Part shown: piece by piece, positions 1 through 64,000 of the stretch | Layout of the letters: every line of letters begins with the position of its first letter | How positions within the stretch are numbered: the stretch's first letter is position 1 | Assembly: GCA_002719675.1 (NCBI GenBank) | Contig: PBID01000003.1 | Span: 1 to 64,000 of the forward strand | Length of the DNA: 64,000 bases | Source: Chloroflexota bacterium | GTDB taxonomy: Bacteria > Chloroflexota > Dehalococcoidia > Lucifugimonadales > GCA-2719675 | Reading direction: 5' to 3' | Position numbers and translations under genes: made by a program | The notes under the pieces: model-generated | Database searches by the model: none | Told to the model about the DNA's origin: nothing | The model's input: only the letters and a program-made list of their open reading frames with translations

Positions 1-558
1 TGCCAAACTAGCTCCATTGTTACCAGAAGCAGAACCATCTGACTTTGTGGTCTGTACGGAAGCAGCTGCAGTGACTGTACCGTCAACTGTTACTACCACG
101 TCAGAAATAGTCAAACCAGCATTATCATCTGCATCTCTACCAGGACTTGTCAATACAAACACAGTCTGGTTATTTGTGGCTGTAAAAGTATCAGTCTTTT
201 CCACCTCACCAGCTAATATTGCAGGTGTTGTGTCATTATTAGCAGACCCACAAGTAGTTGGGATTGCAGTTCCATTTAATGGGTAATTCTGACAACCGTC
301 TTTGTTGTTTGCTGTTACGTCAGGTGTTATAAACCTAGCAACACCGCTTCTTTCAGCTGATACATCAGCATCAGCAACAGCAATAGTCACGATGTTAAAC
401 GTCTGTTTATCGGAATAATGCGTACCTGCTTCACCGCCTGTCAATGTGACAGTACCAGCAACGGCCGCATACGCTAAATCGGATTTCGCCAATGCAGTTG
501 ATGCCAACAGCATGGTGAAAACCAAAAGCGCCGAAGATAATTTTAATATTCTATTCAC
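1..558 (-). CDS. Secreted surface protein, S-layer or adhesin-like (3' end outside window)
   Basis: An uninterrupted frame of 186 codons runs from a GTG at 558 (complement) to the window edge, so the C-terminus is missing. A very strong ribosome-binding site (GAGGGGGTAGG) lies just upstream. Residues 1-24 are a clear signal peptide: N-R-I-L-K, a hydrophobic core, and an A-L-A cleavage site. The mature part is rich in Thr, Ala, Val, Asp and Asn with alternating beta-strand-like segments and two Cys (in NNKDGCQN and TTCGSAN), as in beta-rich extracellular domains. Base composition is visibly richer in G+C than the neighbours (28 of the first 60 bases). I infer an abundant exported or surface-layer protein; no specific family was recognised. 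It lies downstream of rho on the same strand but has its own promoters and leader. Confidence 0.8.
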   Translation of the reverse strand, partial: MNRILKLSSALLVFTMLLASTALAKSDLAYAAVAGTVTLTGGEAGTHYSDKQTFNIVTIAVADADVSAERSGVARFITPDVTANNKDGCQNYPLNGTAIPTTCGSANNDTTPAILAGEVEKTDTFTATNNQTVFVLTSPGRDADDNAGLTISDVVVTVDGTVTAAASVQTTKSDGSASGNNGASLA

Positions 559-584
559 TTTACCTACCCCCTCGGTTTGTGGGT

Positions 585-612
585 TTAATATGTAATTTGG
601 CTAGAGTGCCAA
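585..612 (-). promoter_or_regulatory. Candidate proximal promoter of the surface protein gene
   Basis: On the complement, TTGGCA (612-607) is followed after 16 bases by TATTAA (590-585), about 25 bases before the strong Shine-Dalgarno of the surface protein gene. The -35 element is part of a 5-bp inverted repeat, TTGGC-6-GCCAA at 597-612, which could be an operator. The match to consensus is only moderate. Confidence 0.3.
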
Positions 613-923
613 GGTTTGTTTTTTCAAAATCCTTATTAATATACTATAGTAGTGCATAAATAAAAACCCTTATGACGTACGAATTTCGACCAAACTTCTC
701 AGTTCAATCGAAAATATTACGTTTTTTTGACTATTTACCGTATTCACTACTGTCCTTTTTTAACATCTGAAACATCAAATGTCAAGGAGATTTGAGTTAA
801 TTTAGTAAACATTAACATATGCAGAGGCCAACCTATTAAGAGGGCATACAAAAAATTAAAGCACGATTTTTAACCCATATATCCCGATCAATTAACGAAT
901 ATTGATCAGAACACTGAGAAGAT

Positions 924-951
924 ATTATCGTACGAGGCCGTAGCTTGTCAA
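924..951 (-). promoter_or_regulatory. Candidate distal promoter of the surface protein gene
   Basis: On the complement, a perfect TTGACA (951-946) is followed after 16 bases by GATAAT (929-924). Transcription would start near 917 and immediately form the 7-bp hairpin at 886-907, then run through a leader of about 360 nt to the GTG start at 558. The position directly downstream of rho suggests an independent transcription unit. Confidence 0.45.
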
Positions 952-999
952 TATGATCTGAACCCTGATTTTTAACAATTTTAAAATCAATAAATAAGG

Positions 1000-2271
1000 T
1001 TATTTGGATTCTTTGCCCAAAGTAGCCAAAAATTCTTTGTTGGTTTTTGTCTTAGATAAAATCTTTAAAACTTGTTGAATAGCTTCTGTAGAGTTTTTAG
1101 CATCATCAGAAATCATACTAAACATTCTCCTTAGTAACCAAACTTGTTTTAACGTGACATCATCTAACAAGAGTTCTTCTCTACGTGTACCACTACGCGG
1201 AATGTCAATAGCTGGAAACACTCTTTGTTCAGCCAGGTTTCTGTCAAGATGAACTTCCATATTTCCAGTACCTTTAAATTCTTCATATATCACATCATCC
1301 ATCCTGCTTCCAGTATCTACCAGGCAAGCAGCCAATATAGTTAAGCTTCCTCCACCTTCAGTGTTTCTTGCGGCACCAAAAAATCTTTTAGGTGGATATA
1401 GAGCAACAGGGTCAACACCGCCAGACAATGTCTTACCACTATTAGGAACAGCCAAGTTATAAGCACGTGTCATCCTGGTAATAGAATCTAATAAAATGAC
1501 TACATCATTTCCATCTTCAACTAATCTTTTAGACCTTTCAAGAACTAACTCTGCGACTCTACAATGATCTTCAACAGGCTCATCAAAAGTAGAACTATAA
1601 ACTTCTCCCTTAATTGATCTGCGAAGATCAGTCACTTCTTCAGGCCTTTCCCCAATCAACGCAACCATAATTTTTACATCTGGAGAATTTTTACTGATAC
1701 CATGAGCAATTTTCTTAAGCAAGCTGGTCTTGCCAGCCTTAGGAGGAGAAACTATAAGACCCCTTTGGCCTTTACCAACAGGAGCCAACATATCCATCAA
1801 CCTAATAGACAACTCATTCTGAGCAGTTTCTAATATCATTTGTTCATCTGGATAAACAGGTGTAAGTTTCTCAAAATGCTGTCGGTTTTTAACTGAATCT
1901 GGATCTGCTCCATTAATTTTTTCTACTTTAACTAATCCGAAATATCGTTCACCATCCTTAGGAGGACGAACTTCACCATAAATATCATCTCCTGATCGCA
2001 ATCCAAATCTTCGAATTTGTGATTGAGAAACATAAACATCTGATGAACTAGTTGAAGCCCCAATGGTTCTCATAAAACCATATCCATCTCCTGTAATATA
2101 CAAAACACCTCCCATAGAAATACTACCTTCTGTCTCAGCATATTTTCTAACAACCCTATTAAGCAAAGATTCCCTTCGCTTGGAATTACTATTTTCATCT
2201 AGAACACCAATTTCTTTAGCAACATCTAGTAATTCTTTTTCGGACTTTTGCTTTAATTCATTAAAATCCAT
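1000..2271 (-). CDS. rho: Transcription termination factor Rho
   Basis: Rho is a hexameric RNA-dependent ATPase that terminates transcription. This 423-residue protein has the usual length and full domain order: an N-terminal helical domain (about 1-45), a cold-shock-like RNA-binding domain with GYGFMR at about residues 63-68, and the RecA-like ATPase with Walker A P-P-K-A-G-K-T at about 176-182. The secondary RNA-binding and hexamer regions ([21 protein letters not shown]) are intact. The start is an ATG with a GGAG Shine-Dalgarno eight or so bases upstream. It is transcribed alone from a strong promoter 370 bp upstream, which leaves room for leader control; Rho autoregulates through its leader in several bacteria. 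Confidence 0.97.
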
Positions 2272-2380
2272 TAGATACTTACTCCAAATTTATACTTTTT
2301 AATTCTTTTTTAATTTAAATTATCTTTTTAATTATCTCGTTGACAAAACGTATTAGTACAACAAGGTAGTCCCTTAGGAA

Positions 2381-2412
2381 TACATACATAAATTTTATCT
2401 AACATGTATGTA
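2381..2412 (-). repeat. 9-bp inverted repeat in the rho leader
   Basis: TACATACAT (2381-2389) and ATGTATGTA (2404-2412) are exact reverse complements separated by 14 bases. In the rho leader RNA they would form a hairpin about 110 nt before the rho start codon. It is AT-rich, so moderately stable at best, and there is no adjacent U-run, so it is not a simple terminator. Confidence 0.55.
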
Positions 2413-2637
2413 AAATTAATGTGGGAATGACAGCAACTGAATTCTACAACATCGTAATTAGCCTTCTACCACACAGCGCAAGAACTCTCAAATTACTTTA
2501 CAAATCAATTGCTTATAAACAACCTAATATAAAAAATAAAAGGCCCCAAAAATCACAGAAGCTTACTAAACAGCTTACAAGGGAAAAGGGAATTAGTATT
2601 TAAAAACAATAGGCGCGCTTTTTAAAGCACTTGAAGT

Positions 2638-2667
2638 ATTATACCATAATCAATTTTCATAAGTAAA
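2638..2667 (-). promoter_or_regulatory. rho promoter
   Basis: On the complement, TTTACT (2667-2662) is followed by an 18-base spacer and a perfect TATAAT (2643-2638). The -10 element is preceded by TGG, an extended -10 context. The predicted start near 2631 gives rho a leader of about 360 nt. Confidence 0.65.
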
Positions 2668-2684
2668 CAAGTATATAAACAGCT

Positions 2685-4325
2685 TTATCCTAAAGATTCC
2701 AACTCCATCTCATGCTGGGAACCATGCAACATTGTTTTGATTGCTGAGCCAACAAATTCTCTAAACAAAGGATGCGGGCTATCTGGCCTTGACAAAAATT
2801 CAGGATGAAATTGAGTGCCAATCATAAAAGGATGTCCTTCTATCTCCATTATTTCAACCAATAAACCATCCGGAGATTGACCAGAAGCAATCAAGCCAAC
2901 TTCACTTAATTGAACTTTATAATCATTATTGAATTCAAATCTGTGTCTGTGTCTTTCAAAAACAGACCTTACATCATAAAACTCTGAAACTTTAGTATTT
3001 TCTAAAAGAACACATTCATAAACACCTAATCGCATGGTGCCTCCCAGATTTTTGATATCTCGCTGCTCTATCATTAAATCAATCACGGGATCTGGGGTGT
3101 CCGCTTCAAATTCTGTTGAATTAGCTTCTGGTTTACGTAATAAATTTCTTGATGCTTCTATGACCATTACCTGCATTCCCAAACAGAGGCCAAAATATGG
3201 AATTTTATTCTCTCTCGCATATCTAACAGTCTCTATCATCCCTTCAACACCTCTATAACCAAAACCACCAGGAACAACTATTCCACTTAAATCTCCTAAA
3301 TAATCATCCACATTATTACGATTAACTTCCTCTGAATTAATCCAAACCAGATCTATATCATATTCATGAAAAAACCCTGCATGTAACAAAGATTCTTTTA
3401 CAGATATATATGCATCATGAAGATCTACATATTTACCAATGATACCTACTTTAATAACATTTTTAGGAGCTTTAATTAACCTTACAAACTTCTCCCAATA
3501 TTCAATATCCCAATTAAATTTAGGAATTGAAAATGCATCGGTAATTATATCTGCCAAACCTTCTTCATAAAGCATGATTGGTACTTCATATACACTCTCT
3601 AAGGTTGGAGCAGAAATTACACAATTTTTTGGAACATCACAATGCACTGCAATCTTACTTTTGATATCATCATTAAATTCTTGTTCACTTCGACAAATAA
3701 TAGCATCTGGCTGTATGCCAATACTTCTTAATTCTCTAACGCTATGTTGAGTTGGCTTAGTTTTCAATTCTCCCGTAGTAGCAATGAATGGTAAATAGGT
3801 TAAATGTATATAAAAAACATTATCTTTTCCAACTTCATTACGCATCTGTCTTATAGCTTCAAGAAAAGGCAATCCTTCGATATCTCCTACAGTCCCTCCA
3901 ACTTCAACGATTATAATGTCAGCTTTACTTTCATCAGCCAAGTTAATCATTTTTGCCTTGATAGCATCAGTTACATGAGGAACCGATTGAATTGTTCCTC
4001 CAAGGAATTCTCCACGCCTTTCTCTAGATATTACATCACTGTAAATTTGTCCAGAAGTGATATTTGAAGACTTAGTTAAATCGATATCTATGAATCTTTC
4101 ATAATGGCCCAAATCAAGATCTGTTTCACTTCCATCGCCAGTCACAAATACTTCTCCGTGCTGAAAGGGGGACATAGTACCTGGATCCACATTCAAATAA
4201 GGATCTAATTTAATAACTGAAACTGCTACACCACCACTTTTTAATATCTTGCCAATTGAAGCTGTTGCGATACCTTTGCCTACAGAACTTACTACTCCGC
4301 CTGTAACAAAAATATACTTTGACAT
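2685..4325 (-). CDS. pyrG: CTP synthase
   Basis: PyrG aminates UTP to CTP using glutamine and ATP, the last step of de novo pyrimidine nucleotide synthesis. The 546-residue protein is full length. The N-terminal amidoligase half begins with the family signature [16 protein letters not shown] and contains [10 protein letters not shown]. The C-terminal class I glutamine amidotransferase half has the nucleophile motif G-L-C-L-G-M-Q near residue 380 and the His-Glu pair in QFHPEF. It starts at an ATG with its own good promoter 140 bp upstream. It is not part of the pyr operon at 42 kb. Confidence 0.98.
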
Positions 4326-4464
4326 TCATGTCTCCAATAAGTAACAGTAATAGATCAATAATTTTGAACAAATACGAATCAAAACACTTTACAAAACAAG
4401 AACCAAAATAAACAATATATCAATATAAAACTTTGTTTCTATATCAAATGAAACGTATTGAAAA

Positions 4465-4494
4465 AGTATAGTAGTTTTTACAAAAAAATGTCAA
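4465..4494 (-). promoter_or_regulatory. pyrG promoter
   Basis: On the complement, a perfect TTGACA (4494-4489), an 18-base spacer and TATACT (4470-4465). The predicted start is near 4458, leaving a leader of about 130 nt before the pyrG ATG. I see no obvious terminator-antiterminator pair in that leader. Confidence 0.65.
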
Positions 4495-4546
4495 CAAAAT
4501 TTAATACAACTTTGAAAAGAAAATTATTTAAACTAGGAGAACAAAT

Positions 4547-5455
4547 ATGAAATATTTCAGATTACTAGAAGATAATAAAAAAATTCGACTTCTAGTGCAA
4601 CTGGACGAAGAAACTATCGTAGATTTAACTTCAATTCATTCTGATCTAACCGATATTATTCAAATAGTATTAACTTCAAACATTTACTCCACATCAATAA
4701 CAAAAACAACAGAAAAAATTTTAAACAACAAATCTTATGAAACTTATAAAATTGCGGATATAATAAATTCATGCAAGGACGCTAAATCAAACCTGAAAAT
4801 GCTTACACCTATTTCTTCCCCAGAAATATGGGCAGCTGGAGTAACTTATAAAACAAGTGCAATGGAACGACGTAGAGAAAGTGACACACCTGACGTCTAT
4901 TCTAAAGTTTATTCAGCAAAACGACCTGAAATTTTCCTTAAATCTACTGCTGATCGTTGCTCAAATCCATTCGAAAGTATAGGAATACGCAAAGATTCTC
5001 AATGGAATGTACCAGAGCCAGAACTTGCAATCGTTTTATACAAGGGGGCGATTTTAGGATATACCATAGGAAACGATGTTAGCAGTCGATCGATAGAAGG
5101 GGAAAATCCTTTGTATTTGCCTCAAGCAAAAATTTATGATAAATCTTGCTCAATTGGACCTTGTCTTGTGATAACTGAATCATTAGCTCATCCAGAAAAT
5201 TTAAACATTGAATGTACTATATCCAGAGAAGGGAATTTAGTTTTTCAAGAAACGACCTCAACTTCATTGCTTACTAGAAGCTTTGAAGATTTAGCCAATT
5301 GGCTTCAATTACATAACAGGGTCCCTGAAATGACATCCCTACTAACTGGAACAGCGATAGTTCCTCCACCTGAATTCACATTATTGCAAGACGATGTAGT
5401 AAGAATTACGGTAGATCAGATTGGAACTTTAGAAAATCCTGTATCAGAAGTTTAA
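4547..5455 (+). CDS. FAH-family hydrolase/dehydratase, 2-keto-3-deoxy sugar-acid type
   Basis: A member of the fumarylacetoacetate hydrolase fold family, divalent-metal enzymes acting on 2-keto acids. The 302-residue protein has a variable N-terminal domain (about 1-90) and the catalytic FAH domain. The metal-binding acidic residues are visible in PEPELAI and in the GNDVSSRSIEGENPLYLPQA stretch. The strings GVTYKTSAMERR and ENPLYLPQAKIYD resemble 2-keto-3-deoxy-arabinonate dehydratase-like members more than homoprotocatechuate-pathway isomerases; that subfamily call is from memory. The start is an ATG preceded by TAGGAGA. It stands alone, convergent with sucD, so context does not settle the substrate. 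Confidence 0.8.
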   Translation: MKYFRLLEDNKKIRLLVQLDEETIVDLTSIHSDLTDIIQIVLTSNIYSTSITKTTEKILNNKSYETYKIADIINSCKDAKSNLKMLTPISSPEIWAAGVTYKTSAMERRRESDTPDVYSKVYSAKRPEIFLKSTADRCSNPFESIGIRKDSQWNVPEPELAIVLYKGAILGYTIGNDVSSRSIEGENPLYLPQAKIYDKSCSIGPCLVITESLAHPENLNIECTISREGNLVFQETTSTSLLTRSFEDLANWLQLHNRVPEMTSLLTGTAIVPPPEFTLLQDDVVRITVDQIGTLENPVSEV

Positions 5456-5467
5456 TTAAAATCATTT

Positions 5468-6343
5468 CTAAACAATTTCTTTAACTACTTCTCCAATATC
5501 AGCTATAGAGGGTATTATAGAAGCTCCGGCGCTAGAAAGAGTTCGGATTTTTTCTTCAGCTAGGCCATCTTTACCAGTAATTATTGCTCCAGCATGCCCC
5601 ATTCTTTTACCTTTAGGTGCAGTTTGACCAACAATTAATGAGGCCACGGGTTTTTTAAAATTATGTTTAATATATTCTGCAGCTTCCTGTTCCCGGTTAC
5701 CACCAATTTCACCGATCAAAACTACCGCTTCAGTTTCATCGTCTTGTTGGAACATTTCTAATACATCTACAAATGAAATCCCTGTTACAGGATCTCCTCC
5801 AATCCCAACGCAGGTTGATTGCCCAATACCTAATTTAGATAATTGCCCCACTGCTTCATACGTTAATGTTCCGCTTCTAGAAACAACACCTACTTTACCA
5901 GGAATATGAATATCTCCAGGCATAATACCTACTTTTACTTTAGGAGCTGGTGAAATTGCTCCAGGACAATTTGGCCCAATTAAAATTACATCTTTATCTC
6001 TAATGTAACTTGAAACTTTAACCATATCCATCACAGGAACTCCCTCTGTAATACAAATTACAACCTGAATTCCTGCATCTACAGCTTCAATAATAGCATC
6101 GTCAGCCCTCAAATGAGGAGGCACAAAAATAAGTGACGTATTTGCTTCAGTAGAATCAATAGCATCCTGAACTGAATCAAAAATCGGCACAGATTCATCA
6201 AATATCTCTCCATCTCTACCTGGAACAGCACCAGCAACTAAATTAGTTCCATACTCTTTACATTTTTTCGCATGAAAACTACCTTCTTTACCTGTAATCC
6301 CTTGTACTAATAACTTTGTTTGACTATTTACAATAATACTCAT
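5468..6343 (-). CDS. sucD: Succinyl-CoA ligase alpha subunit
   Basis: SucD carries the CoA-binding and phosphohistidine part of succinyl-CoA synthetase, which interconverts succinyl-CoA and succinate with substrate-level NTP formation in the TCA cycle. At 291 residues it is full length. The N-terminal Rossmann CoA-binding domain includes VQGITGKEG, and the active-site His is His250 in [10 protein letters not shown] near the C-terminus. It follows sucC by 31 bp and is surely cotranscribed with it. Its substrate can come from the methylmalonyl-CoA mutase genes at 28-30 kb. Confidence 0.97.
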
Positions 6344-6374
6344 TTAAAACAACTCCAAATTAAAAAACAAAACT

Positions 6375-7529
6375 TCAATCAGATTTCAATGAATCTGCGG
6401 CTTCCTTCAAATCATTCACCAGTGAAATATTCAAACCAGATTTCATTAAAATTTCCCGCCCTTCATCAAAATTGGTACCCAACATCCTTACAACTAATTC
6501 AGGAAATTCTCTATCAATGTTCCTGCTAGCATCTAAAATACCTCTAGCAACAATATCGCATTTAAGTATTCCTCCAAAAATATTAATGAAAATCTTTTTT
6601 ACTTTTTCATCTAATAAAATTATTTTTAAAGCTTCAGAAACTTTGGATTCATCTGCCCCTCCACCTACATCAAGAAAATTCGCAGGACTAGCTCCAGAAG
6701 ACCTTGTTACATCCATAGTTGCCATAGCTAATCCAGCACCATTAACTAAACATCCTATATCTCCATCGAGTTTTACATAACTGATTCCAAACTTTGCTGC
6801 CTGTTTCTCAAAAGGGTCTTCCTGTGCAGGGTCATAAAATTCAGATAAATTTGGATGTCTAAACAAAGCATCATCATCGATAGTAATTTTAGCGTCTGCT
6901 GCTAAAACTCTCCCGTCACCAGTTATAACTAAAGGATTTATTTCAACTAATGAACAATCATTCGATACAAAAACATCATACAAAGAAGAAATCACATTAG
7001 CTAATGGCCTGATTTGTTTAACATCCACATTTAAAAAACTTGCAAGCTTCCTTGTCTTGTAGGGAGAAGCTCCTAAACTACTATCTAATTCCAAAGTGAG
7101 AACTTTGTCTGGATTATTTTCAGCAACTTCTTCAATCTCCATACCGCCAAATTCACTAACAATCGCTACAACTTTTTTCTTAACACCATCAATAGTGAAA
7201 GCCACATATAATTCTTTCTTAACATCTATGATTTCCTCTATCAAAACCTTATCTACTGGAACTCCGTCAGAACCTGTCTGAATCGTCACTAGATTTGAAT
7301 TAAGTAATTCATTGCAAACTTGAGCAGCTTCACTTGAGGAACCCACCAGTTTCACACCTCCTGCTTTTCCTCTTCCCCCAGCATGAACTTGAGCTTTAAC
7401 CACAACATTGCCACCCAATTTTTCAGCAACATCCATTGCTTCGTTCTGAGTATTAACTACTTGCCCTTCAGGAACAGGTACCCCATGTTTACCTAAAAGA
7501 CTTTTTGCTTGATATTCATGAATCTTCAA
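6375..7529 (-). CDS. sucC: Succinyl-CoA ligase beta subunit
   Basis: SucC is the nucleotide-binding subunit that pairs with SucD. The 384-residue protein has an N-terminal ATP-grasp domain (starting KIHEYQAKSLL, with VVKAQVHAGGRGKAGGVK) and a C-terminal ligase domain with GAGLAMATMD and NIFGGI. The start codon is TTG (7529-7527 on the complement) with GGAGAA as Shine-Dalgarno. It lies 58 bp downstream of the tRNA-Ser gene and may be transcribed through it, since no clear promoter is seen between them. Confidence 0.97.
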   Translation of the reverse strand: MKIHEYQAKSLLGKHGVPVPEGQVVNTQNEAMDVAEKLGGNVVVKAQVHAGGRGKAGGVKLVGSSSEAAQVCNELLNSNLVTIQTGSDGVPVDKVLIEEIIDVKKELYVAFTIDGVKKKVVAIVSEFGGMEIEEVAENNPDKVLTLELDSSLGASPYKTRKLASFLNVDVKQIRPLANVISSLYDVFVSNDCSLVEINPLVITGDGRVLAADAKITIDDDALFRHPNLSEFYDPAQEDPFEKQAAKFGISYVKLDGDIGCLVNGAGLAMATMDVTRSSGASPANFLDVGGGADESKVSEALKIILLDEKVKKIFINIFGGILKCDIVARGILDASRNIDREFPELVVRMLGTNFDEGREILMKSGLNISLVNDLKEAADSLKSD

Positions 7530-7587
7530 ATTTATTCTCCTGATATAAACGTAAATTATTAAATTTTATTGATATATTTTCAAATAG

Positions 7588-7677
7588 TGGCGGAGGGAGT
7601 GGGATTCGAACCCACGATGAAATTTCTCCCATACATGTTTTCAAGACATGCGCCTTAAACCGCTCGGCCATCCCTCC
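7588..7677 (-). tRNA. tRNA-Ser (anticodon UGA)
   Basis: On the complement, a 90-nt class II tRNA folds cleanly. The 7-bp acceptor stem is GGAGGGA with TCCCTCC, the discriminator is G, and CCA is encoded. The D-arm contains GCCGAGCGG typical of tRNA-Ser. The anticodon stem CATGT/ACATG encloses loop CTTGAAA, so the anticodon is TGA (reads UCA). A long variable arm follows, and the T-arm is GTGGG-TTCGAAT-CCCAC. It sits between ffh and sucC on their strand. Confidence 0.96.
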
Positions 7678-7793
7678 AAGGCATTTACAAATATGCAAAA
7701 CTAAAAACTATCTTCTTAACCTAAATCAATCCCTTTAAAGAATTTTTGGTATATATTACAATACAACAACAATGGTATTTCAATCTACAAATA

Positions 7794-9131
7794 TTATTGC
7801 CTAAACATCATCTTGGAAATATTCTGAAGTCCTTTTCCTGAAGACATTTGTTTCATCATTTTTTGCATATTATTAAACTGATTCAATAACATATTTACAT
7901 CCTGAACAGAATTACCGCTCCCAGATGCTATTCTTCGTTTTCTACTACCATCAATTATCTTTGGATCCTTTCTTTCAGAAGGAGTCATTGAAAAAATTAT
8001 CGATTGAATCTTGGTTAATTTTTCATCACCAACATCATTTGTGTCAATTTTTGATTTGATATTAGAAATACCTGGAATCATATCCATGATTTGAGAAATT
8101 GATCCCATTTTTTGAATCTGTTGAAGCTGTGAATTGAAATCCTCTAAATCAAATTTAGATTTCTGAATTTTTTGGGTAAGATTTAATGCTTCTTGTTTAT
8201 CAATAACTTTTTCTGTTTTTTCAATAAAACTGAGAACATCTCCCATTCCCAAAATTCTTGAAGACAACCTATCTGGATGAAATTCTTCCAAAGCATCCAA
8301 TTTTTCTCCCAAACCAATAAATTTAATTGGAACACCAGTTTCAGAAACTATAGATAAGGCGGCACCTCCTCGAGCATCTCCATCCAATTTAGTCAAAACC
8401 AGACCCGTTAATTCTAAATTTTGATTGAAAGCATTAGCTACATTTACAGATTCCTGCCCAGTCATAGAGTCTAAAACTAAAATTATTTCATCTGGAGAAA
8501 TTTGGCTTTTAATTTTAACTAACTCAGACATAAAATCTTCATTAATCTGAACATTACCTCCAGTATCAACTAACACAAAATCTAGTCCATCTGATTTGGC
8601 TTTCTTGACGCCTGATTTAGCTACACTTACAGGGTCTTTTGCTTCAGGGTCACTGTAGACTTCAATATCAATGCTTTTACCTAAAGTCACAAGTTGATCT
8701 ATAGCTGCTGGACGACGAAGATCAGCAGCAACCATCAATGAAGTTTGTCCATCTTTCTTAAAATAATTACTCATTTTTGCTGTGGTTGTTGTTTTGCCAG
8801 ATCCATTTAAACCCAAAACCAAAATGACTGAAGTTTTTTCAGAACTACGTTGAATTTTACTTGTAGCTCCCCCTAAAATCACAGTCAATTCTTCTTTGGT
8901 GATTTTTATAACTTGTTGCCCTGAAGAAAAACTTTTTAAAACATCAGCATCTAAAGCTCTCTCTTTTACTCTATTAATAAAGGTTTTAACAACCTTAAAA
9001 TTAACATCTGCTTCTAGTAAAGCAATACGAATTTCCTTTAATGCTCTCTCTATATCATCTTCCCTAAGTCTTCCTTTTTGACCTATCCTAGACAATACAT
9101 TATTTAATTTTTCAGAAATTGTTTCAAACAC
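7794..9131 (-). CDS. ffh: Signal recognition particle protein Ffh (altered G3 motif)
   Basis: Ffh is the SRP GTPase that binds 4.5S RNA and signal peptides and delivers ribosomes to FtsY. The 445-residue protein has the N domain (1-90), the G domain and the Met-rich M domain (about 300-445, ending in MKQMSSGKGLQNISKMM). G1 is GLNGSGKTT at 107-115 and G4 is TKLDGDARGG at 247-256. The usual G3 motif DTAGR is here D-T-G-G-N (189-193, bases 8567-8553), replacing a highly conserved Arg by Asn. The start is GTG with GAGGG upstream. The rest is intact and no second ffh is in the window, so it is probably functional. Confidence 0.95.
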   Translation of the reverse strand: MFETISEKLNNVLSRIGQKGRLREDDIERALKEIRIALLEADVNFKVVKTFINRVKERALDADVLKSFSSGQQVIKITKEELTVILGGATSKIQRSSEKTSVILVLGLNGSGKTTTTAKMSNYFKKDGQTSLMVAADLRRPAAIDQLVTLGKSIDIEVYSDPEAKDPVSVAKSGVKKAKSDGLDFVLVDTGGNVQINEDFMSELVKIKSQISPDEIILVLDSMTGQESVNVANAFNQNLELTGLVLTKLDGDARGGAALSIVSETGVPIKFIGLGEKLDALEEFHPDRLSSRILGMGDVLSFIEKTEKVIDKQEALNLTQKIQKSKFDLEDFNSQLQQIQKMGSISQIMDMIPGISNIKSKIDTNDVGDEKLTKIQSIIFSMTPSERKDPKIIDGSRKRRIASGSGNSVQDVNMLLNQFNNMQKMMKQMSSGKGLQNISKMMFRQ

Positions 9132-9219
9132 TAACTTTATCCCTCAAATAATTAACACGATCAATTTTAAACATTTTTAGAGTGTGATTCAAATCCAACT
9201 CAATATAAGATAAATAAAA

Positions 9220-9951
9220 TTATTTATGCCCCAAAGGATTCTTCTTTAAATTCCTTGATTTTCTAGGGTATTTAACAGGAGTTGATCCTATTTTTCTAAC
9301 ATTGATTAATGAACCTCTGAAGGATAATTTCATATCTTCTGATTTTAAGAAAACATTATTTATTTTTCCACCCAAAATAGAAATTGCTTCTTCAGCTTCC
9401 AAAATCTCATTATCAGGGTTATTACCTTTAAAAAATATACAATCACCTCCTGGTTTTGTAAAAGGTATCGTAATTTCAGAAAGAATTGAAAGCTTAGCAA
9501 CAGCTCTTGAAAGTACAACGTCAAACTGTTCACGAAAATTTGAGTCATGGGCAACATTTTCAGCCCTTGAATAAATAATTTTTACATCTTTTAATCCCAT
9601 AGACGAAACCACATGATTTAAAAATTCAGTTTTTTTTCCAATTGATTCCAATAAACAAATTTTTATTTTTGGAAATAAAATCTTGATAGGCAACCCTGGA
9701 AACCCAGCGCCTGTGCCAACATCTAAAACATTTTTATGTCCAAAAAATGTTTTTTTATATATATAAGCAGGGAACAGTGAATCCAAAAAATGATCAAAGT
9801 ATATTTTCTCTTTATCTGTTGATCCTGTAAGATTCATCCTGTCATTCCAAACATTTAATTCATTGTAAAAATACTCGAATTGAACAAGTTGTGTTTTTGT
9901 AACTGAAATATCAGATATTTGATTTAAAATTCTTTCAAATTCATCGTTCAT
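9220..9951 (-). CDS. rsmG: 16S rRNA (guanine527-N7)-methyltransferase
   Basis: RsmG (GidB) methylates G527 of 16S rRNA using S-adenosylmethionine. The Rossmann methyltransferase core shows the SAM-binding motif DVGTGAGFPGLPIKI and LSRAVAKL further on. I chose the ATG at 9951 (MNDEFERIL, 243 aa); a TTG three codons upstream (9960) is also possible and neither has a strong Shine-Dalgarno. The C-terminal end is basic (RKSRNLKKN). It is followed by ffh on the same strand after 88 bp and is divergent from the TPP-riboswitch unit. Confidence 0.92.
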   Translation of the reverse strand: MNDEFERILNQISDISVTKTQLVQFEYFYNELNVWNDRMNLTGSTDKEKIYFDHFLDSLFPAYIYKKTFFGHKNVLDVGTGAGFPGLPIKILFPKIKICLLESIGKKTEFLNHVVSSMGLKDVKIIYSRAENVAHDSNFREQFDVVLSRAVAKLSILSEITIPFTKPGGDCIFFKGNNPDNEILEAEEAISILGGKINNVFLKSEDMKLSFRGSLINVRKIGSTPVKYPRKSRNLKKNPLGHK

Positions 9952-9991
9952 ATTTTTCAATTTCTAATATATTATGTGATTTTTTTATAAA

Positions 9992-10020
9992 TTGACAATT
10001 TTCAATAAGTATCTTAGACT
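9992..10020 (+). promoter_or_regulatory. Promoter of the thiamin unit
   Basis: A perfect TTGACA (9992-9997), a 17-base spacer and TAGACT (10015-10020). Transcription would start near 10027, right at the 5' edge of the TPP riboswitch. An overlapping opposite-strand pair (TTGTCA at 9998-9993, 18 bases, TAATAT at 9974-9969) could drive rsmG. Confidence 0.6.
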
Positions 10021-10030
10021 GACTACGTAA

Positions 10031-10122
10031 ATTGAAGTTGGGGAGCTTGTTTTAACAGGCTGAGAGGATCCAATAATGGACGACCCTTGAACCTGATCTG
10101 GGTAATTCCAGCGAAGGAAATA
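10031..10122 (+). promoter_or_regulatory. TPP riboswitch (THI element)
   Basis: The conserved thiamin pyrophosphate aptamer blocks are present in order: GGGGAGC (10041-10047), CAGGCTGAGAGGAT (10056-10069), ACCCTTGAACCTGATCTGGG (10083-10102) and TTCCAGCGAAGGAA (10106-10119). After the aptamer, TTCCTTC (10147-10153) is exactly complementary to GAAGGAA (10113-10119) at its 3' edge. That gives a plausible switch, since the following segment resembles an anti-Shine-Dalgarno for the AGGTTAGGAA before the gene. There is no strong terminator, so control of translation is likely. It regulates the SSS transporter and thiD. Confidence 0.95.
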
Positions 10123-10198
10123 ATTAATCATAATCACCTTCATAAATTCCTTCCTTACTGACAATTTACCAAACAGAAAACAAAGGTTAGGAAAATTA

Positions 10199-11671
10199 AT
10201 GTCTAGCAATTTTGCAATCGTTACTACTGCACTTGTGTCAATTATATTTGCATCTATTGGAATATTATATTCAAAAAGAAAAAATTTCAATATCGAAGAT
10301 TTTTTAGTTGCAAGAGGTTCTACAAGTAGCTCTGTCACAACTGCAACAATTTCAGCTTCAGTAATCGGCGCATGGGTATTATTTAGCCCAGCTGAAGCAG
10401 GTACATGGGCTGGACTTCCAAGTTTGATAGGTTATGCAATTGGTCAAGCTTCCCCATTAATCTGTTTCGCTATTATAGGACCAAAACTAAAGTCTCTAAT
10501 ACCTAATGGACATTCTATTATCGAATATGCTTGGCATAGATATGGTAAATTCACTCATTTGATATGCATTCTAGTAACAATATCCTATTTATTTGTATTT
10601 CTTACAGCTGAATTAACTGCAATTTCATCAGCATTGAAAGAAATTTCAGATGTACCTCTAATTATCACCGCAATAGTGATCGGTGGTTTCACAGCTATAT
10701 ATACTGCATATGGAGGAATGAGAGCATCTATCATTACAGACTCAATCCAATTTACGTTAATTGTCCCTCTCGTTGTAATCGTTTTCATTGCAATATTGTC
10801 AAACATTGGAGGAATAACAAGTTCTATTAATATCATCACTGAAAATCGTCCTGAATTATTATCTTTATCTCACAAGCCAGGAATAGAATTTGGAATTACA
10901 TTAATATTTGCTGTTTTTGCAGCAAATATGTTCCATCAGGGATTTTGGCAAAGAATATACTCTGCGAAAAATAATCGATCAATAAAATTTGGATTTGGAT
11001 CTAGCGCAATAATTGTTATTCCAATAATTTTAATGACTGGGTTAATTGGAATAATAGCGTCAGGTAAAGGTACAGAAGGAAATCCATCTGTAGCCTTCTT
11101 CAATTTAAGCAAAGAAATCTTGCCTGAAGGTTTCATTATGGTATTACTAATTCTAGCGATTGCGTTAGTTATGAGTAGCCTAGATACTTTGTTAAACGGA
11201 ATTACTAGTGCAATCACTACTGATCTTTCAAGAATCAGACCTCATCTAAAATCGAATGTTTTATTGAAATATGCACGTGCTGTTACTGTCACGTTAATGA
11301 TTCCTGCAATAATTATTGCTTCGCAGGGACATAGTGTACTATACCTATTTTTAATAGCAGATTTGATTTGTTCTGCAGCCGTAATACCTGTATTCTTTGG
11401 ATTGTATTCAAAAAAAATTACAGATAAATATGCAACTATTAGTTTTATAATCGGCCTAATAATAGGCACCGTTTTTTTTCCAACTCCAGCTGTAGGATAT
11501 AGTACAACTTGGCTTCCTGAAGCTATTCAAATTCCATTATCAGGTAAAATGTTGGTTAGTTTCAGCGTAGCGTTGGTTGTCTCTGGAATTACATGCTTGA
11601 TTTTGTCATCACAAAATCACAAAAATCAATATGACTTTGCTAAACTTAGTAAAAACATCAAAAAATTTTAG
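10199..11671 (+). CDS. thiV: Sodium:solute symporter, probable HMP/thiamin-precursor transporter
   Basis: A 490-residue integral membrane protein of the SSS family with about 13 predicted membrane segments. Family features include the early segment GAWVLFSPAEAGTWAG, ANMFHQGFWQRIYSAK and VMSSLDTLLNG. SSS proteins use Na+ to drive uptake of small solutes. The TPP riboswitch directly upstream and thiD 45 bp downstream point to a thiamin precursor, most likely the pyrimidine HMP. TPP-riboswitch-controlled SSS proteins in SAR11 bacteria are called ThiV and are proposed to carry HMP; I borrow that name by context, not by alignment. ATG start with GTTAGGA upstream. Confidence 0.8.
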   Translation: MSSNFAIVTTALVSIIFASIGILYSKRKNFNIEDFLVARGSTSSSVTTATISASVIGAWVLFSPAEAGTWAGLPSLIGYAIGQASPLICFAIIGPKLKSLIPNGHSIIEYAWHRYGKFTHLICILVTISYLFVFLTAELTAISSALKEISDVPLIITAIVIGGFTAIYTAYGGMRASIITDSIQFTLIVPLVVIVFIAILSNIGGITSSINIITENRPELLSLSHKPGIEFGITLIFAVFAANMFHQGFWQRIYSAKNNRSIKFGFGSSAIIVIPIILMTGLIGIIASGKGTEGNPSVAFFNLSKEILPEGFIMVLLILAIALVMSSLDTLLNGITSAITTDLSRIRPHLKSNVLLKYARAVTVTLMIPAIIIASQGHSVLYLFLIADLICSAAVIPVFFGLYSKKITDKYATISFIIGLIIGTVFFPTPAVGYSTTWLPEAIQIPLSGKMLVSFSVALVVSGITCLILSSQNHKNQYDFAKLSKNIKKF

Positions 11672-11716
11672 ATAAATAAAGACAAAAAGTATTACGAATA
11701 ATTTCAGGAAAAAATA

Positions 11717-12508
11717 ATGTCCTTTCCACCAAAATCTTTAACCATAGCAGGCTCTGATTCAGGAGGAGGCGCTGGCATTCAAGCTGATTTAAAAACCTTC
11801 GCATCATTAGGTGTTTATGGTACCAGCGCTATAACCGCAGTAACTTCTCAAAACACACTCGGTGTTACAGATATAGTAAATATCCCTACCAAGTCAGTTA
11901 TATCTCAAATAGAAGCAGTAATATCTGACATAGGAACTGATTCAATAAAAACAGGAATGCTTTCTAATGCTTCAATTGTCAATGCTGTTTCATCATATAT
12001 TTCACAAAGCAAATTTGAAAAAGTAATTGTTGATCCTGTAATGATTTCAAAAAGTGGCCACAAATTACTATCTGAATCTGCAATTAAATCAATGGTAGAA
12101 ATGCTCATTCCTATATCATTCATTATTACACCTAATATTCCGGAAGCTTCAATTATTTCTGAGACTAAAATCAATTCAATTGAATCTGCAAAAATAGCTG
12201 CAAAAAAAATTGTTAAACTTGGAGCTAAAACTTGTATAGTCAAAGGAGGGCATTTTGAGGGTCCTCCTATAGATGTGTTTTATGATGGGAAAAAATATGA
12301 AACATTCAAATCTAAACGAATAAATACAAAAAACACACATGGAACAGGTTGTACTTTCTCTGCAGCCATAGCTGCATATATTGCGAAAGGAGAAGATGTA
12401 ATTTCAGCTATATCAAAGTCTAAAAACTATATAAATTCCGCAATTCAAGAAAATTTTCTGATCGGTAAAGGCCATGGCCCATTAAACCATTTTTACAAAC
12501 AAATTTAA
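11717..12508 (+). CDS. thiD: HMP/HMP-phosphate kinase
   Basis: ThiD phosphorylates hydroxymethylpyrimidine twice to HMP-PP for thiamin synthesis. The 263-residue ribokinase-fold protein starts SLTIAGSDSGGGAGIQADLK, the substrate/Mg-binding signature, and contains VDPVM, TPNIPEA, VKGGH and the anion-hole/catalytic NTHGTGCTFSAA near the C-terminus. It follows the transporter in the same riboswitch-controlled unit. No thiC, thiE or thiG is seen in the window, so the unit looks like uptake plus activation of HMP rather than de novo synthesis. Confidence 0.95.
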   Translation: MSFPPKSLTIAGSDSGGGAGIQADLKTFASLGVYGTSAITAVTSQNTLGVTDIVNIPTKSVISQIEAVISDIGTDSIKTGMLSNASIVNAVSSYISQSKFEKVIVDPVMISKSGHKLLSESAIKSMVEMLIPISFIITPNIPEASIISETKINSIESAKIAAKKIVKLGAKTCIVKGGHFEGPPIDVFYDGKKYETFKSKRINTKNTHGTGCTFSAAIAAYIAKGEDVISAISKSKNYINSAIQENFLIGKGHGPLNHFYKQI

Positions 12509-12569
12509 CTTTTATACACTTTTTAGTATATAGTTTTTATATAAAAGTTACTTTCTTTAAGGCAGCTAT

Positions 12570-13514
12570 GTGGGAATTCTAATCACAGAACAAGACGTTA
12601 AAAATCTACTTACTATGGAATTAGCAATCTGTAGCTTAGAGGAAATTTTTAAGAAAGAAAGTATAAAGGATTCAATTAATTCTTCCAGGATAAGAATTAA
12701 ACTTCCAGAAGGTAGCCTGAATTTCATGGCTGCATCTTCTAGAAGCTTAAACTTAATTGGCACAAAATCTTATATCCCTAAAACAAAAACCACAATTAAA
12801 TTTTATGTTCAATTGTATGATGGAGAAAATGGAAATCTTTTATCAGTCATTGAAGCTAACCTAATGAGTAGAATCAGGACTGGAGCAGCAAGTGGATTAG
12901 CAACGAAATATCTTGCTAAAAAAAATTCATCTGTATTAGGAATTATTGGTACTGGAACACAAGCTTTACATCAAGCAATAGCCATCTGTAAAGTAAGAAA
13001 AATCAAAACAATTAATGTTTACAGTAGAAATATTAATAACCGAAAAAACTTTTGTACCTTAATTAATAAAAACATTAATAATGTTAATGCAATATCAGTA
13101 AAAACATCCAAAGAATGTGTAGAAAATGCTGACATAATCACGACCATCACAAATTCGGATTCTCCAGTATTTTCATCAAAATGGATAAAACCAGGAGCTC
13201 ATATTAATGCTGCTGGATCAAATATTTCAACAAAAAGAGAGATAGATGAAGAAACAATTTCTAAAGCATCTACTATTGTCACAGACAATATTGATCAAGC
13301 TAAAATTGAATGTGGAGATTTAATACAACCTATAAATATTGGAATAACTTCTTGGGATAAAATAAACTCACTTTCTGATTTGATAACTGGTAAAATTAAA
13401 GGCAGAAGTACTGATAATGAGATTACGATTTTTGAATCCCAAGGTGTCGCAATTGAAGACCTTGCTATTGGTTCGTTATTATATGATTTAGCTGTCAAAA
13501 AGGCTATCAACTAA
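12570..13514 (+). CDS. Ornithine cyclodeaminase/mu-crystallin family protein
   Basis: A 314-residue NAD(P)-binding protein of the OCD/mu-crystallin family, whose members include ornithine cyclodeaminase, pyrroline-2-carboxylate reductase, alanine dehydrogenase and others. Visible features are the N-terminal substrate half (MSRIRTGAASGLATKYLA), the Rossmann motif G-I-I-G-T-G-T-Q-A near residue 127, and GAHINAAGSN. The start is GTG at 12570 with AAGG upstream; an ATG two bases earlier is in another frame. It follows thiD by 61 bp, but I see no functional link, so the substrate is open. Confidence 0.85.
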   Translation: MGILITEQDVKNLLTMELAICSLEEIFKKESIKDSINSSRIRIKLPEGSLNFMAASSRSLNLIGTKSYIPKTKTTIKFYVQLYDGENGNLLSVIEANLMSRIRTGAASGLATKYLAKKNSSVLGIIGTGTQALHQAIAICKVRKIKTINVYSRNINNRKNFCTLINKNINNVNAISVKTSKECVENADIITTITNSDSPVFSSKWIKPGAHINAAGSNISTKREIDEETISKASTIVTDNIDQAKIECGDLIQPINIGITSWDKINSLSDLITGKIKGRSTDNEITIFESQGVAIEDLAIGSLLYDLAVKKAIN

Positions 13515-13541
13515 AAATTACATGAAAGGAGTCCTGAAAAT

Positions 13542-14612
13542 TTGTTAGAGAAAATAAAACAAATAGAAGATCGATACGAAGAAATCAATCAACTCCTGGC
13601 AAATCCAGAAATTTCTAAAGATCACATTAAAGTTCGAGATTTAATTAAAGAGCAAACAAAAATTAAATCTGTAGCTAATTTATCCACAGAACTGGGAAAA
13701 GTGGAACGTGAAATTCAAGAAACTAATGAAATCATTCGAACAGAAAATGACAAAGATTTAACTGACCTAGCAAAATCTGAAATGGAAAATTTAAAACTAA
13801 AAAAGGACGATCTTGAATTACAACTTAGAATCTCGTTAATTCCAGACGATCCTAATAACGAAAAAAACGTAATCATGGAAATTAGAGCTGGCACAGGCGG
13901 GGATGAAGCTGGGTTATTCGCAAACGACTTATTCAGAATGTATAGTAGATATTCCCAAAGAAACAATTGGAAAATAAATATTATCAACATGAGTGAAACA
14001 GGTATAGGATCTATTAAAGAGATTGTATTCCAAATTGTTGGTAAAGGTGCATACAGCAAGTTAAAACACGAAACAGGCGGGCACAGAGTTCAAAGAGTCC
14101 CAACTACTGAATCAAGTGGAAGGATTCATACTTCTGCTGCTACTGTTGCTGTACTTCCTGAAGCGGAAGAAGTGGACGTAAATATAAATACTGAAGATTT
14201 AAATATAGATATTTTTCACGCAAGCGGACATGGAGGGCAAAGTGTAAACAAAGTAGCAACTGCTATCAGAATCACACATATACCAACAGGTATAGTTGCG
14301 GTCTGCCAAGATGAACGTTCACAACTGAAAAACAAAGAAAAAGCGATGTCTGTTTTAAGATCAAGAATTCTAGACCAAAGAATTCAAGATTCTGAAGAAG
14401 AAAGATCTGCCGAAAGAAAAGCTCAAATAGGTAGTGGAGATAGATCCCAAAAAATCAGAACTTACAATTTTCCTCAAGAAAGAATCACAGATCATAGAAT
14501 TAATCTCTCCACCCATAACTTAGAACTAGTTCTAAATGGTAACTTAGATATTTACATAGAAAAATTGATAGACCATGAACAATCAATGTTGCTAGAACAA
14601 TCCTCAATATGA
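13542..14612 (+). CDS. prfA: Peptide chain release factor 1
   Basis: RF1 recognises UAA and UAG in the ribosomal A site and triggers release of the peptide. The 356-residue protein has the PCRF N-terminal helical domain, the codon-recognition tripeptide of P-x-T type (PTT at 187-189 in RVPTTESSGRIHTS) and the catalytic GGQ at 231-233. The start is TTG preceded by GAAAGGAG. It overlaps prmC by four bases, the usual coupling of a release factor with its methyltransferase. Confidence 0.97.
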   Translation: MLEKIKQIEDRYEEINQLLANPEISKDHIKVRDLIKEQTKIKSVANLSTELGKVEREIQETNEIIRTENDKDLTDLAKSEMENLKLKKDDLELQLRISLIPDDPNNEKNVIMEIRAGTGGDEAGLFANDLFRMYSRYSQRNNWKINIINMSETGIGSIKEIVFQIVGKGAYSKLKHETGGHRVQRVPTTESSGRIHTSAATVAVLPEAEEVDVNINTEDLNIDIFHASGHGGQSVNKVATAIRITHIPTGIVAVCQDERSQLKNKEKAMSVLRSRILDQRIQDSEEERSAERKAQIGSGDRSQKIRTYNFPQERITDHRINLSTHNLELVLNGNLDIYIEKLIDHEQSMLLEQSSI

Positions 14613-15454
14613 ATTTAAGAGAATTATGGGTTGATACTAAAAAAGAATTAGATTCATCAAACATTCCAGACTCAAATATAGAATCTGAAGTTATAATTCG
14701 TAAAGTACTAGATTTAGACCGAAACAATTTTTTTGCTACTTTGAACAATCCTGTACCTATAAGAAAAACAGCTCAAATTAAAAAAAATCTCCAACAACGT
14801 ATATCTGGAACACCCTTATCATATATAACAAAAAATAGAGAATTTTTTGGAATTGATTTTTTTGTAAATGAAAATGTTTTAATTCCACGTCAAGAATCAG
14901 AATTACTAGTAAAAAAAGTAATCTCATACTGCAAAAAACAAAAAGAAACAAAGTTAACCATTGTTGATGTCGGAACTGGCTCAGGTGCACTAGCAATTTC
15001 AATTGCAAAAAATTTAAAAAATACAAATGTTATCGCAACAGACATATCTAACAAAGCATTACAAATAGCTAAAAAAAATGCAAAAAATATTGACGTGTCC
15101 AGAAACATATCTTTCTTACATTCAAACTTATTAGAAAATTTGAAAACTCCAGTGAATATAATAGTTGCAAATCTCCCTTATCTGACTTCTAAAGAAATGA
15201 ATACACTTTCATTAGAAGTCAAAAAAGAACCAACTATAGCGCTATTTGGAGGAGAGGATGGCACTGATTTAATTGTAAAATTAATACGTCAAGCACCTAA
15301 ACATCTCAAAAAAAATGGCAATTTGATTTTAGAAATTTCTCCGTCACAAAAAAACATCATTTTTTCTTTGATGAAAAAAAGTTTCCCAAAAAGCAAACCG
15401 AAAATACATAAAGATTATGCAAAAATTGAAAGAGCAATTTCAATAGAAATTTAG
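14609..15454 (+). CDS. prmC: Release factor glutamine methyltransferase
   Basis: PrmC N5-methylates the Gln of the GGQ motif of release factors. This 281-residue protein has the N-terminal helical domain, the SAM-binding motif VDVGTGSGALAIS at about 119-131 and the catalytic [N]-x-P-Y motif, here NLPY at 188-191 instead of the commoner NPPY. Its ATG overlaps the prfA stop (ATGA). The frame ends at an inverted repeat shared with convergent guaB3. Confidence 0.95.
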   Translation: MNLRELWVDTKKELDSSNIPDSNIESEVIIRKVLDLDRNNFFATLNNPVPIRKTAQIKKNLQQRISGTPLSYITKNREFFGIDFFVNENVLIPRQESELLVKKVISYCKKQKETKLTIVDVGTGSGALAISIAKNLKNTNVIATDISNKALQIAKKNAKNIDVSRNISFLHSNLLENLKTPVNIIVANLPYLTSKEMNTLSLEVKKEPTIALFGGEDGTDLIVKLIRQAPKHLKKNGNLILEISPSQKNIIFSLMKKSFPKSKPKIHKDYAKIERAISIEI

Positions 15455-15470
15455 ATAGAAAATTCTATCT
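15453..15470. terminator. Hairpin across the prmC and guaB3 stop codons
   Basis: AGATAGAA (15453-15460) and TTCTATCT (15463-15470) are exact reverse complements with two bases between, so a 6-bp stem with a 6-nt loop can form in either transcript. The palindrome covers both convergent stop codons. A U-run is lacking, so it may act as a bidirectional terminator only weakly or as a 3'-end stabiliser. Confidence 0.45.
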
Positions 15471-16595
15471 CATTTGAAAAAATTTGCCTTCTGTTTTAAT
15501 TGAAGGAGCTAGCACAAGTTCAGCGCCATGCATTTCCTTAATATCTGAGGCACCAACCATTCCCATACAAGTCTTAAGTGCGCCTACTAAATTTTGTGTG
15601 CCATTATGCTTTGAAGTCGGTCCAAATAATATTTGCTTTAAAGATGCAGTAACTCCAACTTCAACTCTAACGCCTCTAGGTAAATCTGGGTGAGGACTAG
15701 CCATGCCCCAATTATGACCTTTCCCGGGAGCTTCTTGAGACTGTACTAAAGGAGTTCCTATCATAACAGCATCTGCTCCACTTACAATTGCCTTACATAA
15801 ATCACCACCAGTACGAATTCCTCCATCAGTAATTACAGGTACATATCTACCAGTCTCTTTAAGATAATCATCACGAGCTAAAGCACAATCCATAGTGGCT
15901 GTAACTTGAGGCACACCAACTCCAGTAACTTCCCTGGTAGTACAAGCTGCCCCTGGGCCAACTCCAACAATTAATCCACTAATACCTGTTTCCATTAATT
16001 CTAATGCAGCGCCATATGTCACACAATTACCCACAACAACTGGTACAGACAATTTTTTTATCAGATCAGAAAACACAAGCCCTGTCAGGCTTTGGGAATT
16101 ATGCCTAGCGGTGGTTACAGTAGACTGAACAACTATTACATCAGCACCTGCTTCTACAGCTATTTGAGAAAGTTTTTTAGCATTAACAGGAGTAACAGAC
16201 ACAACACAATTAATTCCAGAATTCTTAATTCCTCGAATTTTATCGCCAAGCAAATTCTCATTTATTGGTTGCGAATAAACATCCTGTAAAATAGTTGTAG
16301 ATTCAGAAGAATCAGCATTAATAATTCTGTCCAAAGCTTCTGAAGGATCATCATATCTAGACTGAACTCCTTCAAGATTCATTACGGCTAATCCACCTAA
16401 ATCATCAATAGATTTCATAAAGCTTGGAGAACTAACCGCATCCATAGCTGAAGCAATAATTGGAACAGGAATATTAATATCTCCTATAGAAAAATCTGTG
16501 TTAACAAGTTCCGGATTTACCGTAACTTGCCCAGGGACTATTGAGACTTCATCAAAACCATAAGCAGGTTTAATGTTTTTGAATTGAGATGCCAA
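15465..16595 (-). CDS. guaB3: GuaB3-family IMP dehydrogenase-related protein
   Basis: A 376-residue TIM-barrel protein of the IMPDH/GMP reductase superfamily without CBS domains. The active-site loop GVGPGAACTTR has the catalytic Cys at about 218, and the substrate-binding part DGGIRTGGDLCKAIVSGADAVMIGTPL is clear. The form with KGHNWGMASPHPDLPRG and a short N-terminus matches the GuaB3 type known from actinobacteria. Whether it is the main IMP dehydrogenase (IMP to XMP, NAD+) or has another nucleotide substrate cannot be told from sequence. The start is TTG with AGGAA upstream, from a promoter overlapping that of queG. Confidence 0.9.
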   Translation of the reverse strand: MASQFKNIKPAYGFDEVSIVPGQVTVNPELVNTDFSIGDINIPVPIIASAMDAVSSPSFMKSIDDLGGLAVMNLEGVQSRYDDPSEALDRIINADSSESTTILQDVYSQPINENLLGDKIRGIKNSGINCVVSVTPVNAKKLSQIAVEAGADVIVVQSTVTTARHNSQSLTGLVFSDLIKKLSVPVVVGNCVTYGAALELMETGISGLIVGVGPGAACTTREVTGVGVPQVTATMDCALARDDYLKETGRYVPVITDGGIRTGGDLCKAIVSGADAVMIGTPLVQSQEAPGKGHNWGMASPHPDLPRGVRVEVGVTASLKQILFGPTSKHNGTQNLVGALKTCMGMVGASDIKEMHGAELVLAPSIKTEGKFFQMR

Positions 16596-16620
16596 GTTTA
16601 AAATTCCTAAAATAATCAGC

Positions 16621-16649
16621 TTGTTAGATATGGTTAAAAAAATTATAAC
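16621..16649 (+). promoter_or_regulatory. queG promoter candidate
   Basis: TTGTTA (16621-16626), a 17-base spacer and TATAAC (16644-16649). The -10 lies on the same bases as the -10 of the opposite-strand guaB3 promoter, so the two would compete for polymerase. Confidence 0.45.
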
Positions 16650-16671
16650 TGCGCATAAATAACTCAGTCAA
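16642..16671 (-). promoter_or_regulatory. guaB3 promoter
   Basis: On the complement, TTGACT (16671-16666), an 18-base spacer and a perfect TATAAT (16647-16642), about 45 bases before the guaB3 TTG start. Confidence 0.6.
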
Positions 16672-16704
16672 GAATATTTGTTACAATACAATGAAGGATA
16701 ATTT

Positions 16705-17886
16705 TTGAAAATTATATACAAAGAAATGTTTCCTGAAAAATCAGAAAACACAAAGATAAAAAAACAAATTACACAAAAAGCAAAAGATATTGGTTTTGAT
16801 CTAGTAGGCTTCACAAACGCTGATCCATTTCCGCGAGACGAAAAAGCCGCAACTAATCGAATTGACCTTGGATTTATGGACGGACTTCCATGGTATACCA
16901 AGGAAAGAGTCAAAAAAGCAAATAATCCTAAATTATTAATGGAAAATTGTGAATCAATTATTTCTTTGGGAATAAGTTATTTCACACCAACTCCTGAAAA
17001 ATCTAAAAATGTTTTAACTGGCAAGATAAGTAAGTATGCATTAGGCGTTGATTACCACAAAGTGATTAAGAAAAAACTTAAACTTCTAGTAAAATTTCTT
17101 TCCGAAATTCATTCCGAAAAAAAGATAAGCACAAGAATATTTGTAGATGATGGCCCAATGAACGATAGAGCTGCTGCTGAAAGGGCAGGATTAGGATGGT
17201 TTGGTAAAAATACAAACATTCTTACTCCCTCTCACGGTTCTTGGATTTTTCTAGCTCAAATTTTAACCAATATTAAACTCGAACCTGATACTTTATTAAA
17301 AAAAACTTGTGGTTCTTGTAAGATTTGTATAGATGATTGCCCTACAAATGCGATCGTAGCCCCATACGTCATAGACAACACAAAATGTATTTCATTTTTA
17401 ACTATTGAACTCAAGGGAGTTATCCCCGTCAAACTAAGACCATTAATTGGGACATGGATTTTTGGATGTGATATCTGCCAAGATGTATGTCCAGTTAATA
17501 GAAAGATACAACCATCTAAAACATCTGAATTTCAACCAAGAAAAGACTTCCTTACTCCAGCTTTGTTACCATTTTTAGATCTAAACGAAGATTCATTTAA
17601 TAAAATATTTGATAATCATCCAATTAAAAGAACTAAACTTATTGGCTTGAAAAGAAACGTTTGCGTTGCACTCGGGAACATAAAAGATACTGATGCAATT
17701 GAAAAACTAACAAAAACATTGCTTGAATCTGATCCTATTGTAAAACAACATGCAGCCTGGGCAATAGGACAAATTGGAGGAGATAAAGCTAATCAAAATC
17801 TTCATAATGCTCTTGAAGTTGAAAATAATACTGATGTAATTGAAGAAATTAAATCTGCTATTATTCAAACTAAAATGATTCATTAA
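16705..17886 (+). CDS. queG: Epoxyqueuosine reductase
   Basis: QueG is the cobalamin- and Fe-S-dependent enzyme that reduces epoxyqueuosine to queuosine in tRNA. The 393-residue protein has the N-terminal DUF1730-like domain (AKDIGFDLVGFTNADPF), two ferredoxin-type [4Fe-4S] motifs (Cys202/205/208/212 and Cys255/258/262) and C-terminal HEAT-like repeats (about 310-390). The start is TTG with GAAGGA upstream. Dependence on B12 fits the B12-dependent mutase elsewhere in the window. Other queuosine genes are not in view. Confidence 0.93.
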   Translation: MKIIYKEMFPEKSENTKIKKQITQKAKDIGFDLVGFTNADPFPRDEKAATNRIDLGFMDGLPWYTKERVKKANNPKLLMENCESIISLGISYFTPTPEKSKNVLTGKISKYALGVDYHKVIKKKLKLLVKFLSEIHSEKKISTRIFVDDGPMNDRAAAERAGLGWFGKNTNILTPSHGSWIFLAQILTNIKLEPDTLLKKTCGSCKICIDDCPTNAIVAPYVIDNTKCISFLTIELKGVIPVKLRPLIGTWIFGCDICQDVCPVNRKIQPSKTSEFQPRKDFLTPALLPFLDLNEDSFNKIFDNHPIKRTKLIGLKRNVCVALGNIKDTDAIEKLTKTLLESDPIVKQHAAWAIGQIGGDKANQNLHNALEVENNTDVIEEIKSAIIQTKMIH

Positions 17887-17976
17887 AAAAATTATTGATC
17901 ACAAGGTGATTCTTATTGTTGCAAAAAGAACAGAATGTTATTATTGAGTAAATTACTCAACGATAAAGGAATTACG

Positions 17977-18963
17977 GTGTCAACTCAAAAAGAAAAAGCA
18001 CTCCAAATGGCAATTTCTCAGATTGAAAAAGAATTTGGTGCTGGTACCGTAATGACGCTAAATAACTCTATAGAAGACATTAAAACAAGTTCAATCCCTA
18101 CAGGATCTATTTCCCTAGATTTAGCATTGGGTATAGGCGGAATTCCTAGAGGAAGGGTTACTGAACTTTTTGGAACTGAATCTTCTGGCAAAACCACACT
18201 CGCTTACCACATAATGGCAAGCGCTCAAAAAAACGGAGGAGTCTCTGCATATATTGATGCAGAACATGCTCTTGATCCAGAATATGCTGCCAAATGCGGA
18301 CTTTTAACTGATGACCTCTTAGTCTCTCAACCAGATTCTGCTGAACAAGCCCTTGAAATTGCAGAATACTTGGTTAGAAGTGGAGCTGTAGACATAATTG
18401 TGATTGATAGTGTAGCCGCTTTAGTACCAAAAGCGGAACTAGAAGGTGACATGGGAGATAGCCATGTAGGCCTTCAGGCCCGAATCATGTCTCAAGCTTT
18501 AAGAAAATTAACAGCTGCTATAAATAAATTTAATTCAACAATAATTTTTATCAATCAAATTCGTGAAAAAGTAGGGGTTATTTGGGGTAGCCCTGAAGTT
18601 ACACCCGGAGGGAGGGCTTTGAAATTTTTTAGCTCAGTTAGAATCGATTTAAGAAGAATTGAATCAATTAAAGTGGGTACAGATATCACGGGTTCTAGAG
18701 TTAGAGCTAAAATTGTAAAAAATAAAGTCGCCGCGCCATTTAAAGTCGCAGAATTCGACATTATGTTCAACAATGGAATCAGCAAAGAAAGTGACATCGT
18801 AGATCTAGGTGAAAAACAGGGGATTATTAAAAAAAGCGGATCATTTTATTCTTACAATGATATAAAAATTGGCCAAGGCAGAGAAAATTCTAAAAAATTT
18901 CTGAAAGAAAATAAAGATATATCTGAAAAAATAGAATCTGAGATTCTACAATCATACACTTAA
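17977..18963 (+). CDS. recA: Recombinase RecA
   Basis: RecA forms filaments on single-stranded DNA for homologous recombination and repair. I chose the GTG at 17977 because it has AAAGGA upstream and gives the usual N-terminus ([20 protein letters not shown]), 328 aa; an ATG at 17935 in frame adds 14 atypical residues. Walker A is G-T-E-S-S-G-K-T (66-73; the usual second residue is Pro), Walker B is [10 protein letters not shown], and the L2 loop region [18 protein letters not shown] is intact. The C-terminal domain is present. No lexA or recX is adjacent. Confidence 0.97.
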
Positions 18964-18980
18964 TATTAATTAAAATGATC

Positions 18981-19001
18981 AAAAACGATTCAATTGTTTT
19001 T
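18981..19001 (+). terminator. Weak hairpin after recA
   Basis: AAAAACGAT (18981-18989) can pair with ATTGTTTTT (18993-19001) through nine base pairs including one G-U, with a 3-nt loop and a U-rich 3' arm. It sits 20 bases after the recA stop. Its AT-rich stem makes it a modest terminator at best. Confidence 0.35.
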
Positions 19002-19081
19002 ATATAAATCCTAATTTATTTTCTTTATAACCCATGACAGCCAATAATTATCTATCAAAATCCGACAAATTAAACTACACC

Positions 19082-19110
19082 TTGAATACAACAGTCAAAA
19101 AGTTTATTAG
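19082..19110 (+). promoter_or_regulatory. tilS promoter candidate
   Basis: TTGAAT (19082-19087), a 17-base spacer and TATTAG (19105-19110), about 30 bases before the tilS ATG. Confidence 0.4.
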
Positions 19111-19140
19111 TAGACTGGAAAACTGTTATTAGATGTTAAA

Positions 19141-20613
19141 ATGGCGAAAAAAAAAGAGCAATATACATCATCTTTCGAAAACAAAATTATTCATGGGATT
19201 AAAAAATGCTCGAATGATTACGGCAAAATTAATCTTAAATTAATTTTGGGAGTTTCCGGAGGACCTGATTCTTTATCTCTACTATATTCAATGCATAGAA
19301 TTAGCAAATTGTACCCGAAATATTTCACTTTATACGGCGCTCATATGAACCATTCTCTTAGAGGTTTTGAGTCTGATCAAGATGCAGAATTTGTAATTTC
19401 AACATTTAAAGATTTGAGAATACCATACTACATTAAAAACTTAGATAGCAAAAAAATTCACGATCTACAAAAAGGTTCATTAGAAGAAATTATGAGACAA
19501 AATCGTTACTCATTTTTTGGTGAAATATCAAAGGATATCAATGCGGATATGGTTGTCACTGCTCACACTTATGATGATCAAATAGAAACAATATTAATGA
19601 ATTTTATTCGAGGAAGTGGATTAAATGGCTTAACTGGAATGCAACAAATTTCAGAGAAAACATTCCAAAATAATTCTTTTATTTTAGCAAGACCAATGCT
19701 GAAAATTTCATCTGAGGAAACAAATACATATTGCAAACATCTGAAATTGTCCCCTAGATTTGATCAAACAAACCATTTAACACGTTTTACTCGCAATAAA
19801 ATCAGGCATGAAATAATTCCCTCTTTATCAAAAATAAACCCTGGAATTAAAAAAAACATCATGAACTTATCAGAAATTATCAACGATGAATATGAATACA
19901 TCAAAGAAATTACTAATGAAAATTTTATATCTCTCTCTAAAATAAATTCTAATGTAATAGAAATCTGCAGACCTGATTTTGAAAAACTACATCTTAATAT
20001 CAGAAGAAATATAATCAGAAAGACTATTGAAAATTTAAATCCCCAATTTAAAAATTTACAAAAAATCAATATAGAAGAAATATTAAACAGTAAAACAGGA
20101 ACAAAACTTCAACCTATTGAAAACATAGTAGTTTATATCGACAAAAACGCATTAATATTTAAAAATACACCCCATAAATCACAAGTTGAAAAAAATAAAT
20201 TATTGAATTACAAAGAAATTTCCAAACAAGGAATTACAAAAATTCAAGATTGGACTATAGAAGTTTCTCAACATAAAATTAACCCAAGCAACATCCCGAA
20301 ATATGAACTCAATAAATCAACAGATTTATCATTCGTTGAAGAAAATTTTGATTTAGATAAAATACAATTTCCAATATATGTAAGGTCTAGACAACCTGGA
20401 GATAGATTTCAGCCATTAGGAATGAAATCAACAAAAAAACTACAAGATTTCTTCGTTGATAATGGAATTCCCAAAAGATTACGTGACTCAATTCCAATCG
20501 TAGTATCTGGTGAAAAATTGCTCTGGATAGTTGGTCACCAAACTTCAAATTGGTCAAAAATCACAAAAGACACAACTAAGTTTTTAAAAATAACGTTTTT
20601 AAAAAACAACTAG
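19141..20613 (+). CDS. tilS: tRNA(Ile)-lysidine synthase
   Basis: TilS ligates lysine to C34 of tRNA-Ile(CAU) so that it reads AUA, using ATP. The 490-residue protein has the PP-loop ATPase motif S-G-G-P-D-S at 39-44, GAHMNHSLRG, TAHTYDDQIET and a C-terminal TilS domain with RSRQPGDRFQPLG and KKLQDFFVDNGIPKRLRD. It is essential in most bacteria and AUA codons are frequent here. Its stop codon overlaps that of the convergent nicotinate phosphoribosyltransferase gene by four bases. Confidence 0.95.
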   Translation: MAKKKEQYTSSFENKIIHGIKKCSNDYGKINLKLILGVSGGPDSLSLLYSMHRISKLYPKYFTLYGAHMNHSLRGFESDQDAEFVISTFKDLRIPYYIKNLDSKKIHDLQKGSLEEIMRQNRYSFFGEISKDINADMVVTAHTYDDQIETILMNFIRGSGLNGLTGMQQISEKTFQNNSFILARPMLKISSEETNTYCKHLKLSPRFDQTNHLTRFTRNKIRHEIIPSLSKINPGIKKNIMNLSEIINDEYEYIKEITNENFISLSKINSNVIEICRPDFEKLHLNIRRNIIRKTIENLNPQFKNLQKINIEEILNSKTGTKLQPIENIVVYIDKNALIFKNTPHKSQVEKNKLLNYKEISKQGITKIQDWTIEVSQHKINPSNIPKYELNKSTDLSFVEENFDLDKIQFPIYVRSRQPGDRFQPLGMKSTKKLQDFFVDNGIPKRLRDSIPIVVSGEKLLWIVGHQTSNWSKITKDTTKFLKITFLKNN

Positions 20614-20623
20614 ATCAATCTAG
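20610..20623. terminator. Palindrome across the tilS and pncB stop codons
   Basis: CTAGAT (20610-20615) and ATCTAG (20618-20623) form an inverted repeat with a 2-base centre. It covers the CTAG shared by the two convergent stop codons. The stem is short and lacks a clear U-run on either side. Confidence 0.35.
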
Positions 20624-21608
20624 TAAGCCTAGTATTTGGAGTTAAGCCTGGAATACGCCCTCTCTTAGATACTGGGGCACCATCAATTTCTTTAATTCCT
20701 GCCCTAAAAGGCTTAGGAGTAGCAGATGCAATAAAAGTTCCAACTCCAAAACTATCTACGGGAGAATCTTCATCAACAAATTCTTTTATTCTTTCAGGGC
20801 TCAATCCTCCTGTAACCATAATATCAACATGATTAAACCCAGCTAAATCTAGTCGACTCCTGATTTCTTTGACTAAATCAGTAGTCACGCCCCCACGTTC
20901 TTTTGGAGTATCCACTCGAATACCTCGCAACCTTTCTCCCATCTCAGTGGCAATCAAAACAGCTTCTACAGATTCATCAGTAAAAGTATCTACTAATGCT
21001 ACGCGAGGAACTTCTCTCGGCATATGTTTATCAAATGCTTCAATAGCTTTAAGAGTACTGGACATGATTAGTGACAACGAATGTGGCATATTGCCAGCAG
21101 GCGCTACACCAGAGATTCTAGATCCAATCGTAGTTGAGCAAGATGCACAACCACCTTTAATAGCAGCATAACCGTAATTCATAACAACATTGGGGTGAAT
21201 ATTTCTTGCTCCAAAAGCAATTACTGGTATATCTTTTGCTTCTGAAACACACTTATTTGCAGCTGTAGCCCATCCGGTTGAAGAAGCTAAGATTCCGCAA
21301 ATAGCAGTCTCATACATGCCAATAGCGCCATAAGGAGCTTTAATTCTTAAAGCCACTTCGCCTGCATTTACTCTAGACGATTCTTCCAATGACCAAACTT
21401 CACTACCAACATTTGGCAAAACTTGATTAAGAAGGTCTTTAACTTCAGAAATGCCACAAAAAATACCCTCTTCAATAGAATTAAATTCCATAGAAACAAC
21501 AGGATTAACACCTTCATTTCTAAGAATTGTCAAAGTTCTCTGTAAATAAACATCTGCTGTATCTCCAACCAAAACAGATCTTTTTATATCAAATTCAGGA
21601 GTGACCAT
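20610..21608 (-). CDS. pncB: Nicotinate phosphoribosyltransferase (short form)
   Basis: This enzyme converts nicotinate and PRPP to nicotinate mononucleotide in NAD salvage. The 332-residue protein is of the short, archaeal-like form. Visible features are the N-terminal RSVLVGDTADVYLQRTL, the substrate-binding AFGARNIHPN and GGCASCSTTIGS, and the phosphate-binding VTGGLSPERIKEF with GVGTFI. ATG start. It is transcribed toward tilS and shares a 4-bp stop-codon overlap with it. A quinolinate phosphoribosyltransferase reading is less likely because of length and motifs. Confidence 0.88.
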   Translation of the reverse strand: MVTPEFDIKRSVLVGDTADVYLQRTLTILRNEGVNPVVSMEFNSIEEGIFCGISEVKDLLNQVLPNVGSEVWSLEESSRVNAGEVALRIKAPYGAIGMYETAICGILASSTGWATAANKCVSEAKDIPVIAFGARNIHPNVVMNYGYAAIKGGCASCSTTIGSRISGVAPAGNMPHSLSLIMSSTLKAIEAFDKHMPREVPRVALVDTFTDESVEAVLIATEMGERLRGIRVDTPKERGGVTTDLVKEIRSRLDLAGFNHVDIMVTGGLSPERIKEFVDEDSPVDSFGVGTFIASATPKPFRAGIKEIDGAPVSKRGRIPGLTPNTRLTRLI

Positions 21609-21867
21609 AAAATAACCTTAATACAGTTATAATTTTCAACTAAAAGTAAAATATTTCAAACTGGCAATCAATGTTAACCTCTGATAATTATAATAGCAAG
21701 CCCAAGACAAAATACTTATATTACAATGATACAACCAACAAAATAAAATTTTAACCCTAAAACTATCCAGGAACACTAACCAAAACAGTTAAAAATATAT
21801 AAACTTTATATCAGTTTCTATTTTGCTAATTATAACCATTCACAACCGCAAAAAACTGGAGATTTAA

Positions 21868-22038
21868 GTGAATTCAAAAAAAATAAAATTCTATACATTT
21901 TCAATATTAGTAATCATTTCAATTGGGATGTTTTTCTGGGGGTTATTTGGGGAAGACAAAAATCAACTTCTTGCTATAGGTATGTTTTTAGGGTTTTTCC
22001 TTTTTATATTTAAAAAACTATTTGTTTGGTGGAGATAA
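21868..22038 (+). CDS. Small two-segment membrane protein (56 aa)
   Basis: A 56-codon frame starts at GTG 21868 with CTGGAGAT eight bases upstream and ends TGGTGGAGATAA. The product has a basic N-terminus (NSKKIKF), a hydrophobic helix (about 12-28), a short acidic turn GEDKNQ, and a second hydrophobic helix (about 34-50) ending in Lys and Trp residues (KKLFVWWR). That is the pattern of a helical hairpin with both ends on the cytoplasmic side. It fills the gap between the divergent pncB and transketolase genes. I recognise no family, and the ribosome-binding site and amphiphilic design are the only support for it being real. Confidence 0.6.
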   Translation: MNSKKIKFYTFSILVIISIGMFFWGLFGEDKNQLLAIGMFLGFFLFIFKKLFVWWR

Positions 22039-22070
22039 TAATCGAAAATTTCAATCACATTGTTTTGAAA

Positions 22071-22099
22071 TAGAAAAAAATATTAATTAACTATATAAT
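22071..22099 (+). promoter_or_regulatory. Promoter of the transketolase operon
   Basis: A perfect TATAAT (22094-22099) lies 17 bases after TAGAAA (22071-22076), about 45 bases before the transketolase start. The -35 match is weak, the -10 match is exact. Confidence 0.5.
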
Positions 22100-22143
22100 T
22101 AAATCCGAATTTAACACAATTATTTTAATGGATTGGTGAAAAA

Positions 22144-22968
22144 TTGACCCATAATATTAATATCGCTGAATTAACAGAAATCTCAAAAAGAATTAGAAAA
22201 AACATACTTGATATGACTCATACAGCAGGTAGTGGACATCCAGGTGGATCCCTATCGTCTGTTGAAATCTTAGCTACACTTTATTTTAACATTATGGATC
22301 ACAAACCTGAAAATCCAAAATGGAATCATAGAGATAAATTCATTCTCAGCAAAGCACATGCTTGCCCAGTTTTATACGCAACTTTGTCAGAAGCTGGATA
22401 TTTCCCAGAAAATGAACTTAAAACGTTCAGACAAATAAATAGTAGAATCCAAGGGCATTCACATATAAAAACTCCTGGGGTAGAAATGTCTGGAGGGTCC
22501 TTAGGTCAAGGATTATCATTTGGAGTAGGAGCAGCAATTTCTGCAAAATTAGACAATTTGAAATCTAAAACATTTGTCCTTCTTGGAGATGGTGAATGTG
22601 ATGAAGGACAAATTTGGGAAGCGGCAATGTCTGCTTCGCACCATAAACTTAACAACTTGATAGCAATTGTTGATAGAAATCAAATTCAAAACGACAGATT
22701 CACAGATGAGGTAATGACCTTAGAACCATTTGAAGATAAATGGAAAGCTTTTGGTTGGAAAACTTTAAAAGTTGATGGACATTCTTTGGGAGAACTAATT
22801 GATGCCTTCAATTTAGCAATCAATCAAACTAAAAACCCTACTGTAGTAATTGCAGATACCATAAAAGGAAAAGGTGTAAGTTTTATGGAGAACAATCCTG
22901 CTTTCCATGGAAAATCGCCTGATGATCAAGAATTATTTCTTGCATTAAAAGAAATAGACGATGCTTGA
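22144..22968 (+). CDS. tkt: Transketolase, N-terminal subunit
   Basis: Thiamin-diphosphate-binding half of a split transketolase, which moves two-carbon ketol units in the non-oxidative pentose phosphate pathway. The 274-residue protein contains AGSGHPGGSLSSVEILATLYF, SKAHACPVLYA, GSLGQGLSFGVGAA and the ThDP/Mg motif GDGECDEGQIWEAA through DRNQIQNDRF. The start is TTG (22144) after a GGTGAAAA sequence. The partner subunit follows 31 bp downstream. The need for thiamin diphosphate connects it to the HMP salvage genes. Confidence 0.95.
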   Translation: MTHNINIAELTEISKRIRKNILDMTHTAGSGHPGGSLSSVEILATLYFNIMDHKPENPKWNHRDKFILSKAHACPVLYATLSEAGYFPENELKTFRQINSRIQGHSHIKTPGVEMSGGSLGQGLSFGVGAAISAKLDNLKSKTFVLLGDGECDEGQIWEAAMSASHHKLNNLIAIVDRNQIQNDRFTDEVMTLEPFEDKWKAFGWKTLKVDGHSLGELIDAFNLAINQTKNPTVVIADTIKGKGVSFMENNPAFHGKSPDDQELFLALKEIDDA

Positions 22969-22999
22969 GTACAAAACAATAATTTAGACTGGAAAATAA

Positions 23000-23950
23000 A
23001 TGAATTTAAATGATCTTGAAATGGCAGAAACCAGAGTCACTGCTGGAGAAACTTTAGTTGAGCTGGGCAAAACAAACGAAAAAATTGTCGTGCTCGGAGG
23101 AGACTTAAGTAAATCAACACATGCAAATAAATTTGGAGCAGCATATCCAGACAGATTTTATGATTTTGGACCTGCTGAACAAAATATGGTAAGTGTTGCT
23201 GCAGGATTAGCTTCTTCTGGGAAAATACCTGTTGTTAGTACATTTGCAGTATTCGGTTCAAGTCGACCATACGATCAAATCAGAGTTGGTGTTTCTCAAT
23301 CTAATTTAGATGTAAAAATAATTGTCACTCATGCAGGTTTAATCACTGGCCAAGATGGAGTTTCAGCTCAAAGCATTGAAGATATAGCGATAATGAATGC
23401 TCTCCCAAATTTTAATATTATTGTTCCAACTGATAGCGTTGAAACTAGATCAGCAATTAAATATGCAATAAATACAAAAGGACCTTTTTACATACGATTA
23501 TCAAGACCTCCAACTCCAATAATTCACCAAAATGATACATTCCAATTCGGCAAAGCAGAATCAATAAGAAATGGCTCTGATGTCACAATTGTCGCATGTG
23601 GAATAATGGTTATTGCTGCATTACATGCAGCTCACAATCTTGAAAAAAAAGGTGTGTCTTGCAGAATTTTAAATATGTCTACAATCAAACCTATTGATAC
23701 AGAGGCAATATTAAAAGCTGCAAAAGAAACGAAAGCTATTGTGACTGCAGAAGAGCATTTTATCAATGGAGGCTTATCCTCAATTGTTGCTCAAGTAGTC
23801 TCTCAAAATCTACCAACTCCTTTGGAAAGCATTGCAATCAATCGATACGCTGAGTCAGGAAGCCCTGAAGAATTACTGGAAAAATATAATTTAACTGATT
23901 CTGATATAGAAAATGCAGTCAAAAAAGTTATATCAAGAAAAATGAAATAG
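23000..23950 (+). CDS. tkt: Transketolase, C-terminal subunit
   Basis: Second half of the split transketolase: the pyrimidine-binding domain (VLGGDLSKSTHANKFG, FYDFGPAEQNMVSVAAGLA with the catalytic Glu) and the C-terminal transketolase domain (VACGIMVIAALHAA, EEHFINGGLSS). It has 316 residues and an ATG start. The split arrangement is common in Chloroflexota, some Firmicutes and archaea. It sits in an operon with fbp and fba. Confidence 0.95.
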   Translation: MNLNDLEMAETRVTAGETLVELGKTNEKIVVLGGDLSKSTHANKFGAAYPDRFYDFGPAEQNMVSVAAGLASSGKIPVVSTFAVFGSSRPYDQIRVGVSQSNLDVKIIVTHAGLITGQDGVSAQSIEDIAIMNALPNFNIIVPTDSVETRSAIKYAINTKGPFYIRLSRPPTPIIHQNDTFQFGKAESIRNGSDVTIVACGIMVIAALHAAHNLEKKGVSCRILNMSTIKPIDTEAILKAAKETKAIVTAEEHFINGGLSSIVAQVVSQNLPTPLESIAINRYAESGSPEELLEKYNLTDSDIENAVKKVISRKMK

Positions 23951-23976
23951 TAAATTTAAATTAGGTTAATAGTCTT

Positions 23977-24903
23977 TTGGAATTAAAAAAATATTTACAA
24001 TATTCAAAATTCGATTCAGGTCTTGCTTCTGTCTTGACAGCAATTGCTCAAGGTTCAATTTTAATTCAAAAAAAAATTTCCCGACTAAGTTTAGAAGGAC
24101 TTGAAGGTTCAACTGGAACTAAAAATATACAGAATGAAGATGTTAAAAAATTAGATATTTTAGCTAATGACATATTCCTGGAAAAATTCCAAGAATCAAA
24201 AAATGTAGCTATGGTAGGTTGTGAAGAATTAGAAAAACCTCAAATTTTTAATAATTCTATATCTAAATTTTTAATTAATATGGATCCTTTAGATGGATCT
24301 AGTAATATAGATGTTGGAGTAAATATAGGTTCTATTTTCGGAATATGGAATGAAAATATCGATCATTCTCTAAACGAAAATTCTCTGTTAAAACCAGGCA
24401 AAGAACAAATAGCTTCTGCATATGTTGTGTATGGTTCATGTACTTTGATGGTAATAGCTTCAGAAAAAGGAGTCCAGTGTTTTACCCTAGATACTCAAAG
24501 TGGATCTTACATTTTATCCAAAGACAATATTAACGTCCCCGAAAAATGTAAGTACTACAGCGTAAATTATGGAAATTTTGAAAACTTTTCTTCTAATTTA
24601 CAAAATTCTCTAATTAATCTGCAAAATATATATTCTCTAAGATACATAGGTTCACTAGTTGCAGACTTTCATAGAAATTTACTAGAAGGTGGTGTATTTT
24701 TATACCCCAAAGACACCAAAAATCCTAACGGGAAATTACGATTAATGTACGAAGCAAATCCTTTATCTTTTATAATAAAAAAAGCTGGAGGAATAGGAAC
24801 AAATGGAACTAAAAATATACTAAATATCAATCCAACGACACTACATGAAAGAGTTCCGCTAATTATAGGAAATTCAGATGTCATTGAAAATATCTTAGTG
24901 TAA
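23977..24903 (+). CDS. fbp: Fructose-1,6-bisphosphatase, class I
   Basis: FBPase hydrolyses fructose-1,6-bisphosphate to fructose-6-phosphate, the committed step of gluconeogenesis. The 308-residue protein shows the metal-binding MDPLDGSSNIDVGVNIGSIF, VASEE-like region as MVGCEELE, the substrate region RYIGSLVADFHRNLLEGG and LMYEANPLSFIIKKAGG. The start is TTG at 23977, with only a weak AGGTTAA upstream. It sits between the transketolase and aldolase genes. Confidence 0.94.
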   Translation: MELKKYLQYSKFDSGLASVLTAIAQGSILIQKKISRLSLEGLEGSTGTKNIQNEDVKKLDILANDIFLEKFQESKNVAMVGCEELEKPQIFNNSISKFLINMDPLDGSSNIDVGVNIGSIFGIWNENIDHSLNENSLLKPGKEQIASAYVVYGSCTLMVIASEKGVQCFTLDTQSGSYILSKDNINVPEKCKYYSVNYGNFENFSSNLQNSLINLQNIYSLRYIGSLVADFHRNLLEGGVFLYPKDTKNPNGKLRLMYEANPLSFIIKKAGGIGTNGTKNILNINPTTLHERVPLIIGNSDVIENILV

Positions 24904-24948
24904 TGAGAAGATAAGCAATCAAAACATTTTTTGAAAGGAAATCTCACA

Positions 24949-25956
24949 ATGGATGTAAATAAACTCTCTGAAACAGCAAAAGCATTAGTAGCCCCTAAAA
25001 AGGGAATTTTAGCTGCAGACGAAAGTTCTAATACAATCAAAAAAAGATTCGATTCAATAAATGTAGAATCAACTGAATCAAATCGTAAGTCATATAGAGA
25101 AATGTTATTTCAAACTGAAGGTATCTCCAAATTTATTAGCGGAGTAATACTTTTCGATGAAACTATAAGGCAAAAAAGTTCAGATGGAGAATCTTTAGTA
25201 TCTATTTTAAGTAAACAAGGGATACTGCCTGGAATAAAAGTGGATTCTGGAGCTAAACCTTTATCAGGTACAGAAAATGAAACGATTACTGAAGGTTTAG
25301 ATGGTTTAAGAGAACGCCTACAAGAATACTATGAATTAGGCGCAAAATTTACAAAATGGAGAGCAGTAATAAACATCGGAAATGAGGAACCGTCAGATTA
25401 TGCAATCAAAACTAACGCCCACGCATTAGCTAGGTTTGCTGCGTTGAGCCAAGAAGCAAACTTAGTCCCCATTGTCGAACCAGAGGTATTAATGGACGGA
25501 TCACATTCCATAGAAAAATGTTACGAAGTAACAAATATAACGCTACGAGAAGTATACTATGAATTATATAATCAAAAAGTTGAACTTGAAGGTACGTTAT
25601 TAAAACCAAATATGGTTATACCTGGAAAAGATTCAAATGATTCATCTAATCCATCAGAAATTGCAAAATACACCGTTAAATGCCTAATGGATTGCGTTCC
25701 TGCATCTGTTCCGGGAATAGTATTCTTATCAGGTGGTCAAAGCGATGATGAAGCAACAATTAACCTCCATCATATCAACGTAATTGCAAAGAAACTACAA
25801 ACTCCATGGGAGCTTAGTTTTTCATACGGAAGAGGTTTGCAAAGTGCACCTCTAAAAACATGGCTAGGTAATCAAGATAATATTTTATTAGCTCAAAAAG
25901 CATTCCATTCCAGAGCTAAAGATACAAGTGCAGCTAGAAACGGTTCTTTCCTATAG
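24949..25956 (+). CDS. fba: Fructose-bisphosphate aldolase, class I
   Basis: A Schiff-base aldolase that cleaves or forms fructose-1,6-bisphosphate. The ATG at 24949 is chosen because AAAGGAAA lies seven to twelve bases before it; an in-frame TTG at 24931 overlaps that site. The 335-residue protein is of the animal/plant-like class I type: KGILAADESSNTIKKRF, GVILFDETIRQ, PIVEPEVLMDGSH, the lysine in TLLKPNMV that forms the Schiff base, and SFSYGRGLQ. It directly follows fbp. Confidence 0.95.
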   Translation: MDVNKLSETAKALVAPKKGILAADESSNTIKKRFDSINVESTESNRKSYREMLFQTEGISKFISGVILFDETIRQKSSDGESLVSILSKQGILPGIKVDSGAKPLSGTENETITEGLDGLRERLQEYYELGAKFTKWRAVINIGNEEPSDYAIKTNAHALARFAALSQEANLVPIVEPEVLMDGSHSIEKCYEVTNITLREVYYELYNQKVELEGTLLKPNMVIPGKDSNDSSNPSEIAKYTVKCLMDCVPASVPGIVFLSGGQSDDEATINLHHINVIAKKLQTPWELSFSYGRGLQSAPLKTWLGNQDNILLAQKAFHSRAKDTSAARNGSFL

Positions 25957-25964
25957 CCCGACAA

Positions 25965-26555
25965 ATGTTAAAAAAGCTTCTACTAGCAACAACAAATATA
26001 CATAAAATCCAAGAATTTAATTCTATATTTGTTAATCTACCTTATCTAATTACTAATCCTGAAATTGAAAAAATAAAACTAAAAGTGCATGAAAATGGAG
26101 TTTCATTTTCAGAAAATGCATTAATTAAAGCAAAAGCATATTGTAAATCTTCTAAAATGATTTCAATGGCAGATGATTCAGGCCTAGAAATTGATGCACT
26201 AGATGGTCGTCCCGGAATTTATTCAGCTAGATACGGTGGAAAGAAACTAAATGATGAAGAAAGGGTAAAATTAATTCTTAAACAAATGTCTGGGATCCCT
26301 AAAGAAAAACGCCAGGCAAGATTTCGATGTTCTATAGCAGTTGCTTGGCCTAACGGTAAAACTCTCATTCGTGAAGGAACACTGGAAGGTATTATTGAAT
26401 TCACACAAAAAGGTTGTAATGGGTTTGGATATGACCCAATATTATACCTTCCAAAATATCGCAAAACTGTTGCTGAATTAGATCTGGAACAAAAAAACAA
26501 TATCAGTCATAGAGCAACTGCAGCTAAAAAGATTTTGCTAGATCTAAATACCTGA
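25965..26555 (+). CDS. rdgB: XTP/dITP diphosphatase
   Basis: RdgB (Ham1/Maf-like pyrophosphatase) removes non-canonical purine nucleoside triphosphates. The 196-residue protein has the N-terminal LLLATTNIHKIQEF, the acidic active site MADDSGLEIDALDGRPGIYSARYGG and NGFGYDPILYLP. It starts with ATG nine bases after the aldolase stop, so it is very probably in the same operon. Confidence 0.95.
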   Translation: MLKKLLLATTNIHKIQEFNSIFVNLPYLITNPEIEKIKLKVHENGVSFSENALIKAKAYCKSSKMISMADDSGLEIDALDGRPGIYSARYGGKKLNDEERVKLILKQMSGIPKEKRQARFRCSIAVAWPNGKTLIREGTLEGIIEFTQKGCNGFGYDPILYLPKYRKTVAELDLEQKNNISHRATAAKKILLDLNT

Positions 26556-26599
26556 TAAAATTTGAATTTACATCTTAATTAGAAAAATATTTTGCACGC

Positions 26600-27622
26600 A
26601 TGGAAAATAAATCTAAAATTACTGACAAATTATCTAGACCAGTAAAAGACCTAAGAATATCTGTTACAGATAGGTGTAATTTTCGATGCACATATTGTAT
26701 GCCAGAACAAATTTATGGGCATAGATATGAATTTATAAACAAATCCTCTTTACTAACATTTGAAGAAATAATCACCATAACCGAAATCCTAGTGGAAATG
26801 GGAGTGCAAAAAGTTAGATTAACAGGAGGAGAACCATTACTAAGGTATAAAATTGAAGATTTAATTTCTACCTTATCTAAAATTCCTGGAATAAAAGAAC
26901 TAACGCTCACAACAAATGGATATTTATTACCAAAAAAAGCCGAAGAATTAAAAAAATCTGGAATAGATCGTATAACTGTTAGTTTAGATAGCTTAAATAA
27001 CGAAATTTTCAAAAAAATTAATGGCAGAAACGTGGATGTATCAAAAGTATTGAAAGGAATCGAAGCAGCCGAAAAAGCAGGCTTTAATCCTATCAAAGTA
27101 AATTGTGTGGTAGAAAAAGGAATCAATGAAAATTCCATTCTAGAAATGGCTGAATATTTCAAAGCGAAAGGTCATATTTTAAGATTTATTGAATTTATGG
27201 ATGTTGGAACACTTAACCAATGGAATTTAAATAAAGTTGTCTCATCTAAAGAAATTGTTAAAATCATTAATTCCAAAATGCCTATAGAACCAATTAATCC
27301 CACATACTTTGGAGAAGTGGCATCGAGATATCAATATAAAGATGGTTCAGGAGAAATTGGAATTATATCTTCCGTAACACAACCTTTTTGTGGTAATTGC
27401 ACAAGACTCAGATTATCACCAGAAGGCAACCTATTCACTTGCTTATTTAGCAATACTGGAACTGATGTTAAAAAATTCTTAAGATCAAACAAAAGCAAAA
27501 AAGAGTTAGAATCATTAATAAAAAAAACATGGCTTGCACGAAAAGACAAATACTCTATTGATCGGTCTAGTAATCCCGATAAATCTACTAAAAAAGTAGA
27601 AATGTATCACATCGGGGGATGA
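26600..27622 (+). CDS. moaA: GTP 3',8-cyclase, molybdenum cofactor synthesis
   Basis: MoaA is a radical SAM enzyme that starts molybdopterin synthesis from GTP. The radical SAM cluster motif C-x3-C-x2-C is at Cys26, Cys30 and Cys33 (DRCNFRCTYC), followed by RLTGGEPLLR. The C-terminal second [4Fe-4S] motif starts with FCGNCTRLRLSPEG, and the chain ends in the Gly-Gly tail (HIGG) needed for activity in MoaA proteins. 340 residues, ATG start. No other moa gene is nearby, and no molybdoenzyme with an intact catalytic Cys is seen in the window. Confidence 0.95.
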   Translation: MENKSKITDKLSRPVKDLRISVTDRCNFRCTYCMPEQIYGHRYEFINKSSLLTFEEIITITEILVEMGVQKVRLTGGEPLLRYKIEDLISTLSKIPGIKELTLTTNGYLLPKKAEELKKSGIDRITVSLDSLNNEIFKKINGRNVDVSKVLKGIEAAEKAGFNPIKVNCVVEKGINENSILEMAEYFKAKGHILRFIEFMDVGTLNQWNLNKVVSSKEIVKIINSKMPIEPINPTYFGEVASRYQYKDGSGEIGIISSVTQPFCGNCTRLRLSPEGNLFTCLFSNTGTDVKKFLRSNKSKKELESLIKKTWLARKDKYSIDRSSNPDKSTKKVEMYHIGG

Positions 27623-27626
27623 TAAA

Positions 27627-27935
27627 TTACTTGGGGCTACAAACTTCACACTCACAAAGTTTTCTTAAAACTTCAAATGGGAAAATTCCTGTGAAATGGC
27701 CATCACTCCAAAGAAATTGCACAGCATATTTTCCTACCAACAAATAATCTTCTGCAATAATATTAGATTCAACAGTAAAAGGATCAAGAAGAGGCTTCCC
27801 TGTCCACTCCTCAATACATTCGGCACAAGCACAATTTAACCTAAGAGATCTGGCCAAATATTTACCCAAATGGCCATCATCAAAGTTTACTAATACCCTG
27901 TCTCCATCAATATTTATCTTAGATGAATCATTCAT
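27627..27935 (-). CDS. DUF971 protein
   Basis: A 102-residue protein of the DUF971 family (also the N-terminal domain of gamma-butyrobetaine hydroxylase-like proteins). The typical core VNFDDGHLGKY-ARSLRLNCACAEC and WSDGHFTGIFPFEVLRKLC is clear. Cys pairs (CACAEC and CECEVC near the C-terminus) could bind a metal. The family often occurs next to Fe-S carrier or mutase genes but its role is unsettled. It is the last gene of the methylmalonyl unit, 24 bp after the mutase small subunit, ATG start. Confidence 0.85.
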   Translation of the reverse strand: MNDSSKINIDGDRVLVNFDDGHLGKYLARSLRLNCACAECIEEWTGKPLLDPFTVESNIIAEDYLLVGKYAVQFLWSDGHFTGIFPFEVLRKLCECEVCSPK

Positions 27936-27959
27936 ATAACCCCCAACAAAATTAAAATA

Positions 27960-28349
27960 TCACCTCTTAAATTTTTTGATAAATCCGATTATTTGATCAA
28001 TATTACTACCTGGGCCAAGGATTAATTCCACTCCCATATCTTCTAATATGATCCTATCTCTATCTGGGATAATTCCACCAGCAATTACAGTAATATTTCT
28101 TACATTCCTTTTGGATAATTCATCAAAAATTTTAGGAAATAAATCCAAATGTGCTCCAGAAAGAATGCTTACACCAATAATATCAACTTTTTTATCAATT
28201 GCAGTTTCAACTATGGATTTTGGTGTATTACGAATTCCCGTATAAAAAACATCAACTCCAGCATCTTTCAAAGCACGAAATATAACCTTAGCACCTCTGT
28301 CATGACCATCTAATCCAACTTTACCTAATAATATTCTTGGAGATTTCAA
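27960..28349 (-). CDS. mcmA2: Methylmalonyl-CoA mutase, B12-binding small subunit
   Basis: A free-standing cobalamin-binding domain of 129 residues with the base-off motif G-L-D-G-H-D-R-G near the N-terminus (His ligand to cobalt), VSILSGAH and VIAGGIIPD. It completes the large subunit encoded upstream to give a split methylmalonyl-CoA mutase. The start is TTG with GAGAGG about eight bases upstream. It follows the epimerase gene by three bases. Confidence 0.93.
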   Translation of the reverse strand: MKSPRILLGKVGLDGHDRGAKVIFRALKDAGVDVFYTGIRNTPKSIVETAIDKKVDIIGVSILSGAHLDLFPKIFDELSKRNVRNITVIAGGIIPDRDRIILEDMGVELILGPGSNIDQIIGFIKKFKR

Positions 28350-28352
28350 TAT

Positions 28353-28811
28353 TTAACCTCTCCTAATACTGTCGGAATCTACTAATTCCATTAACACGCC
28401 ACCCATGGATTTAGGATGAATAAAAGCTATATCTCCTACCAATCCTTTTTTTGGAATTTTATCTACCAAATTGATTCCTTTAGAATCCAATTTCGTTAAA
28501 ACATCCCCCAAATCGGAAACTTCCAAACACAAATGATGTAACCCAGGCCCTTTTTTATCAATAAATTTAGCCACAGAACTATTTGAATCCACTGGTTGAA
28601 TAAATTCAAGCTTGCAATCACCAATTTTGATTACAGCAGCATATACTTCTTGTTCTTCAATTCTATGAACTTCAACTAAATCAGAACCGAAAACTTCAGA
28701 ATAAAATTTTATCGTCTCATTAATGTCTTCTACTGCTATAGCAATATGATTCACATTTTTTGCAAAACATAAAGGCGAAGTGTTATGAATATTTAAGTGT
28801 TTACGAGACAT
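28353..28811 (-). CDS. mce: Methylmalonyl-CoA epimerase
   Basis: A vicinal-oxygen-chelate fold protein that interconverts (R)- and (S)-methylmalonyl-CoA. The 152 residues contain the metal ligands in VNHIAIAVEDI, EFIQPV, GLHHLCLEV and MGGVLMELV. About 12 residues precede the usual start of the family at FAKNVNHIA. ATG start. It sits between the two mutase subunits, which supports the assignment over other glyoxalase-like proteins. Confidence 0.92.
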   Translation of the reverse strand: MSRKHLNIHNTSPLCFAKNVNHIAIAVEDINETIKFYSEVFGSDLVEVHRIEEQEVYAAVIKIGDCKLEFIQPVDSNSSVAKFIDKKGPGLHHLCLEVSDLGDVLTKLDSKGINLVDKIPKKGLVGDIAFIHPKSMGGVLMELVDSDSIRRG

Positions 28812-28874
28812 TTGACCTCTTAATTAAACCTGTTAATTGAATTTGAAAATATATATTAAATTACATCCAGTTGA

Positions 28875-30482
28875 TTAAACATGTTCTCCAAAATTATTTC
28901 TTAACACATCTGAAATTTCACCCAAAGTTGCATAATTTTTCACACATTCGATCAAAAATGGCATTACATTGTGACTGTTTTTGACAGCAATATTCAAATC
29001 TCCTAAAGATTTTTTCACCAAATCGGTATCTCTATCTATTTTCATTTTATTAAGCCTTCCAATTTGTCGAATATTATCCTCCATATTAATTTGATCTTTC
29101 TGAATTTCATAATTGTTTGAAGAATCATACTTATTGACCCCCACGATTACTTTTCTCCCAGATTCAACTTCTAGTTGATGTAAATATGCACTGCTTTCGA
29201 TCTCTTTTGACTGAAAATTATTTCTAATACCACTTACAGCACCACCAAAATTTTCTATTTTATCAATATATTCAAAAGCTTCTTTTTCTAATTGATTAGT
29301 TTTTGACTCAATAAAATAGGATCCTCCCAATGGGTCCACAGTATCAATTACTCCAGACTCATGAGCTATGATCTGTTGAGTCCTCAAAGAAATTTCTGCA
29401 GATTCTTCTGTCGGTAAAGCCAAAGCTTCATCTTTTGAGTTAACATGTAAAGATTGAGTACCTCCCAAAACAGCTGCTAATGCCTGTATAGTAGTACGAA
29501 CTATATTGTTATCTGGTTGCTGAGCCGTCAAAGTAACTCCTGCTGTTTGGCAGTGAAATCTCATAACCCAAGACTTAGGATTTTTTGCTCTAAACCTATT
29601 CTTCATAATTTTAGCCCATATTCTTCTAGCAGCACGAAACTTACATATTTCTTCAAAAAAATCATTTTGACACGCAAAGAAAAAAGAAAGCCTTGGAGCA
29701 AAATCATCAATATCCAAACCAGTATCTATTGCTGATCTAACATAAGCAATAGCATTAGAAAATGTAAAACCTAACTCCTGAGAAGCAGTTGCTCCTGCTT
29801 CTCTCATATGATATCCACCTATGCTAATACTATTCCATGAAGGCATATTCTCGCTGCAATATTGAAAAATATCTGTGGTAATTTTCATTGCAGCTTTGGG
29901 TGGGAAAATATATGTGCCTCTAGCTATATATTCCTTCAAGATATCATTCTGCAATGTGCCTCTTAAATAATTTTTTTTAATACCTTTTTTTTCAGCTACA
30001 GCAATATACATAGCAAGCAATATAGATGCAGTTGAATTAATTGTCATAGAAATACTGATTTGATCAAGTGGAATTCGATCTAATAATATTTCCATATCAA
30101 TCAAGCTGCTAATTGGCACGCCTGCACGACCAACTTCACCAAACGCTAAGTCGTGATCTGAGTCATAACCAGTCTGGGTGGGCAAATCAAATGCAACACT
30201 TAAACCTGTTTGACCTTGCTGCAAAAGATGAAGATATCTTTGATTCGATTTTTCTGGAGAAGCAAATCCCGCATATTGCCTCATTGTCCACAGCCTACCT
30301 TGATACATATTGTCGCGAATACCTCTAGTGAACGGATACTGACCGGGAGAACCTAAGTCTTTTTCATAATTTAAATCCTTAATATCATTTTCCGTGTACA
30401 ACAAATCTTCCAACAATTTAGGATTAGGAATCATAGGCTTATCTAATCTTTTATCTATCTGATTGTTTTTATTAGATTTCAT
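28875..30482 (-). CDS. mcmA1: Methylmalonyl-CoA mutase, large (catalytic) subunit
   Basis: The TIM-barrel half of adenosylcobalamin-dependent methylmalonyl-CoA mutase, converting (R)-methylmalonyl-CoA to succinyl-CoA. Visible are the conserved YPFTRGIRDNMYQGRLWTMRQYAGF, DLPTQTGYDSD, SISIGGYHMREAGA and FHCQTAGVTLTAQQP. I chose the ATG at 30482, which overlaps the upstream stop as TAATG and has GGAAA before it (535 aa); a TTG at 30494 adds four residues. The small subunit is encoded two genes downstream. The product succinyl-CoA is the substrate of SucCD. Confidence 0.95.
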   Translation of the reverse strand: MKSNKNNQIDKRLDKPMIPNPKLLEDLLYTENDIKDLNYEKDLGSPGQYPFTRGIRDNMYQGRLWTMRQYAGFASPEKSNQRYLHLLQQGQTGLSVAFDLPTQTGYDSDHDLAFGEVGRAGVPISSLIDMEILLDRIPLDQISISMTINSTASILLAMYIAVAEKKGIKKNYLRGTLQNDILKEYIARGTYIFPPKAAMKITTDIFQYCSENMPSWNSISIGGYHMREAGATASQELGFTFSNAIAYVRSAIDTGLDIDDFAPRLSFFFACQNDFFEEICKFRAARRIWAKIMKNRFRAKNPKSWVMRFHCQTAGVTLTAQQPDNNIVRTTIQALAAVLGGTQSLHVNSKDEALALPTEESAEISLRTQQIIAHESGVIDTVDPLGGSYFIESKTNQLEKEAFEYIDKIENFGGAVSGIRNNFQSKEIESSAYLHQLEVESGRKVIVGVNKYDSSNNYEIQKDQINMEDNIRQIGRLNKMKIDRDTDLVKKSLGDLNIAVKNSHNVMPFLIECVKNYATLGEISDVLRNNFGEHV

Positions 30483-31006
30483 TATTTTTTCCAAATTTTT
30501 AATGAGACTTTTAATTCATTCGAAATATCTTGAAAATACATATTTAAAACTTTTGTTTTTGAAGAATTAAATTTAGAAATTAACTTCAAAATTGGGTTAA
30601 GTAATTTGCCTTCCTCAGATACTGTAAGTGTCGATATTTCACCTACTTCAGCAAAATCATAAATCCAAATAATTTCTCCACCCTCATTTTCATTGATCAA
30701 TCTCCTTACTATTCTTCTCATAGGAGAATATTCTAATGTTTCAATTTTCATTACTTGTCCATTTGAATTAAATTCTTGCCAAATATTTCTGCCAGACATA
30801 TCAGAGATTTTTTCAACTTTAATGATACCTGTCCTCCATGTAGCTTGATTAGCAAAATCTGTAACTAAATCCCAAAGTTTTTTTAAATTGCAATTATAAT
30901 ATGCCATTGAAGAAACTTCATATTGCTCAGACACTGATTTAGAAATAGTTATAAGTAAAAAAATAGTGATCAAAACTATGATAAACACCAAGCTAATTAG
31001 CCACAT
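30482..31006 (-). CDS. SRPBCC-fold protein with N-terminal membrane anchor
   Basis: A 174-residue protein starting at ATG 31006, chosen because GGAGAT lies ten bases upstream; an in-frame start further up at 31057 has none. Residues 2-22 are one hydrophobic helix (WLISLVFIIVLITIFLL). The rest looks like a START/polyketide-cyclase-like (SRPBCC) domain: YYNCNLKKLWDLVTDFANQATWR, a typical opening, and WIYDFAEVGEISTLTVSEEG. Such domains bind hydrophobic ligands. It is coupled by TAATG to the mutase gene, but its role there is unknown. Confidence 0.7.
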   Translation of the reverse strand: MWLISLVFIIVLITIFLLITISKSVSEQYEVSSMAYYNCNLKKLWDLVTDFANQATWRTGIIKVEKISDMSGRNIWQEFNSNGQVMKIETLEYSPMRRIVRRLINENEGGEIIWIYDFAEVGEISTLTVSEEGKLLNPILKLISKFNSSKTKVLNMYFQDISNELKVSLKIWKK

Positions 31007-31224
31007 CTTAATTAATCTCCATTTATAATTAAATCCCCATAGATTGAAACTACACATACAAATAATACTACAAAATTGGATCCAGTGTTACGAAATTGCA
31101 AAGAAATAAAAAATATAAAGCATCTTAAAATAAAAACTCAAAAATAAAACAACAAATCAACTTTTTTATAGTAAACTCTCTAAATAGTTTAAAAAATATA
31201 TAAAATATTTTTAAAGGATTCGAA

Positions 31225-32253
31225 TTGAGTGAACGAGTTGTTTCTGGAGTTCAACAAGAAGGTGACAGTCAGGTTGACTATACTTTAAGACCAAAATCTT
31301 TAAAAGATTATATCGGTCAATACAAAATAGTAGAAAATTTAAAAATTTCGATTGCTGCAGCAAAACAACGTAGCGAACCTTTGGATCATACATTGCTATA
31401 TGGACCTCCAGGTCTTGGGAAAACAACATTATCAACAATATTAGCAAACGAAATGGAATCTCCCATAAAAATAACATCTGGCCCAGCTATAGAAAGAGCT
31501 GGAGACATGGTCTCGATTCTAACAAGGTTACGAAAAGGAGAGATTTTATTCATAGATGAAATTCATAGACTTAATAGAACTGTGGAAGAAATCCTTTATA
31601 GTGCTATGGAAGATTTTGTTGTTTCATGGATGATTGACAAAGGACTAAAGGCTAGAAGTATGAATCTTCCAATTCAACCATTCACTCTTATTGGAGCTAC
31701 TACTAGATATGGAATGGTTAGCTCTCCTCTAAGAGATAGATTTGGATCTGTTTTTAGATTAAATTTCTATGACAACAAATCGATGGAGATGATAGTCAAA
31801 AGATCTGCTACCATAACAAATATAGAATCCGAAATTGAAGGAATAATTGAAATTGCAAAAAGATCCCGTGGAACACCTAGAATAGCCAACCGCCTCCTTC
31901 GAAGAGTTAGAGATTATGCACAAGTTAAAGCAAACAATAAGATTTCCAAAATTGTTGCTCAAGAAGCATTAACTAAACTTGAAGTAGATGAAATTGGCCT
32001 AGATAATAATGACCGTTTATTACTGATGTCAATTATTGAAAAATTCAAAGGCGGGCCTGTTGGCATCGATACTATCGCGACTTCAATTAGCGAAGAAGCA
32101 GAAACAATAGAAGATGTATATGAACCGTACCTTATTCAGATGGGATTTTTGGAAAGAACAAAAAAAGGACGACTTGTAACTGAACGTGCCTATGTACATC
32201 TTGATATCACCCCTCCTAAAAAAAACACAACAGACCAAGCAACCTTATTTTGA
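31225..32253 (+). CDS. ruvB: Holliday junction helicase RuvB
   Basis: RuvB is the AAA+ hexameric motor that migrates Holliday junctions with RuvA. The 342-residue protein has Walker [10 protein letters not shown] (60-68), Walker B with [11 protein letters not shown], sensor [18 protein letters not shown], an arginine-containing small lid domain ([18 protein letters not shown]) and the C-terminal winged helix. The TTG start has AAAGGAT upstream. ruvA and ruvC are not adjacent. The gene overlaps the following glycosyltransferase by four bases. Confidence 0.96.
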
Positions 32254-32987
32254 AAAAATTAATTCCTGAAGAGAAACAAAATGATGTTTTTATCTCAATA
32301 ATTGTTCCTGCTTTTAATGAAGAAAAAATTCTTGGTCAAACAATCGAAAAAATTGTGACCTACTTAAATAAGCAAAATTATACCTGGGAATTGATAATAG
32401 TAGATGATGGTAGCACAGACAATACTGTAAACATTGCAAAAGATAAAAAATCAAAAACTCACCAAAGCAATATTCAAATCATAGAACTTTCACATGCAGG
32501 GAAAGGCTGGGCTATAAAAAATGGGATGTTAAGATCCAATGGATCTCTAAAATTTATGTGCGATGCAGATCTCTCAATGCCAATTGAAAATCTCCAAAAT
32601 TTCATAATCAACTTTAATTCAAAATCAGAAATCATAATAGGATCCAGGGAGCTAAAAAGTTCTCAAAGACACGGTGAATCAATATTCAGAAAAATCAGAT
32701 CAAAAATTTTTAATTCAATTGTTAGAACATTATTACCAATACCATTTAAAGACACCCAATGTGGATTCAAATGTTTCAAAAAAGATACCGCAGAAAAATT
32801 ATTTAACTTACAACAAACAAAAGGTTTTTCCTTTGATGTTGAAATACTATACCTAGCTAATAAATTTGGAATAAAAACAACTGAAATACCAATATCTTGG
32901 GAGCACAAAAACCAAAGTCAAATTAACTCCATTAAAGATTCTCTTAAAATGCTCCTAGATGTTCTTAAGATTAGAATTACTCACTAA
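32250..32987 (+). CDS. GT2 glycosyltransferase, dolichyl-phosphate glucosyltransferase-like
   Basis: A GT-A fold family 2 glycosyltransferase of 245 residues. The nucleotide-sugar site is seen in [25 protein letters not shown] and the D-x-D-like CDADLSMP. The segment [16 protein letters not shown] and [12 protein letters not shown] are typical of the ALG5/DPM1-like group that makes polyprenyl-phosphate sugars. There is no C-terminal membrane helix. It starts with TTG overlapping the ruvB stop. It could supply lipid-linked sugars to the membrane transferases at 60-64 kb; that link is inference. Confidence 0.85.
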
Positions 32988-33023
32988 ACATCTCAAACAA
33001 AAAATAGAAATCAATAAATAATA

Positions 33024-33278
33024 TTATCCTTTGATCTCTAATTTCTTAGACCTGTAAAATAAACCCCATTTATTAAATAAGTCTTCTATTTTTGGATCAG
33101 TAATCTTCAACAAATCATTAAAAAACCCCTCCAAAGCATGAGCATGAAATGATGACTCATCACAAACCCAAGAAGCCTCACTTGGAATAATATACAAGGT
33201 TCCACTACGATGATCACATTTCAGTTCAAATCTTTTAGATTGATCACCATGTTCTATAGAAAAAGCACACTCATTCAT
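33024..33278 (-). CDS. Hypothetical protein (84 aa)
   Basis: An 84-codon frame with an ATG start and a purine-rich AAAGAAAGAAT upstream. The product is acidic/mixed with four Cys or His clusters of no known pattern (NECAFSIEHGDQ, ELKCDHRSG, WVCDESSFHAHAL) and a C-terminal Lys-rich tail. No signal peptide or membrane segment. I recognise no family. Average codon use and the clean fit between neighbours argue for a real gene, convergent with the glycosyltransferase. Confidence 0.6.
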   Translation of the reverse strand: MNECAFSIEHGDQSKRFELKCDHRSGTLYIIPSEASWVCDESSFHAHALEGFFNDLLKITDPKIEDLFNKWGLFYRSKKLEIKG

Positions 33279-33360
33279 ATTTATTCTTTCTTTTAGCCCT
33301 ATTATTCAATATTTGATGTAGACTAAATTTAACATATCATTAAAAGTAATAAAACAAATT

Positions 33361-33388
33361 TTGAAATCCATCATGTAAAATGTATAAA
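33361..33388 (+). promoter_or_regulatory. trpA promoter
   Basis: TTGAAA (33361-33366), a 16-base spacer and TATAAA (33383-33388), about 20 bases before the trpA start. The predicted leader is too short for an attenuator. Confidence 0.5.
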
Positions 33389-33408
33389 TTAAGGATTAAA
33401 ATAATATT

Positions 33409-34203
33409 TTGACAAACAGAATAGATCAAATAATTAAAGAATCAAAAAAATCTTCTAAAATCATTATATCTTCCTTTTTAACAGTGGGTTTTCCTAATAA
33501 GAATAAATCTATAGAAGTTGCCTCTAAACTTCTAAAAAATGAAGTTGATATCATTGAATTAGGGATGCCTTTTAGCGACCCGATTGCTGAAGGTCCAACA
33601 ATTCAAAAAACCAGCCAAATAGCTCTCTCTCAAGGTATCTCTGTTGAAACATGTATTGAAGCTGCAAAAAAAGTGAGGAGTTCCAATAATAGAGCAGGAA
33701 TTGTTTTAATGGGTTATTTTAATCCAATTTTAAAATATGGCCTCAATAATTTTGTAAAAAAGTCATCTCTCTCAGGGGTAGATGGAATCATCATACCTGA
33801 TTTGCCAATAGAAGAATCTGATCAAATCAGAATTATTTGTAACAAATATGGAATTCATTTAATCCCATTAATAGCCCCTACAAGCACTCCTCAAAGAATT
33901 GATAATATTTGCAAAAAAGCCAGTGGATTTATATATTGTGTTAGTGTAAAAGGAGTTACAGGAGCAAGGAAAAACTTAGATTATGAAGGTTTAAAATTAT
34001 TTGTAACCCAAATTAGAAAAAAAACTAATCTACCATTGCTAATTGGTTTCGGGATTTCTACATCTGATCAAGTGAAACAAATTAGTGAATTTGCTGACGG
34101 AGTAATAGTAGGCAGCAGTTTATTAAATTCAATGATGGAATGTGAAGAAGACCAAGTTATTAATAAAGCTCTCAAATTTATGCAATCTCTGCAAACTAAG
34201 TAA
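33409..34203 (+). CDS. trpA: Tryptophan synthase alpha chain
   Basis: TrpA splits indole-3-glycerol phosphate into indole and glyceraldehyde-3-phosphate in the last step of tryptophan synthesis. The 264-residue TIM barrel has the catalytic Glu in DIIELGMPFSDP and the catalytic Asp in that same string, plus GVDGIIIPDLPIEES, CVSVKGVTGAR and IGFGISTSDQ for phosphate binding. TTG start, AAGGAT upstream. trpB is not adjacent, so the trp genes are scattered in this genome. Confidence 0.95.
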   Translation: MTNRIDQIIKESKKSSKIIISSFLTVGFPNKNKSIEVASKLLKNEVDIIELGMPFSDPIAEGPTIQKTSQIALSQGISVETCIEAAKKVRSSNNRAGIVLMGYFNPILKYGLNNFVKKSSLSGVDGIIIPDLPIEESDQIRIICNKYGIHLIPLIAPTSTPQRIDNICKKASGFIYCVSVKGVTGARKNLDYEGLKLFVTQIRKKTNLPLLIGFGISTSDQVKQISEFADGVIVGSSLLNSMMECEEDQVINKALKFMQSLQTK

Positions 34204-34220
34204 AATAACAAATTTCAACC

Positions 34221-34229
34221 TGTTATAAT
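34221..34229 (+). promoter_or_regulatory. aroH promoter, extended -10
   Basis: TGTTATAAT (34221-34229), an extended -10 element identical to the one before rpsF. No good -35 element is seen at the expected distance, which falls on the trpA stop. Confidence 0.45.
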
Positions 34230-34276
34230 TAATCAACTATTAAAACCATGTAACCAAAAATACTAAACAAATATTT

Positions 34277-34642
34277 ATGAACCAATTCAGAGGAATCAGA
34301 GGCGCTACTACTTCAGACGGAAATTCTCAATCCGAAATTGAAGAAGCCACATCAGAATTACTCCAAGCATGCATTAGTAAAAACGATGTTGAAACAGAAG
34401 ATATCGCAGCAGCAATCTTTACAGTTTCACAAGATATAACTGCATATAATCCAGCAACCGTAGCCAGGAAAAGATTAAACTGGAATTTTGTTCCATTGTT
34501 AGATGTTTACCAAGCTCCAATTTCTTCAGATTTAAAATACTGCATTAGGGTTTTATTACTAGTAAATTCAAATAAATCCCAAGAAGAATTATCCAAAAAC
34601 TTCCAGTACCTCAAAAATGCAAAACACCTTCGGGAAAATTAA
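34277..34642 (+). CDS. aroH: Chorismate mutase, AroH class
   Basis: A monofunctional chorismate mutase of the trimeric AroH fold (121 residues), making prephenate for phenylalanine and tyrosine. Family motifs are the N-terminal RGIRGATT, DIAAAIFTVSQDITAYNPATVAR and a C-terminal CIRVLLLVN. The active-site Arg at position 8 and Arg in VARKR are present. ATG start. It lies between trpA and the DAHP synthase gene in a small aromatic amino-acid cluster. Confidence 0.93.
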   Translation: MNQFRGIRGATTSDGNSQSEIEEATSELLQACISKNDVETEDIAAAIFTVSQDITAYNPATVARKRLNWNFVPLLDVYQAPISSDLKYCIRVLLLVNSNKSQEELSKNFQYLKNAKHLREN

Positions 34643-34695
34643 TATTTTTGCATTTATTATTTCAAGATATCCCAATTAGGTGAACCAAATATTCG

Positions 34696-34724
34696 TTGAC
34701 TAAATTTATAGCTATTGGTATATT
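34696..34724 (+). promoter_or_regulatory. DAHP synthase promoter
   Basis: TTGACT (34696-34701), a 17-base spacer and TATATT (34719-34724), with TGG immediately before the -10 (extended -10). About 30 bases separate it from the gene. Confidence 0.6.
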
Positions 34725-34756
34725 CAAATTATCAAATTAGAAGGAAATTCAATTAA

Positions 34757-35806
34757 TTGCATATGAAAAAGTTAAGTAATGTAAATATAGACAACATTCA
34801 AGCCTTACCTTCACCAAATGATTACAATCAACAGATTTCTATAACAGATGAAACTGTATCTCTGGTCAGTGAAGGCCGAAAAACATTAAACAATATTTTA
34901 AATGGATCTGATGATCGTTTCCTTATTATTGCTGGACCATGTTCAATACACGATATTGAAGCAGGAACAGAATATGCAAAAAAATTGAAACAATTATCTG
35001 ATGAACTATCTTCTAAAATTGTCATCGTAATGAGAGTTTATTTTGAAAAACCCAGAACTACTGTAGGCTGGAAAGGCATGATATACGACCCAGATTTAAA
35101 TGGAAGTTTTAACATTGAATCTGGTCTGTTAAAAGCTAGATCTTTTCTAAAAAATGTATCTGATTTAGGTGTTTTATGTGCTACAGAATTTGTAGACCCT
35201 ATTACACCTCAATACATAGCTGATTTTGTTTCATGGGCAGCCATTGGAGCTAGAACTGCGGAAAGTCAAACCCATAGGCAAATGGCAAGTGGATTAAGCA
35301 TGCCAGTAGGTTTTAAAAATGGAACTGGTGGAAGCATTCAACTTGCAGTCGATGCAATTGTATCATCAAGCTCCAAACATGGTTTTTTGGGTGTGGATTC
35401 TAATGGAAATGCCTCAATGGTTTTAACCAAAGGCAATCCAAATTCTCACCTGGTTTTAAGAGGAGGATCATCTGGTCCAAATTATGATTCTAAATCTGTG
35501 GAAATGTCTATCAAATTATTACAAAAAGCAAACGTAAATAATCACTTGATAATAGATTGTTCACATGCCAACTCCGGTAAAGATTACAGAAACGAGCCAA
35601 AAGTATTTGAATCAGTATTTCAGCAAAGATTAAAAGGTAATTCTAAAATCATCGGCGTCATGCTAGAAAGCCATATAAATGCTGGAAGTCAAGATCATGA
35701 TGAAGCAAACCCTGATAAACTTGATTATGGAGTTTCAATTACAGATTCATGCCTTGGTTGGACTGAAACAGAACAATTACTTAAAGATGCTTATTCCAGA
35801 TTATAA
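34757..35806 (+). CDS. aroG: 3-deoxy-7-phosphoheptulonate synthase, class I (AroFGH type)
   Basis: This enzyme joins phosphoenolpyruvate and erythrose-4-phosphate in the first step of the shikimate pathway. The 349-residue protein has RFLIIAGPCSIHD, RVYFEKPRTTVGWKG, GARTAESQTHRQMASG and IIDCSHANSGKDY, all typical of the E. coli AroF/G/H type. The TTG at 34757 is preferred over the ATG two codons later because AGAAGGA is nearer to it. Erythrose-4-phosphate would come from the transketolase encoded at 22 kb. Confidence 0.95.
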   Translation: MHMKKLSNVNIDNIQALPSPNDYNQQISITDETVSLVSEGRKTLNNILNGSDDRFLIIAGPCSIHDIEAGTEYAKKLKQLSDELSSKIVIVMRVYFEKPRTTVGWKGMIYDPDLNGSFNIESGLLKARSFLKNVSDLGVLCATEFVDPITPQYIADFVSWAAIGARTAESQTHRQMASGLSMPVGFKNGTGGSIQLAVDAIVSSSSKHGFLGVDSNGNASMVLTKGNPNSHLVLRGGSSGPNYDSKSVEMSIKLLQKANVNNHLIIDCSHANSGKDYRNEPKVFESVFQQRLKGNSKIIGVMLESHINAGSQDHDEANPDKLDYGVSITDSCLGWTETEQLLKDAYSRL

Positions 35807-35846
35807 TCACTAATTTCTGAATACTCAAAATCTTAAAGGAGTAAAA

Positions 35847-36044
35847 ATGCCTCAAAAAAATAAAACTCCAATTTCTGTTCATATAGAAAGTACTCAATTA
35901 AGCTGGTTAGAAGATGTTACTAATGAATTTGAATTAGGCGATATCTCTAAAGCAACTCGCGTTTTGTTAGATTATGCTATGCTTGAAGCTAGTAAAGAAG
36001 ATATTTTTTCTCATGACAACATGCGATGTAACCATTGTGGGTAA
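35847..36044 (+). CDS. Small protein, ribbon-helix-helix-like with C-terminal CxxC
   Basis: A 65-residue protein with an excellent Shine-Dalgarno (AAAGGAG, eight bases before the ATG). After a basic start, PISVHIESTQLSWLEDVTNEF could be a strand and helix and ISKATRVLLDYAMLEA a second helix, the layout of a CopG/Arc-like DNA-binding fold. It ends in MRCNHCG, a lone C-x2-C that could share a metal in a dimer or sense redox. No family is recognised with certainty. It lies between aroG and an ABC exporter and might regulate either. Confidence 0.7.
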   Translation: MPQKNKTPISVHIESTQLSWLEDVTNEFELGDISKATRVLLDYAMLEASKEDIFSHDNMRCNHCG

Positions 36045-36140
36045 AAAATTTTATTCCACTGTCAATTTCCTTCATAAATTCATATTGTTAAATGTTGTTT
36101 AGCTATTTCATAGTTAAAAACAAAATTGAAGTAGAAAATT

Positions 36141-37121
36141 ATGCAAATCATCGAAGTCAAAAACCTATATAAAAGCTACAAAAAAATAGAAGCTGTCAAA
36201 GGTATTTCTTTTTCTGTAAATCAAGGTGAAATTTTTGGGTTTTTAGGTCCAAATGGAGCAGGTAAAACTACTACTATAAATGTACTATGTACCCTACTAA
36301 AACAGTCTTCAGGAGAAGCATATCTAGACAATCTTGAAATTTCTAGAAATCAAGGTGAAATTAGAAAACGAATAGGATTGGTTTTTCAAGACACAACGCT
36401 TGATGACTATTTAACAGCTGAAGAAAATATCAAATTTCATGGCTATGCTTACAATATGCCAAAAAATCTACTCGCCCAACGCACAGAAAATTTACTTAAG
36501 ATGATGGATCTATGGGATCGTAGAAAAGAAAATGTACGAAGCTATTCTGGTGGAATGAAACGGAGACTTGAAATAGCTAGAGGTCTACTACATTTACCAA
36601 AAGTTTTATTTTTAGATGAACCAACATTAGGATTAGATCCTCAAACACGTCGAAAAATTTGGGATCATATCAATGAAATTCGATTAAAAGATAAAATCAC
36701 TATATTTATGACTACACACTACATGGATGAAGCAGAAAATTGCAATAGAATTGCCATAATTGATCATGGAAAAATCATCGCTCTAAATAGCCCAGAAGGT
36801 CTCAAAATTGATCTAGGTGGAGATACTGTTGAAATTACAACTGAAAACGTTTCTGAAGCAGAAAAAGAAATTAAATCATTAAACCTTAAACCTACAATTA
36901 CAAATAATAATATTTCATTCCAAGTTCCAAACGGAAATGAATTCCTGCCAAATTTTGTACAAAATTTTCAACAAAAAATCATTTCTATCGAACTTAGAAG
37001 ACCAACTCTTGATGACGTTTTTATTTCATTGACTGGTAAAGCAATCCGGGAACAAAACCAAAGCTCCACTGACCAAATGAGATCTTGGCGAAATAGACGA
37101 GGAATGGGAGGATCTAGATAG
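36141..37121 (+). CDS. ABC transporter ATP-binding protein, DrrA-like
   Basis: A 326-residue ABC ATPase of the DrrA/CcmA type. Walker A is GPNGAGKTT (about 36-44), the Q-loop is VFQD, the signature is YSGGMKRRLEIARG, Walker B is VLFLDEPTLGLDP, and the switch His is in TTHYMDEAE. A C-terminal domain (about 235-300) and a Gly/Arg tail follow. With the permease starting on its last base, it forms an export system for lipophilic compounds, antibiotics or envelope components; the substrate is not indicated. Confidence 0.93.
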   Translation: MQIIEVKNLYKSYKKIEAVKGISFSVNQGEIFGFLGPNGAGKTTTINVLCTLLKQSSGEAYLDNLEISRNQGEIRKRIGLVFQDTTLDDYLTAEENIKFHGYAYNMPKNLLAQRTENLLKMMDLWDRRKENVRSYSGGMKRRLEIARGLLHLPKVLFLDEPTLGLDPQTRRKIWDHINEIRLKDKITIFMTTHYMDEAENCNRIAIIDHGKIIALNSPEGLKIDLGGDTVEITTENVSEAEKEIKSLNLKPTITNNNISFQVPNGNEFLPNFVQNFQQKIISIELRRPTLDDVFISLTGKAIREQNQSSTDQMRSWRNRRGMGGSR

Positions 37122-37930
37122 TGGCAAAAGAATTTTTTCGAAGTATCTATGTTGTAACATACAGAGAAATATTAAGGTTTATCAGGGAACGATCAAGGCT
37201 GATTTCTGCATTTTTAATGCCAATAATGTTTCTAGTAGTTTTTGGTGCAGGTTTCAACCGGCTAATAGGAGAAATTTCTCCAGGAGTTGATTTTATTCAA
37301 TTTATGTTTCCGGGAATCCTAGCTATGACTGTGGTGATGGGGTCACTTTTTTCAGCATTATCAATCGTATGGGATCGAGAATTCGGATTTTTGAAAGAAT
37401 TACTAATCGCTCCATTAAGCAGGACAGGAATTATACTAGGAAAAGCACTAGGTGGTGCTTTAACTTCTTCAATACGAGGATTAATTTTACTAGGATTTGC
37501 CCCAGTAATTGGAATAAATATTACTCCAGCCCTGGTTATAAAATTAATTCCTATGATTCTATTGCTTTCAATTACACTGTCAGGAGTAGGATTTGTTATC
37601 GCTGCAAGAATGCGGTCACAACAAGGATTCCAAGGAATTATGAATTTTGTATTTTTCCCAATAATTTTTCTGTCTGGTGTTTTCTTCCCCTTAACCTCAA
37701 CACCAAACATAATCCAGACACTTTCTAAATTTAACCCAATGACATATGGTGTAGATGCTCTACGTCAAATATTTTTCAATGACCTAAATGTAATAGACAA
37801 AAACATTCAACCAATTGGAATAGAAATTTTTGGACACATAACTACGGTTTGGGAAAACATTACTATTCTCTCAGTTATAGGAATAATATTAATGATGATT
37901 GCAACTTGGATGTTCTCAAAACAAGAATAA
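37121..37930 (+). CDS. ABC-2 type permease, DrrB-like
   Basis: A 269-residue membrane protein with six predicted helices and the ABC-2 signature in LSGVFFPLTSTPNIIQTLSKFNPMTYGVDALRQ. Its GTG start overlaps the ATPase stop by one base, with GGGAGGA upstream, so the two are translationally coupled. It forms the channel of the exporter. Confidence 0.92.
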   Translation: MAKEFFRSIYVVTYREILRFIRERSRLISAFLMPIMFLVVFGAGFNRLIGEISPGVDFIQFMFPGILAMTVVMGSLFSALSIVWDREFGFLKELLIAPLSRTGIILGKALGGALTSSIRGLILLGFAPVIGINITPALVIKLIPMILLLSITLSGVGFVIAARMRSQQGFQGIMNFVFFPIIFLSGVFFPLTSTPNIIQTLSKFNPMTYGVDALRQIFFNDLNVIDKNIQPIGIEIFGHITTVWENITILSVIGIILMMIATWMFSKQE

Positions 37931-37935
37931 TTAAA

Positions 37936-38406
37936 TTAATCTGATATCTTCACCGCTTTGCTCCAAGTCCATCCTTCTACTCCTGTTTCGACTGATCGAA
38001 CTTTTGTGATACTAATGTTATATCGATTAGAGTTGTCATCATCAATTTTATGTAAAACCCATAAACATCTAGCTTCTTCAACAATATAAACTTCTGTTCC
38101 AATATCCAAGCCATCCTTAATGCCAGAAACAACGCAAAATTCTTCCCTCTGAGCACCACCAGAACCACCTACATATCTATTATTTAACATATCATATTCA
38201 AAAGATTCCCATAGAGTGGATGGCAATTCTCTTTCTATAGTTTGTCCTTGTTTTGTTTTCACATTAAAACCACCCTGTGGAGCACTGATAACTGACGCTT
38301 CTACGATTATACCTTTCATCATTTTAGATGAACCTGAACATGCACATGACAAAATTATTATTGAAAAAAAGAAAATAAATAAAAACAGATTATTTTGTTT
38401 CATCAT
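37936..38406 (-). CDS. Predicted lipoprotein
   Basis: A 156-residue exported protein. The N-terminus MMKQNN is followed by a hydrophobic stretch and the lipobox-like ILSC (with a second Cys two residues on), so it is probably lipid-anchored. The mature part has small beta-type segments: VIVEASVIS-like opening, GFNVKTKQGQTIERELP, CVVSGIKDGLDIGTEVYIVEE. I recognise no family; the size and layout suggest a small SH3- or OB-like domain. It is convergent with the ABC permease and upstream of nothing obviously related. Confidence 0.7.
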   Translation of the reverse strand: MMKQNNLFLFIFFFSIIILSCACSGSSKMMKGIIVEASVISAPQGGFNVKTKQGQTIERELPSTLWESFEYDMLNNRYVGGSGGAQREEFCVVSGIKDGLDIGTEVYIVEEARCLWVLHKIDDDNSNRYNISITKVRSVETGVEGWTWSKAVKISD

Positions 38407-38437
38407 TAAACCTCTAATATCCTTAATTTAAATCTAA

Positions 38438-39685
38438 TTATTGATCAAATGCTCTAAGTACTAAACAAGCGTTCTGTCCGCCAAATCCAAAGCTATTAGA
38501 CAATGCTGTCTGAATATCTTTAACCCGAGATTTGTTTGGAACATAATCTAGATCACATTGTTTATCTGGAGTTTTGTAATTAATTGTAGGATGAATTACG
38601 CCATTAACTATACTTAAAATAGAAGCAACAGCTTCAAGTGCACCTGCTCCACCTAAAACATGTCCTATCATAGACTTTGTTGAACTAATAGGAATCTTGG
38701 GAGCTAATGATCCAAAAGTTTTTTTAATTGCTAAAGTTTCGGATAAATCATTCATTGGAGTTGAAGTACCATGTGCATTGATATAATCAATTTCACTTTT
38801 TGTGATTTGTGAATCCTTCAATGAATTCATAATAGCTCGAAAGGCTCCATCACCATCTTTATCTGGCTGAACTAAATGGTAAGCATCAGAAGAAACACCA
38901 TATCCTAATATTTCTGCATAAATATCAGCGCCTCTATCCATGGCATGTTTTTCAGTTTCCAAAATCAACATAGCAGCCCCTTCAGCAGGAACAAAACCAT
39001 CTCGATTTGCATCAAAAGGCTTACTTGCAGTTTTAGGATTTTCATTTTGACTAGTTAAAGCACGAATGGTACTAAATCCTCCTAATCCCAATTGGCTAAT
39101 ACCTGCCTCGCAACCTCCAGCTAATATCACATTAGCATATCCCTTTTTTAAAACTTCTGCGGCTTCACCAATACTTTGAGTCCCAGCAGCACAAGCGGTA
39201 GTTATAGTAGATGTATAACCTTTAATTCCAAAAACTCTGCTCACATTTGCTGCAGCCATATTTGGCAAAATCATTGGAATAAAAAATGGACTAACTCTCA
39301 TTGCCCCTTTATCTACCAAAAGTCTAGCATTTGCTTCTATATCAGGGAAACCTCCATTGCCATTGCCAACAAAAACTCCAATTTCATCTACGTTTTCATC
39401 CGAAATATCAATTCCTGAATCAACAATAGCCATCTGTGACGCAGCAACAGCTAATTGTGAAAACCTAGCCATTCTTTTAGCATCTTTTAAATCCATATAA
39501 TCTGAAGGGTCAAAATCCTTAACCTCTCCTGCAATTTTACAGGGAAACGGCGAAGGATCACATAGAGTAATTGGAGCAATTCCAGAAATACCATTTACTA
39601 AAGAATTCCAAAATTGATCAACAGTTTTCCCCACAGGGCTAACAACACCTATTCCGGTAACAACAACTCGATTTTTAGTATCCAT
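38438..39685 (-). CDS. fabF: 3-oxoacyl-ACP synthase II
   Basis: FabF elongates fatty acyl-ACP by condensation with malonyl-ACP. The 415-residue thiolase-fold protein has the nucleophile Cys in TTACAAGTQSIGEA (about 163) and the two His of the KAS II type in INAHGTSTPMND and SMIGHVLGGAGALEA. ATG start. Neighbouring fab or acp genes are not present. Next upstream on the same strand is folC, 77 bp away. Confidence 0.95.
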   Translation of the reverse strand: MDTKNRVVVTGIGVVSPVGKTVDQFWNSLVNGISGIAPITLCDPSPFPCKIAGEVKDFDPSDYMDLKDAKRMARFSQLAVAASQMAIVDSGIDISDENVDEIGVFVGNGNGGFPDIEANARLLVDKGAMRVSPFFIPMILPNMAAANVSRVFGIKGYTSTITTACAAGTQSIGEAAEVLKKGYANVILAGGCEAGISQLGLGGFSTIRALTSQNENPKTASKPFDANRDGFVPAEGAAMLILETEKHAMDRGADIYAEILGYGVSSDAYHLVQPDKDGDGAFRAIMNSLKDSQITKSEIDYINAHGTSTPMNDLSETLAIKKTFGSLAPKIPISSTKSMIGHVLGGAGALEAVASILSIVNGVIHPTINYKTPDKQCDLDYVPNKSRVKDIQTALSNSFGFGGQNACLVLRAFDQ

Positions 39686-39762
39686 CTAAACCTCAAAAAT
39701 CATTGAATTAAATTATTAAAATCCCTTATATATCTATATTGAATCTCAACTATTCCCCTTAA

Positions 39763-41115
39763 TTATATATCCGGATATGTTTCAAAATCCACGTGTTTGA
39801 CGTATTGAATTGCTTCAGCAGCAACTGAAAGAGAACCTGTAACCAATATTAATGAATTTTTTGAAGCATTAGTTAATGCAATCTTTATACCCTCAGACAC
39901 ACTGTTTTCTAAGCCAATTAAAGGGATCTTTTTAGAAAGTAATATGTCAAAAACATCCTTGGAGGGTAATGCTCTGGGTTCGCGTGAATTTACAGCTACA
40001 AACTTTGAATTGATTCCAACAAACTCGTTCAATATTTCATCTAAATTATGACCTCTTAAAACTCCTATAACAGTAATAATTTCTTCAAAGAGAAAGTCTT
40101 TTTTTATTGATATCAACGTTTTTTTCATACCATGTGAATTGTGAGAGCCATCAGCAATCAATATATTCGGATCCTTTTGTAAAACTTCTAATCTTCCACT
40201 CCAATCAAAATTTTTTACCCCACTAGTAATACTTTTATCTGACACTTCAAATCCATATGATTGAATTTCATCAATTACTGATATAGCCGTCGCGATATTC
40301 TCCATTTGATAATTTGCTAAATTCTTTGTAAATAAAGAGACTTCTTTTTCGCTACTTTTTAAAACAAACTTTTGGCCTGAAAGATCAAAATGTGTCCTGG
40401 TCCAAGAATATTTTTCCCTTACTGAAATCATTTCGCAATCTTTAGATCTTGAGATATTAGAAATTATTTTGAAAGCATCTGTAGTTTGAGGAGAAACCAC
40501 CACTGGAATTTGGTTTTTAATTATTCCAGATTTTTCAATAGCAATTTTTTCTATTGTATTCCCTAAAGTTCCAACGTGATCGAGACCAATTGGCGTTATC
40601 ACAGTAACAGTAGGTTTAACCACATTTGTTGCATCTAATCTTCCTCCAAGTCCAACTTCAATAATTTGCACATCAACATTTTTTTTCTTAAAGTATAAAA
40701 ATGCCATTGCAGTAAGTGCTTCAAAATAAGAGATATCTCCAAATTTGCTATCTACATGAACTTTTTCAATTGATTCTAGTATGGTAAAAAATATATCTGT
40801 AAAATCATCTTCAGAAATTATGTTTTGACCAAGCCTTATCCTTTCAGTAGGTTTATGAAGACTTGGAGAAGTATATAATCCTGTTAAATATCCCTCCTCA
40901 TTTAAAATAGATGAAATGATTGCAGAAACGCTACCTTTGCCATTTGTTCCAGCAACATGAATTGTTGGAATATCCAAACATTCTTTACCAACAAAATCCA
41001 TCAACAAAGACATTCTTTCAATATGAAATTGAGAATGATTTGGAGCAGTAAGAGAGCGTTCAAAATTAACCAATCTTGAAAGGGATTTCACAGCATTTTT
41101 ATATTTAATAATCAT
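39763..41115 (-). CDS. folC: Folylpolyglutamate/dihydrofolate synthase
   Basis: A Mur-ligase-fold enzyme that adds glutamate to dihydropteroate and folates. The 450-residue protein has the P-loop in HVAGTNGKGSVSAIISSIL, YFEALTAMAFLYF, EVGLGGRLDATNVV and the C-terminal domain with ADGSHNSHGMKKTL. ATG start. It follows the GNAT gene by about 40 bp in the NUDIX-GNAT-folC unit. Confidence 0.95.
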   Translation of the reverse strand: MIIKYKNAVKSLSRLVNFERSLTAPNHSQFHIERMSLLMDFVGKECLDIPTIHVAGTNGKGSVSAIISSILNEEGYLTGLYTSPSLHKPTERIRLGQNIISEDDFTDIFFTILESIEKVHVDSKFGDISYFEALTAMAFLYFKKKNVDVQIIEVGLGGRLDATNVVKPTVTVITPIGLDHVGTLGNTIEKIAIEKSGIIKNQIPVVVSPQTTDAFKIISNISRSKDCEMISVREKYSWTRTHFDLSGQKFVLKSSEKEVSLFTKNLANYQMENIATAISVIDEIQSYGFEVSDKSITSGVKNFDWSGRLEVLQKDPNILIADGSHNSHGMKKTLISIKKDFLFEEIITVIGVLRGHNLDEILNEFVGINSKFVAVNSREPRALPSKDVFDILLSKKIPLIGLENSVSEGIKIALTNASKNSLILVTGSLSVAAEAIQYVKHVDFETYPDI

Positions 41116-41154
41116 TAAACACCTATCAAATCAAAAAATAATAAACAAATTAAT

Positions 41155-41727
41155 CTAAATTACCTGATCACGAAAAACTTCCATTAAAATAAATTTCATA
41201 CCATTTCTGTTGATCGTATCAATCTCTTGCAATCCTGATTTAGTAAATGATTTTCTAGCACGAATATTCCAATCCAGAGTATGTAAATAAATCCTATCTA
41301 ATTCTCTCGTATCAAAAACATGCTTGATAAGAACATTCATAGCATCAGTTCCATAACCTTTGCTTAAGTATTTTTCTTCACCGATTAAAATCCCTACTTC
41401 AACTTCTTTTTTTTTCATATCTAATCCATAGTACATACAATTACCTATATGTACACCATCAATTGTGTCGATTGAAAAACGTTTTGATGTCGGATTTTCA
41501 TATATCAATTCATCTCTTTCGAGAGAATAAAATTCCTCATAAGACATCCTAACCGGATGAGTTGCATCCAGTATGGCCAAATTCCTATCACACCTCCAAC
41601 GATAATCATTAGAAATATCTTCCAAAGCTTTATCTCTCAAAACAACTAAATTGCCTTTAAGATAAATTGCTTTTTGCTTAATAGGAACGTGGTCTTCTTT
41701 CTTGAACCATGGAAATCCCCTTTGCAA
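41155..41727 (-). CDS. GNAT-family N-acetyltransferase
   Basis: A 190-residue acetyltransferase of the RimJ/RimL-like group. The acetyl-CoA pyrophosphate loop is GEEKYLSKGYGTDAMNVLIKH and the fold is completed by RIYLHTLDWNIRARKSFTKSGL. The TTG start at 41727 is supported by GAGGTG seven bases upstream, although it lies 50 bp inside the NUDIX gene. The acceptor is unknown; RimL-like members act on protein N-termini, others on antibiotics or polyamines. Confidence 0.85.
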   Translation of the reverse strand: MQRGFPWFKKEDHVPIKQKAIYLKGNLVVLRDKALEDISNDYRWRCDRNLAILDATHPVRMSYEEFYSLERDELIYENPTSKRFSIDTIDGVHIGNCMYYGLDMKKKEVEVGILIGEEKYLSKGYGTDAMNVLIKHVFDTRELDRIYLHTLDWNIRARKSFTKSGLQEIDTINRNGMKFILMEVFRDQVI

Positions 41728-42133
41728 GAATTAACACCTCATCTTTATATGTTAAAATTTTTTTTGCTTCCTCATAATTAACCCAAATAACCCTGTCAAA
41801 TTCATCGTCATGATTTGAAACATCACCTCCAACGGCAATCATCAGATAGTAAAACACTATTTTTTGATTAATTACATTAAACTTAAAATCTGAAAAATTA
41901 TAGCCAATTGATCCAATTAAATTTTCAAAGACTGTTTTAATTCCCGTCTCTTCATTAACTTCTCTTAAAGCAGTATCGATAATATTTTCTCCAGCTTCAG
42001 GTGTACCCTTAGGAAGAGCCCATAAATTCGAATTATCTCGTCCGCAAATTAAAACTTGTAAATTTTCAGAATTAAACCTGTAGACCACTCCTCCAGCTGA
42101 CACACAATGATTTATTTTTTCAAATTTGCCCAT
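41678..42133 (-). CDS. NUDIX hydrolase
   Basis: A 151-residue hydrolase with a perfect Nudix box (G-x5-E-x7-R-E-x2-E-E-x-G: GTPEAGENIIDTALREVNEE then TG). SAGGVVYR precedes it and LWALPKG fits the Ap4A/MutT-like groups. Substrate unknown. ATG start. Its last 50 bp overlap the GNAT gene in another frame. It is the first gene of a unit with its own promoter, divergent from the pyr operon. Confidence 0.9.
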   Translation of the reverse strand: MGKFEKINHCVSAGGVVYRFNSENLQVLICGRDNSNLWALPKGTPEAGENIIDTALREVNEETGIKTVFENLIGSIGYNFSDFKFNVINQKIVFYYLMIAVGGDVSNHDDEFDRVIWVNYEEAKKILTYKDEVLILAKGISMVQERRPRSY

Positions 42134-42157
42134 AAATTAATCTCAATCGATATACGA

Positions 42158-42187
42158 ATTGTAATTTCTAATCAAAATCTACGTCAA
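42158..42187 (-). promoter_or_regulatory. Promoter of the NUDIX-GNAT-folC unit
   Basis: On the complement, TTGACG (42187-42182), an 18-base spacer and TACAAT (42163-42158), about 25 bases before the NUDIX ATG. Confidence 0.55.
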
Positions 42188-42313
42188 TATATTCCAAGAT
42201 CATATCTAGAAGATATTCTAAAAAGCTGAATTTGAAAATAGTTGAATTATTAAAAAATATTCTATAAAATTTAAACGTTACATAAGATTATTGGTATTTC
42301 CTTTTAAGTCAGT

Positions 42314-42390
42314 TCTGTGAAACAGACAAGGGGCTACGAACAAAGATTCGTTGATGATGGTTGTTCCCCCCTTGCAGGGGGTTTTTTTTT
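42314..42390 (+). promoter_or_regulatory. pyr operon attenuator with overlapping ribosome-binding site
   Basis: A rho-independent terminator is formed by CCCCC (42367-42371), loop TTGCA and GGGGG (42377-42381), followed by nine T (42382-42390). Upstream, CAAGGGG (42327-42333) is exactly complementary to CCCCTTG (42368-42374), and GAACAA (42338-42343) to TTGTTC (42361-42366), so an alternative long stem excludes the terminator. A further small hairpin, TCTGT-GAA-ACAGA, lies at 42314-42326. The AGGGGG of the terminator is also the Shine-Dalgarno of pyrR (TTG 42389). This is the expected layout for PyrR/UMP-type attenuation, although I do not see the Bacillus PyrR-binding consensus. Confidence 0.8.
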
Positions 42391-42958
42391 GACAAAAAAT
42401 TTAGAACCAAAAAAAATATTTGATTCTGAACAAATACATAGATCATTAAAAAGAATTTCACATGAAATTCTTGAAAAAAATCATGGTGCCAATAAAATAT
42501 TACTACTAGGCATACATACTAGAGGTTTTCCTTTAGCAAATCGAATTTCTAAATTAATTTGTCAAACAGAAGGAATAACTGTACCTTGTGTTCCTTTAGG
42601 AATAAACCAATATAGAGACGATATTATTCCACCTAAACCTCGTAATAAAACTCCTTTAAAAAACACACCACAGGTCAAAATTGAAGATAAAACTATAATT
42701 TTAGTAGATGACGTTTTATATACGGGAAGAAGTATACGAGCTGCAATGGACGCAATTACTGATTCAGGAAGACCAAGTAAAATTCAACTTGCCGTTCTCG
42801 TAGACAGAGGCCATAGAGAATATCCAATTCGACCTGATTATGTCGGTAAAAATATCCCCACCAGTCAAAATGAAAAAGTCCAAGTGTTATTGAAAGAAAC
42901 AGATGGTATAGATGAAATATTAATAAGTCATCAGGAAAATAAAATTGAAAAACATTAA
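42389..42958 (+). CDS. pyrR: PyrR bifunctional regulator/uracil phosphoribosyltransferase
   Basis: PyrR binds pyr mRNA in response to UMP/UTP and has uracil phosphoribosyltransferase activity. The start is set at TTG 42389 because AGGGGG lies seven bases upstream and the preceding in-frame codons (from GTG 42317) are the attenuator itself. The 189-residue protein has LLGIHTRGFPLANRI and the PRPP-binding loop IILVDDVLYTGRSIRAAMDA, followed by LVDRGHREYPIRPDYVGKN, all typical of PyrR. First gene of the pyr operon; pyrB overlaps its end by 14 bases. Confidence 0.94.
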   Translation: MTKNLEPKKIFDSEQIHRSLKRISHEILEKNHGANKILLLGIHTRGFPLANRISKLICQTEGITVPCVPLGINQYRDDIIPPKPRNKTPLKNTPQVKIEDKTIILVDDVLYTGRSIRAAMDAITDSGRPSKIQLAVLVDRGHREYPIRPDYVGKNIPTSQNEKVQVLLKETDGIDEILISHQENKIEKH

Positions 42959-43889
42959 TCAAAATTTACTAGATTTAGATTTATTATCTTCAAAAGAAAT
43001 TGAAGAAATATTGAAGTCTGCTCAAAAAATGGAAGGTATATTTTATAAAAACTCCAAAAATAAACCTTTAATGCTTAATAAAACAATTGCTGGTCTATTT
43101 TTTGAACCAAGCACCAGGACCAGAATTTCATTTGAACATGCAAGTAATTTATTGGGAATAAAATATATTGATTTATCTCTAAATGAAAGCAGTATTAAAA
43201 AAGGTGAATCTTTACTTAACACATCACTAACATTACAAGCAATGAAAGTTGACGGATTAATCCTTAGACATCCACACTCAGGGGCACCTTATTCCCTTCT
43301 TGGTCAAATCAATACCTCAATAATTAATGCAGGTGATGGAACACATGCTCATCCAAGCCAAGCATTAACAGATTTATATACAATTAAAAAACACTTTGGG
43401 CAAATTAAAGGACTAACGATCCTTATAGTTGGAGATATACTTTATAGTAGAGTAGCTAGATCAAATATCTTAGGTCTTTCCAAATTAGGTGCAATCATAA
43501 AAGTTTGTGCTCCGGCTACTTTATTACCTATATCACTCCTGAAAGATAATTCTTATCAATACAATGACGCATACTCAAAAATATCTGTTTATACCAATTT
43601 GGAAGAAGCAATTGTTAATTCAAACGTGGTAATGCCTCTTCGAATTCAAAAAGAAAGACAAATGAAAGGACATCTTCCATCTTTCTCCGAATATAATTCA
43701 ATGTATGGAATAAACAACAAAATACTAGAATTAGCTGAAAATGATGTAATGGTAATGCACCCAGGGCCTATGAACGAAGGTGTGGAAATTGACACCATTG
43801 TAGCTCATGGTAGCAAATCATTAATTGAAAAACAGGTAGAAAACGGTATATCCGTCAAAATGGCTATTTTGGACAAAATATTAAATTAA
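42945..43889 (+). CDS. pyrB: Aspartate carbamoyltransferase catalytic subunit
   Basis: PyrB condenses carbamoyl phosphate and aspartate, the first committed step of pyrimidine synthesis. The 314-residue protein has the carbamoyl-phosphate loop FFEPSTRTRISFE, the swinging loop region, NAGDGTHAHPSQALTDLYT and VMHPGPMNEGVEI. The start is TTG with AGGAA eight bases upstream, inside the end of pyrR. No regulatory subunit gene pyrI is present. Confidence 0.96.
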   Translation: MKNINQNLLDLDLLSSKEIEEILKSAQKMEGIFYKNSKNKPLMLNKTIAGLFFEPSTRTRISFEHASNLLGIKYIDLSLNESSIKKGESLLNTSLTLQAMKVDGLILRHPHSGAPYSLLGQINTSIINAGDGTHAHPSQALTDLYTIKKHFGQIKGLTILIVGDILYSRVARSNILGLSKLGAIIKVCAPATLLPISLLKDNSYQYNDAYSKISVYTNLEEAIVNSNVVMPLRIQKERQMKGHLPSFSEYNSMYGINNKILELAENDVMVMHPGPMNEGVEIDTIVAHGSKSLIEKQVENGISVKMAILDKILN

Positions 43890-43932
43890 AAATTATGATT
43901 TTCTTACTCAAACATATATGTCAGGATAATCA

Positions 43933-45255
43933 ATGAAAAATATATTAATTACTGAAGGCAGAGTGATCGATTGCACTCAAAATTTAGATTCTACTATGGA
44001 TATTTTTATTTCTAATGGCAAGATAACAAAATTAGAACCAAAAATCACTGATTTTCCATCAGACACAATTATTGTTTCAGCAAAAAAAATGATAGTTTCT
44101 CCCGGGTTCATAGACATGCACTGCCACCTTCGAGAACCAGGATATACAAAAAAAGAAACCATTTATACTGCCACAAAATCGGCTGCCAAAGGAGGATTTA
44201 CAACAGTATGTGCAATGCCAAATACTGAACCCGCAATGGATAATCCAGAAACAATAGAGTTAGTCTTAGAAAAAGCGAAAACAAATGGTTTAATCAGAGT
44301 ATTGCCTATTGCAGCAGCTACTAAAAAACGTGAAGGTAATGAATTAACCAATATGCATGAACTATCAAGTTTAGGAGTCGTAGGATTTAGTGATGATGGT
44401 GATCCTATTTCAAACCCAAATATGATGAGGCAAGCTTTGTCATACTCTTTATCTACAAAACTTCCAATAATTAATCACTGCGAAGTAAAAGAACTCTCAA
44501 AAAACGGAATGATTAATGAAGGTCGAATATCTATGCTATTAGGCCTTACAGGTATCCCAAACTCCTCAGAAGATTCGATGGTAGCTCGAGATATTTCTTT
44601 AGCAGAAACTACAGGAGGGAAATTACACATAGCACATGCTAGCACATCAGGCACTATGGAATTGATAGCTCTAGCGAAAGACAAAGGATTAAATGTTACA
44701 TGTGAAGCTACTCCTCATCATTTAACATTAACAGATGAATTTATATTTAATAAATCAAAAAAAACAGATCCCAAAAATATTGTTTCTAATAACCCATATG
44801 ACACTAATATTAAAGTCGCACCTCCTCTAAGATCACAAAAAGATGTAGACTCTCTAGTTAAAGGTTTATTGAATGATACTATTGATGTCATTGCAACTGA
44901 CCATGCCCCTCACACAAATACCGATAAAAATTGTACATTTGAAGACGCTGCAAATGGAATCAGCAATTTAGAAACAGCCTTAGCATCCGTATTAAGTTTA
45001 TATCACTTTAAAAATGTACCTCTTAAAAAAATAGTAGAAAAACTCACATCTAGTCCTGCAAAATTAATTAACCGACCTGACCTAGGTTCTTTGAAGTTAA
45101 ACACAAATGCTGATATTACAATCTTTGACCCAGACTTTGAGTGGGTAATAAATTCAAATACATTCTCCTCTAAAGGTAAAAATACACCCCTGGAAGGAGA
45201 AAAAGTTCGAGGAAAAGTTTTTAAAACAATTTTTAAAGGTGAAATAATTGAATAA
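43933..45255 (+). CDS. pyrC: Dihydroorotase, type I
   Basis: PyrC cyclises carbamoyl aspartate to dihydroorotate. The 440-residue amidohydrolase has the metal-binding PGFIDMHCHLREPGYTKKE, the Asp-rich IDVIATDHAPHT near the end of the barrel and HIAHASTSGTME. It is an active form, with all zinc ligands in place. ATG start. carA overlaps its end by eight bases. Confidence 0.95.
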   Translation: MKNILITEGRVIDCTQNLDSTMDIFISNGKITKLEPKITDFPSDTIIVSAKKMIVSPGFIDMHCHLREPGYTKKETIYTATKSAAKGGFTTVCAMPNTEPAMDNPETIELVLEKAKTNGLIRVLPIAAATKKREGNELTNMHELSSLGVVGFSDDGDPISNPNMMRQALSYSLSTKLPIINHCEVKELSKNGMINEGRISMLLGLTGIPNSSEDSMVARDISLAETTGGKLHIAHASTSGTMELIALAKDKGLNVTCEATPHHLTLTDEFIFNKSKKTDPKNIVSNNPYDTNIKVAPPLRSQKDVDSLVKGLLNDTIDVIATDHAPHTNTDKNCTFEDAANGISNLETALASVLSLYHFKNVPLKKIVEKLTSSPAKLINRPDLGSLKLNTNADITIFDPDFEWVINSNTFSSKGKNTPLEGEKVRGKVFKTIFKGEIIE

Positions 45256-46351
45256 CACAATTTCAAATAATATAAATTTAATTTTGGAAGATGGATCAAT
45301 TTTTAAAGGCAAAGCATTTGGAAGTACATTGGAATCAATTGGAGAAGTAGTTTTTAACACATCTATGACAGGTTATCAAGAAATGTTAACAGATCCATCC
45401 TATTCAGGGCAAATAGTAATATCAACTTATCCCTTGATAGGAAACTATGGAATAAACAAAATAGACTTTGAATCTAAAAAAATTCAAGTTGCTGGATTTG
45501 TAATAAAAAATTTGTGTACTGAACCAAGTCATAATTCAAGTGAATTTACATTAAATGAGTTCCTCCAATCTCAATCAATTCCAGGTATATACGATGTAGA
45601 CACAAGAGCGCTTGCAAAAAAAATCCGTCAAAAAGGAGTCATGTCAGGAAAAATTTCAAAAGACAGTTCAGCTGATAATTTTTTCTCTGAATTAAAAAGT
45701 TCAACTCCATATAACCAAACAAATTTTGTTTACTCAACAAGCACTAAAAAAAATTATAATTGGCCTAGCAAAACTAACAAAACTCAACAAAGCCCCAAAA
45801 TAGTAGTAATGGATTTTGGCTTAAAATATAACATTCTCAGAATTTTAGAATCTAAAGGATGCGAAGTAACTGTTGTGCCAGCAAATTCTACGATAAAAAA
45901 AATACTTGATTTAAATCCAGATGGAATCGTGTTGTCCCCAGGCCCAGGGGACCCGTCTTTATTAGGTGATATTGTTGATGTTGTAAAACAACTTCCACCA
46001 AGATTACCTATTTTTGGAATTTGCCTAGGGAATCAAATATTAGCGCATGCTTTTGGTGCAAAAACATTTAAACTTAAGTTTGGACATAGAGGATCTAATC
46101 ATCCTGTTAAAGACTTAAAATCTAACACTGTTAGTATTACTTCTCAAAATCACGGATATTCTATCGATCCTGAGTCATTACCAACAGAATTAGAAATCAC
46201 ACATATTAATCTCAATGACGAGACAATTGAAGGAATACGTCACAAAACTCTACCAATAATGAGTATTCAATTTCACTCTGAAGCTTCTCCGGGGCCAAAA
46301 GACAATGAATATATCTTTGATGATTTTTTAAATTTAATTGAAAAAAAATAA
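45248..46351 (+). CDS. carA: Carbamoyl-phosphate synthase small subunit
   Basis: CarA is the glutamine amidotransferase that feeds ammonia to CarB. The 367-residue protein has the small-subunit N-terminal domain (ILEDGSIFKGKAFGS, MTGYQEMLTDPSYSGQI) and the class I amidotransferase domain with the catalytic Cys in PIFGICLGNQIL and His-Glu in IQFHSEASPGP. TTG start with AAAGGTG upstream, overlapping pyrC. Confidence 0.96.
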   Translation: MNNTISNNINLILEDGSIFKGKAFGSTLESIGEVVFNTSMTGYQEMLTDPSYSGQIVISTYPLIGNYGINKIDFESKKIQVAGFVIKNLCTEPSHNSSEFTLNEFLQSQSIPGIYDVDTRALAKKIRQKGVMSGKISKDSSADNFFSELKSSTPYNQTNFVYSTSTKKNYNWPSKTNKTQQSPKIVVMDFGLKYNILRILESKGCEVTVVPANSTIKKILDLNPDGIVLSPGPGDPSLLGDIVDVVKQLPPRLPIFGICLGNQILAHAFGAKTFKLKFGHRGSNHPVKDLKSNTVSITSQNHGYSIDPESLPTELEITHINLNDETIEGIRHKTLPIMSIQFHSEASPGPKDNEYIFDDFLNLIEKK

Positions 46352-46352
46352 A

Positions 46353-47072
46353 ATGCAAACTGCAAACAAAATATCAGCTATTTCTTTTGATGTTGATGAC
46401 ACATTATGGAATTTTTCAGATTCATCAGATTCAGCTCTTTTAGAAACAATAGATGTCCTTAACAAAAATCATAGAGGAACATCTATAAAATTAAATGTAA
46501 AAGAGTTACAGGACTTAAGAGATGAAACAGAAAGCCGTCTTGAAGGAATAATAGATGATTTAGACGAAATCCGTAAAGAATCTTTCAGAATGATTTTAAC
46601 TAAAAATGAAATTTCTAACGAATCACTTCTTTCGAAATTATATGGAGCATACACCTCGACCAAAAAAACCCTCACCAAACCTTACAAAGATGTAATTCCA
46701 TCTATCAAATTTTTAAAACCTTATTTTAAAATTGGGATTATTTCAAATGGTAATTGCTATCCCAAAGATCTTGGGATTGAAAATCTGATAGATTTTTCAA
46801 TTTATAGCCAGCAGCTCTCTGGAATCAAAAAACCTGATCCTAAAATTTTCCAAATAGCATCTGAAAAAATCAATTGTTCTCCAAAGCAAATTTTACATAT
46901 CGGGGATTCATATGAGAATGACTATGTTGGAGCTAAAAATTCAGGTTTCCAAAGCATCTTAATTGATCGAAAAAATTCCTTTCCAAAATCAAAATTTTCA
47001 AACATAAATTTAATCAATTCATTATTCGAAATCACTAAAACTCAATATTTCATAGAAAGAAAATTACAATAA
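46353..47072 (+). CDS. HAD-superfamily hydrolase inside the car genes
   Basis: A 239-residue HAD subfamily IA phosphatase of the YjjG-like type. Motif I is FDVDDTLWNF, motif II is IISNGN, motif III is the Lys in KKPDPKIF and motif IV is HIGDSYENDYVGAK. A four-helix cap lies between motifs I and II. I chose the ATG at 46353, one base after the carA stop; an in-frame TTG at 46338 is possible. Its place between carA and carB suggests a role in nucleotide metabolism, for example a pyrimidine monophosphate phosphatase, but this is inference. Confidence 0.85.
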   Translation: MQTANKISAISFDVDDTLWNFSDSSDSALLETIDVLNKNHRGTSIKLNVKELQDLRDETESRLEGIIDDLDEIRKESFRMILTKNEISNESLLSKLYGAYTSTKKTLTKPYKDVIPSIKFLKPYFKIGIISNGNCYPKDLGIENLIDFSIYSQQLSGIKKPDPKIFQIASEKINCSPKQILHIGDSYENDYVGAKNSGFQSILIDRKNSFPKSKFSNINLINSLFEITKTQYFIERKLQ

Positions 47073-47074
47073 AA

Positions 47075-50000
47075 ATGTCAAAGAAAATTTCAAAAATACT
47101 AGTAATTGGTTCTGGTCCAATCATTATTGGTCAAGCTGCCGAATTTGACTATGCTGGAACCCAAGCCTGTGCTTCATTAAAAGAAGAAGGTATATATACG
47201 ATTTTGGTAAATTCAAATCCAGCAACAATTATGACAGATCAAAATATTGCTGATTCAGTATACATAGAGCCTTTAACAAAAAATGTTTTAAGCCGAATAA
47301 TTGAAGCAGAAAAACCCGATGGATTACTAGCCACTTTAGGAGGACAAACTGGGCTAAATTTAGCTGTAGAATTATCTCACTCAGGAATTCTTGAAAAATT
47401 CAACGTTGATTTATTAGGAACTCCTTTATCTTCTATAGAAACAGCTGAAGATAGAGAAAAATTTAACAATCTTTTATCAAGTATTGATGAACCTACAATA
47501 CCAAGCCTTACAGCAAATTCATTTGATGAAGCAATGTCCCATCTCAACAAAATGAAACTTCCCCTTGTTATAAGGCCAGCTTATACCTTAGGTGGTACTG
47601 GTGGTGGAATTGCAAATTCGCTAGAACAATTCAAACAAATAGTATCTGGTGGTGTTGATTCTAGCCCAATAAACCAAGTCTTAATTGAACAATCTCTAGA
47701 AGGCTGGAAAGAAATTGAATATGAAGTCATGCGAGATTCAAAAGATAATTGTATAACCATTTGTAATATGGAAAATATTGATGCCATGGGGGTTCATACA
47801 GGAGATAGTATTGTTGTTGCTCCAAGTCAAACATTAACAGACAAAGAATATCAAATGCTTCGGACAGCAAGTCTAAAAATCATTAGATCTTTAGGAATAG
47901 AAGGCGGATGTAATATTCAATTTGCAATTCCTCCAAGCAATATTTCATATTCAAAAGAAAATACATCTCAAAGTCCTTACTATGTCATTGAAGTTAACCC
48001 CAGAGTTAGTAGAAGCTCAGCTTTAGCAAGTAAAGCTACTGGATATCCCATAGCTAGAGTTGCGTCAAAAATCGCTATTGGTAAAACATTACCTGAAATT
48101 TACAACGCAATAACAAAAAAAACTGTAGCCTCTTTTGAGCCTGCACTAGATTACTGTGTTGTGAAAATTCCTCGATGGCCTTTCGATAAATTTCCTTCAG
48201 GAGATAAAACTCTTGGTACACAAATGAAAGCTACCGGCGAAGTCATGGCTATTGGGCGATCTTTTGAATCAGCTTTTCAAAAAGCAATTCGTTCCTTGGA
48301 AATCACCGGAAGATCTTATCTATGGGAAAAAGATACTTGGAATTCTGAAAATTTAAACAAGGATCTCACTCCAAATGACGATAGACTCTGGGCCATTTTT
48401 TCAGCATTAAGAAAAGGCATTAGCCCAGATGATTTGTCAAAAAAGACAATGGTAGATCCTTGGTTTACCCGTTCATTTTCAAAAATGGTTGAAATGGAAA
48501 AAATGATATCAAATTTCAAAGGATGGAAAATTACAAATTTATCTAAAGAAATATTACTGGAAGCAAAAAAACTTGGATTTTCAGATAATGTTATAGCCTC
48601 ATTAACTAACTTTTCAAGTAAAGAAATTAGAAATAAAAGAAAAGAGCTTGAAATAATACCTGTGTATAAAATGGTAGACACTTGCGCTGCTGAATTTGAA
48701 GCACAAACTCCTTATTTCTACAGTACTTTCGAAGATGAGAATGAAGCATATCCTATAAAAGGTGATAAATCTATTGTGATTGGGAGCGGGCCAATTAGAA
48801 TAGGACAAGGAATTGAATTCGACTATTGTTCAGTCCATGCTGCATGGGCGCTTCAAAAATCAAATTACAAAAGCGTAATTGTGAATTCCAATCCTGAAAC
48901 TGTTTCCACAGATTTTGACACTAGTGACAGATTATATTTCGAACCATTAGATGAAGAAAGTATTCTAGATATAATTGAAAACGAAACCATCAATAATGAT
49001 CCTCCTCATTCCGTTTGTCAATTTGGCGGACAAACAGCTATAAATATTTCGCAAAAATTAGACCAACATAAGCTTCCGATTCTAGGAACTTCTGCAGAAG
49101 TAATAAATATTTGCTCAGACCGTGATTTGTTTGAAAAATTTCTCAAAACAATCAACGTGCCAAATCCACCAGGTGCAGCCGTAACAACTACAAAAAAAGC
49201 AATTGAAATTGCAAACCAAATTGGATACCCAGTCCTTGTTAGGCCAAGCTATGTTTTAGGAGGCAGGGCTATGGAAATTGTTGAAAATGAAAGTGAATTA
49301 AAAAAATTTGCAGATATAGCCATAGAAGCAGGTGAAGGTCATACAGTCTTAATAGATAAGTATTTCGAAGGAACTGAAATTGAAGTGGATGCCGTATGTG
49401 ATGGAGATACTGTCATGATTCCCGGAATAATGGAACATATAGAAAGAGCTGGAGTTCATAGTGGAGACTCAATTGCAGTTTACCCTGAAATATCTCTATC
49501 AGAAAACGAAGTATCAAAAGTTGTTGAATACACTAAAAAAATTGGCAAATCTTTACAGTTAAAAGGATTGATAAACATTCAATATGTTTTGATCAGAGAT
49601 GATGATAAAAGTTCAACTAAATCCAAAAGAACCGGTAAAATTTATGTCTTAGAAGTTAATCCAAGATCAAGTCGAACTATTCCATTTATTTCAAAAGTTA
49701 CCGGAATTCCAATGGTCCAACTTGCTATAGATTCCATGGTTGGTATTACTTTAAAAAGCCAAGGATATTCTGATGGACTAGCAAAAAATCGAAAAAAACA
49801 TTTAACCGGAATAAAAGCACCTGTATTTTCTATGTCTAAACTCATAGGGGTTGAGACTCACCTTGGACCAGAAATGAAATCAACCGGAGAAGTGATGGGG
49901 ATTGATTATAAATTTGAAGGTGCTTTGAATAAGGCGCTTATATCATCAGGAATGACTATACCTGCAAAAGGGAAAATATTAATTAGTGTAGCTGACCACC

Positions 50001-50374
50001 ACAAGCCTGAGATAATAGATATGATTAAAGAATTAAATTCACATCAATATTCATTTTATGCTACTAAAGGGACCGCAAAGTTAATAAGAGATATAGGTTT
50101 AGACGTAGAAACTGTCAATAGAATTGGAACAGGTTATCCTGATATGTTAGATTTAATTTTGAACGATACAATTACCGCTGTAATCAATACTGTAACAGGT
50201 GAAAAGAAAATACTTGAAGACAGTTTTAAAATCCGAAGAGCAGCTTCAGAAAAAAGAATACCTTGCTTTACTTCAATTGACACAGCAATAATTGCTACAA
50301 AAAACATTACTTTCCAAACAATGCCTTATAAAATATTACCTCAACACAAGTATTATGAGCAGAAACATTTATAG
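47075..50374 (+). CDS. carB: Carbamoyl-phosphate synthase large subunit
   Basis: CarB makes carbamoyl phosphate from bicarbonate, ammonia and two ATP, for pyrimidine and arginine synthesis. The 1099-residue protein has both ATP-grasp halves: KILVIGSGPIIIGQAAEFDY near residue 6 with LVIRPAYTLGGTGGGI, and SIVIGSGPIRIGQGIEFDY near 568 with VLVRPSYVLGGRAMEI. The C-terminal allosteric MGS-like domain (about 960-1085) has GKILISVADHHKPEII and GYPDMLDLI. A small Ser/Lys-rich insert (DDDKSSTKSKRTGK) lies near residue 850. ATG start, two bases after the HAD gene. Confidence 0.97.
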   Translation: MSKKISKILVIGSGPIIIGQAAEFDYAGTQACASLKEEGIYTILVNSNPATIMTDQNIADSVYIEPLTKNVLSRIIEAEKPDGLLATLGGQTGLNLAVELSHSGILEKFNVDLLGTPLSSIETAEDREKFNNLLSSIDEPTIPSLTANSFDEAMSHLNKMKLPLVIRPAYTLGGTGGGIANSLEQFKQIVSGGVDSSPINQVLIEQSLEGWKEIEYEVMRDSKDNCITICNMENIDAMGVHTGDSIVVAPSQTLTDKEYQMLRTASLKIIRSLGIEGGCNIQFAIPPSNISYSKENTSQSPYYVIEVNPRVSRSSALASKATGYPIARVASKIAIGKTLPEIYNAITKKTVASFEPALDYCVVKIPRWPFDKFPSGDKTLGTQMKATGEVMAIGRSFESAFQKAIRSLEITGRSYLWEKDTWNSENLNKDLTPNDDRLWAIFSALRKGISPDDLSKKTMVDPWFTRSFSKMVEMEKMISNFKGWKITNLSKEILLEAKKLGFSDNVIASLTNFSSKEIRNKRKELEIIPVYKMVDTCAAEFEAQTPYFYSTFEDENEAYPIKGDKSIVIGSGPIRIGQGIEFDYCSVHAAWALQKSNYKSVIVNSNPETVSTDFDTSDRLYFEPLDEESILDIIENETINNDPPHSVCQFGGQTAINISQKLDQHKLPILGTSAEVINICSDRDLFEKFLKTINVPNPPGAAVTTTKKAIEIANQIGYPVLVRPSYVLGGRAMEIVENESELKKFADIAIEAGEGHTVLIDKYFEGTEIEVDAVCDGDTVMIPGIMEHIERAGVHSGDSIAVYPEISLSENEVSKVVEYTKKIGKSLQLKGLINIQYVLIRDDDKSSTKSKRTGKIYVLEVNPRSSRTIPFISKVTGIPMVQLAIDSMVGITLKSQGYSDGLAKNRKKHLTGIKAPVFSMSKLIGVETHLGPEMKSTGEVMGIDYKFEGALNKALISSGMTIPAKGKILISVADHHKPEIIDMIKELNSHQYSFYATKGTAKLIRDIGLDVETVNRIGTGYPDMLDLILNDTITAVINTVTGEKKILEDSFKIRRAASEKRIPCFTSIDTAIIATKNITFQTMPYKILPQHKYYEQKHL

Positions 50375-50424
50375 AAGAATCAATATTAAGCAAAATGCAT
50401 TTTTTGTTTAAAAATAAAGTATCA

Positions 50425-50453
50425 TTGTAGATGTATTAGTCACATGTTATAAT
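50425..50453 (+). promoter_or_regulatory. rpsF promoter, extended -10
   Basis: TTGTAG (50425-50430), a 17-base spacer and a perfect TATAAT (50448-50453) with TGT just before it. Transcription would start near 50460, leaving only about 30 nt of leader before the rpsF start. Confidence 0.65.
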
Positions 50454-50489
50454 TATTCTCTCGTATCGTATGTTAAATTGAGGTAAAGC

Positions 50490-50795
50490 GTGGTCTCTAC
50501 AAATACACAAATTCGAAAATATGAAATTGTTTTTATTTCAAATCCAGAAATAACTGATCAAGAAATTGAAGAACTTGTTAAAATTGTTTCTAAAGAAATC
50601 AATGACTTAAGTGGAACAATTATTAAAACCGACATTTGGGGATTAAAAAAACTTAGTTATCCTATTAAAAAATTTAGAGAAGGAAATTATGTTTTAATTG
50701 AATTTGATATTTTACCTTCATCTATTTCTCAACTAAATAAAACTGTTGAATCGAACGAAACAATTATCCGATCCTTAATCACTAAAATAAGCTAA
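50490..50795 (+). CDS. rpsF: Ribosomal protein bS6
   Basis: A 101-residue S6 of the 30S platform, partner of S18. Family features are RKYEIVFISNPEITDQEIEELV-like opening, KTDIWGLKKLSYPIKKFREG and NYVLIEFDILP. The GTG start has GAGGTAAA upstream. First gene of the usual rpsF-ssb-rpsR unit. Confidence 0.96.
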   Translation: MVSTNTQIRKYEIVFISNPEITDQEIEELVKIVSKEINDLSGTIIKTDIWGLKKLSYPIKKFREGNYVLIEFDILPSSISQLNKTVESNETIIRSLITKIS

Positions 50796-50826
50796 GCTTA
50801 TACTGGTATCAAAAGGGGTAATAACA

Positions 50827-51228
50827 ATGAATAAGATAATGATTATTGGAAATGTAGGCAGCGATCCTGAAATGAGATACACTCCAAATGGAGCTGCTGT
50901 AACATCTTTTAGCGTAGCAACAAATTATCGTTATACAACTGCTGATGGACAGCAAAATGATGAAACACAATGGTTCAGAGTATCTGCCTGGAATAAACAA
51001 GCAGAAACACTCAACCAATATGTCGTTAAGGGTATGAAAATATTCATTGAAGGTAGAGTAAGCAGCAATGCATGGACAGACAAAGAAGGACAGGCCAGAG
51101 CTACAATAGAAGTCAACTGTACTAGTTTTGAATTTTTAAGTAGAGAAAATCAAAGTTCTGGTGAAAATTTTCAGGCTCCAAATCCTGGTTCCCAAGATAT
51201 TGACAATCCAGAAGACCTCCCTTGGTAA
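50827..51228 (+). CDS. ssb: Single-stranded DNA-binding protein
   Basis: A 133-residue SSB with an N-terminal OB fold (NKIMIIGNVGSDPEMRYTPNG, FRVSAWNKQAETLNQYVVKG, YVEG-type FIEGRVSSNAW) and a short linker. The acidic C-terminal tip that binds partner proteins is DNPEDLPW, ending in Trp where Phe is usual. ATG start, AGGGG-type ribosome-binding site. Confidence 0.96.
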   Translation: MNKIMIIGNVGSDPEMRYTPNGAAVTSFSVATNYRYTTADGQQNDETQWFRVSAWNKQAETLNQYVVKGMKIFIEGRVSSNAWTDKEGQARATIEVNCTSFEFLSRENQSSGENFQAPNPGSQDIDNPEDLPW

Positions 51229-51271
51229 AAAATAGAATTATAGAATTAATCATTTAAAAGGATAATCAAGT

Positions 51272-51757
51272 TTGACTACATACGAACAAACAACTCAGAA
51301 ACCATTTAGAGGTAAATCTAGATTTTTTCAAAAAAGAAAAGTCTGCCATTTCTGTATGAATAAAATATCTTATATAGATTACAAGGATACAAATACGCTT
51401 CGAAGATATATTTCAGATCAAAATAGAATAGAATCTTCTAGGAAAACTGGTGTTTGCCCAAAGCATCAAAGAGCCCTATCTTCAGCAATAAAACGTGCTA
51501 GAATACTAGCTCTAGTACCATCTGATGGTAGTCACGGATCTGGTAGACTTTCTTCTAGAAATCACCAATCTCAAGACAGAACTTCCGAAAATTCTTACTC
51601 GGACAAAAAGTCATATTCAAAAAACAAAACAGAAAATACTACCGAAGAATCTACTGCCAAGACTGATTCAGATACCAAAGCAGAAAATACCGCCGAAGAA
51701 TCTACTGCCAAGACTGATTCAGATACCAAAGCAGAAAATACCGCCGAAGAAAATTAG
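51272..51757 (+). CDS. rpsR: Ribosomal protein bS18 with long repeated acidic tail
   Basis: The first 90 or so residues are a normal S18 core with zinc-ligand-like Cys/His (KVCHFCMNK and GVCPKHQRALSSAIKRARILALVP) and the RNA-binding helix. The protein is 161 residues, about twice the usual 75-90. Residues 90-161 are low-complexity: a Ser/Gly/Arg/Gln-rich segment, then Lys/Asn/Thr/Glu, then two 17-residue copies of ESTAKTDSDTKAENTAE. The TTG start has AAAAGGAT upstream. It is the last gene of the rpsF unit; rplI does not follow. Confidence 0.93.
   Translation: MTTYEQTTQKPFRGKSRFFQKRKVCHFCMNKISYIDYKDTNTLRRYISDQNRIESSRKTGVCPKHQRALSSAIKRARILALVPSDGSHGSGRLSSRNHQSQDRTSENSYSDKKSYSKNKTENTTEESTAKTDSDTKAENTAEESTAKTDSDTKAENTAEEN
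51647..51748 (+). repeat. Two tandem 51-bp repeats in the rpsR 3' end
   Basis: Two copies, 51647-51697 and 51698-51748, appear identical by eye. Each begins GAATCTACTGCC and ends ACCGCCGAA and codes for 17 residues in frame. A diverged partial copy (AAAACAGAAAATACTACCGAA) precedes them. The identity suggests recent duplication or a repeat that changes copy number. Confidence 0.9.
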
Positions 51758-51773
51758 TAATAAATTTTTATTA
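51758..51773. terminator. Hairpin between convergent rpsR and nuoG
   Basis: TAATAAA (51758-51764) and TTTATTA (51767-51773) are reverse complements with two bases between. The stem starts right after the rpsR stop and is entirely AT, so only a weak bidirectional terminator is suggested. Confidence 0.35.
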
Positions 51774-51791
51774 ATCGAAAAATTATAAAAA

Positions 51792-54575
51792 CTATACTTT
51801 CTCAATCCTGATTGGAATCAAGTTAAGATCAGTCTTTTTTGAAACTTGAAAATTCTTTGAAATTTGCAATTGGTTTATTAAGTCACCAAACATCGATTTA
51901 TGAGACACAACACCTTGTTGGTTAGACTTTAATCCTACAACGCCATTAAATCTAAATTTCTGAGAAACAATTTCAATTTTTTGGCCTTCAACAATACCTA
52001 GTTTTGAAGCATCTTCTGAATTAAAATCGAAAACAGGATTCTCTTGAGATTGATATCGACCGTTTTCCAATTCAACTCCAGAAATTTCTTCATCAAATAA
52101 AACTCTTCCCTGCACTAACAAGTATGGAAACTCTTCTGTAGTAAGGCTTGCAATTTCACCAACAAAATTGATTGGTTCAAACTTGAGTAAAATATCTTCT
52201 TTATTAATTGATTTTTGATCTTCTAAATCACTGAACAATTCGCTCCATGAATTTGGGTTCCAAACAACACCTTGTGAATCTAATAACTCATAAGAAAAAT
52301 CTGAATATACAGAAGCGTCATTACTAATATCAGTGAAAATATCTTCAGAAGACTTATATTCAAATCTTGTAGACCCCATAGATTTAGCAATTTGAGACAA
52401 AATGTACCAATCTTCAACAACTTCATCTTTCGGAATCATTCCAGGCCTGAGAAGCTGAACTCTTTTTTCAATATTAGTAAAAGTTCCTGATTTTTCTGAA
52501 AAAACAGCTGCTGGGAAAACTACATCAGCCAAAGCTGTAACTTCATTATTCGAATGATCAGTAGCTACTAAAAACTCTAATTGCTCCAGAGATTCTTTTA
52601 TACCTAAATCATTCCCATTAAGCAATGTGGAATTTTCACCAATTGTTATCAAAGCTTTAATTTCACCAGAAGAAATTTTTTGTTTCATCTTAGTTAATGG
52701 AACGCCAACAGTATTATTTAAATTTGAATCCCACAATTCTTGGAAATGATTTATATTATATTCATCTGGAATAGCCTTATACCCTGGTAAGAAATTTGTT
52801 GTACATCCTACATCTTTTACACCTTGCTCGTTCGCACCATCAAAAAGAGGGAAAATCCCTGGAAGACCTTTACCCATACTTCCAGTAATTAAAGATAAAT
52901 TCACAAGAGCTTTAGTACATTCTGTTCTTAAATCTGGAGGCAACAATTCCAAAGCGTAAAGTATGCCCATAGGGTAATTGTTTCCTAAAATACGTGCAGC
53001 ATCTCTTATATCTTCAGCAGAAACACCAGACAAATTACTAACGTTAATAATATCAAAATTCCAGAGACTCTTTTTTAGATCTTTTATACCTGCAGTATAT
53101 TGCTCAATGAACTTATGATTATCTAAAACTTCATCCAAAATTACTTTAATTATTCCTGCAATCAAATGAAGCTCTGTGCCATATTTTGGCCTTAACCATT
53201 TTTCAGCAAAACGAGTCATTTCTGTTTCGCGTTGATCAATTACTACTAACTTTGATCCGTTGCCGACAGCTTTTTTAATTGGTACTCCCAAAACATTCTG
53301 TTTTTCTGTCAGATTGCTAGAAACAATCAAAATACTATTCGAATTTTCTAAGTCCCAGATAGATCCGCTAGCTCCAGGAACTCCTGTCATTTTATATATT
53401 TGATCTGTAATTTCAGAAGCAATATTCGAAGAAACATCAATGTTATTTGATCCCATAATAAGCCTTGAAAATTTTTGTAAAACATAAGCATCTTCATTAG
53501 TTGAAGTAGGAGAACTCAAGGCTGCAAATTGTTTGCCAGAAAATTTCTTCAGATTTTCAGACACAAAAATCACGGCATCCTTAAATGTTGTTTCAACTAA
53601 TTCTCCTTCCACCCTTATTAAAGGCTTTGTGATGCGATTTTTATTATTCACAAAATTTAATCCAAATTTACCCCTAAAACATAATTGTCCCTTATTAGCA
53701 GGTCCCTCTAGATTTCCAACAGTTCTTATCAATCGATTTTTCTTGTCAACTTCCATTTTGAGTTCACAACCAACTGGACAATGAGGACAAATAGATTTAA
53801 CAATTTTTGAAGGTTTATCCCATTTGAAATCCTTTTCCACCAATGCTCCTGTAGGGCAAACATCTATACAAGCCCCACAAAATTCACACCCAGACTCCAT
53901 TAGGGAGACTCCATTAGAAGTGCCTATCAAGCTTCGTCCTGAGCGACTAGTGAAAGTCAACGCATTGTCTCCTCGAATTTCGCTACAAACCCTTACACAT
54001 CTACCACAAACAATACATAGGTTCATATCCATATCCCATAAAGGATCCTTGACTTCCAAAGGGAGATTTCTGTTATTGTATGTCAATGGAGTATCTAAAT
54101 CCATTTCCATATATCGAACTGTATCTTTAAGCTCACATCTTTCATTTTTGGGGCAAGTAACACATCTATCATTTACTGAGACATGTCTTAAACAAATATC
54201 ACTCGGTCCACACAAATCAATTCTATGGCAAGTCAAACAACCATGAGGATGTTCAGAAATCAATAGCTCCATGATACCTTTTCTTAAATCTTTAGTTTCT
54301 TTTAGATTTGTTGTGACAACCATGCCTTCTGCCACAGGAGTTGTGCAAGAAGCCGGAGCTCCAGGTAAAGGTTTCATAACTCCATCTGGCCCAGGTTGCT
54401 CTACCTTCACCAGGCACATTCTGCATGCGCCAAAAGATTTCATTCCAGGATAATAGCATAAATAAGGAATATACAAACCAGCATCAAGGGCAGCTTGCAA
54501 AACATTTTGCCCTGGATCAGCCTCAACTTCTATTCCATCTATTTTCAATTTAACTTTAGTATCTTTTACAACCAT
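51792..54575 (-). CDS. nuoG: NADH-quinone oxidoreductase subunit G, formate dehydrogenase-like
   Basis: A 927-residue Fe-S protein with, in order: a [2Fe-2S] domain (Cys40, 51, 54, 77), a His/Cys3 cluster (His109, Cys113, 116, 122), two [4Fe-4S] sets (Cys187-197, Cys230-240), and an N7-like set (Cys263, 266, 270, 299). A molybdopterin-oxidoreductase fold fills the rest. That last part reads like FdhA (CPHCPVGC, GQLCFRGKFG, RITKPLIR), but the place of the catalytic Cys/Sec has V-S-S-N-I-A-S-E (about 381-388). It is therefore likely an electron-wire subunit, not an active formate dehydrogenase. ATG start, last of nuoE-nuoF-nuoG. Confidence 0.88.
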   Translation of the reverse strand: MVVKDTKVKLKIDGIEVEADPGQNVLQAALDAGLYIPYLCYYPGMKSFGACRMCLVKVEQPGPDGVMKPLPGAPASCTTPVAEGMVVTTNLKETKDLRKGIMELLISEHPHGCLTCHRIDLCGPSDICLRHVSVNDRCVTCPKNERCELKDTVRYMEMDLDTPLTYNNRNLPLEVKDPLWDMDMNLCIVCGRCVRVCSEIRGDNALTFTSRSGRSLIGTSNGVSLMESGCEFCGACIDVCPTGALVEKDFKWDKPSKIVKSICPHCPVGCELKMEVDKKNRLIRTVGNLEGPANKGQLCFRGKFGLNFVNNKNRITKPLIRVEGELVETTFKDAVIFVSENLKKFSGKQFAALSSPTSTNEDAYVLQKFSRLIMGSNNIDVSSNIASEITDQIYKMTGVPGASGSIWDLENSNSILIVSSNLTEKQNVLGVPIKKAVGNGSKLVVIDQRETEMTRFAEKWLRPKYGTELHLIAGIIKVILDEVLDNHKFIEQYTAGIKDLKKSLWNFDIINVSNLSGVSAEDIRDAARILGNNYPMGILYALELLPPDLRTECTKALVNLSLITGSMGKGLPGIFPLFDGANEQGVKDVGCTTNFLPGYKAIPDEYNINHFQELWDSNLNNTVGVPLTKMKQKISSGEIKALITIGENSTLLNGNDLGIKESLEQLEFLVATDHSNNEVTALADVVFPAAVFSEKSGTFTNIEKRVQLLRPGMIPKDEVVEDWYILSQIAKSMGSTRFEYKSSEDIFTDISNDASVYSDFSYELLDSQGVVWNPNSWSELFSDLEDQKSINKEDILLKFEPINFVGEIASLTTEEFPYLLVQGRVLFDEEISGVELENGRYQSQENPVFDFNSEDASKLGIVEGQKIEIVSQKFRFNGVVGLKSNQQGVVSHKSMFGDLINQLQISKNFQVSKKTDLNLIPIRIEKV

Positions 54576-54590
54576 TTTAAAAATTCCAAT

Positions 54591-56363
54591 TTAAATTATA
54601 TTATTTATAGGTATATATTGTTTATCTTGATTCTCTCTATTTATTTCACCTAATGCTCTAGTGTTTTTAGGTAAATAAACTAATTTTTCACAGCTCCCAG
54701 TCGGACATTTACTATCTTTAATATGAGAAATAAAATCAGATTCAAAATAAGTTATTGCCGAGCGAATAGGATTAAACCCAAGTTGACCATGCGCACATAA
54801 AGAACCCATTTGCATGTTTTGCCCAACATCTTTCATTAGATCTAAATCACCCTCTCTAGCCTCACAACGAGTAATTCTTTCAACAATTTCTAACAAATTT
54901 ACCATTCCTAATCTGCAAGGAAAGCACTTACCACAAGATTCAAATTGACAAAAAGCTACTAAAATCCTAGTCATATCTACAGCACATTTTTCTTCATCAG
55001 CAACTATAATGCCACCAGATCCTAAAATTGCACCCGCCTGGGACATTTCTTCTAAATCAAGAGTGATATCCAAAGACTCTTTCCCTAAAACACCTCCCAG
55101 TGGGCCTCCTGTTTGTAGCATTTTTAAAGATTTTCCATTAGGAATTCCTCCACCAATTTCATGAATTATATCTCCAAGAGTTAATCCAAATGGCACTTCA
55201 TACATTCCTGGTTTATTAATATCACCATTTAAACATATAATCACAGTCCCTTTACTCCGATTTACACCAATCGAAGAAAACCATCCTTCTCCATGTTTAA
55301 TAATTTCCGGCGCATAGGCCAATGTTTTAACATTATTAATAGTTGTTGGTTTACCCCATAAACCTGAAGCTGCAGGAAAAGGCGGCTTGAATCTTGGCAT
55401 TGCTCTTTTTCCTTCAATAGATTCCATTAATGCTGTTTCTTCTCCAGCTACATATGAATCACCAGTCAAAGACACCTCAATATCAAAATCAAAATCATGT
55501 CCTAAAATATTCTTGCCTAATAATCCAGAAGAATAAGCTTGACTGATTGCTTCTTTAGTCCTGTCTATAGGACCATCATGTCCATGTCGAATAAAAACAA
55601 TCCCATTAGATGCACCTGTTGAATATCCAGCAAGTAAAATCCCTTCCAACAACATGTGTGGGTCACCTTCTAAAATACCCTTATCATTATAAGCTCCAGG
55701 ATCACCTTCTTCACAATTAGCTAAAATATATTTTACTGGTCCAGGTGAACGAACCATAAAACTCCATTTTAAACCAGTGGGAAATCCCGCACCACCTCTT
55801 CCTCTAAGACCAGATTCTTGCATTACTTTAACAACGTCTTCTGGCTTTCCGGCTTCAAGAGAATCATTTAATGCCTGATAACCGCCGTTTGCAATATATT
55901 GGTTAATATCTCCAGGAACAATGTTACCCACATTCTTCAAAGCAACCCTTCTTTGTAAACTAATTCCTTTAAAATCATTTAGATTAGAGACGCCTTCTAC
56001 TTCCTCATCTCCTAAATAACCAATAATGTTACCTTTTTCATGATCAAGCTCACCAGTTTCGATATATCGTACAATACTATCAATTGAACCGTCTGAAACA
56101 TTACCAAAAAATACTCGCGAAAATCCAGGCCTTAACACATCTACAATAGGCTCTAAATAACAAAGCCCAATACATCCCACTTGATCAATATTAATATTTA
56201 AGTTTCTGGCAGAAGCTTGAGTCGAAATGGCAACAGACACCCCAAATGCGCCTGCAGCTTGACCACACATAGAAGAACCAATTCGAACCCAAGGTTTAGA
56301 ACTCTTAACAAGTCCTTCCCATTCTTTTTCAGCATTCAATTTTAATTGTGAAAAATCAGCCAT
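54591..56363 (-). CDS. nuoF: NADH-quinone oxidoreductase subunit F, with N-terminal ferredoxin-like fusion
   Basis: The 590-residue flavoprotein oxidises NADH and passes electrons to Fe-S clusters. An extra N-terminal domain of thioredoxin-like [2Fe-2S] type (about 1-110) shows Cys33, Cys64 and Cys68, one Cys short of the usual four. The NADH/FMN core has GLRGRGGAGFPTGLKW and LANCEEGDPGAYND. The C-terminal [4Fe-4S] motif is ESCGKCFPCRLG plus a later Cys in GSLCAHG. Length and fusion match the HymB/HndC/HoxF group of hydrogenase and formate dehydrogenase diaphorases rather than plain NuoF (about 430 aa). Confidence 0.92.
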   Translation of the reverse strand: MADFSQLKLNAEKEWEGLVKSSKPWVRIGSSMCGQAAGAFGVSVAISTQASARNLNINIDQVGCIGLCYLEPIVDVLRPGFSRVFFGNVSDGSIDSIVRYIETGELDHEKGNIIGYLGDEEVEGVSNLNDFKGISLQRRVALKNVGNIVPGDINQYIANGGYQALNDSLEAGKPEDVVKVMQESGLRGRGGAGFPTGLKWSFMVRSPGPVKYILANCEEGDPGAYNDKGILEGDPHMLLEGILLAGYSTGASNGIVFIRHGHDGPIDRTKEAISQAYSSGLLGKNILGHDFDFDIEVSLTGDSYVAGEETALMESIEGKRAMPRFKPPFPAASGLWGKPTTINNVKTLAYAPEIIKHGEGWFSSIGVNRSKGTVIICLNGDINKPGMYEVPFGLTLGDIIHEIGGGIPNGKSLKMLQTGGPLGGVLGKESLDITLDLEEMSQAGAILGSGGIIVADEEKCAVDMTRILVAFCQFESCGKCFPCRLGMVNLLEIVERITRCEAREGDLDLMKDVGQNMQMGSLCAHGQLGFNPIRSAITYFESDFISHIKDSKCPTGSCEKLVYLPKNTRALGEINRENQDKQYIPINNII

Positions 56364-56381
56364 CTATTTTTGTTTTCCATT

Positions 56382-56858
56382 TTATGAATTTGAATCAGCC
56401 ACAAAATCAATTATATTAGAAATTTCAAAAGCTTTAACATTTCCTCTAAGTGCATGATTGACACTAATCACAGGGGCTTGCTGGCAAGCTCCCAAGCAAG
56501 TGTTATATCTAACTGAAATACCTTTGTCTTGGGAATCTCCTTCTTCTTCCAAGTTCAGTTGCTTCAAAACTCCAGATATTAAATCAGGTGCACCCTTTAA
56601 GTGACAAGTAGGCCCCCAACAAACTTCTAAAACATTTGCACATGGAGGTGTAAATCTAAAATTTGTATAAAATGTTGCAACACCCCACACTTCATTAATG
56701 CTAGTTTTCAAAAATGATCCAATTTCCTCAACAGCTTCATTTGGAATATATCCAATTTCATCTTGAACAAGCAATAAACTAGATAAGACCGTAACAGTCG
56801 TGTCAGTTGAAGAGGATAAAATTTTATTTACTTCATCTCGAATATTCTGATTACCCAA
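56382..56858 (-). CDS. nuoE: NADH-quinone oxidoreductase subunit E
   Basis: A 158-residue thioredoxin-fold [2Fe-2S] protein. Both cluster-binding Cys pairs are present, C-x4-C in CWGPTCHLKG and C-x3-C in TCLGACQQAP. Before them lie the four-helix N-terminal part (SSLLLVQDEIGYIPNEAVEEI) and GVATFYTNF. TTG start with AGAGG upstream. First gene of the three-gene module. Confidence 0.94.
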   Translation of the reverse strand: MGNQNIRDEVNKILSSSTDTTVTVLSSLLLVQDEIGYIPNEAVEEIGSFLKTSINEVWGVATFYTNFRFTPPCANVLEVCWGPTCHLKGAPDLISGVLKQLNLEEEGDSQDKGISVRYNTCLGACQQAPVISVNHALRGNVKAFEISNIIDFVADSNS

Positions 56859-56962
56859 TTATGATTAACCTCTTGAGATATATGTATAATGAAAAAATAT
56901 GATAGCACAGCAACATTAACCATCATATAATAAGAACATCAATTTTGTTTAACATCAAAATT

Positions 56963-58363
56963 TTATTGGTTTTCCATTACTTTTGTTGCAATTTTCTTAC
57001 CTAACCGTACACTATAATTCGTTCCTCTATCTTGTGGATAAACTTGAGTAGTGTTACACAAATACAATCCTTTGATTGGAGTCTTATGTGGTAAAATTCT
57101 ATTCGAATAATTCGAACCAACAATTGGCTGAGCATAATCAACCTTGTGAATATAACTATCTTCTATGAAGTCAGCATCAAATTCAGGGTTTATTTTCGAT
57201 AAATGCGGAATATACTCAGAAAGTAAATCTTGATGCCCTAATTGATACAATCTATCGTCTTTAGTCAAATAATTTGTTATATATAAAATATGCTTGCCCG
57301 AATATAAAGCAGGAGGCACTAAGTTAGTCTGCTCAATTATACCAACAAAAGGTATCGATGGATCAGCAATATTCAACCAGTAATATTTTGAAAAAGGTTT
57401 GTCGAGTACCAAAATTAACATCACTGCAGACATATATTCAATTTTTTCTAATTTATTTAAATATGAATTGTGGACATCAATCTGTTTTTCAATCAGTCTA
57501 GAAAAAATCGGCAATGAACAAGTTGCAATAACAGAATCAAATTTATATGTCGATAATTTTATATTTGGATTAGAATTCAAAACTGTTTGATCGTTGGATT
57601 TATTTACTAAAGGTTGAGGAGAAGTCCAGGTAGATGGAGAGTCATGAACTTTCAGGCCAATCACTTTGTTATCTTCAACGATGATTTTGTTAACATTTTT
57701 AGAAATTTGAACATGATTTCCCTGTTCCTGAATCAAATTTTTCATTCTCTCAAATATTTGTTCAAAACCTCCAACAGGATAAATTAATTTTTCTTTTGAA
57801 AATTTATTATTTCTGGATGCAAATCTAGTATGAATTTTACCCCATACCCAAGTCATGCCAATCTTGTGAAAATATTTTTCCCCAAATTTTCCCTTCAACA
57901 TTGGACCCCAAAATGCATCATATCCGGAATCACCAGTATACTTTCTCAGCCATTCATCCGCAGTAAAACCTTCTAATTTCTTCCAATCATTTATTCTGCT
58001 GATGAAAAGAGTGACTAAGCCCAAACGAATTCTATCTGCAAAAGATATAGGGGTAAATTTTAGCAAATCTAATGCTGAAGCAAACTTGTATATCTTATTA
58101 TCACAAAATGTCCCAACAGAAGAGTCTGAATATTCTAAAATTTGACTCATTCCCAATTCATCAACCAAGTCAATAATATCAGTATCACTTAAAAAAAGAT
58201 GATGATATCCTCTTTCTAATTTTGACCCATTTAAATCAAACGTTGATGCTTGTCCTCCTACAAAAGGAGCTCTGTCAAAAACTTCTACTTCATGTCCATT
58301 TTTACCTAATTCATATGCAGCAGTAAGGCCTGCAGCCCCTGCTCCAATAATTCCTATTTTCAT
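56963..58363 (-). CDS. FAD-dependent oxidoreductase, amine oxidase/protoporphyrinogen oxidase-like
   Basis: A 466-residue flavoprotein with the N-terminal dinucleotide motif GIIGAGAAGLTAAYELGKNG and EVFDRAPFVGGQASTF, then an oxidase-like substrate domain (GFTADEWLRKYTGDSGYDAFWGP) and the C-terminal FAD-binding KGLYLCNTTQVYPQDRGTNY. The fold covers protoporphyrinogen and amine oxidases, phytoene desaturases and UDP-galactopyranose mutase-like proteins. It is followed upstream by a flippase-like gene in what looks like an envelope-glycan cluster, so a carbohydrate or lipid substrate is plausible. ATG start. Confidence 0.8.
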   Translation of the reverse strand: MKIGIIGAGAAGLTAAYELGKNGHEVEVFDRAPFVGGQASTFDLNGSKLERGYHHLFLSDTDIIDLVDELGMSQILEYSDSSVGTFCDNKIYKFASALDLLKFTPISFADRIRLGLVTLFISRINDWKKLEGFTADEWLRKYTGDSGYDAFWGPMLKGKFGEKYFHKIGMTWVWGKIHTRFASRNNKFSKEKLIYPVGGFEQIFERMKNLIQEQGNHVQISKNVNKIIVEDNKVIGLKVHDSPSTWTSPQPLVNKSNDQTVLNSNPNIKLSTYKFDSVIATCSLPIFSRLIEKQIDVHNSYLNKLEKIEYMSAVMLILVLDKPFSKYYWLNIADPSIPFVGIIEQTNLVPPALYSGKHILYITNYLTKDDRLYQLGHQDLLSEYIPHLSKINPEFDADFIEDSYIHKVDYAQPIVGSNYSNRILPHKTPIKGLYLCNTTQVYPQDRGTNYSVRLGKKIATKVMENQ

Positions 58364-58401
58364 TGTGCTATTAATACCCTTTTTAAATAATAACTATTTA
58401 C

Positions 58402-59469
58402 TTATTGTTTTTGATATTTCTCAAAATTTTCTGACTTAATAATTCGAGATAAAGACAAACTATCTTTCCATAATAAAAATTGCCCTAAAATGGTTACTGG
58501 TATCATCAATGTAGCATGTAAAACTGAAACATAACCAGATGCTAATGGTCTGGTCAAGTTCATACCTTTAAATAACAACAATAGTTCCCTAGAAACAAGT
58601 TCAAACATACCAATTCCACCTGGCACAGCAGGAACTGAACTAACTATATTTGCGACAGCAGTTAAAACACCCATTAACATTGCCATTTTGAAATATTCTG
58701 GATATAGTTCTAAAAATCCAAATGCCATTGCAACTATGTAAAATACTGCAATTTCTAAAACCCAAATAATAATTGAAAGACTTATTATGTAAAACAATTT
58801 AGATAGCGACCTCAATTGTTGCATTGCTCGGATACCCGAAACTATTAACTCCATCGCTCTTGGTCTAATAAAATTTGGCAAAACCATAGAGAAACACCTA
58901 GATAATTGCTCAGATTTATCAGGATAAATAGAGATGAACAAAATTATTGAGCTAGATACAATAAACCCAACACTTATCAAAATTTTAAATAACCCCCACC
59001 ACCAAATATGACTATCCAATTCAGTAATGAAAAAATTTTCTGAAGGCAAAAAATTTAACCCAATTAATAAAAATAGTATTAACGTGTTAGCATCAAAAAT
59101 TCTTTCAATTAACACTGTAGCTAAACCTACTGAAAAGGATATTTTTTCTTTCTGAAATAAATAGTAACTCCTGACCAATTCCCCAATCCTAAAAGGAAGT
59201 AAATTATTTGCCATATATCCAATTACAACAACCGGATATATACGTTGTAATTTAGTATCTTTTGCTGGCTCAAGGAGAATTTGCCATCTCAAAGACCTAG
59301 GTATAAGCGAAAATATATAAATTAACGCCGCAACTGTAATTAAAAAATAATTCGCCTCAGAAATTGAATCAAACATTTCACCAAAATCAACAGTGAATAT
59401 GAAAACTACTAGTAAAATTAGGCTGAAAAATAACGAAATCAAACCTTTATGTTTTTTTAAAAAAGACAT
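58402..59469 (-). CDS. Flippase-like membrane protein (UPF0104/LPG synthase TM family)
   Basis: A 355-residue protein with about eight membrane segments and the family hallmarks RSLRWQILLEP, YMANNLLPFRIGELVRSYYL and SSVPAVPGGIGMFELVSRELL. It matches the membrane domain of lysylphosphatidylglycerol synthase, also found in the AglD-like proteins of archaea and thought to move lipid-linked molecules. It lies 38 bp upstream of the FAD enzyme on the same strand and starts with ATG. Confidence 0.88.
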   Translation of the reverse strand: MSFLKKHKGLISLFFSLILLVVFIFTVDFGEMFDSISEANYFLITVAALIYIFSLIPRSLRWQILLEPAKDTKLQRIYPVVVIGYMANNLLPFRIGELVRSYYLFQKEKISFSVGLATVLIERIFDANTLILFLLIGLNFLPSENFFITELDSHIWWWGLFKILISVGFIVSSSIILFISIYPDKSEQLSRCFSMVLPNFIRPRAMELIVSGIRAMQQLRSLSKLFYIISLSIIIWVLEIAVFYIVAMAFGFLELYPEYFKMAMLMGVLTAVANIVSSVPAVPGGIGMFELVSRELLLLFKGMNLTRPLASGYVSVLHATLMIPVTILGQFLLWKDSLSLSRIIKSENFEKYQKQ

Positions 59470-59613
59470 TTACATTACCAAAAGAATACTTATTGTTGTG
59501 ATTTATGTTATAGAATTGATTAAAAAATTAATTGTTTCATTTATTTCACATAAAATCTGAACGTATAAAGAAACTAATAAATATATGACTAGTATATCAC
59601 TGAGGTAACCAAA

Positions 59614-60411
59614 ATGAATCTTACTAACAAAGTTGCAATAGTAACAGGAGGAGGGCAAGGAATAGGAGAAGGTATTTGCGAAATACTTGCAAAAAATGGA
59701 TGTACAGTCATAGTAACAGATTTAAATTCTAATTCTGCAAAAAATGTTGCAAACAAGATTAATTCAATGAATTACAAATCTATTTCCCACCAATTAGATG
59801 TAACAAAACATGAAGAATCTTCATTAATCTCACAAAAAGTTTTTGATCAATTTGGAAAAATTGACATTCTAATAAATAATGCAGGAATTGTTGCAGCACC
59901 AAACTGGGAAAGCAAACAAAAACTCACAGAAGATGACTGGAATTTAACTTTCCAGGTTAACCTCAGAGGTTTAGCAAAAGTTACAGAATCTGTAATTCCA
60001 TTCATGAAAAATGCTAAATACGGCAAAATCATCAACATAGCATCCGTAGCAGGAAGAATTGGTGGAACATTCCATCCCCCATACAGCTCAACAAAAGCCG
60101 GCGTGATTAATTACACTCAATCAATGTCTACAAAATTAGCAAAATTTAACATCAATGTTAATGCAATATGTCCAGGGCATGTATGGACTGGACTAGCACA
60201 CAGAACTTCAATGAACCAAAAGATTTCCCAAGGCGAAAAAAAGAGTTCATTAAGAGATGTTTTTGAAAATAACATTAAAACCTGGGTACCTTTGCAAAGA
60301 GAACAAAAACCTCAAGACATCGGTTATTTAGCAGCATTTCTTGCATCTGATTTTTCAAAAAATATTACCGGTCAAGCTATAAATATTGACGGAGGGATTT
60401 ATATGAACTAA
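59614..60411 (+). CDS. Short-chain dehydrogenase/reductase
   Basis: A 265-residue classical SDR. The NAD(P)-binding motif is VTGGGQGIGEG, followed by INNAGIV, then the catalytic Ser in INIASVAGRIGG and the Y-x3-K in YSSTKAG. The C-terminus has NITGQAINIDGGIYMN as in FabG-like proteins. The ATG has GAGGT upstream. Substrate unknown; it could reduce a nucleotide sugar or an acyl chain. It is convergent with the Agl23-like gene. Confidence 0.92.
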   Translation: MNLTNKVAIVTGGGQGIGEGICEILAKNGCTVIVTDLNSNSAKNVANKINSMNYKSISHQLDVTKHEESSLISQKVFDQFGKIDILINNAGIVAAPNWESKQKLTEDDWNLTFQVNLRGLAKVTESVIPFMKNAKYGKIINIASVAGRIGGTFHPPYSSTKAGVINYTQSMSTKLAKFNINVNAICPGHVWTGLAHRTSMNQKISQGEKKSSLRDVFENNIKTWVPLQREQKPQDIGYLAAFLASDFSKNITGQAINIDGGIYMN

Positions 60412-60427
60412 ATCAACGAACTTGATT
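60411..60427. terminator. Hairpin across the SDR and Agl23-like stop codons
   Basis: AATCAA (60411-60416) and TTGATT (60422-60427) are exact reverse complements with loop CGAAC. The stem begins on the last base of the SDR stop codon and covers the convergent stop codon of the other gene. It lacks a U-run in the plus direction. Confidence 0.4.
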
Positions 60428-62410
60428 CATTGTTTTAGGAATATAATCAACTTTATCCTCAGATCTAAAAAAAACATAAGCATCCTCACTCCCCAATTTA
60501 TCATCAAGTGAACGATTCAAAAAATATAAAAACATTTGCTCCCAAAATTTCCTGTCAATTAATGAACTAAAAATTTTATTGGGAGAATTTGAAAATGCAG
60601 TTTTATAATCTTCAGGAAACCACCATCTATGTTTAAATCGGATTCCATTATCAAAATCCTCAATTTGGTCTAATTTTTTAACATTATTAGAATGGATCAT
60701 CGCTATAGAATATTCGTGTTCAACATACGGTAAATCTTCAGCAAATCTACCATAAACAACATTTGTTTTGTTCCTTAAATACCATACCCATGGCCAATTA
60801 AACCCATTAGTTGAATCAATAAAAATTGCCCCATTAGTTTGGCCATAATCTCTGTCATCAATCAAACTCATAATATCTTTTACATCAGGAGAAGTTTGAG
60901 TATAAATAAGCATTTCAAGAGGCGTGTCAGAATTTTTGTATGTCAAATTTAACGAAACAAAAATATTAAAAACTATAATTATTATCCCAATTGGCAATAG
61001 TAACAAAAACTTTTGTTGTTTAAAAATATTAATCAACTTAAATCTATCTATACGAGTCCATTCAATCTTGAAGGTAACATCAGACAAAAATTTACCTCCC
61101 AAAATTGTGGCAGGTAAAACCATGTTGATTAATAGCCATGGCATTTTTTCGCTTGCAATACCATATAAAACAAATGTGATTACTACCCAATAAGATAAAA
61201 ATATCCCGAATTTATCTTTATTTTTTAAATAATAAACAATTGCGGCAATTCCAATAATAAAAATTACAAATTCGTAAATTACCATTAACAAAATGTAATA
61301 AAACCATGGTTGCCCTCCACGAGCTACGTCTTGTTGGATAATCCAATATCCTAAAGATCTCCAAATTCCAGACCCAACACCATTCCAATCACTAAAAAAA
61401 ACTGTAAATAAAGTAATAAAAACTAAATAAAATATCGCAAAACATTTCCACCATATTTTCAAACCAATATATCTTGTACCTAAAACGATCGAAAAAAATG
61501 TCAAAATTAACACAAAATAAAATGCTATTACTTGCCCTCCACCATAAGCAGTTCCTATAGGCGCTATTGAGGAATCTGCACTAGCAAGAACCAACCCAAT
61601 AGAATCAAACACCGGCAAAGTTTGTATAACGCTAAAAATCCCAGCACTTACAGGAAAAACTAATGCCAGCATTAAAAAAAGCAAAGTTTTATACCTAGAA
61701 GTGTCTTCTTTACTAATGATGGCACCTATTGAAAGTAAAGCAATTTTAAATTTATTGATTATGGTTTTCCCATCTTTGCTATTTGCCCCAGATAAATTGA
61801 AAATAAATAAATAATTATTAATAAAAACAACAAAAAACAAATAAACCCCTAGGCTAAACACGATCATATACGCTGTCTCTTTTGTGCAAAACAACAACGC
61901 AGTAATTATAGAAATTAGATACAAATTTCTTCTCTTGCCTGAATCTATATAATTCCATATCACTACAACTAAACTTAATGTCAAAAAAACAACGATTATG
62001 TCATTTCTTGCAAACCTACTGAAATAAAGCAAAGATGGTGAAACAGCGATCAATAATGCAGAAAAAATCGCACCTAAATTACCTAATTTTGAACGAAAAA
62101 AATAAGGTAAAAAAACTAAAAAGGATCCTAATAGAGCGTGTAAAAATCTTGCAGTAAAATCACTATGTCCAAAAACTTTAAAAACTAATGCTATTGCTTC
62201 CATTTGTAAAGGCCCATGCAGCATAGGATTGTGTTGATATCCTTCACCAAATGCCAATTCCCATGCATAGTAAGCATGCAAACTTTCATCGTGATGCATC
62301 ACTCTATCTCCCAAACCCCAAATCTTACTTAAGAAAGATATTAATAATATAAACACAAATAAGAAAATTAACGAAATATTTGAGAAGTTTTTTGAATTCT
62401 TATGAAACAT
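60413..62410 (-). CDS. Agl23-like membrane protein (TIGR03663 family)
   Basis: A 665-residue polytopic protein with roughly a dozen membrane segments and a C-terminal soluble part. The early loop has the D-E acidic pair in MHHDESLHAYYAWELAFGEG and HNPMLHGPLQMEAIAL, the TIGR03663 signature related to PMT/ArnT-type glycosyltransferases that use lipid-linked sugar donors. RFARNDIIVVF is also typical. It follows the DUF2298 gene by one base on the same strand and is surely cotranscribed. The pairing is known from Chloroflexota and archaea; the reaction is not established. Confidence 0.88.
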   Translation of the reverse strand: MFHKNSKNFSNISLIFLFVFILLISFLSKIWGLGDRVMHHDESLHAYYAWELAFGEGYQHNPMLHGPLQMEAIALVFKVFGHSDFTARFLHALLGSFLVFLPYFFRSKLGNLGAIFSALLIAVSPSLLYFSRFARNDIIVVFLTLSLVVVIWNYIDSGKRRNLYLISIITALLFCTKETAYMIVFSLGVYLFFVVFINNYLFIFNLSGANSKDGKTIINKFKIALLSIGAIISKEDTSRYKTLLFLMLALVFPVSAGIFSVIQTLPVFDSIGLVLASADSSIAPIGTAYGGGQVIAFYFVLILTFFSIVLGTRYIGLKIWWKCFAIFYLVFITLFTVFFSDWNGVGSGIWRSLGYWIIQQDVARGGQPWFYYILLMVIYEFVIFIIGIAAIVYYLKNKDKFGIFLSYWVVITFVLYGIASEKMPWLLINMVLPATILGGKFLSDVTFKIEWTRIDRFKLINIFKQQKFLLLLPIGIIIIVFNIFVSLNLTYKNSDTPLEMLIYTQTSPDVKDIMSLIDDRDYGQTNGAIFIDSTNGFNWPWVWYLRNKTNVVYGRFAEDLPYVEHEYSIAMIHSNNVKKLDQIEDFDNGIRFKHRWWFPEDYKTAFSNSPNKIFSSLIDRKFWEQMFLYFLNRSLDDKLGSEDAYVFFRSEDKVDYIPKTMNQVR

Positions 62411-62411
62411 T

Positions 62412-64000
62412 TTATTCTCTTATCCGATAAATTTTGATCTCATCATTTTCAAAAACAACATCCATGTAACTATCAAACTTTTCAGGATTGTCAATTTGAT
62501 ATTTTTTTATCTCTCTAGGACCAACAATTACGTGTGAAACACTGTACTTTTGCAACAACCCTAAAACATAATTCATATCATTACTTTTATATATATTAAA
62601 AACATCTTGCTCTCTGTAATAAATCTCCTCTGTTTGATTCCTCCATTGAGCTTGATGCCCTGGCCATCCTAAAATAGTTGGCACACCTGTAAAAGACGAA
62701 ATACGTCCATAATCAGAATAATCATTCCCTACAGCCTCTACAATACCATCAATTTCTGTAATATTTTTTGAAACAAAATTAATTGCTTCATATTCGTTAA
62801 AAGATTGATTTTTCAGGTATTCAACACCATCTAATGTTTTAACGTATGGTTTTTGAAATTTATTTATAGGAGCAACAATTGTGTAATAAAATAAAATCAA
62901 TAAAACTACAGATGTTGAAATTACCCAAAAATTAACTAAGTGATTTGTAAAAACTCCAGCAAAAAATTTTAAATTTAGCGAAATACCCAAAACCAGACCA
63001 GAAGCTATCGAAAAAATTATCCAACTTTGAAAATAAAGCTTAAAAACTGTGTTCATTCGTGCAAATCCATTTACAAAAATATCATCTAAATAAATCAATT
63101 CTGGGACTATTAATAACAATAATGAGAAACAAATTAATGTAACAGTTAATATTTCAATCTGTTCTGAAAATCTTGAAACTAAATTCATAGATATAGAATA
63201 AACACCAAGAAATATAAATATATAAACTGGAATAATTTGAAAAAATCTACCAAATAACTCGCTACTAACTTTGCCATTTTCCATAAATAAATATGCCCAA
63301 ACACTAAAAATAAGTGAAACCAAAAACATTGATAATAAGAATATATTAACTGAGAATTTCAGATTTAAACTTCTTATAAAAAAATAAACCAAAAATGGCA
63401 AAGTAATAAGAAAAAACAACAACCAAACTGATAAAAACTGACCCCAATTTGAATTTGGCCCAATAAATACTTCAATATGGAAATCAGCTCCATATATAGA
63501 ACTTAAAAATGGCAAAATTGATATGAACGATACGCTAAATACCGTAAAAAATGTTATTAATGCACCTATTATAAAATAAAAGAAATTTTTCCCTCGAAAA
63601 ATTATGATCTGCACTAATATTAAAACAAAAAATAAGCCGATCAAAACTGGATAATCCCACAAATTTATAAATCCTACACATCCTAAAACCAGACCAGTAA
63701 AAAAAATCTTTAAAAAAGTTGAAAAATTATTAAACTTAACAATTTCAGGAAAAAATTTAAACAATTCTATAATTAATGAAAGGCAGAGTAATACGAATGG
63801 CATAGCCATCAAATGAGGATGCAAATCTCCTACAATAAATGAAAAAAATGGAAACTCATTAATCGTATAATCTTTCAACACACCTGCTTCAGAAAATCCT
63901 ATTACTCTTGAAGTATCCCACCACCAAGAAGGATTAAGAGAATTAATGCTATCAATAGGATTAAAAAATGAATTGATTAAGCCTCCTGAAAATAGCAACC
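62412..64000 (-). CDS. DUF2298 membrane protein (TIGR03662 family), 5' end outside window
   Basis: The frame is open to the right edge, so the N-terminus is missing; 528 or so residues are visible. The family core is WWWDTSRVIG, TINEFPFFSFIVGDLHPHLMAMPF, then repeated membrane helices and a C-terminal soluble part with VGNDYSDYGRISSFTGVPTILGWPGHQAQWRN. TIGR03662 proteins are large multi-span proteins next to Agl23-like genes. The local Met at 63998 is unlikely to be the start, since typical members extend well upstream. It forms one unit with the Agl23-like gene. Confidence 0.88.
   Translation of the reverse strand, partial: LLFSGGLINSFFNPIDSINSLNPSWWWDTSRVIGFSEAGVLKDYTINEFPFFSFIVGDLHPHLMAMPFVLLCLSLIIELFKFFPEIVKFNNFSTFLKIFFTGLVLGCVGFINLWDYPVLIGLFFVLILVQIIIFRGKNFFYFIIGALITFFTVFSVSFISILPFLSSIYGADFHIEVFIGPNSNWGQFLSVWLLFFLITLPFLVYFFIRSLNLKFSVNIFLLSMFLVSLIFSVWAYLFMENGKVSSELFGRFFQIIPVYIFIFLGVYSISMNLVSRFSEQIEILTVTLICFSLLLLIVPELIYLDDIFVNGFARMNTVFKLYFQSWIIFSIASGLVLGISLNLKFFAGVFTNHLVNFWVISTSVVLLILFYYTIVAPINKFQKPYVKTLDGVEYLKNQSFNEYEAINFVSKNITEIDGIVEAVGNDYSDYGRISSFTGVPTILGWPGHQAQWRNQTEEIYYREQDVFNIYKSNDMNYVLGLLQKYSVSHVIVGPREIKKYQIDNPEKFDSYMDVVFENDEIKIYRIRE

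Follow-up and report, generated by a model that had tools for sequence, protein, structure and literature searches.

Base 1 of the window, a 64,000-nucleotide stretch of DNA, is also the first base of contig C3 in its assembly, and the left edge of the window is occupied by the 5′ part of a candidate S-layer canopy gene that runs on the minus strand from position 558 to position 1, comprising 186 stop-free codons from a GTG start. If the codons that precede the GTG are included, the open frame spans 200 codons to the edge, against a longest open run of 117 codons in 1000 single-base shuffles of positions 1-900. Because the contig ends at window base 1, the gene is truncated by the assembly and not by the choice of window, and it cannot be extended leftwards in that assembly (1.40 Mb in 19 contigs; 89.84% complete, 4.49% contamination), in which no further piece of the protein was found. 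The window thus holds 186 of about 1124 codons, and neither the archaeal-like module nor the C-terminal domain described below falls within it.

The start of the gene is strongly marked. The ribosome-binding site, GAGGGGGTAGGT at positions 562-573 (minus strand), forms a Shine-Dalgarno duplex of −12.0 kcal/mol, the second strongest of the 298 predicted ORFs on the contig, and the site of the ortholog in a congener ranks first of the 173 on its own contig; the 30 bases preceding the GTG are identical in the two genomes. A predicted signal peptide spans residues 1-31 (or 1-24; positions 466-558, minus strand), with the hydrophobic core within about residues 4-25 and candidate A-x-A cleavage sites after residues 24 and 31; hydropathy shows such an N-terminal signal in the window gene as well as in the congener protein and in 18 relatives. 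It is followed, on the same strand, by a first N-terminal stretch with a V.V.D.D motif that aligns with relatives (residues 32-117, positions 208-465) and by the start of a beta domain (residues 118-186, positions 1-207), which in the structure model and alignment extends past the edge in the congener. The initial annotation, which had described a GTG-initiated minus-strand frame with a very strong Shine-Dalgarno sequence and a clean signal peptide, is borne out in all three respects.

When comparing composition across the contig, Thr (14.5%) and Ala (15.1%) each rank first among the 298 ORFs, and Asp accounts for 7.5% of the fragment, in agreement with the earlier description of a Thr/Ala/Asp-rich product; the protein is acidic and low in Lys (pI 4.35 for the fragment, 4.17 for the full-length congener protein). 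The G+C content of the gene (0.434) is likewise the highest of the 298 (mean 0.340), and the excess is carried by codon position 2 (0.516, again rank 1; mean 0.356). At position 3, G+C is modestly raised in the window gene (0.296 vs. 0.228, rank 21 of 298) and is not raised in the congener ortholog (0.187 vs. 0.207, rank 130 of 173). The elevated G+C is therefore attributable to amino acid use in an Ala/Thr/Gly/Ser-rich protein. Thus, the odd composition noted initially is real insofar as the gene lies above its neighbours, and foreign DNA is rejected as its source because the excess sits at codon position 2. Bias towards C-ending codons, a weak proxy for expression, places the window gene at an unremarkable rank 48 of 298 and the congener ortholog at rank 6 of 173. 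This proxy replaced a ribosomal-protein codon reference, since ribosomal protein L2 (PF03947) was found in neither of the two assemblies, probably owing to assembly gaps, while all 14 control genomes were positive.

The congener, SAR202 cluster bacterium OSU_TB36 (VFGW01000008.1), carries the complete gene, which encodes 1124 amino acids with no stop codon soon after the point that corresponds to the window edge; given that this is a SAR202 record, the window belongs to SAR202 (Chloroflexota). Residues 1-52 are identical in the two genomes and the remaining common stretch is much more divergent, for an overall identity of about 66% over the common 178 residues. With 66.7% identity, the pair stands 14th from the bottom among 106 reciprocal best pairs, whose median is 81.4%; several pairs at that end are probably not true orthologs. 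The order of genes in OSU_TB36, named here by family, is ffh, sucC, sucD, a fumarylacetoacetase-like gene on the opposite strand, pyrG, rho, the S-layer candidate, a companion gene of 378 codons, dnaJ, prmA and rsmE, and the window follows this order up to the S-layer candidate. Its conserved upstream neighbour, at positions 1000-2271 (minus strand), is presumably rho and does not belong to the coat. On the other side of the break, contig C17 of the same assembly (62,075 bases) ends inside the companion gene, of which it retains 105 C-terminal residues (82% identical to OSU_TB36), and continues with dnaJ, prmA and onward as in OSU_TB36, such that the gap between C3 and C17 is estimated from that genome at about 3.8 kb; variable surface genes may break assemblies. 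In AC-409-J13, a more distant SAR202 member, the gene again adjoins rho, which is itself preceded by pyrG, and dnaJ lies at a greater distance.

The 441-base interval between the putative rho and the candidate gene is 84.5% identical in the two congeners, which places it second in conservation among 25 syntenic intergenic stretches that are 100 bases or longer. It contains a promoter-like site, TTGACA-16-GATAAT (positions 924-951, minus strand), of which both hexamers are conserved in OSU_TB36 and the spacer differs; the total of 4 promoter-like sites in the region is not above that in shuffles (mean 2.5, sd 1.4). Transcription from this site would yield a leader of about 360 nt. The proposed leader (positions 559-917, minus strand) folds with z = −4.0, none of 100 shuffles being as good, and the two-species consensus fold comprises 94 pairs, with 5 two-sided and 11 one-sided changes and no broken pair. 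The consensus energy is −83.8, compared with a mean of −38.6 (sd 5.0) in 100 column shuffles, which do not preserve dinucleotides, and the structure conservation index is 0.91 vs. a column-shuffle maximum of 0.68. Among 19 intergenic pairs (150-600 bases) analyzed on both strands, the whole interval reached an index of 0.86 on the sense strand; only both strands of one 98%-identical pair were higher, and another stretch reached 0.84. With two sequences compared, these observations are suggestive of a conserved structured RNA. A search with a model of 154 leader positions yielded matches at E ≤ 0.1 in 2 of 59 genomes, both of this genus; no Rfam family matched the leader at E ≤ 1, and a literature search on S-layer leaders found nothing. 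Stabilization of an abundant mRNA is the simplest guess as to its role. Elsewhere on the contig, outside the window, the stretch at C3:71650-72059 (G000; L044:7650-8059) has an index of 0.84 against OSU_TB36, and that at C3:113963-114124 (G000; L046:9963-10124) has an index of 0.99 at 98% identity.

A three-protein profile of the family found matches in 151 of the 250 genomes of the order, including 64 of the 95 high-quality ones; with no match in the other 99, the family is not universal. Some genomes carry several copies, and each of the two streamlined genomes of the genus carries one. The relatives are secreted, Thr/Ala-rich, beta-type proteins, and the 18 that we aligned, chosen from the top matches whose C-terminus is intact, all end in a conserved domain of ~180 residues, which consists of two halves with motifs such as PGWNLVSLPG and G.GYWVY. 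Searched for alone, this domain is present in 134 of a class-wide sample of 393 genomes. Pfam did not recognise it; the OSU_TB36 protein had no Pfam match at E ≤ 1, and among the 18 aligned members (E ≤ 0.01), there were weak matches to Big_13 in 9, Ig_J in 4 and Big_5 in 2, with neither SLH nor BNR/Asp-box models among the Pfam matches of these full-length or near full-length proteins. NCBIfam models gave nothing above cut-offs in the S-layer-gene proteins and companions scanned, and no relatives on viral contigs were confirmed in two scans. The usual hydropathy threshold for a membrane segment is about 1.6; after residue 45, the 19-residue hydropathy peak of the 18 proteins ranges from 1.15 to 1.77, overlapping this threshold, compared with 1.78 to 2.82 for their signal peptides.

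As judged from the alignment, the companion protein starts with a signal peptide, which is followed by two beta-type repeats and a Pro/Thr-rich stretch; a GG-C motif then leads to a hydrophobic stretch, and basic residues close the C-terminus. The GG-C motif is present in all 14 aligned companions (13 proteins and the 105-residue C-terminal fragment from the window genome), and in hydropathy profiles, each has a peak of 1.35 to 2.15 within the last 45 residues, with basic residues at the end. The same signature, that is, GG-C, a hydrophobic stretch and basic residues after a Pro/Thr-rich stalk, is found at L005:11235-12371 and in the companions in L093-L105. It has the look of a signal for sorting or membrane anchoring, although no such signal was named by NCBIfam in the nine companions scanned. 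A search with the companion gave matches in 191 of 247 genomes of the order, a count inflated by Pro/Thr-rich sequence, many matches covering the Pro/Thr-rich part only. Among the matches listed, 73 genomes could be compared: in 63, the companion lies directly downstream of the candidate gene and shares its strand, at a match-to-match spacing of 140-1314 bases (median 470), and this adjacency is absent in the remaining 10. The 73 are the genomes with both genes among the matches listed, 49 of the 122 with a listed match to the S-layer gene having no companion among the matches listed. Matches to the S-layer gene that end well before the C-terminal domain were dropped from this count, some of those kept reaching only about position 957-974 of 1021; matches from the family-profile and C-terminal-domain searches were merged for two genomes, and many short Pro/Thr-rich companion matches were left out. 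In AC-409-J13 and RHO1_bin_9, which have the same N-terminal type, no companion adjoins the gene. The anammox S-layer model NF052345 matched 3 of 8 companions locally, over ~130 positions (E = 6.1e-8, 7.4e-6 and 1.6e-3), with scores in companions (15.9-30.5 bits) that are far below the 1400-bit cut-off; three S-layer-gene proteins had no match to this model at E ≤ 1.

For the family of the candidate protein, profile comparison with the PDB points to an archaeal likeness. The best match of the 18-protein profile is 8C8K (E = 2e-7), which is NmSLP (Nmar_1547), the S-layer protein of Nitrosopumilus maritimus, a marine archaeon (PMC11153153), followed by the Ig-like adhesin SiiE (2yn3; E = 2.7e-5). 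A profile of 17 N-terminal halves (the 18 aligned proteins minus L037) matched 8C8K at E = 2.2e-6, with a large composition-bias term and the next match at 0.015; a profile of six proteins picked from the same 18 matched it at E = 2.5e-8, with the next match at 0.049, and the reversed six-protein control had one match at E ≤ 1, to a different chain (E = 0.3). The significant stretch of 8C8K, one per search, was 1534-1677, 1367-1595 or 1531-1620 of 1734 residues. The archaeal protein repeats a motif, ETG..TG.F.G, after which GD.ITV.Y.D stands in places, and a regular expression for the common module matched 9 of the 18 relatives and none of 469 other proteins encoded on two contigs; another expression matched nothing in either set (0 of 18 and 0 of 469) and was uninformative. 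The OSU_TB36 protein alone had no PDB match at E ≤ 1. A single common module does not make the SAR202 and archaeal proteins relatives over their whole length. Matches to designed Kelch-repeat proteins (8pjs, 7on7) were rejected, each being a sum of repeated weak matches.

Structure models were of limited quality. The full-length model, built from 5 sequences, was poor (mean pLDDT 43), and the three Foldseek matches that it gave at E ≤ 0.001 (two chains of 6e57 and one of 2yn3) were set aside for that reason. The N-terminal model was better (mean pLDDT 58.9, mostly 60-87 in the second half) and had no Foldseek match at E ≤ 0.001; with VIA-align, its best Z was a middling 6.9, mostly to phage tail domains, and the best 50 matches did not include NmSLP, which excludes nothing. 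The likeness, at VIA-align Z of up to 6.9, is that of the second N-terminal domain, encoded at window positions 1-207, to beta domains of phage tails. One relative (L043, 7986-8609) matched PHROG 807, a phage major tail protein with an Ig-like domain, at E = 2.1e-6; PHROGs had no match for the window protein, OSU_TB36 or L040, and a weak one for AC-409-J13 (L042; E = 0.22). The phage-tail likenesses do not decide function.

The genomic context is one in which genes for peptidoglycan synthesis are nearly absent. Among 59 genomes, the transpeptidase domain PF00905 was detected in one, the OSU_TB36 assembly itself (contig C25:1839-2612), as contamination or a real exception, and murA was above the cut-off in none, the weaker matches in 56 genomes being probably aroA-like. 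Cultured SAR202 has been reported to encode no peptidoglycan synthesis and to show, outside its membrane, a layer that recalls an S-layer (PMC10444878), sialic-acid genes have been taken as a hint of an S-layer in SAR202 (PMC5395668), and SAR202 genes have been named slaA and slaB (PMC11994032). Published work already includes both the idea that SAR202 has an S-layer and the annotations 'slaA/slaB', with no sequences in the text consulted; in the literature searched, mostly open main texts, we found no described sequence of a SAR202 S-layer subunit.

Several known systems invite comparison. In Sulfolobus, the canopy protein SlaA (1424 aa) is combined with the membrane anchor SlaB (475 aa) (PMC10903991), that is, a large beta-rich secreted protein with a smaller one that has beta domains, a stalk and a C-terminal membrane segment, and the OSU_TB36 pair (1124 and 378 aa) is alike in this respect. 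The two differ in that the stalk of SlaB is a coiled coil, whereas that of the SAR202 companion is Pro/Thr-rich; SlaB has three beta-sandwich domains, compared with two beta-type repeats judged from the alignment; and the companion, unlike SlaB, has a GG-C motif before the hydrophobic segment. The SAR202 pair is likened to SlaA/SlaB by architecture, not classed as a member, and a similar mode of action is the likeliest by this analogy. NmSLP and the SAR202 protein appear, in profile comparison, to have in common the Ig-like module with its motif ETG..TG.F.G ... GD.ITV.Y.D, and both are rich in acidic residues and poor in Lys and Arg (PMC11153153 for NmSLP); however, the similarity is limited to about 90-230 of 1734 residues, and the overall architecture and the C-terminus differ. 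Dehalococcoides mccartyi, of the same class, likewise has a wall of S-layer subunits without peptidoglycan (PMC6646388, PMC11994032), but its S-layer protein is annotated differently, as a BNR/Asp-box repeat protein (PMC6646388), and the SAR202 relatives, which have no such Pfam models, are set apart from it by annotation. The likeness to the anammox S-layer glycoprotein Kustd1514 (NF052345) is local and confined to the companion, at 30.5 bits at best vs. 1400. Finally, the slaA/slaB of PMC11994032 likewise come from SAR202 and imply an S-layer of two parts; the text consulted names these genes without sequence, locus or architecture.

Taken together, these observations argue that the gene probably encodes the canopy-forming subunit of an S-layer in a SAR202 marine bacterium. 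The suggestion that it specifies a major surface or S-layer protein of its lineage is supported by the full-length relatives, the archaeal module, the companion and the near absence of peptidoglycan genes: that it is a surface protein is right, and that it is an S-layer protein is probably right. Because peptidoglycan genes are nearly absent, a two-part S-layer working like the archaeal SlaA/SlaB is the best reading. In such a coat, the signal peptide would direct the canopy protein, which has no clear membrane segment after it, to export by the Sec pathway, and the beta-type, partly Ig-like domains would pack into an acidic two-dimensional layer. The conserved C-terminal domain, or another part of the protein, may dock on the companion product, a step suggested by the gene pairing and architecture and held with less assurance than the identity of the canopy itself; the companion, with beta-type repeats, a Pro/Thr-rich stalk and a hydrophobic C-terminus, would hold the coat off the membrane. 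The strong ribosome site and the long structured leader would give high output, and, peptidoglycan genes being almost absent from these cells, the coat would act as their wall.

Other readings of the locus have to be weighed against a canopy subunit. The protein might instead be an adhesin, large, secreted and Ig-like, or a surface protein of the receptor type, in either case forming no lattice and having the companion as its membrane anchor. In favour of this are the weak Ig-like Pfam matches in part of the 18 members, such domains being common in adhesins, SiiE as the second match in the 18-protein PDB profile search and again among the Foldseek matches of the poor full-length model, the fast divergence past residue 52 and the multiple copies in several genomes. 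However, the best profile match in the PDB is an S-layer protein, the family is widespread in an order nearly devoid of peptidoglycan genes, and each of the two streamlined genomes of the genus has a single copy, so we consider an adhesin unlikely. Less probable still is a minor role in an S-layer built chiefly from some other protein that has gone unrecognised: the 99 order genomes without a match, whose existence implies that some SAR202 relatives must use something else, would be compatible with this, whereas the protein's size and composition, like its strong ribosome site and the structured leader, are in keeping with abundant production.

That the contig end is foreign to the genome, through contamination or misassembly, or that the frame is not a gene at all, might be suspected from the position at a contig end in an assembly that is 89.8% complete with 4.49% contamination. 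The same gene order, the identical 30 upstream bases and the 84.5% identical intergenic region in an independent congener assembly make this highly improbable.

Beyond the canopy subunit itself, a wider scenario can be put forward, although as a whole it is rather doubtful: SAR202 cells would be walled by a two-part S-layer whose canopy has Ig-like modules in common with the S-layer of marine ammonia-oxidising archaea and whose Pro/Thr-rich membrane stalk has a C-terminal signal of its own. Marine archaea and Chloroflexota may have exchanged the module, perhaps along with the archaellum, and synthesis of the coat in this genus would be set by a long, structured leader of the mRNA. SAR202 bacteria are abundant in the ocean and seemingly lack peptidoglycan, and a concrete gene pair makes the question of their S-layer testable, through peptides in cultures or metaproteomes and through the structure of the lattice. 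A defined coat would also open to study the receptors of their phages and the anchoring of the bacterial archaellum.

Follow-up and report, generated by a model that had tools for sequence, protein, structure and literature searches.

What controls the pyr operon in a 64,000-nucleotide stretch of a Chloroflexota genome, that of a marine SAR202 bacterium (the window; positions 1 to 64,000 of contig PBID01000003.1, order Lucifugimonadales, class Dehalococcoidia)? An initial annotation described a compact attenuator beginning at 42314, directly before pyrR, and suggested that its ligand or protein may differ from the PyrR of Bacillus. We conclude, with a probability of about 0.9, that the leader is a PyrR attenuator of the pyrR-pyrBC-carA-HAD-carB operon, made of three competing hairpins (Table 1). 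The hairpin anatomy, the match to Rfam family RF00515, the gene context and leaders with covariation in 45 of 59 genomes of the order together lead to this reading.

Table 1. Features of the pyr leader and operon, in window positions.
Feature	Position	Strand	Basis or remark
Probable promoter TTGAAT-17-TAAAAT (TATAAA overlaps)	42242..42270	+	consensus scan; predicted RNA start ~42277
PyrR-binding loop (anti-antiterminator)	42298..42333	+	RF00515 alignment, pairs checked in sequence, covariation
Hairpin pairs CCUU/AAGG, GUC/GAC, GUU/AAC; A.A mismatch	CCUU 42300-42303, AAGG 42328-42331; A.A 42311/42324		
5' internal bulge UUAA	42304-42307	+	between CCUU/AAGG and GUC/GAC
Hexaloop CUGUGA (consensus CNGNGA)	42315..42320	+	kept in 46/46 leaders analysed
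Antiterminator CAAGGGG/CCCCUUG (7 bp) and GAACAA/UUGUUC (6 bp)	42327..42374	+	exact complements
Intrinsic terminator CCCCCU/AGGGGG, 3-nt loop UGC, nine U	42367..42390	+	terminator scan, sequence
AGGGGG, terminator 3' arm and likely pyrR Shine-Dalgarno	42376..42381	+	sequence, same layout in related leaders; TTG 7 nt later
pyrR (TTG start), 189 aa, bifunctional PyrR regulator/uracil phosphoribosyltransferase	42389..42958	+	NCBIfam NF003549, 226.4 bits, cut-off 138
pyrB, aspartate carbamoyltransferase	42945..43889	+	NF002032, 351.8 bits; ORF overlaps pyrR
pyrC-like dihydroorotase	43933..45255	+	Pfam PF01979, PF12890
carA, carbamoyl-phosphate synthase small chain	45248..46351	+	PF00988, PF00117
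HAD-family hydrolase, between carA and carB	46338..47072	+	PF00702; TIGR02254 YjjG 80.8 bits, below cut-off 159.9
carB, carbamoyl-phosphate synthase large chain	47075..50374	+	PF02786, PF02787

As is characteristic of RF00515, the leader stands directly upstream of pyrR-pyrB-pyrC-carA-HAD-carB in a genome that encodes PyrR. The PyrR sequence is related to the solved PyrR structures PDB 1a3c, 1non and 1ufr, and among named relatives the nearest is a SAR202 MAG (L005), with 80% PyrR identity. Matches of the HAD hydrolase include pyrimidine-nucleotidase models (YjjG), under cut-off, and the protein may take part in pyrimidine nucleotide clean-up. Elsewhere in the window, a TPP riboswitch (RF00059, 10029-10136, + strand, 58 bits, above cut-off) precedes a 490-aa ORF (10199-11671, + strand) that by eye has the look of a sodium:solute symporter, and is a candidate transporter of thiamine or a thiamine precursor.

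Read from 42298 to 42333, the binding hairpin runs UUCCUU-UUAA-GUC-A-GUU-[CUGUGA]-AAC-A-GAC-AAGGGG. Its CNGNGA hexaloop is intact and closed by U-A, U-A and G-C pairs, and the bulge on the 5' side and the lower stem are those of RF00515. The remark in the initial annotation that the Bacillus PyrR-binding consensus is absent holds for the literal letters, as AGUUCUGUGAAACA agrees with ARUCCNGNGAGGYU at 8 of the 12 specified letters, but not for the hairpin, which is present with CNGNGA and a compensated stem. Three of the four departures retain pairing (C-G and U-G become U-A and U-A), and the literal consensus is missing because UC/GG beside the loop has been swapped for compensatory UU/AA. 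An A.A mismatch, common to both members of the genus, takes the place of an A-U pair. The same positions also vary, with pairing kept, in other leaders, so membership of the family in this clade does not hang on the consensus letters. The unmatched letters and the mismatch could reduce the affinity of the hairpin for PyrR. Since the interval first proposed began inside this hairpin, the part that marks a PyrR switch was lost from it.

RF00515 (PyrR) aligns over its full length at 42296-42390 with 41.2 bits (E=1.6e-4 in a 321-base search), the single match at E<=0.001 in the whole 1.4-Mb genome. The leader is absent from a standard Rfam scan because this score does not reach the curators' gathering score of 54, which is an Rfam library cut-off and not a biological feature; a scan at that threshold misses the element and a restricted E-value search recovers it. 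The same is true of 30 of the 45 RF00515-positive genomes of the order, which likewise score under the gathering value. The mechanism is ordinary for a PyrR attenuator, and the element has diverged past the standard Rfam scan.

Pairing in related leaders, which the initial annotation had offered as a check, is conserved and shows strong covariation. RF00515 matches occur in the 45 genomes of the order (this one included) and in 102 of 148 of the class. CNGNGA is found in 46 of 46 aligned loops, and the loop C, G, G and A are invariant across 50 distinct hairpins. Among these hairpins, mostly gathered with an Rfam model that favours paired stems and so inflates pairing and covariation figures, 92.3% of cells pair versus 85.3% in shuffles, and 4 pairs have changed on both sides versus 1.4. 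In the same 50 hairpins the six-pair stem outscores every one of 500 shuffles, whichever measure is used, as well as all slid versions of itself; the loop-closing pair is C-G in 43, A-U in 4 and U-A in 3, and is unpaired in none. Six of seven pyrR leaders that lack an Rfam match carry CNGNGA with 4/4 paired flanks that differ in their letters (for example AGUA/UACU, GAUA/UAUC and GGUU/AACC), and these six are free of the model bias, save for the 3-of-4 pairing demanded by the script. Related genomes also have the same element with the full consensus ahead of pyrR.

Variants occur within the order. In L104 (genome G028), a PyrR-type hairpin GGUU[CAGAGA]AACC lies ~58 nt upstream of the pyrR match and is immediately followed by AAAGGAAG, with no obvious terminator; its arrangement possibly reflects direct translational control by PyrR. 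Two RF00515 elements are present in some genomes, namely L098 (G029) and L057/L069 (G042); the extra element probably puts a second pyr transcript, or another copy of pyrR, under this control too.

Downstream of the binding loop, the architecture agrees with the initial annotation. CAAGGGG (42327-42333) and CCCCTTG (42368-42374), like GAACAA (42338-42343) and TTGTTC (42361-42366), are exact complements and are conserved, and the GC terminator, CCCCCUUGCAGGGGG at 42367-42381, forms five G-C pairs and one U-A pair, a short stem of 6 bp, before nine U at 42382-42390. A terminator scan finds this site, versus 0.1 expected in shuffles. The 3' strand of the PyrR hairpin is the 5' strand of the antiterminator (42327-42333 being common to both), and 42367-42374 is common to antiterminator and terminator, so the structures exclude one another, as in RF00515 attenuators. 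When ever longer transcripts are folded, the three states appear one after another: the PyrR hairpin to ~42367, the antiterminator at 42370-42379, and the PyrR hairpin plus terminator from 42382. The two full-length states, at -26.2 and -28.0 kcal/mol, lie ~2 kcal/mol apart, a difference that protein binding could outweigh.

The 131-nt stretch as a whole has an ordinary fold stability (z +0.32 versus shuffles), as expected of a bistable switch in AT-rich sequence. The antiterminator domain, which begins with the PyrR-hairpin 3' strand and ends with the terminator 5' arm, is more stable than its shuffles, with a mean z of -2.1 over 45 leaders of the order and -0.98 in this leader alone. Most leaders of the order share the same outer antiterminator helix. 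When antiterminator arms are swapped between genomes, 29 of 5000 permutations do as well, which is modest support, explained by class-wide conservation of the arms; this leader by itself holds an unremarkable rank of 16 of 45. The distal helix is GAUUAA/UUGAUC in the sister species versus GAACAA/UUGUUC here, a compensated change of A-U to U-A and C-G to U-G in a comparison of two genomes.

How would such a leader work? An RNA 5' end downstream of 42333 is unlikely given the promoter-like TTGAAT-17-TAAAAT upstream, both hexamers of which are largely retained in the sister species. Anatomy, conservation, covariation, mutual exclusion and gene context form the basis of the reading; the binding step, in which PyrR depends on UMP/UTP, is taken from what is established about PyrR. 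When UMP/UTP is abundant, PyrR with its nucleotide bound would grip the hairpin at 42300-42331, the anti-antiterminator, and lock away CAAGGGG, so that no antiterminator would arise, the terminator at 42367-42381 would form and polymerase would halt in the nine U. When pyrimidines are scarce, PyrR would release, CAAGGGG would pair with CCCCUUG, the terminator would be prevented and the operon would be transcribed. The OFF fold would also conceal the pyrR Shine-Dalgarno in any read-through RNA, and the ON fold would free it. A single fold thus probably governs termination together with the translation of pyrR. We infer, with somewhat more confidence than doubt, that the OFF fold does block translation.

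The translational part of this model turns on the terminator 3' arm. AGGGGG is the sole Shine-Dalgarno-like stretch ahead of TTG 42389, and TTG 42389-42391 is the sole in-frame start that fits the PyrR N-terminus; as first noted, the last two of the nine U supply its first two bases. A search of this draft genome for the exact 16S tail pattern, the 3' end with the anti-Shine-Dalgarno, gave no match. The proposal that the arm doubles as the pyrR Shine-Dalgarno gains support from related leaders, where the layout recurs, and the arm probably serves as the ribosome site. Of 46 leaders of the order, 36 have a start codon 3-10 nt past the arm that is in frame with pyrR (11 and 8 in the other frames). 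For the rest of the class the figure is 24 of 26 further leaders (2 and 2 in the other frames), and the start is mostly an ATG exactly 7 nt after GAGG. A Shine-Dalgarno within the terminator and a start 3-10 nt later are found in 27 of 45 leaders of the order and 28 of 32 from elsewhere in the class. Other Chloroflexota show this layout in 2 of 10 leaders, and in 7 of the 10 the only Shine-Dalgarno and start are separate and lie downstream. It is Shine-Dalgarno matching that separates the class from other Chloroflexota; the 9 of 11 near starts counted outside the class without this requirement are misleading, because TTG and GTG arise easily after a U run. The recurrence across order and class makes the overlap a clade-level layout and not a quirk of this compact leader. 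The built-in Shine-Dalgarno plausibly defines a dual-output variant typical of the class.

Could the leader be something other than a PyrR attenuator? The suggestion that a different ligand or protein acts on this leader, as a riboswitch or attenuator, was prompted by the lack of the literal Bacillus consensus, which is absent in this genus, but it is very improbable: CNGNGA is kept, stem changes are compensated, related genomes carry the full-consensus element before pyrR, no other Rfam family comes close (the next best at the leader has E=0.95), and the protein encoded downstream is an ordinary PyrR. We give still less credence to translation-coupled attenuation through a leader peptide starting at GTG 42317. 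The frame is open from there into pyrR, with which it is in frame, but GAG replaces GTG in the sister species, no Shine-Dalgarno precedes it, no stop codon ends the frame and conserved RNA pairing occupies the stretch; this candidate was rejected because GTG 42317 is not kept.

The more serious competitor accepts PyrR and disputes only the second output: the leader would be a plain transcription attenuator in which the Shine-Dalgarno overlap is compaction. The overlap might have no translational effect because read-through RNAs are already in the antiterminator fold, and termination control by PyrR alone suffices in Bacillus (PMC7430163). The genome is small (1.4 Mb) with short gaps, and in part of the order's leaders no in-frame start lies close to the arm. 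Yet genomes of the order as large as 3 Mb show the overlap too, leaders across the class hold the start at a tightly limited distance from the arm (mostly exactly 7 nt), and most other Chloroflexota use a separate site. We regard the plain attenuator as a real but lesser prospect, perhaps one chance in three. Two-output PyrR attenuators across Dehalococcoidia, in which the arm is a Shine-Dalgarno ~7 nt from the start and PyrR governs its own translation as well as transcription of the operon, in contrast to most other Chloroflexota examined, where the ribosome site is separate, are narrowly favoured.

The findings place PyrR attenuation in uncultured marine SAR202 bacteria and much of Dehalococcoidia. 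They show how far the stem of the binding hairpin can diverge under an unchanged loop, which could guide a broader Rfam model, and that in AT-rich genomes a real element can go unnoticed behind an Rfam score below threshold. The leader is also a simple case for asking whether one hairpin steers termination and translation together. A dual platform for PyrR is not described in the literature searched, which is weak evidence of novelty as the primary PyrR papers lay outside that search.

The parallels with known systems are close. PyrR attenuation has been worked out mechanistically in B. subtilis (PMC7430163). Like the Bacillus pyr attenuators of RF00515, the leader has the CNGNGA hexaloop, a 5' internal bulge and a lower CCUU/AAGG helix, shares the 3' strand of its hairpin with the antiterminator, and carries a downstream terminator in a position before pyrR and the pyr operon. 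It differs from RF00515 in having UU/AA in place of UC/GG beside the loop and an A.A mismatch in place of one A-U pair, in being shorter (95 nt versus 115 model positions), and in a terminator arm that is also the likely pyrR Shine-Dalgarno. In Mycobacterium smegmatis, in work credited to Fields and Switzer in 2007, PyrR reportedly represses translation through a binding loop that covers the ribosome site, with no terminator. In both systems PyrR would decide whether the pyrR ribosome site is accessible, whereas here there is a full terminator with nine U. Barrick and Breaker (2007) described riboswitches with a ribosome site in the 3' side of the regulated terminator as dual transcription/translation platforms (PMC2258182). 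The present leader resembles these in placing the ribosome site in the terminator 3' side, so that both outputs could be attenuated, but those riboswitches sense metabolites directly, and the sensor here is a protein, PyrR.
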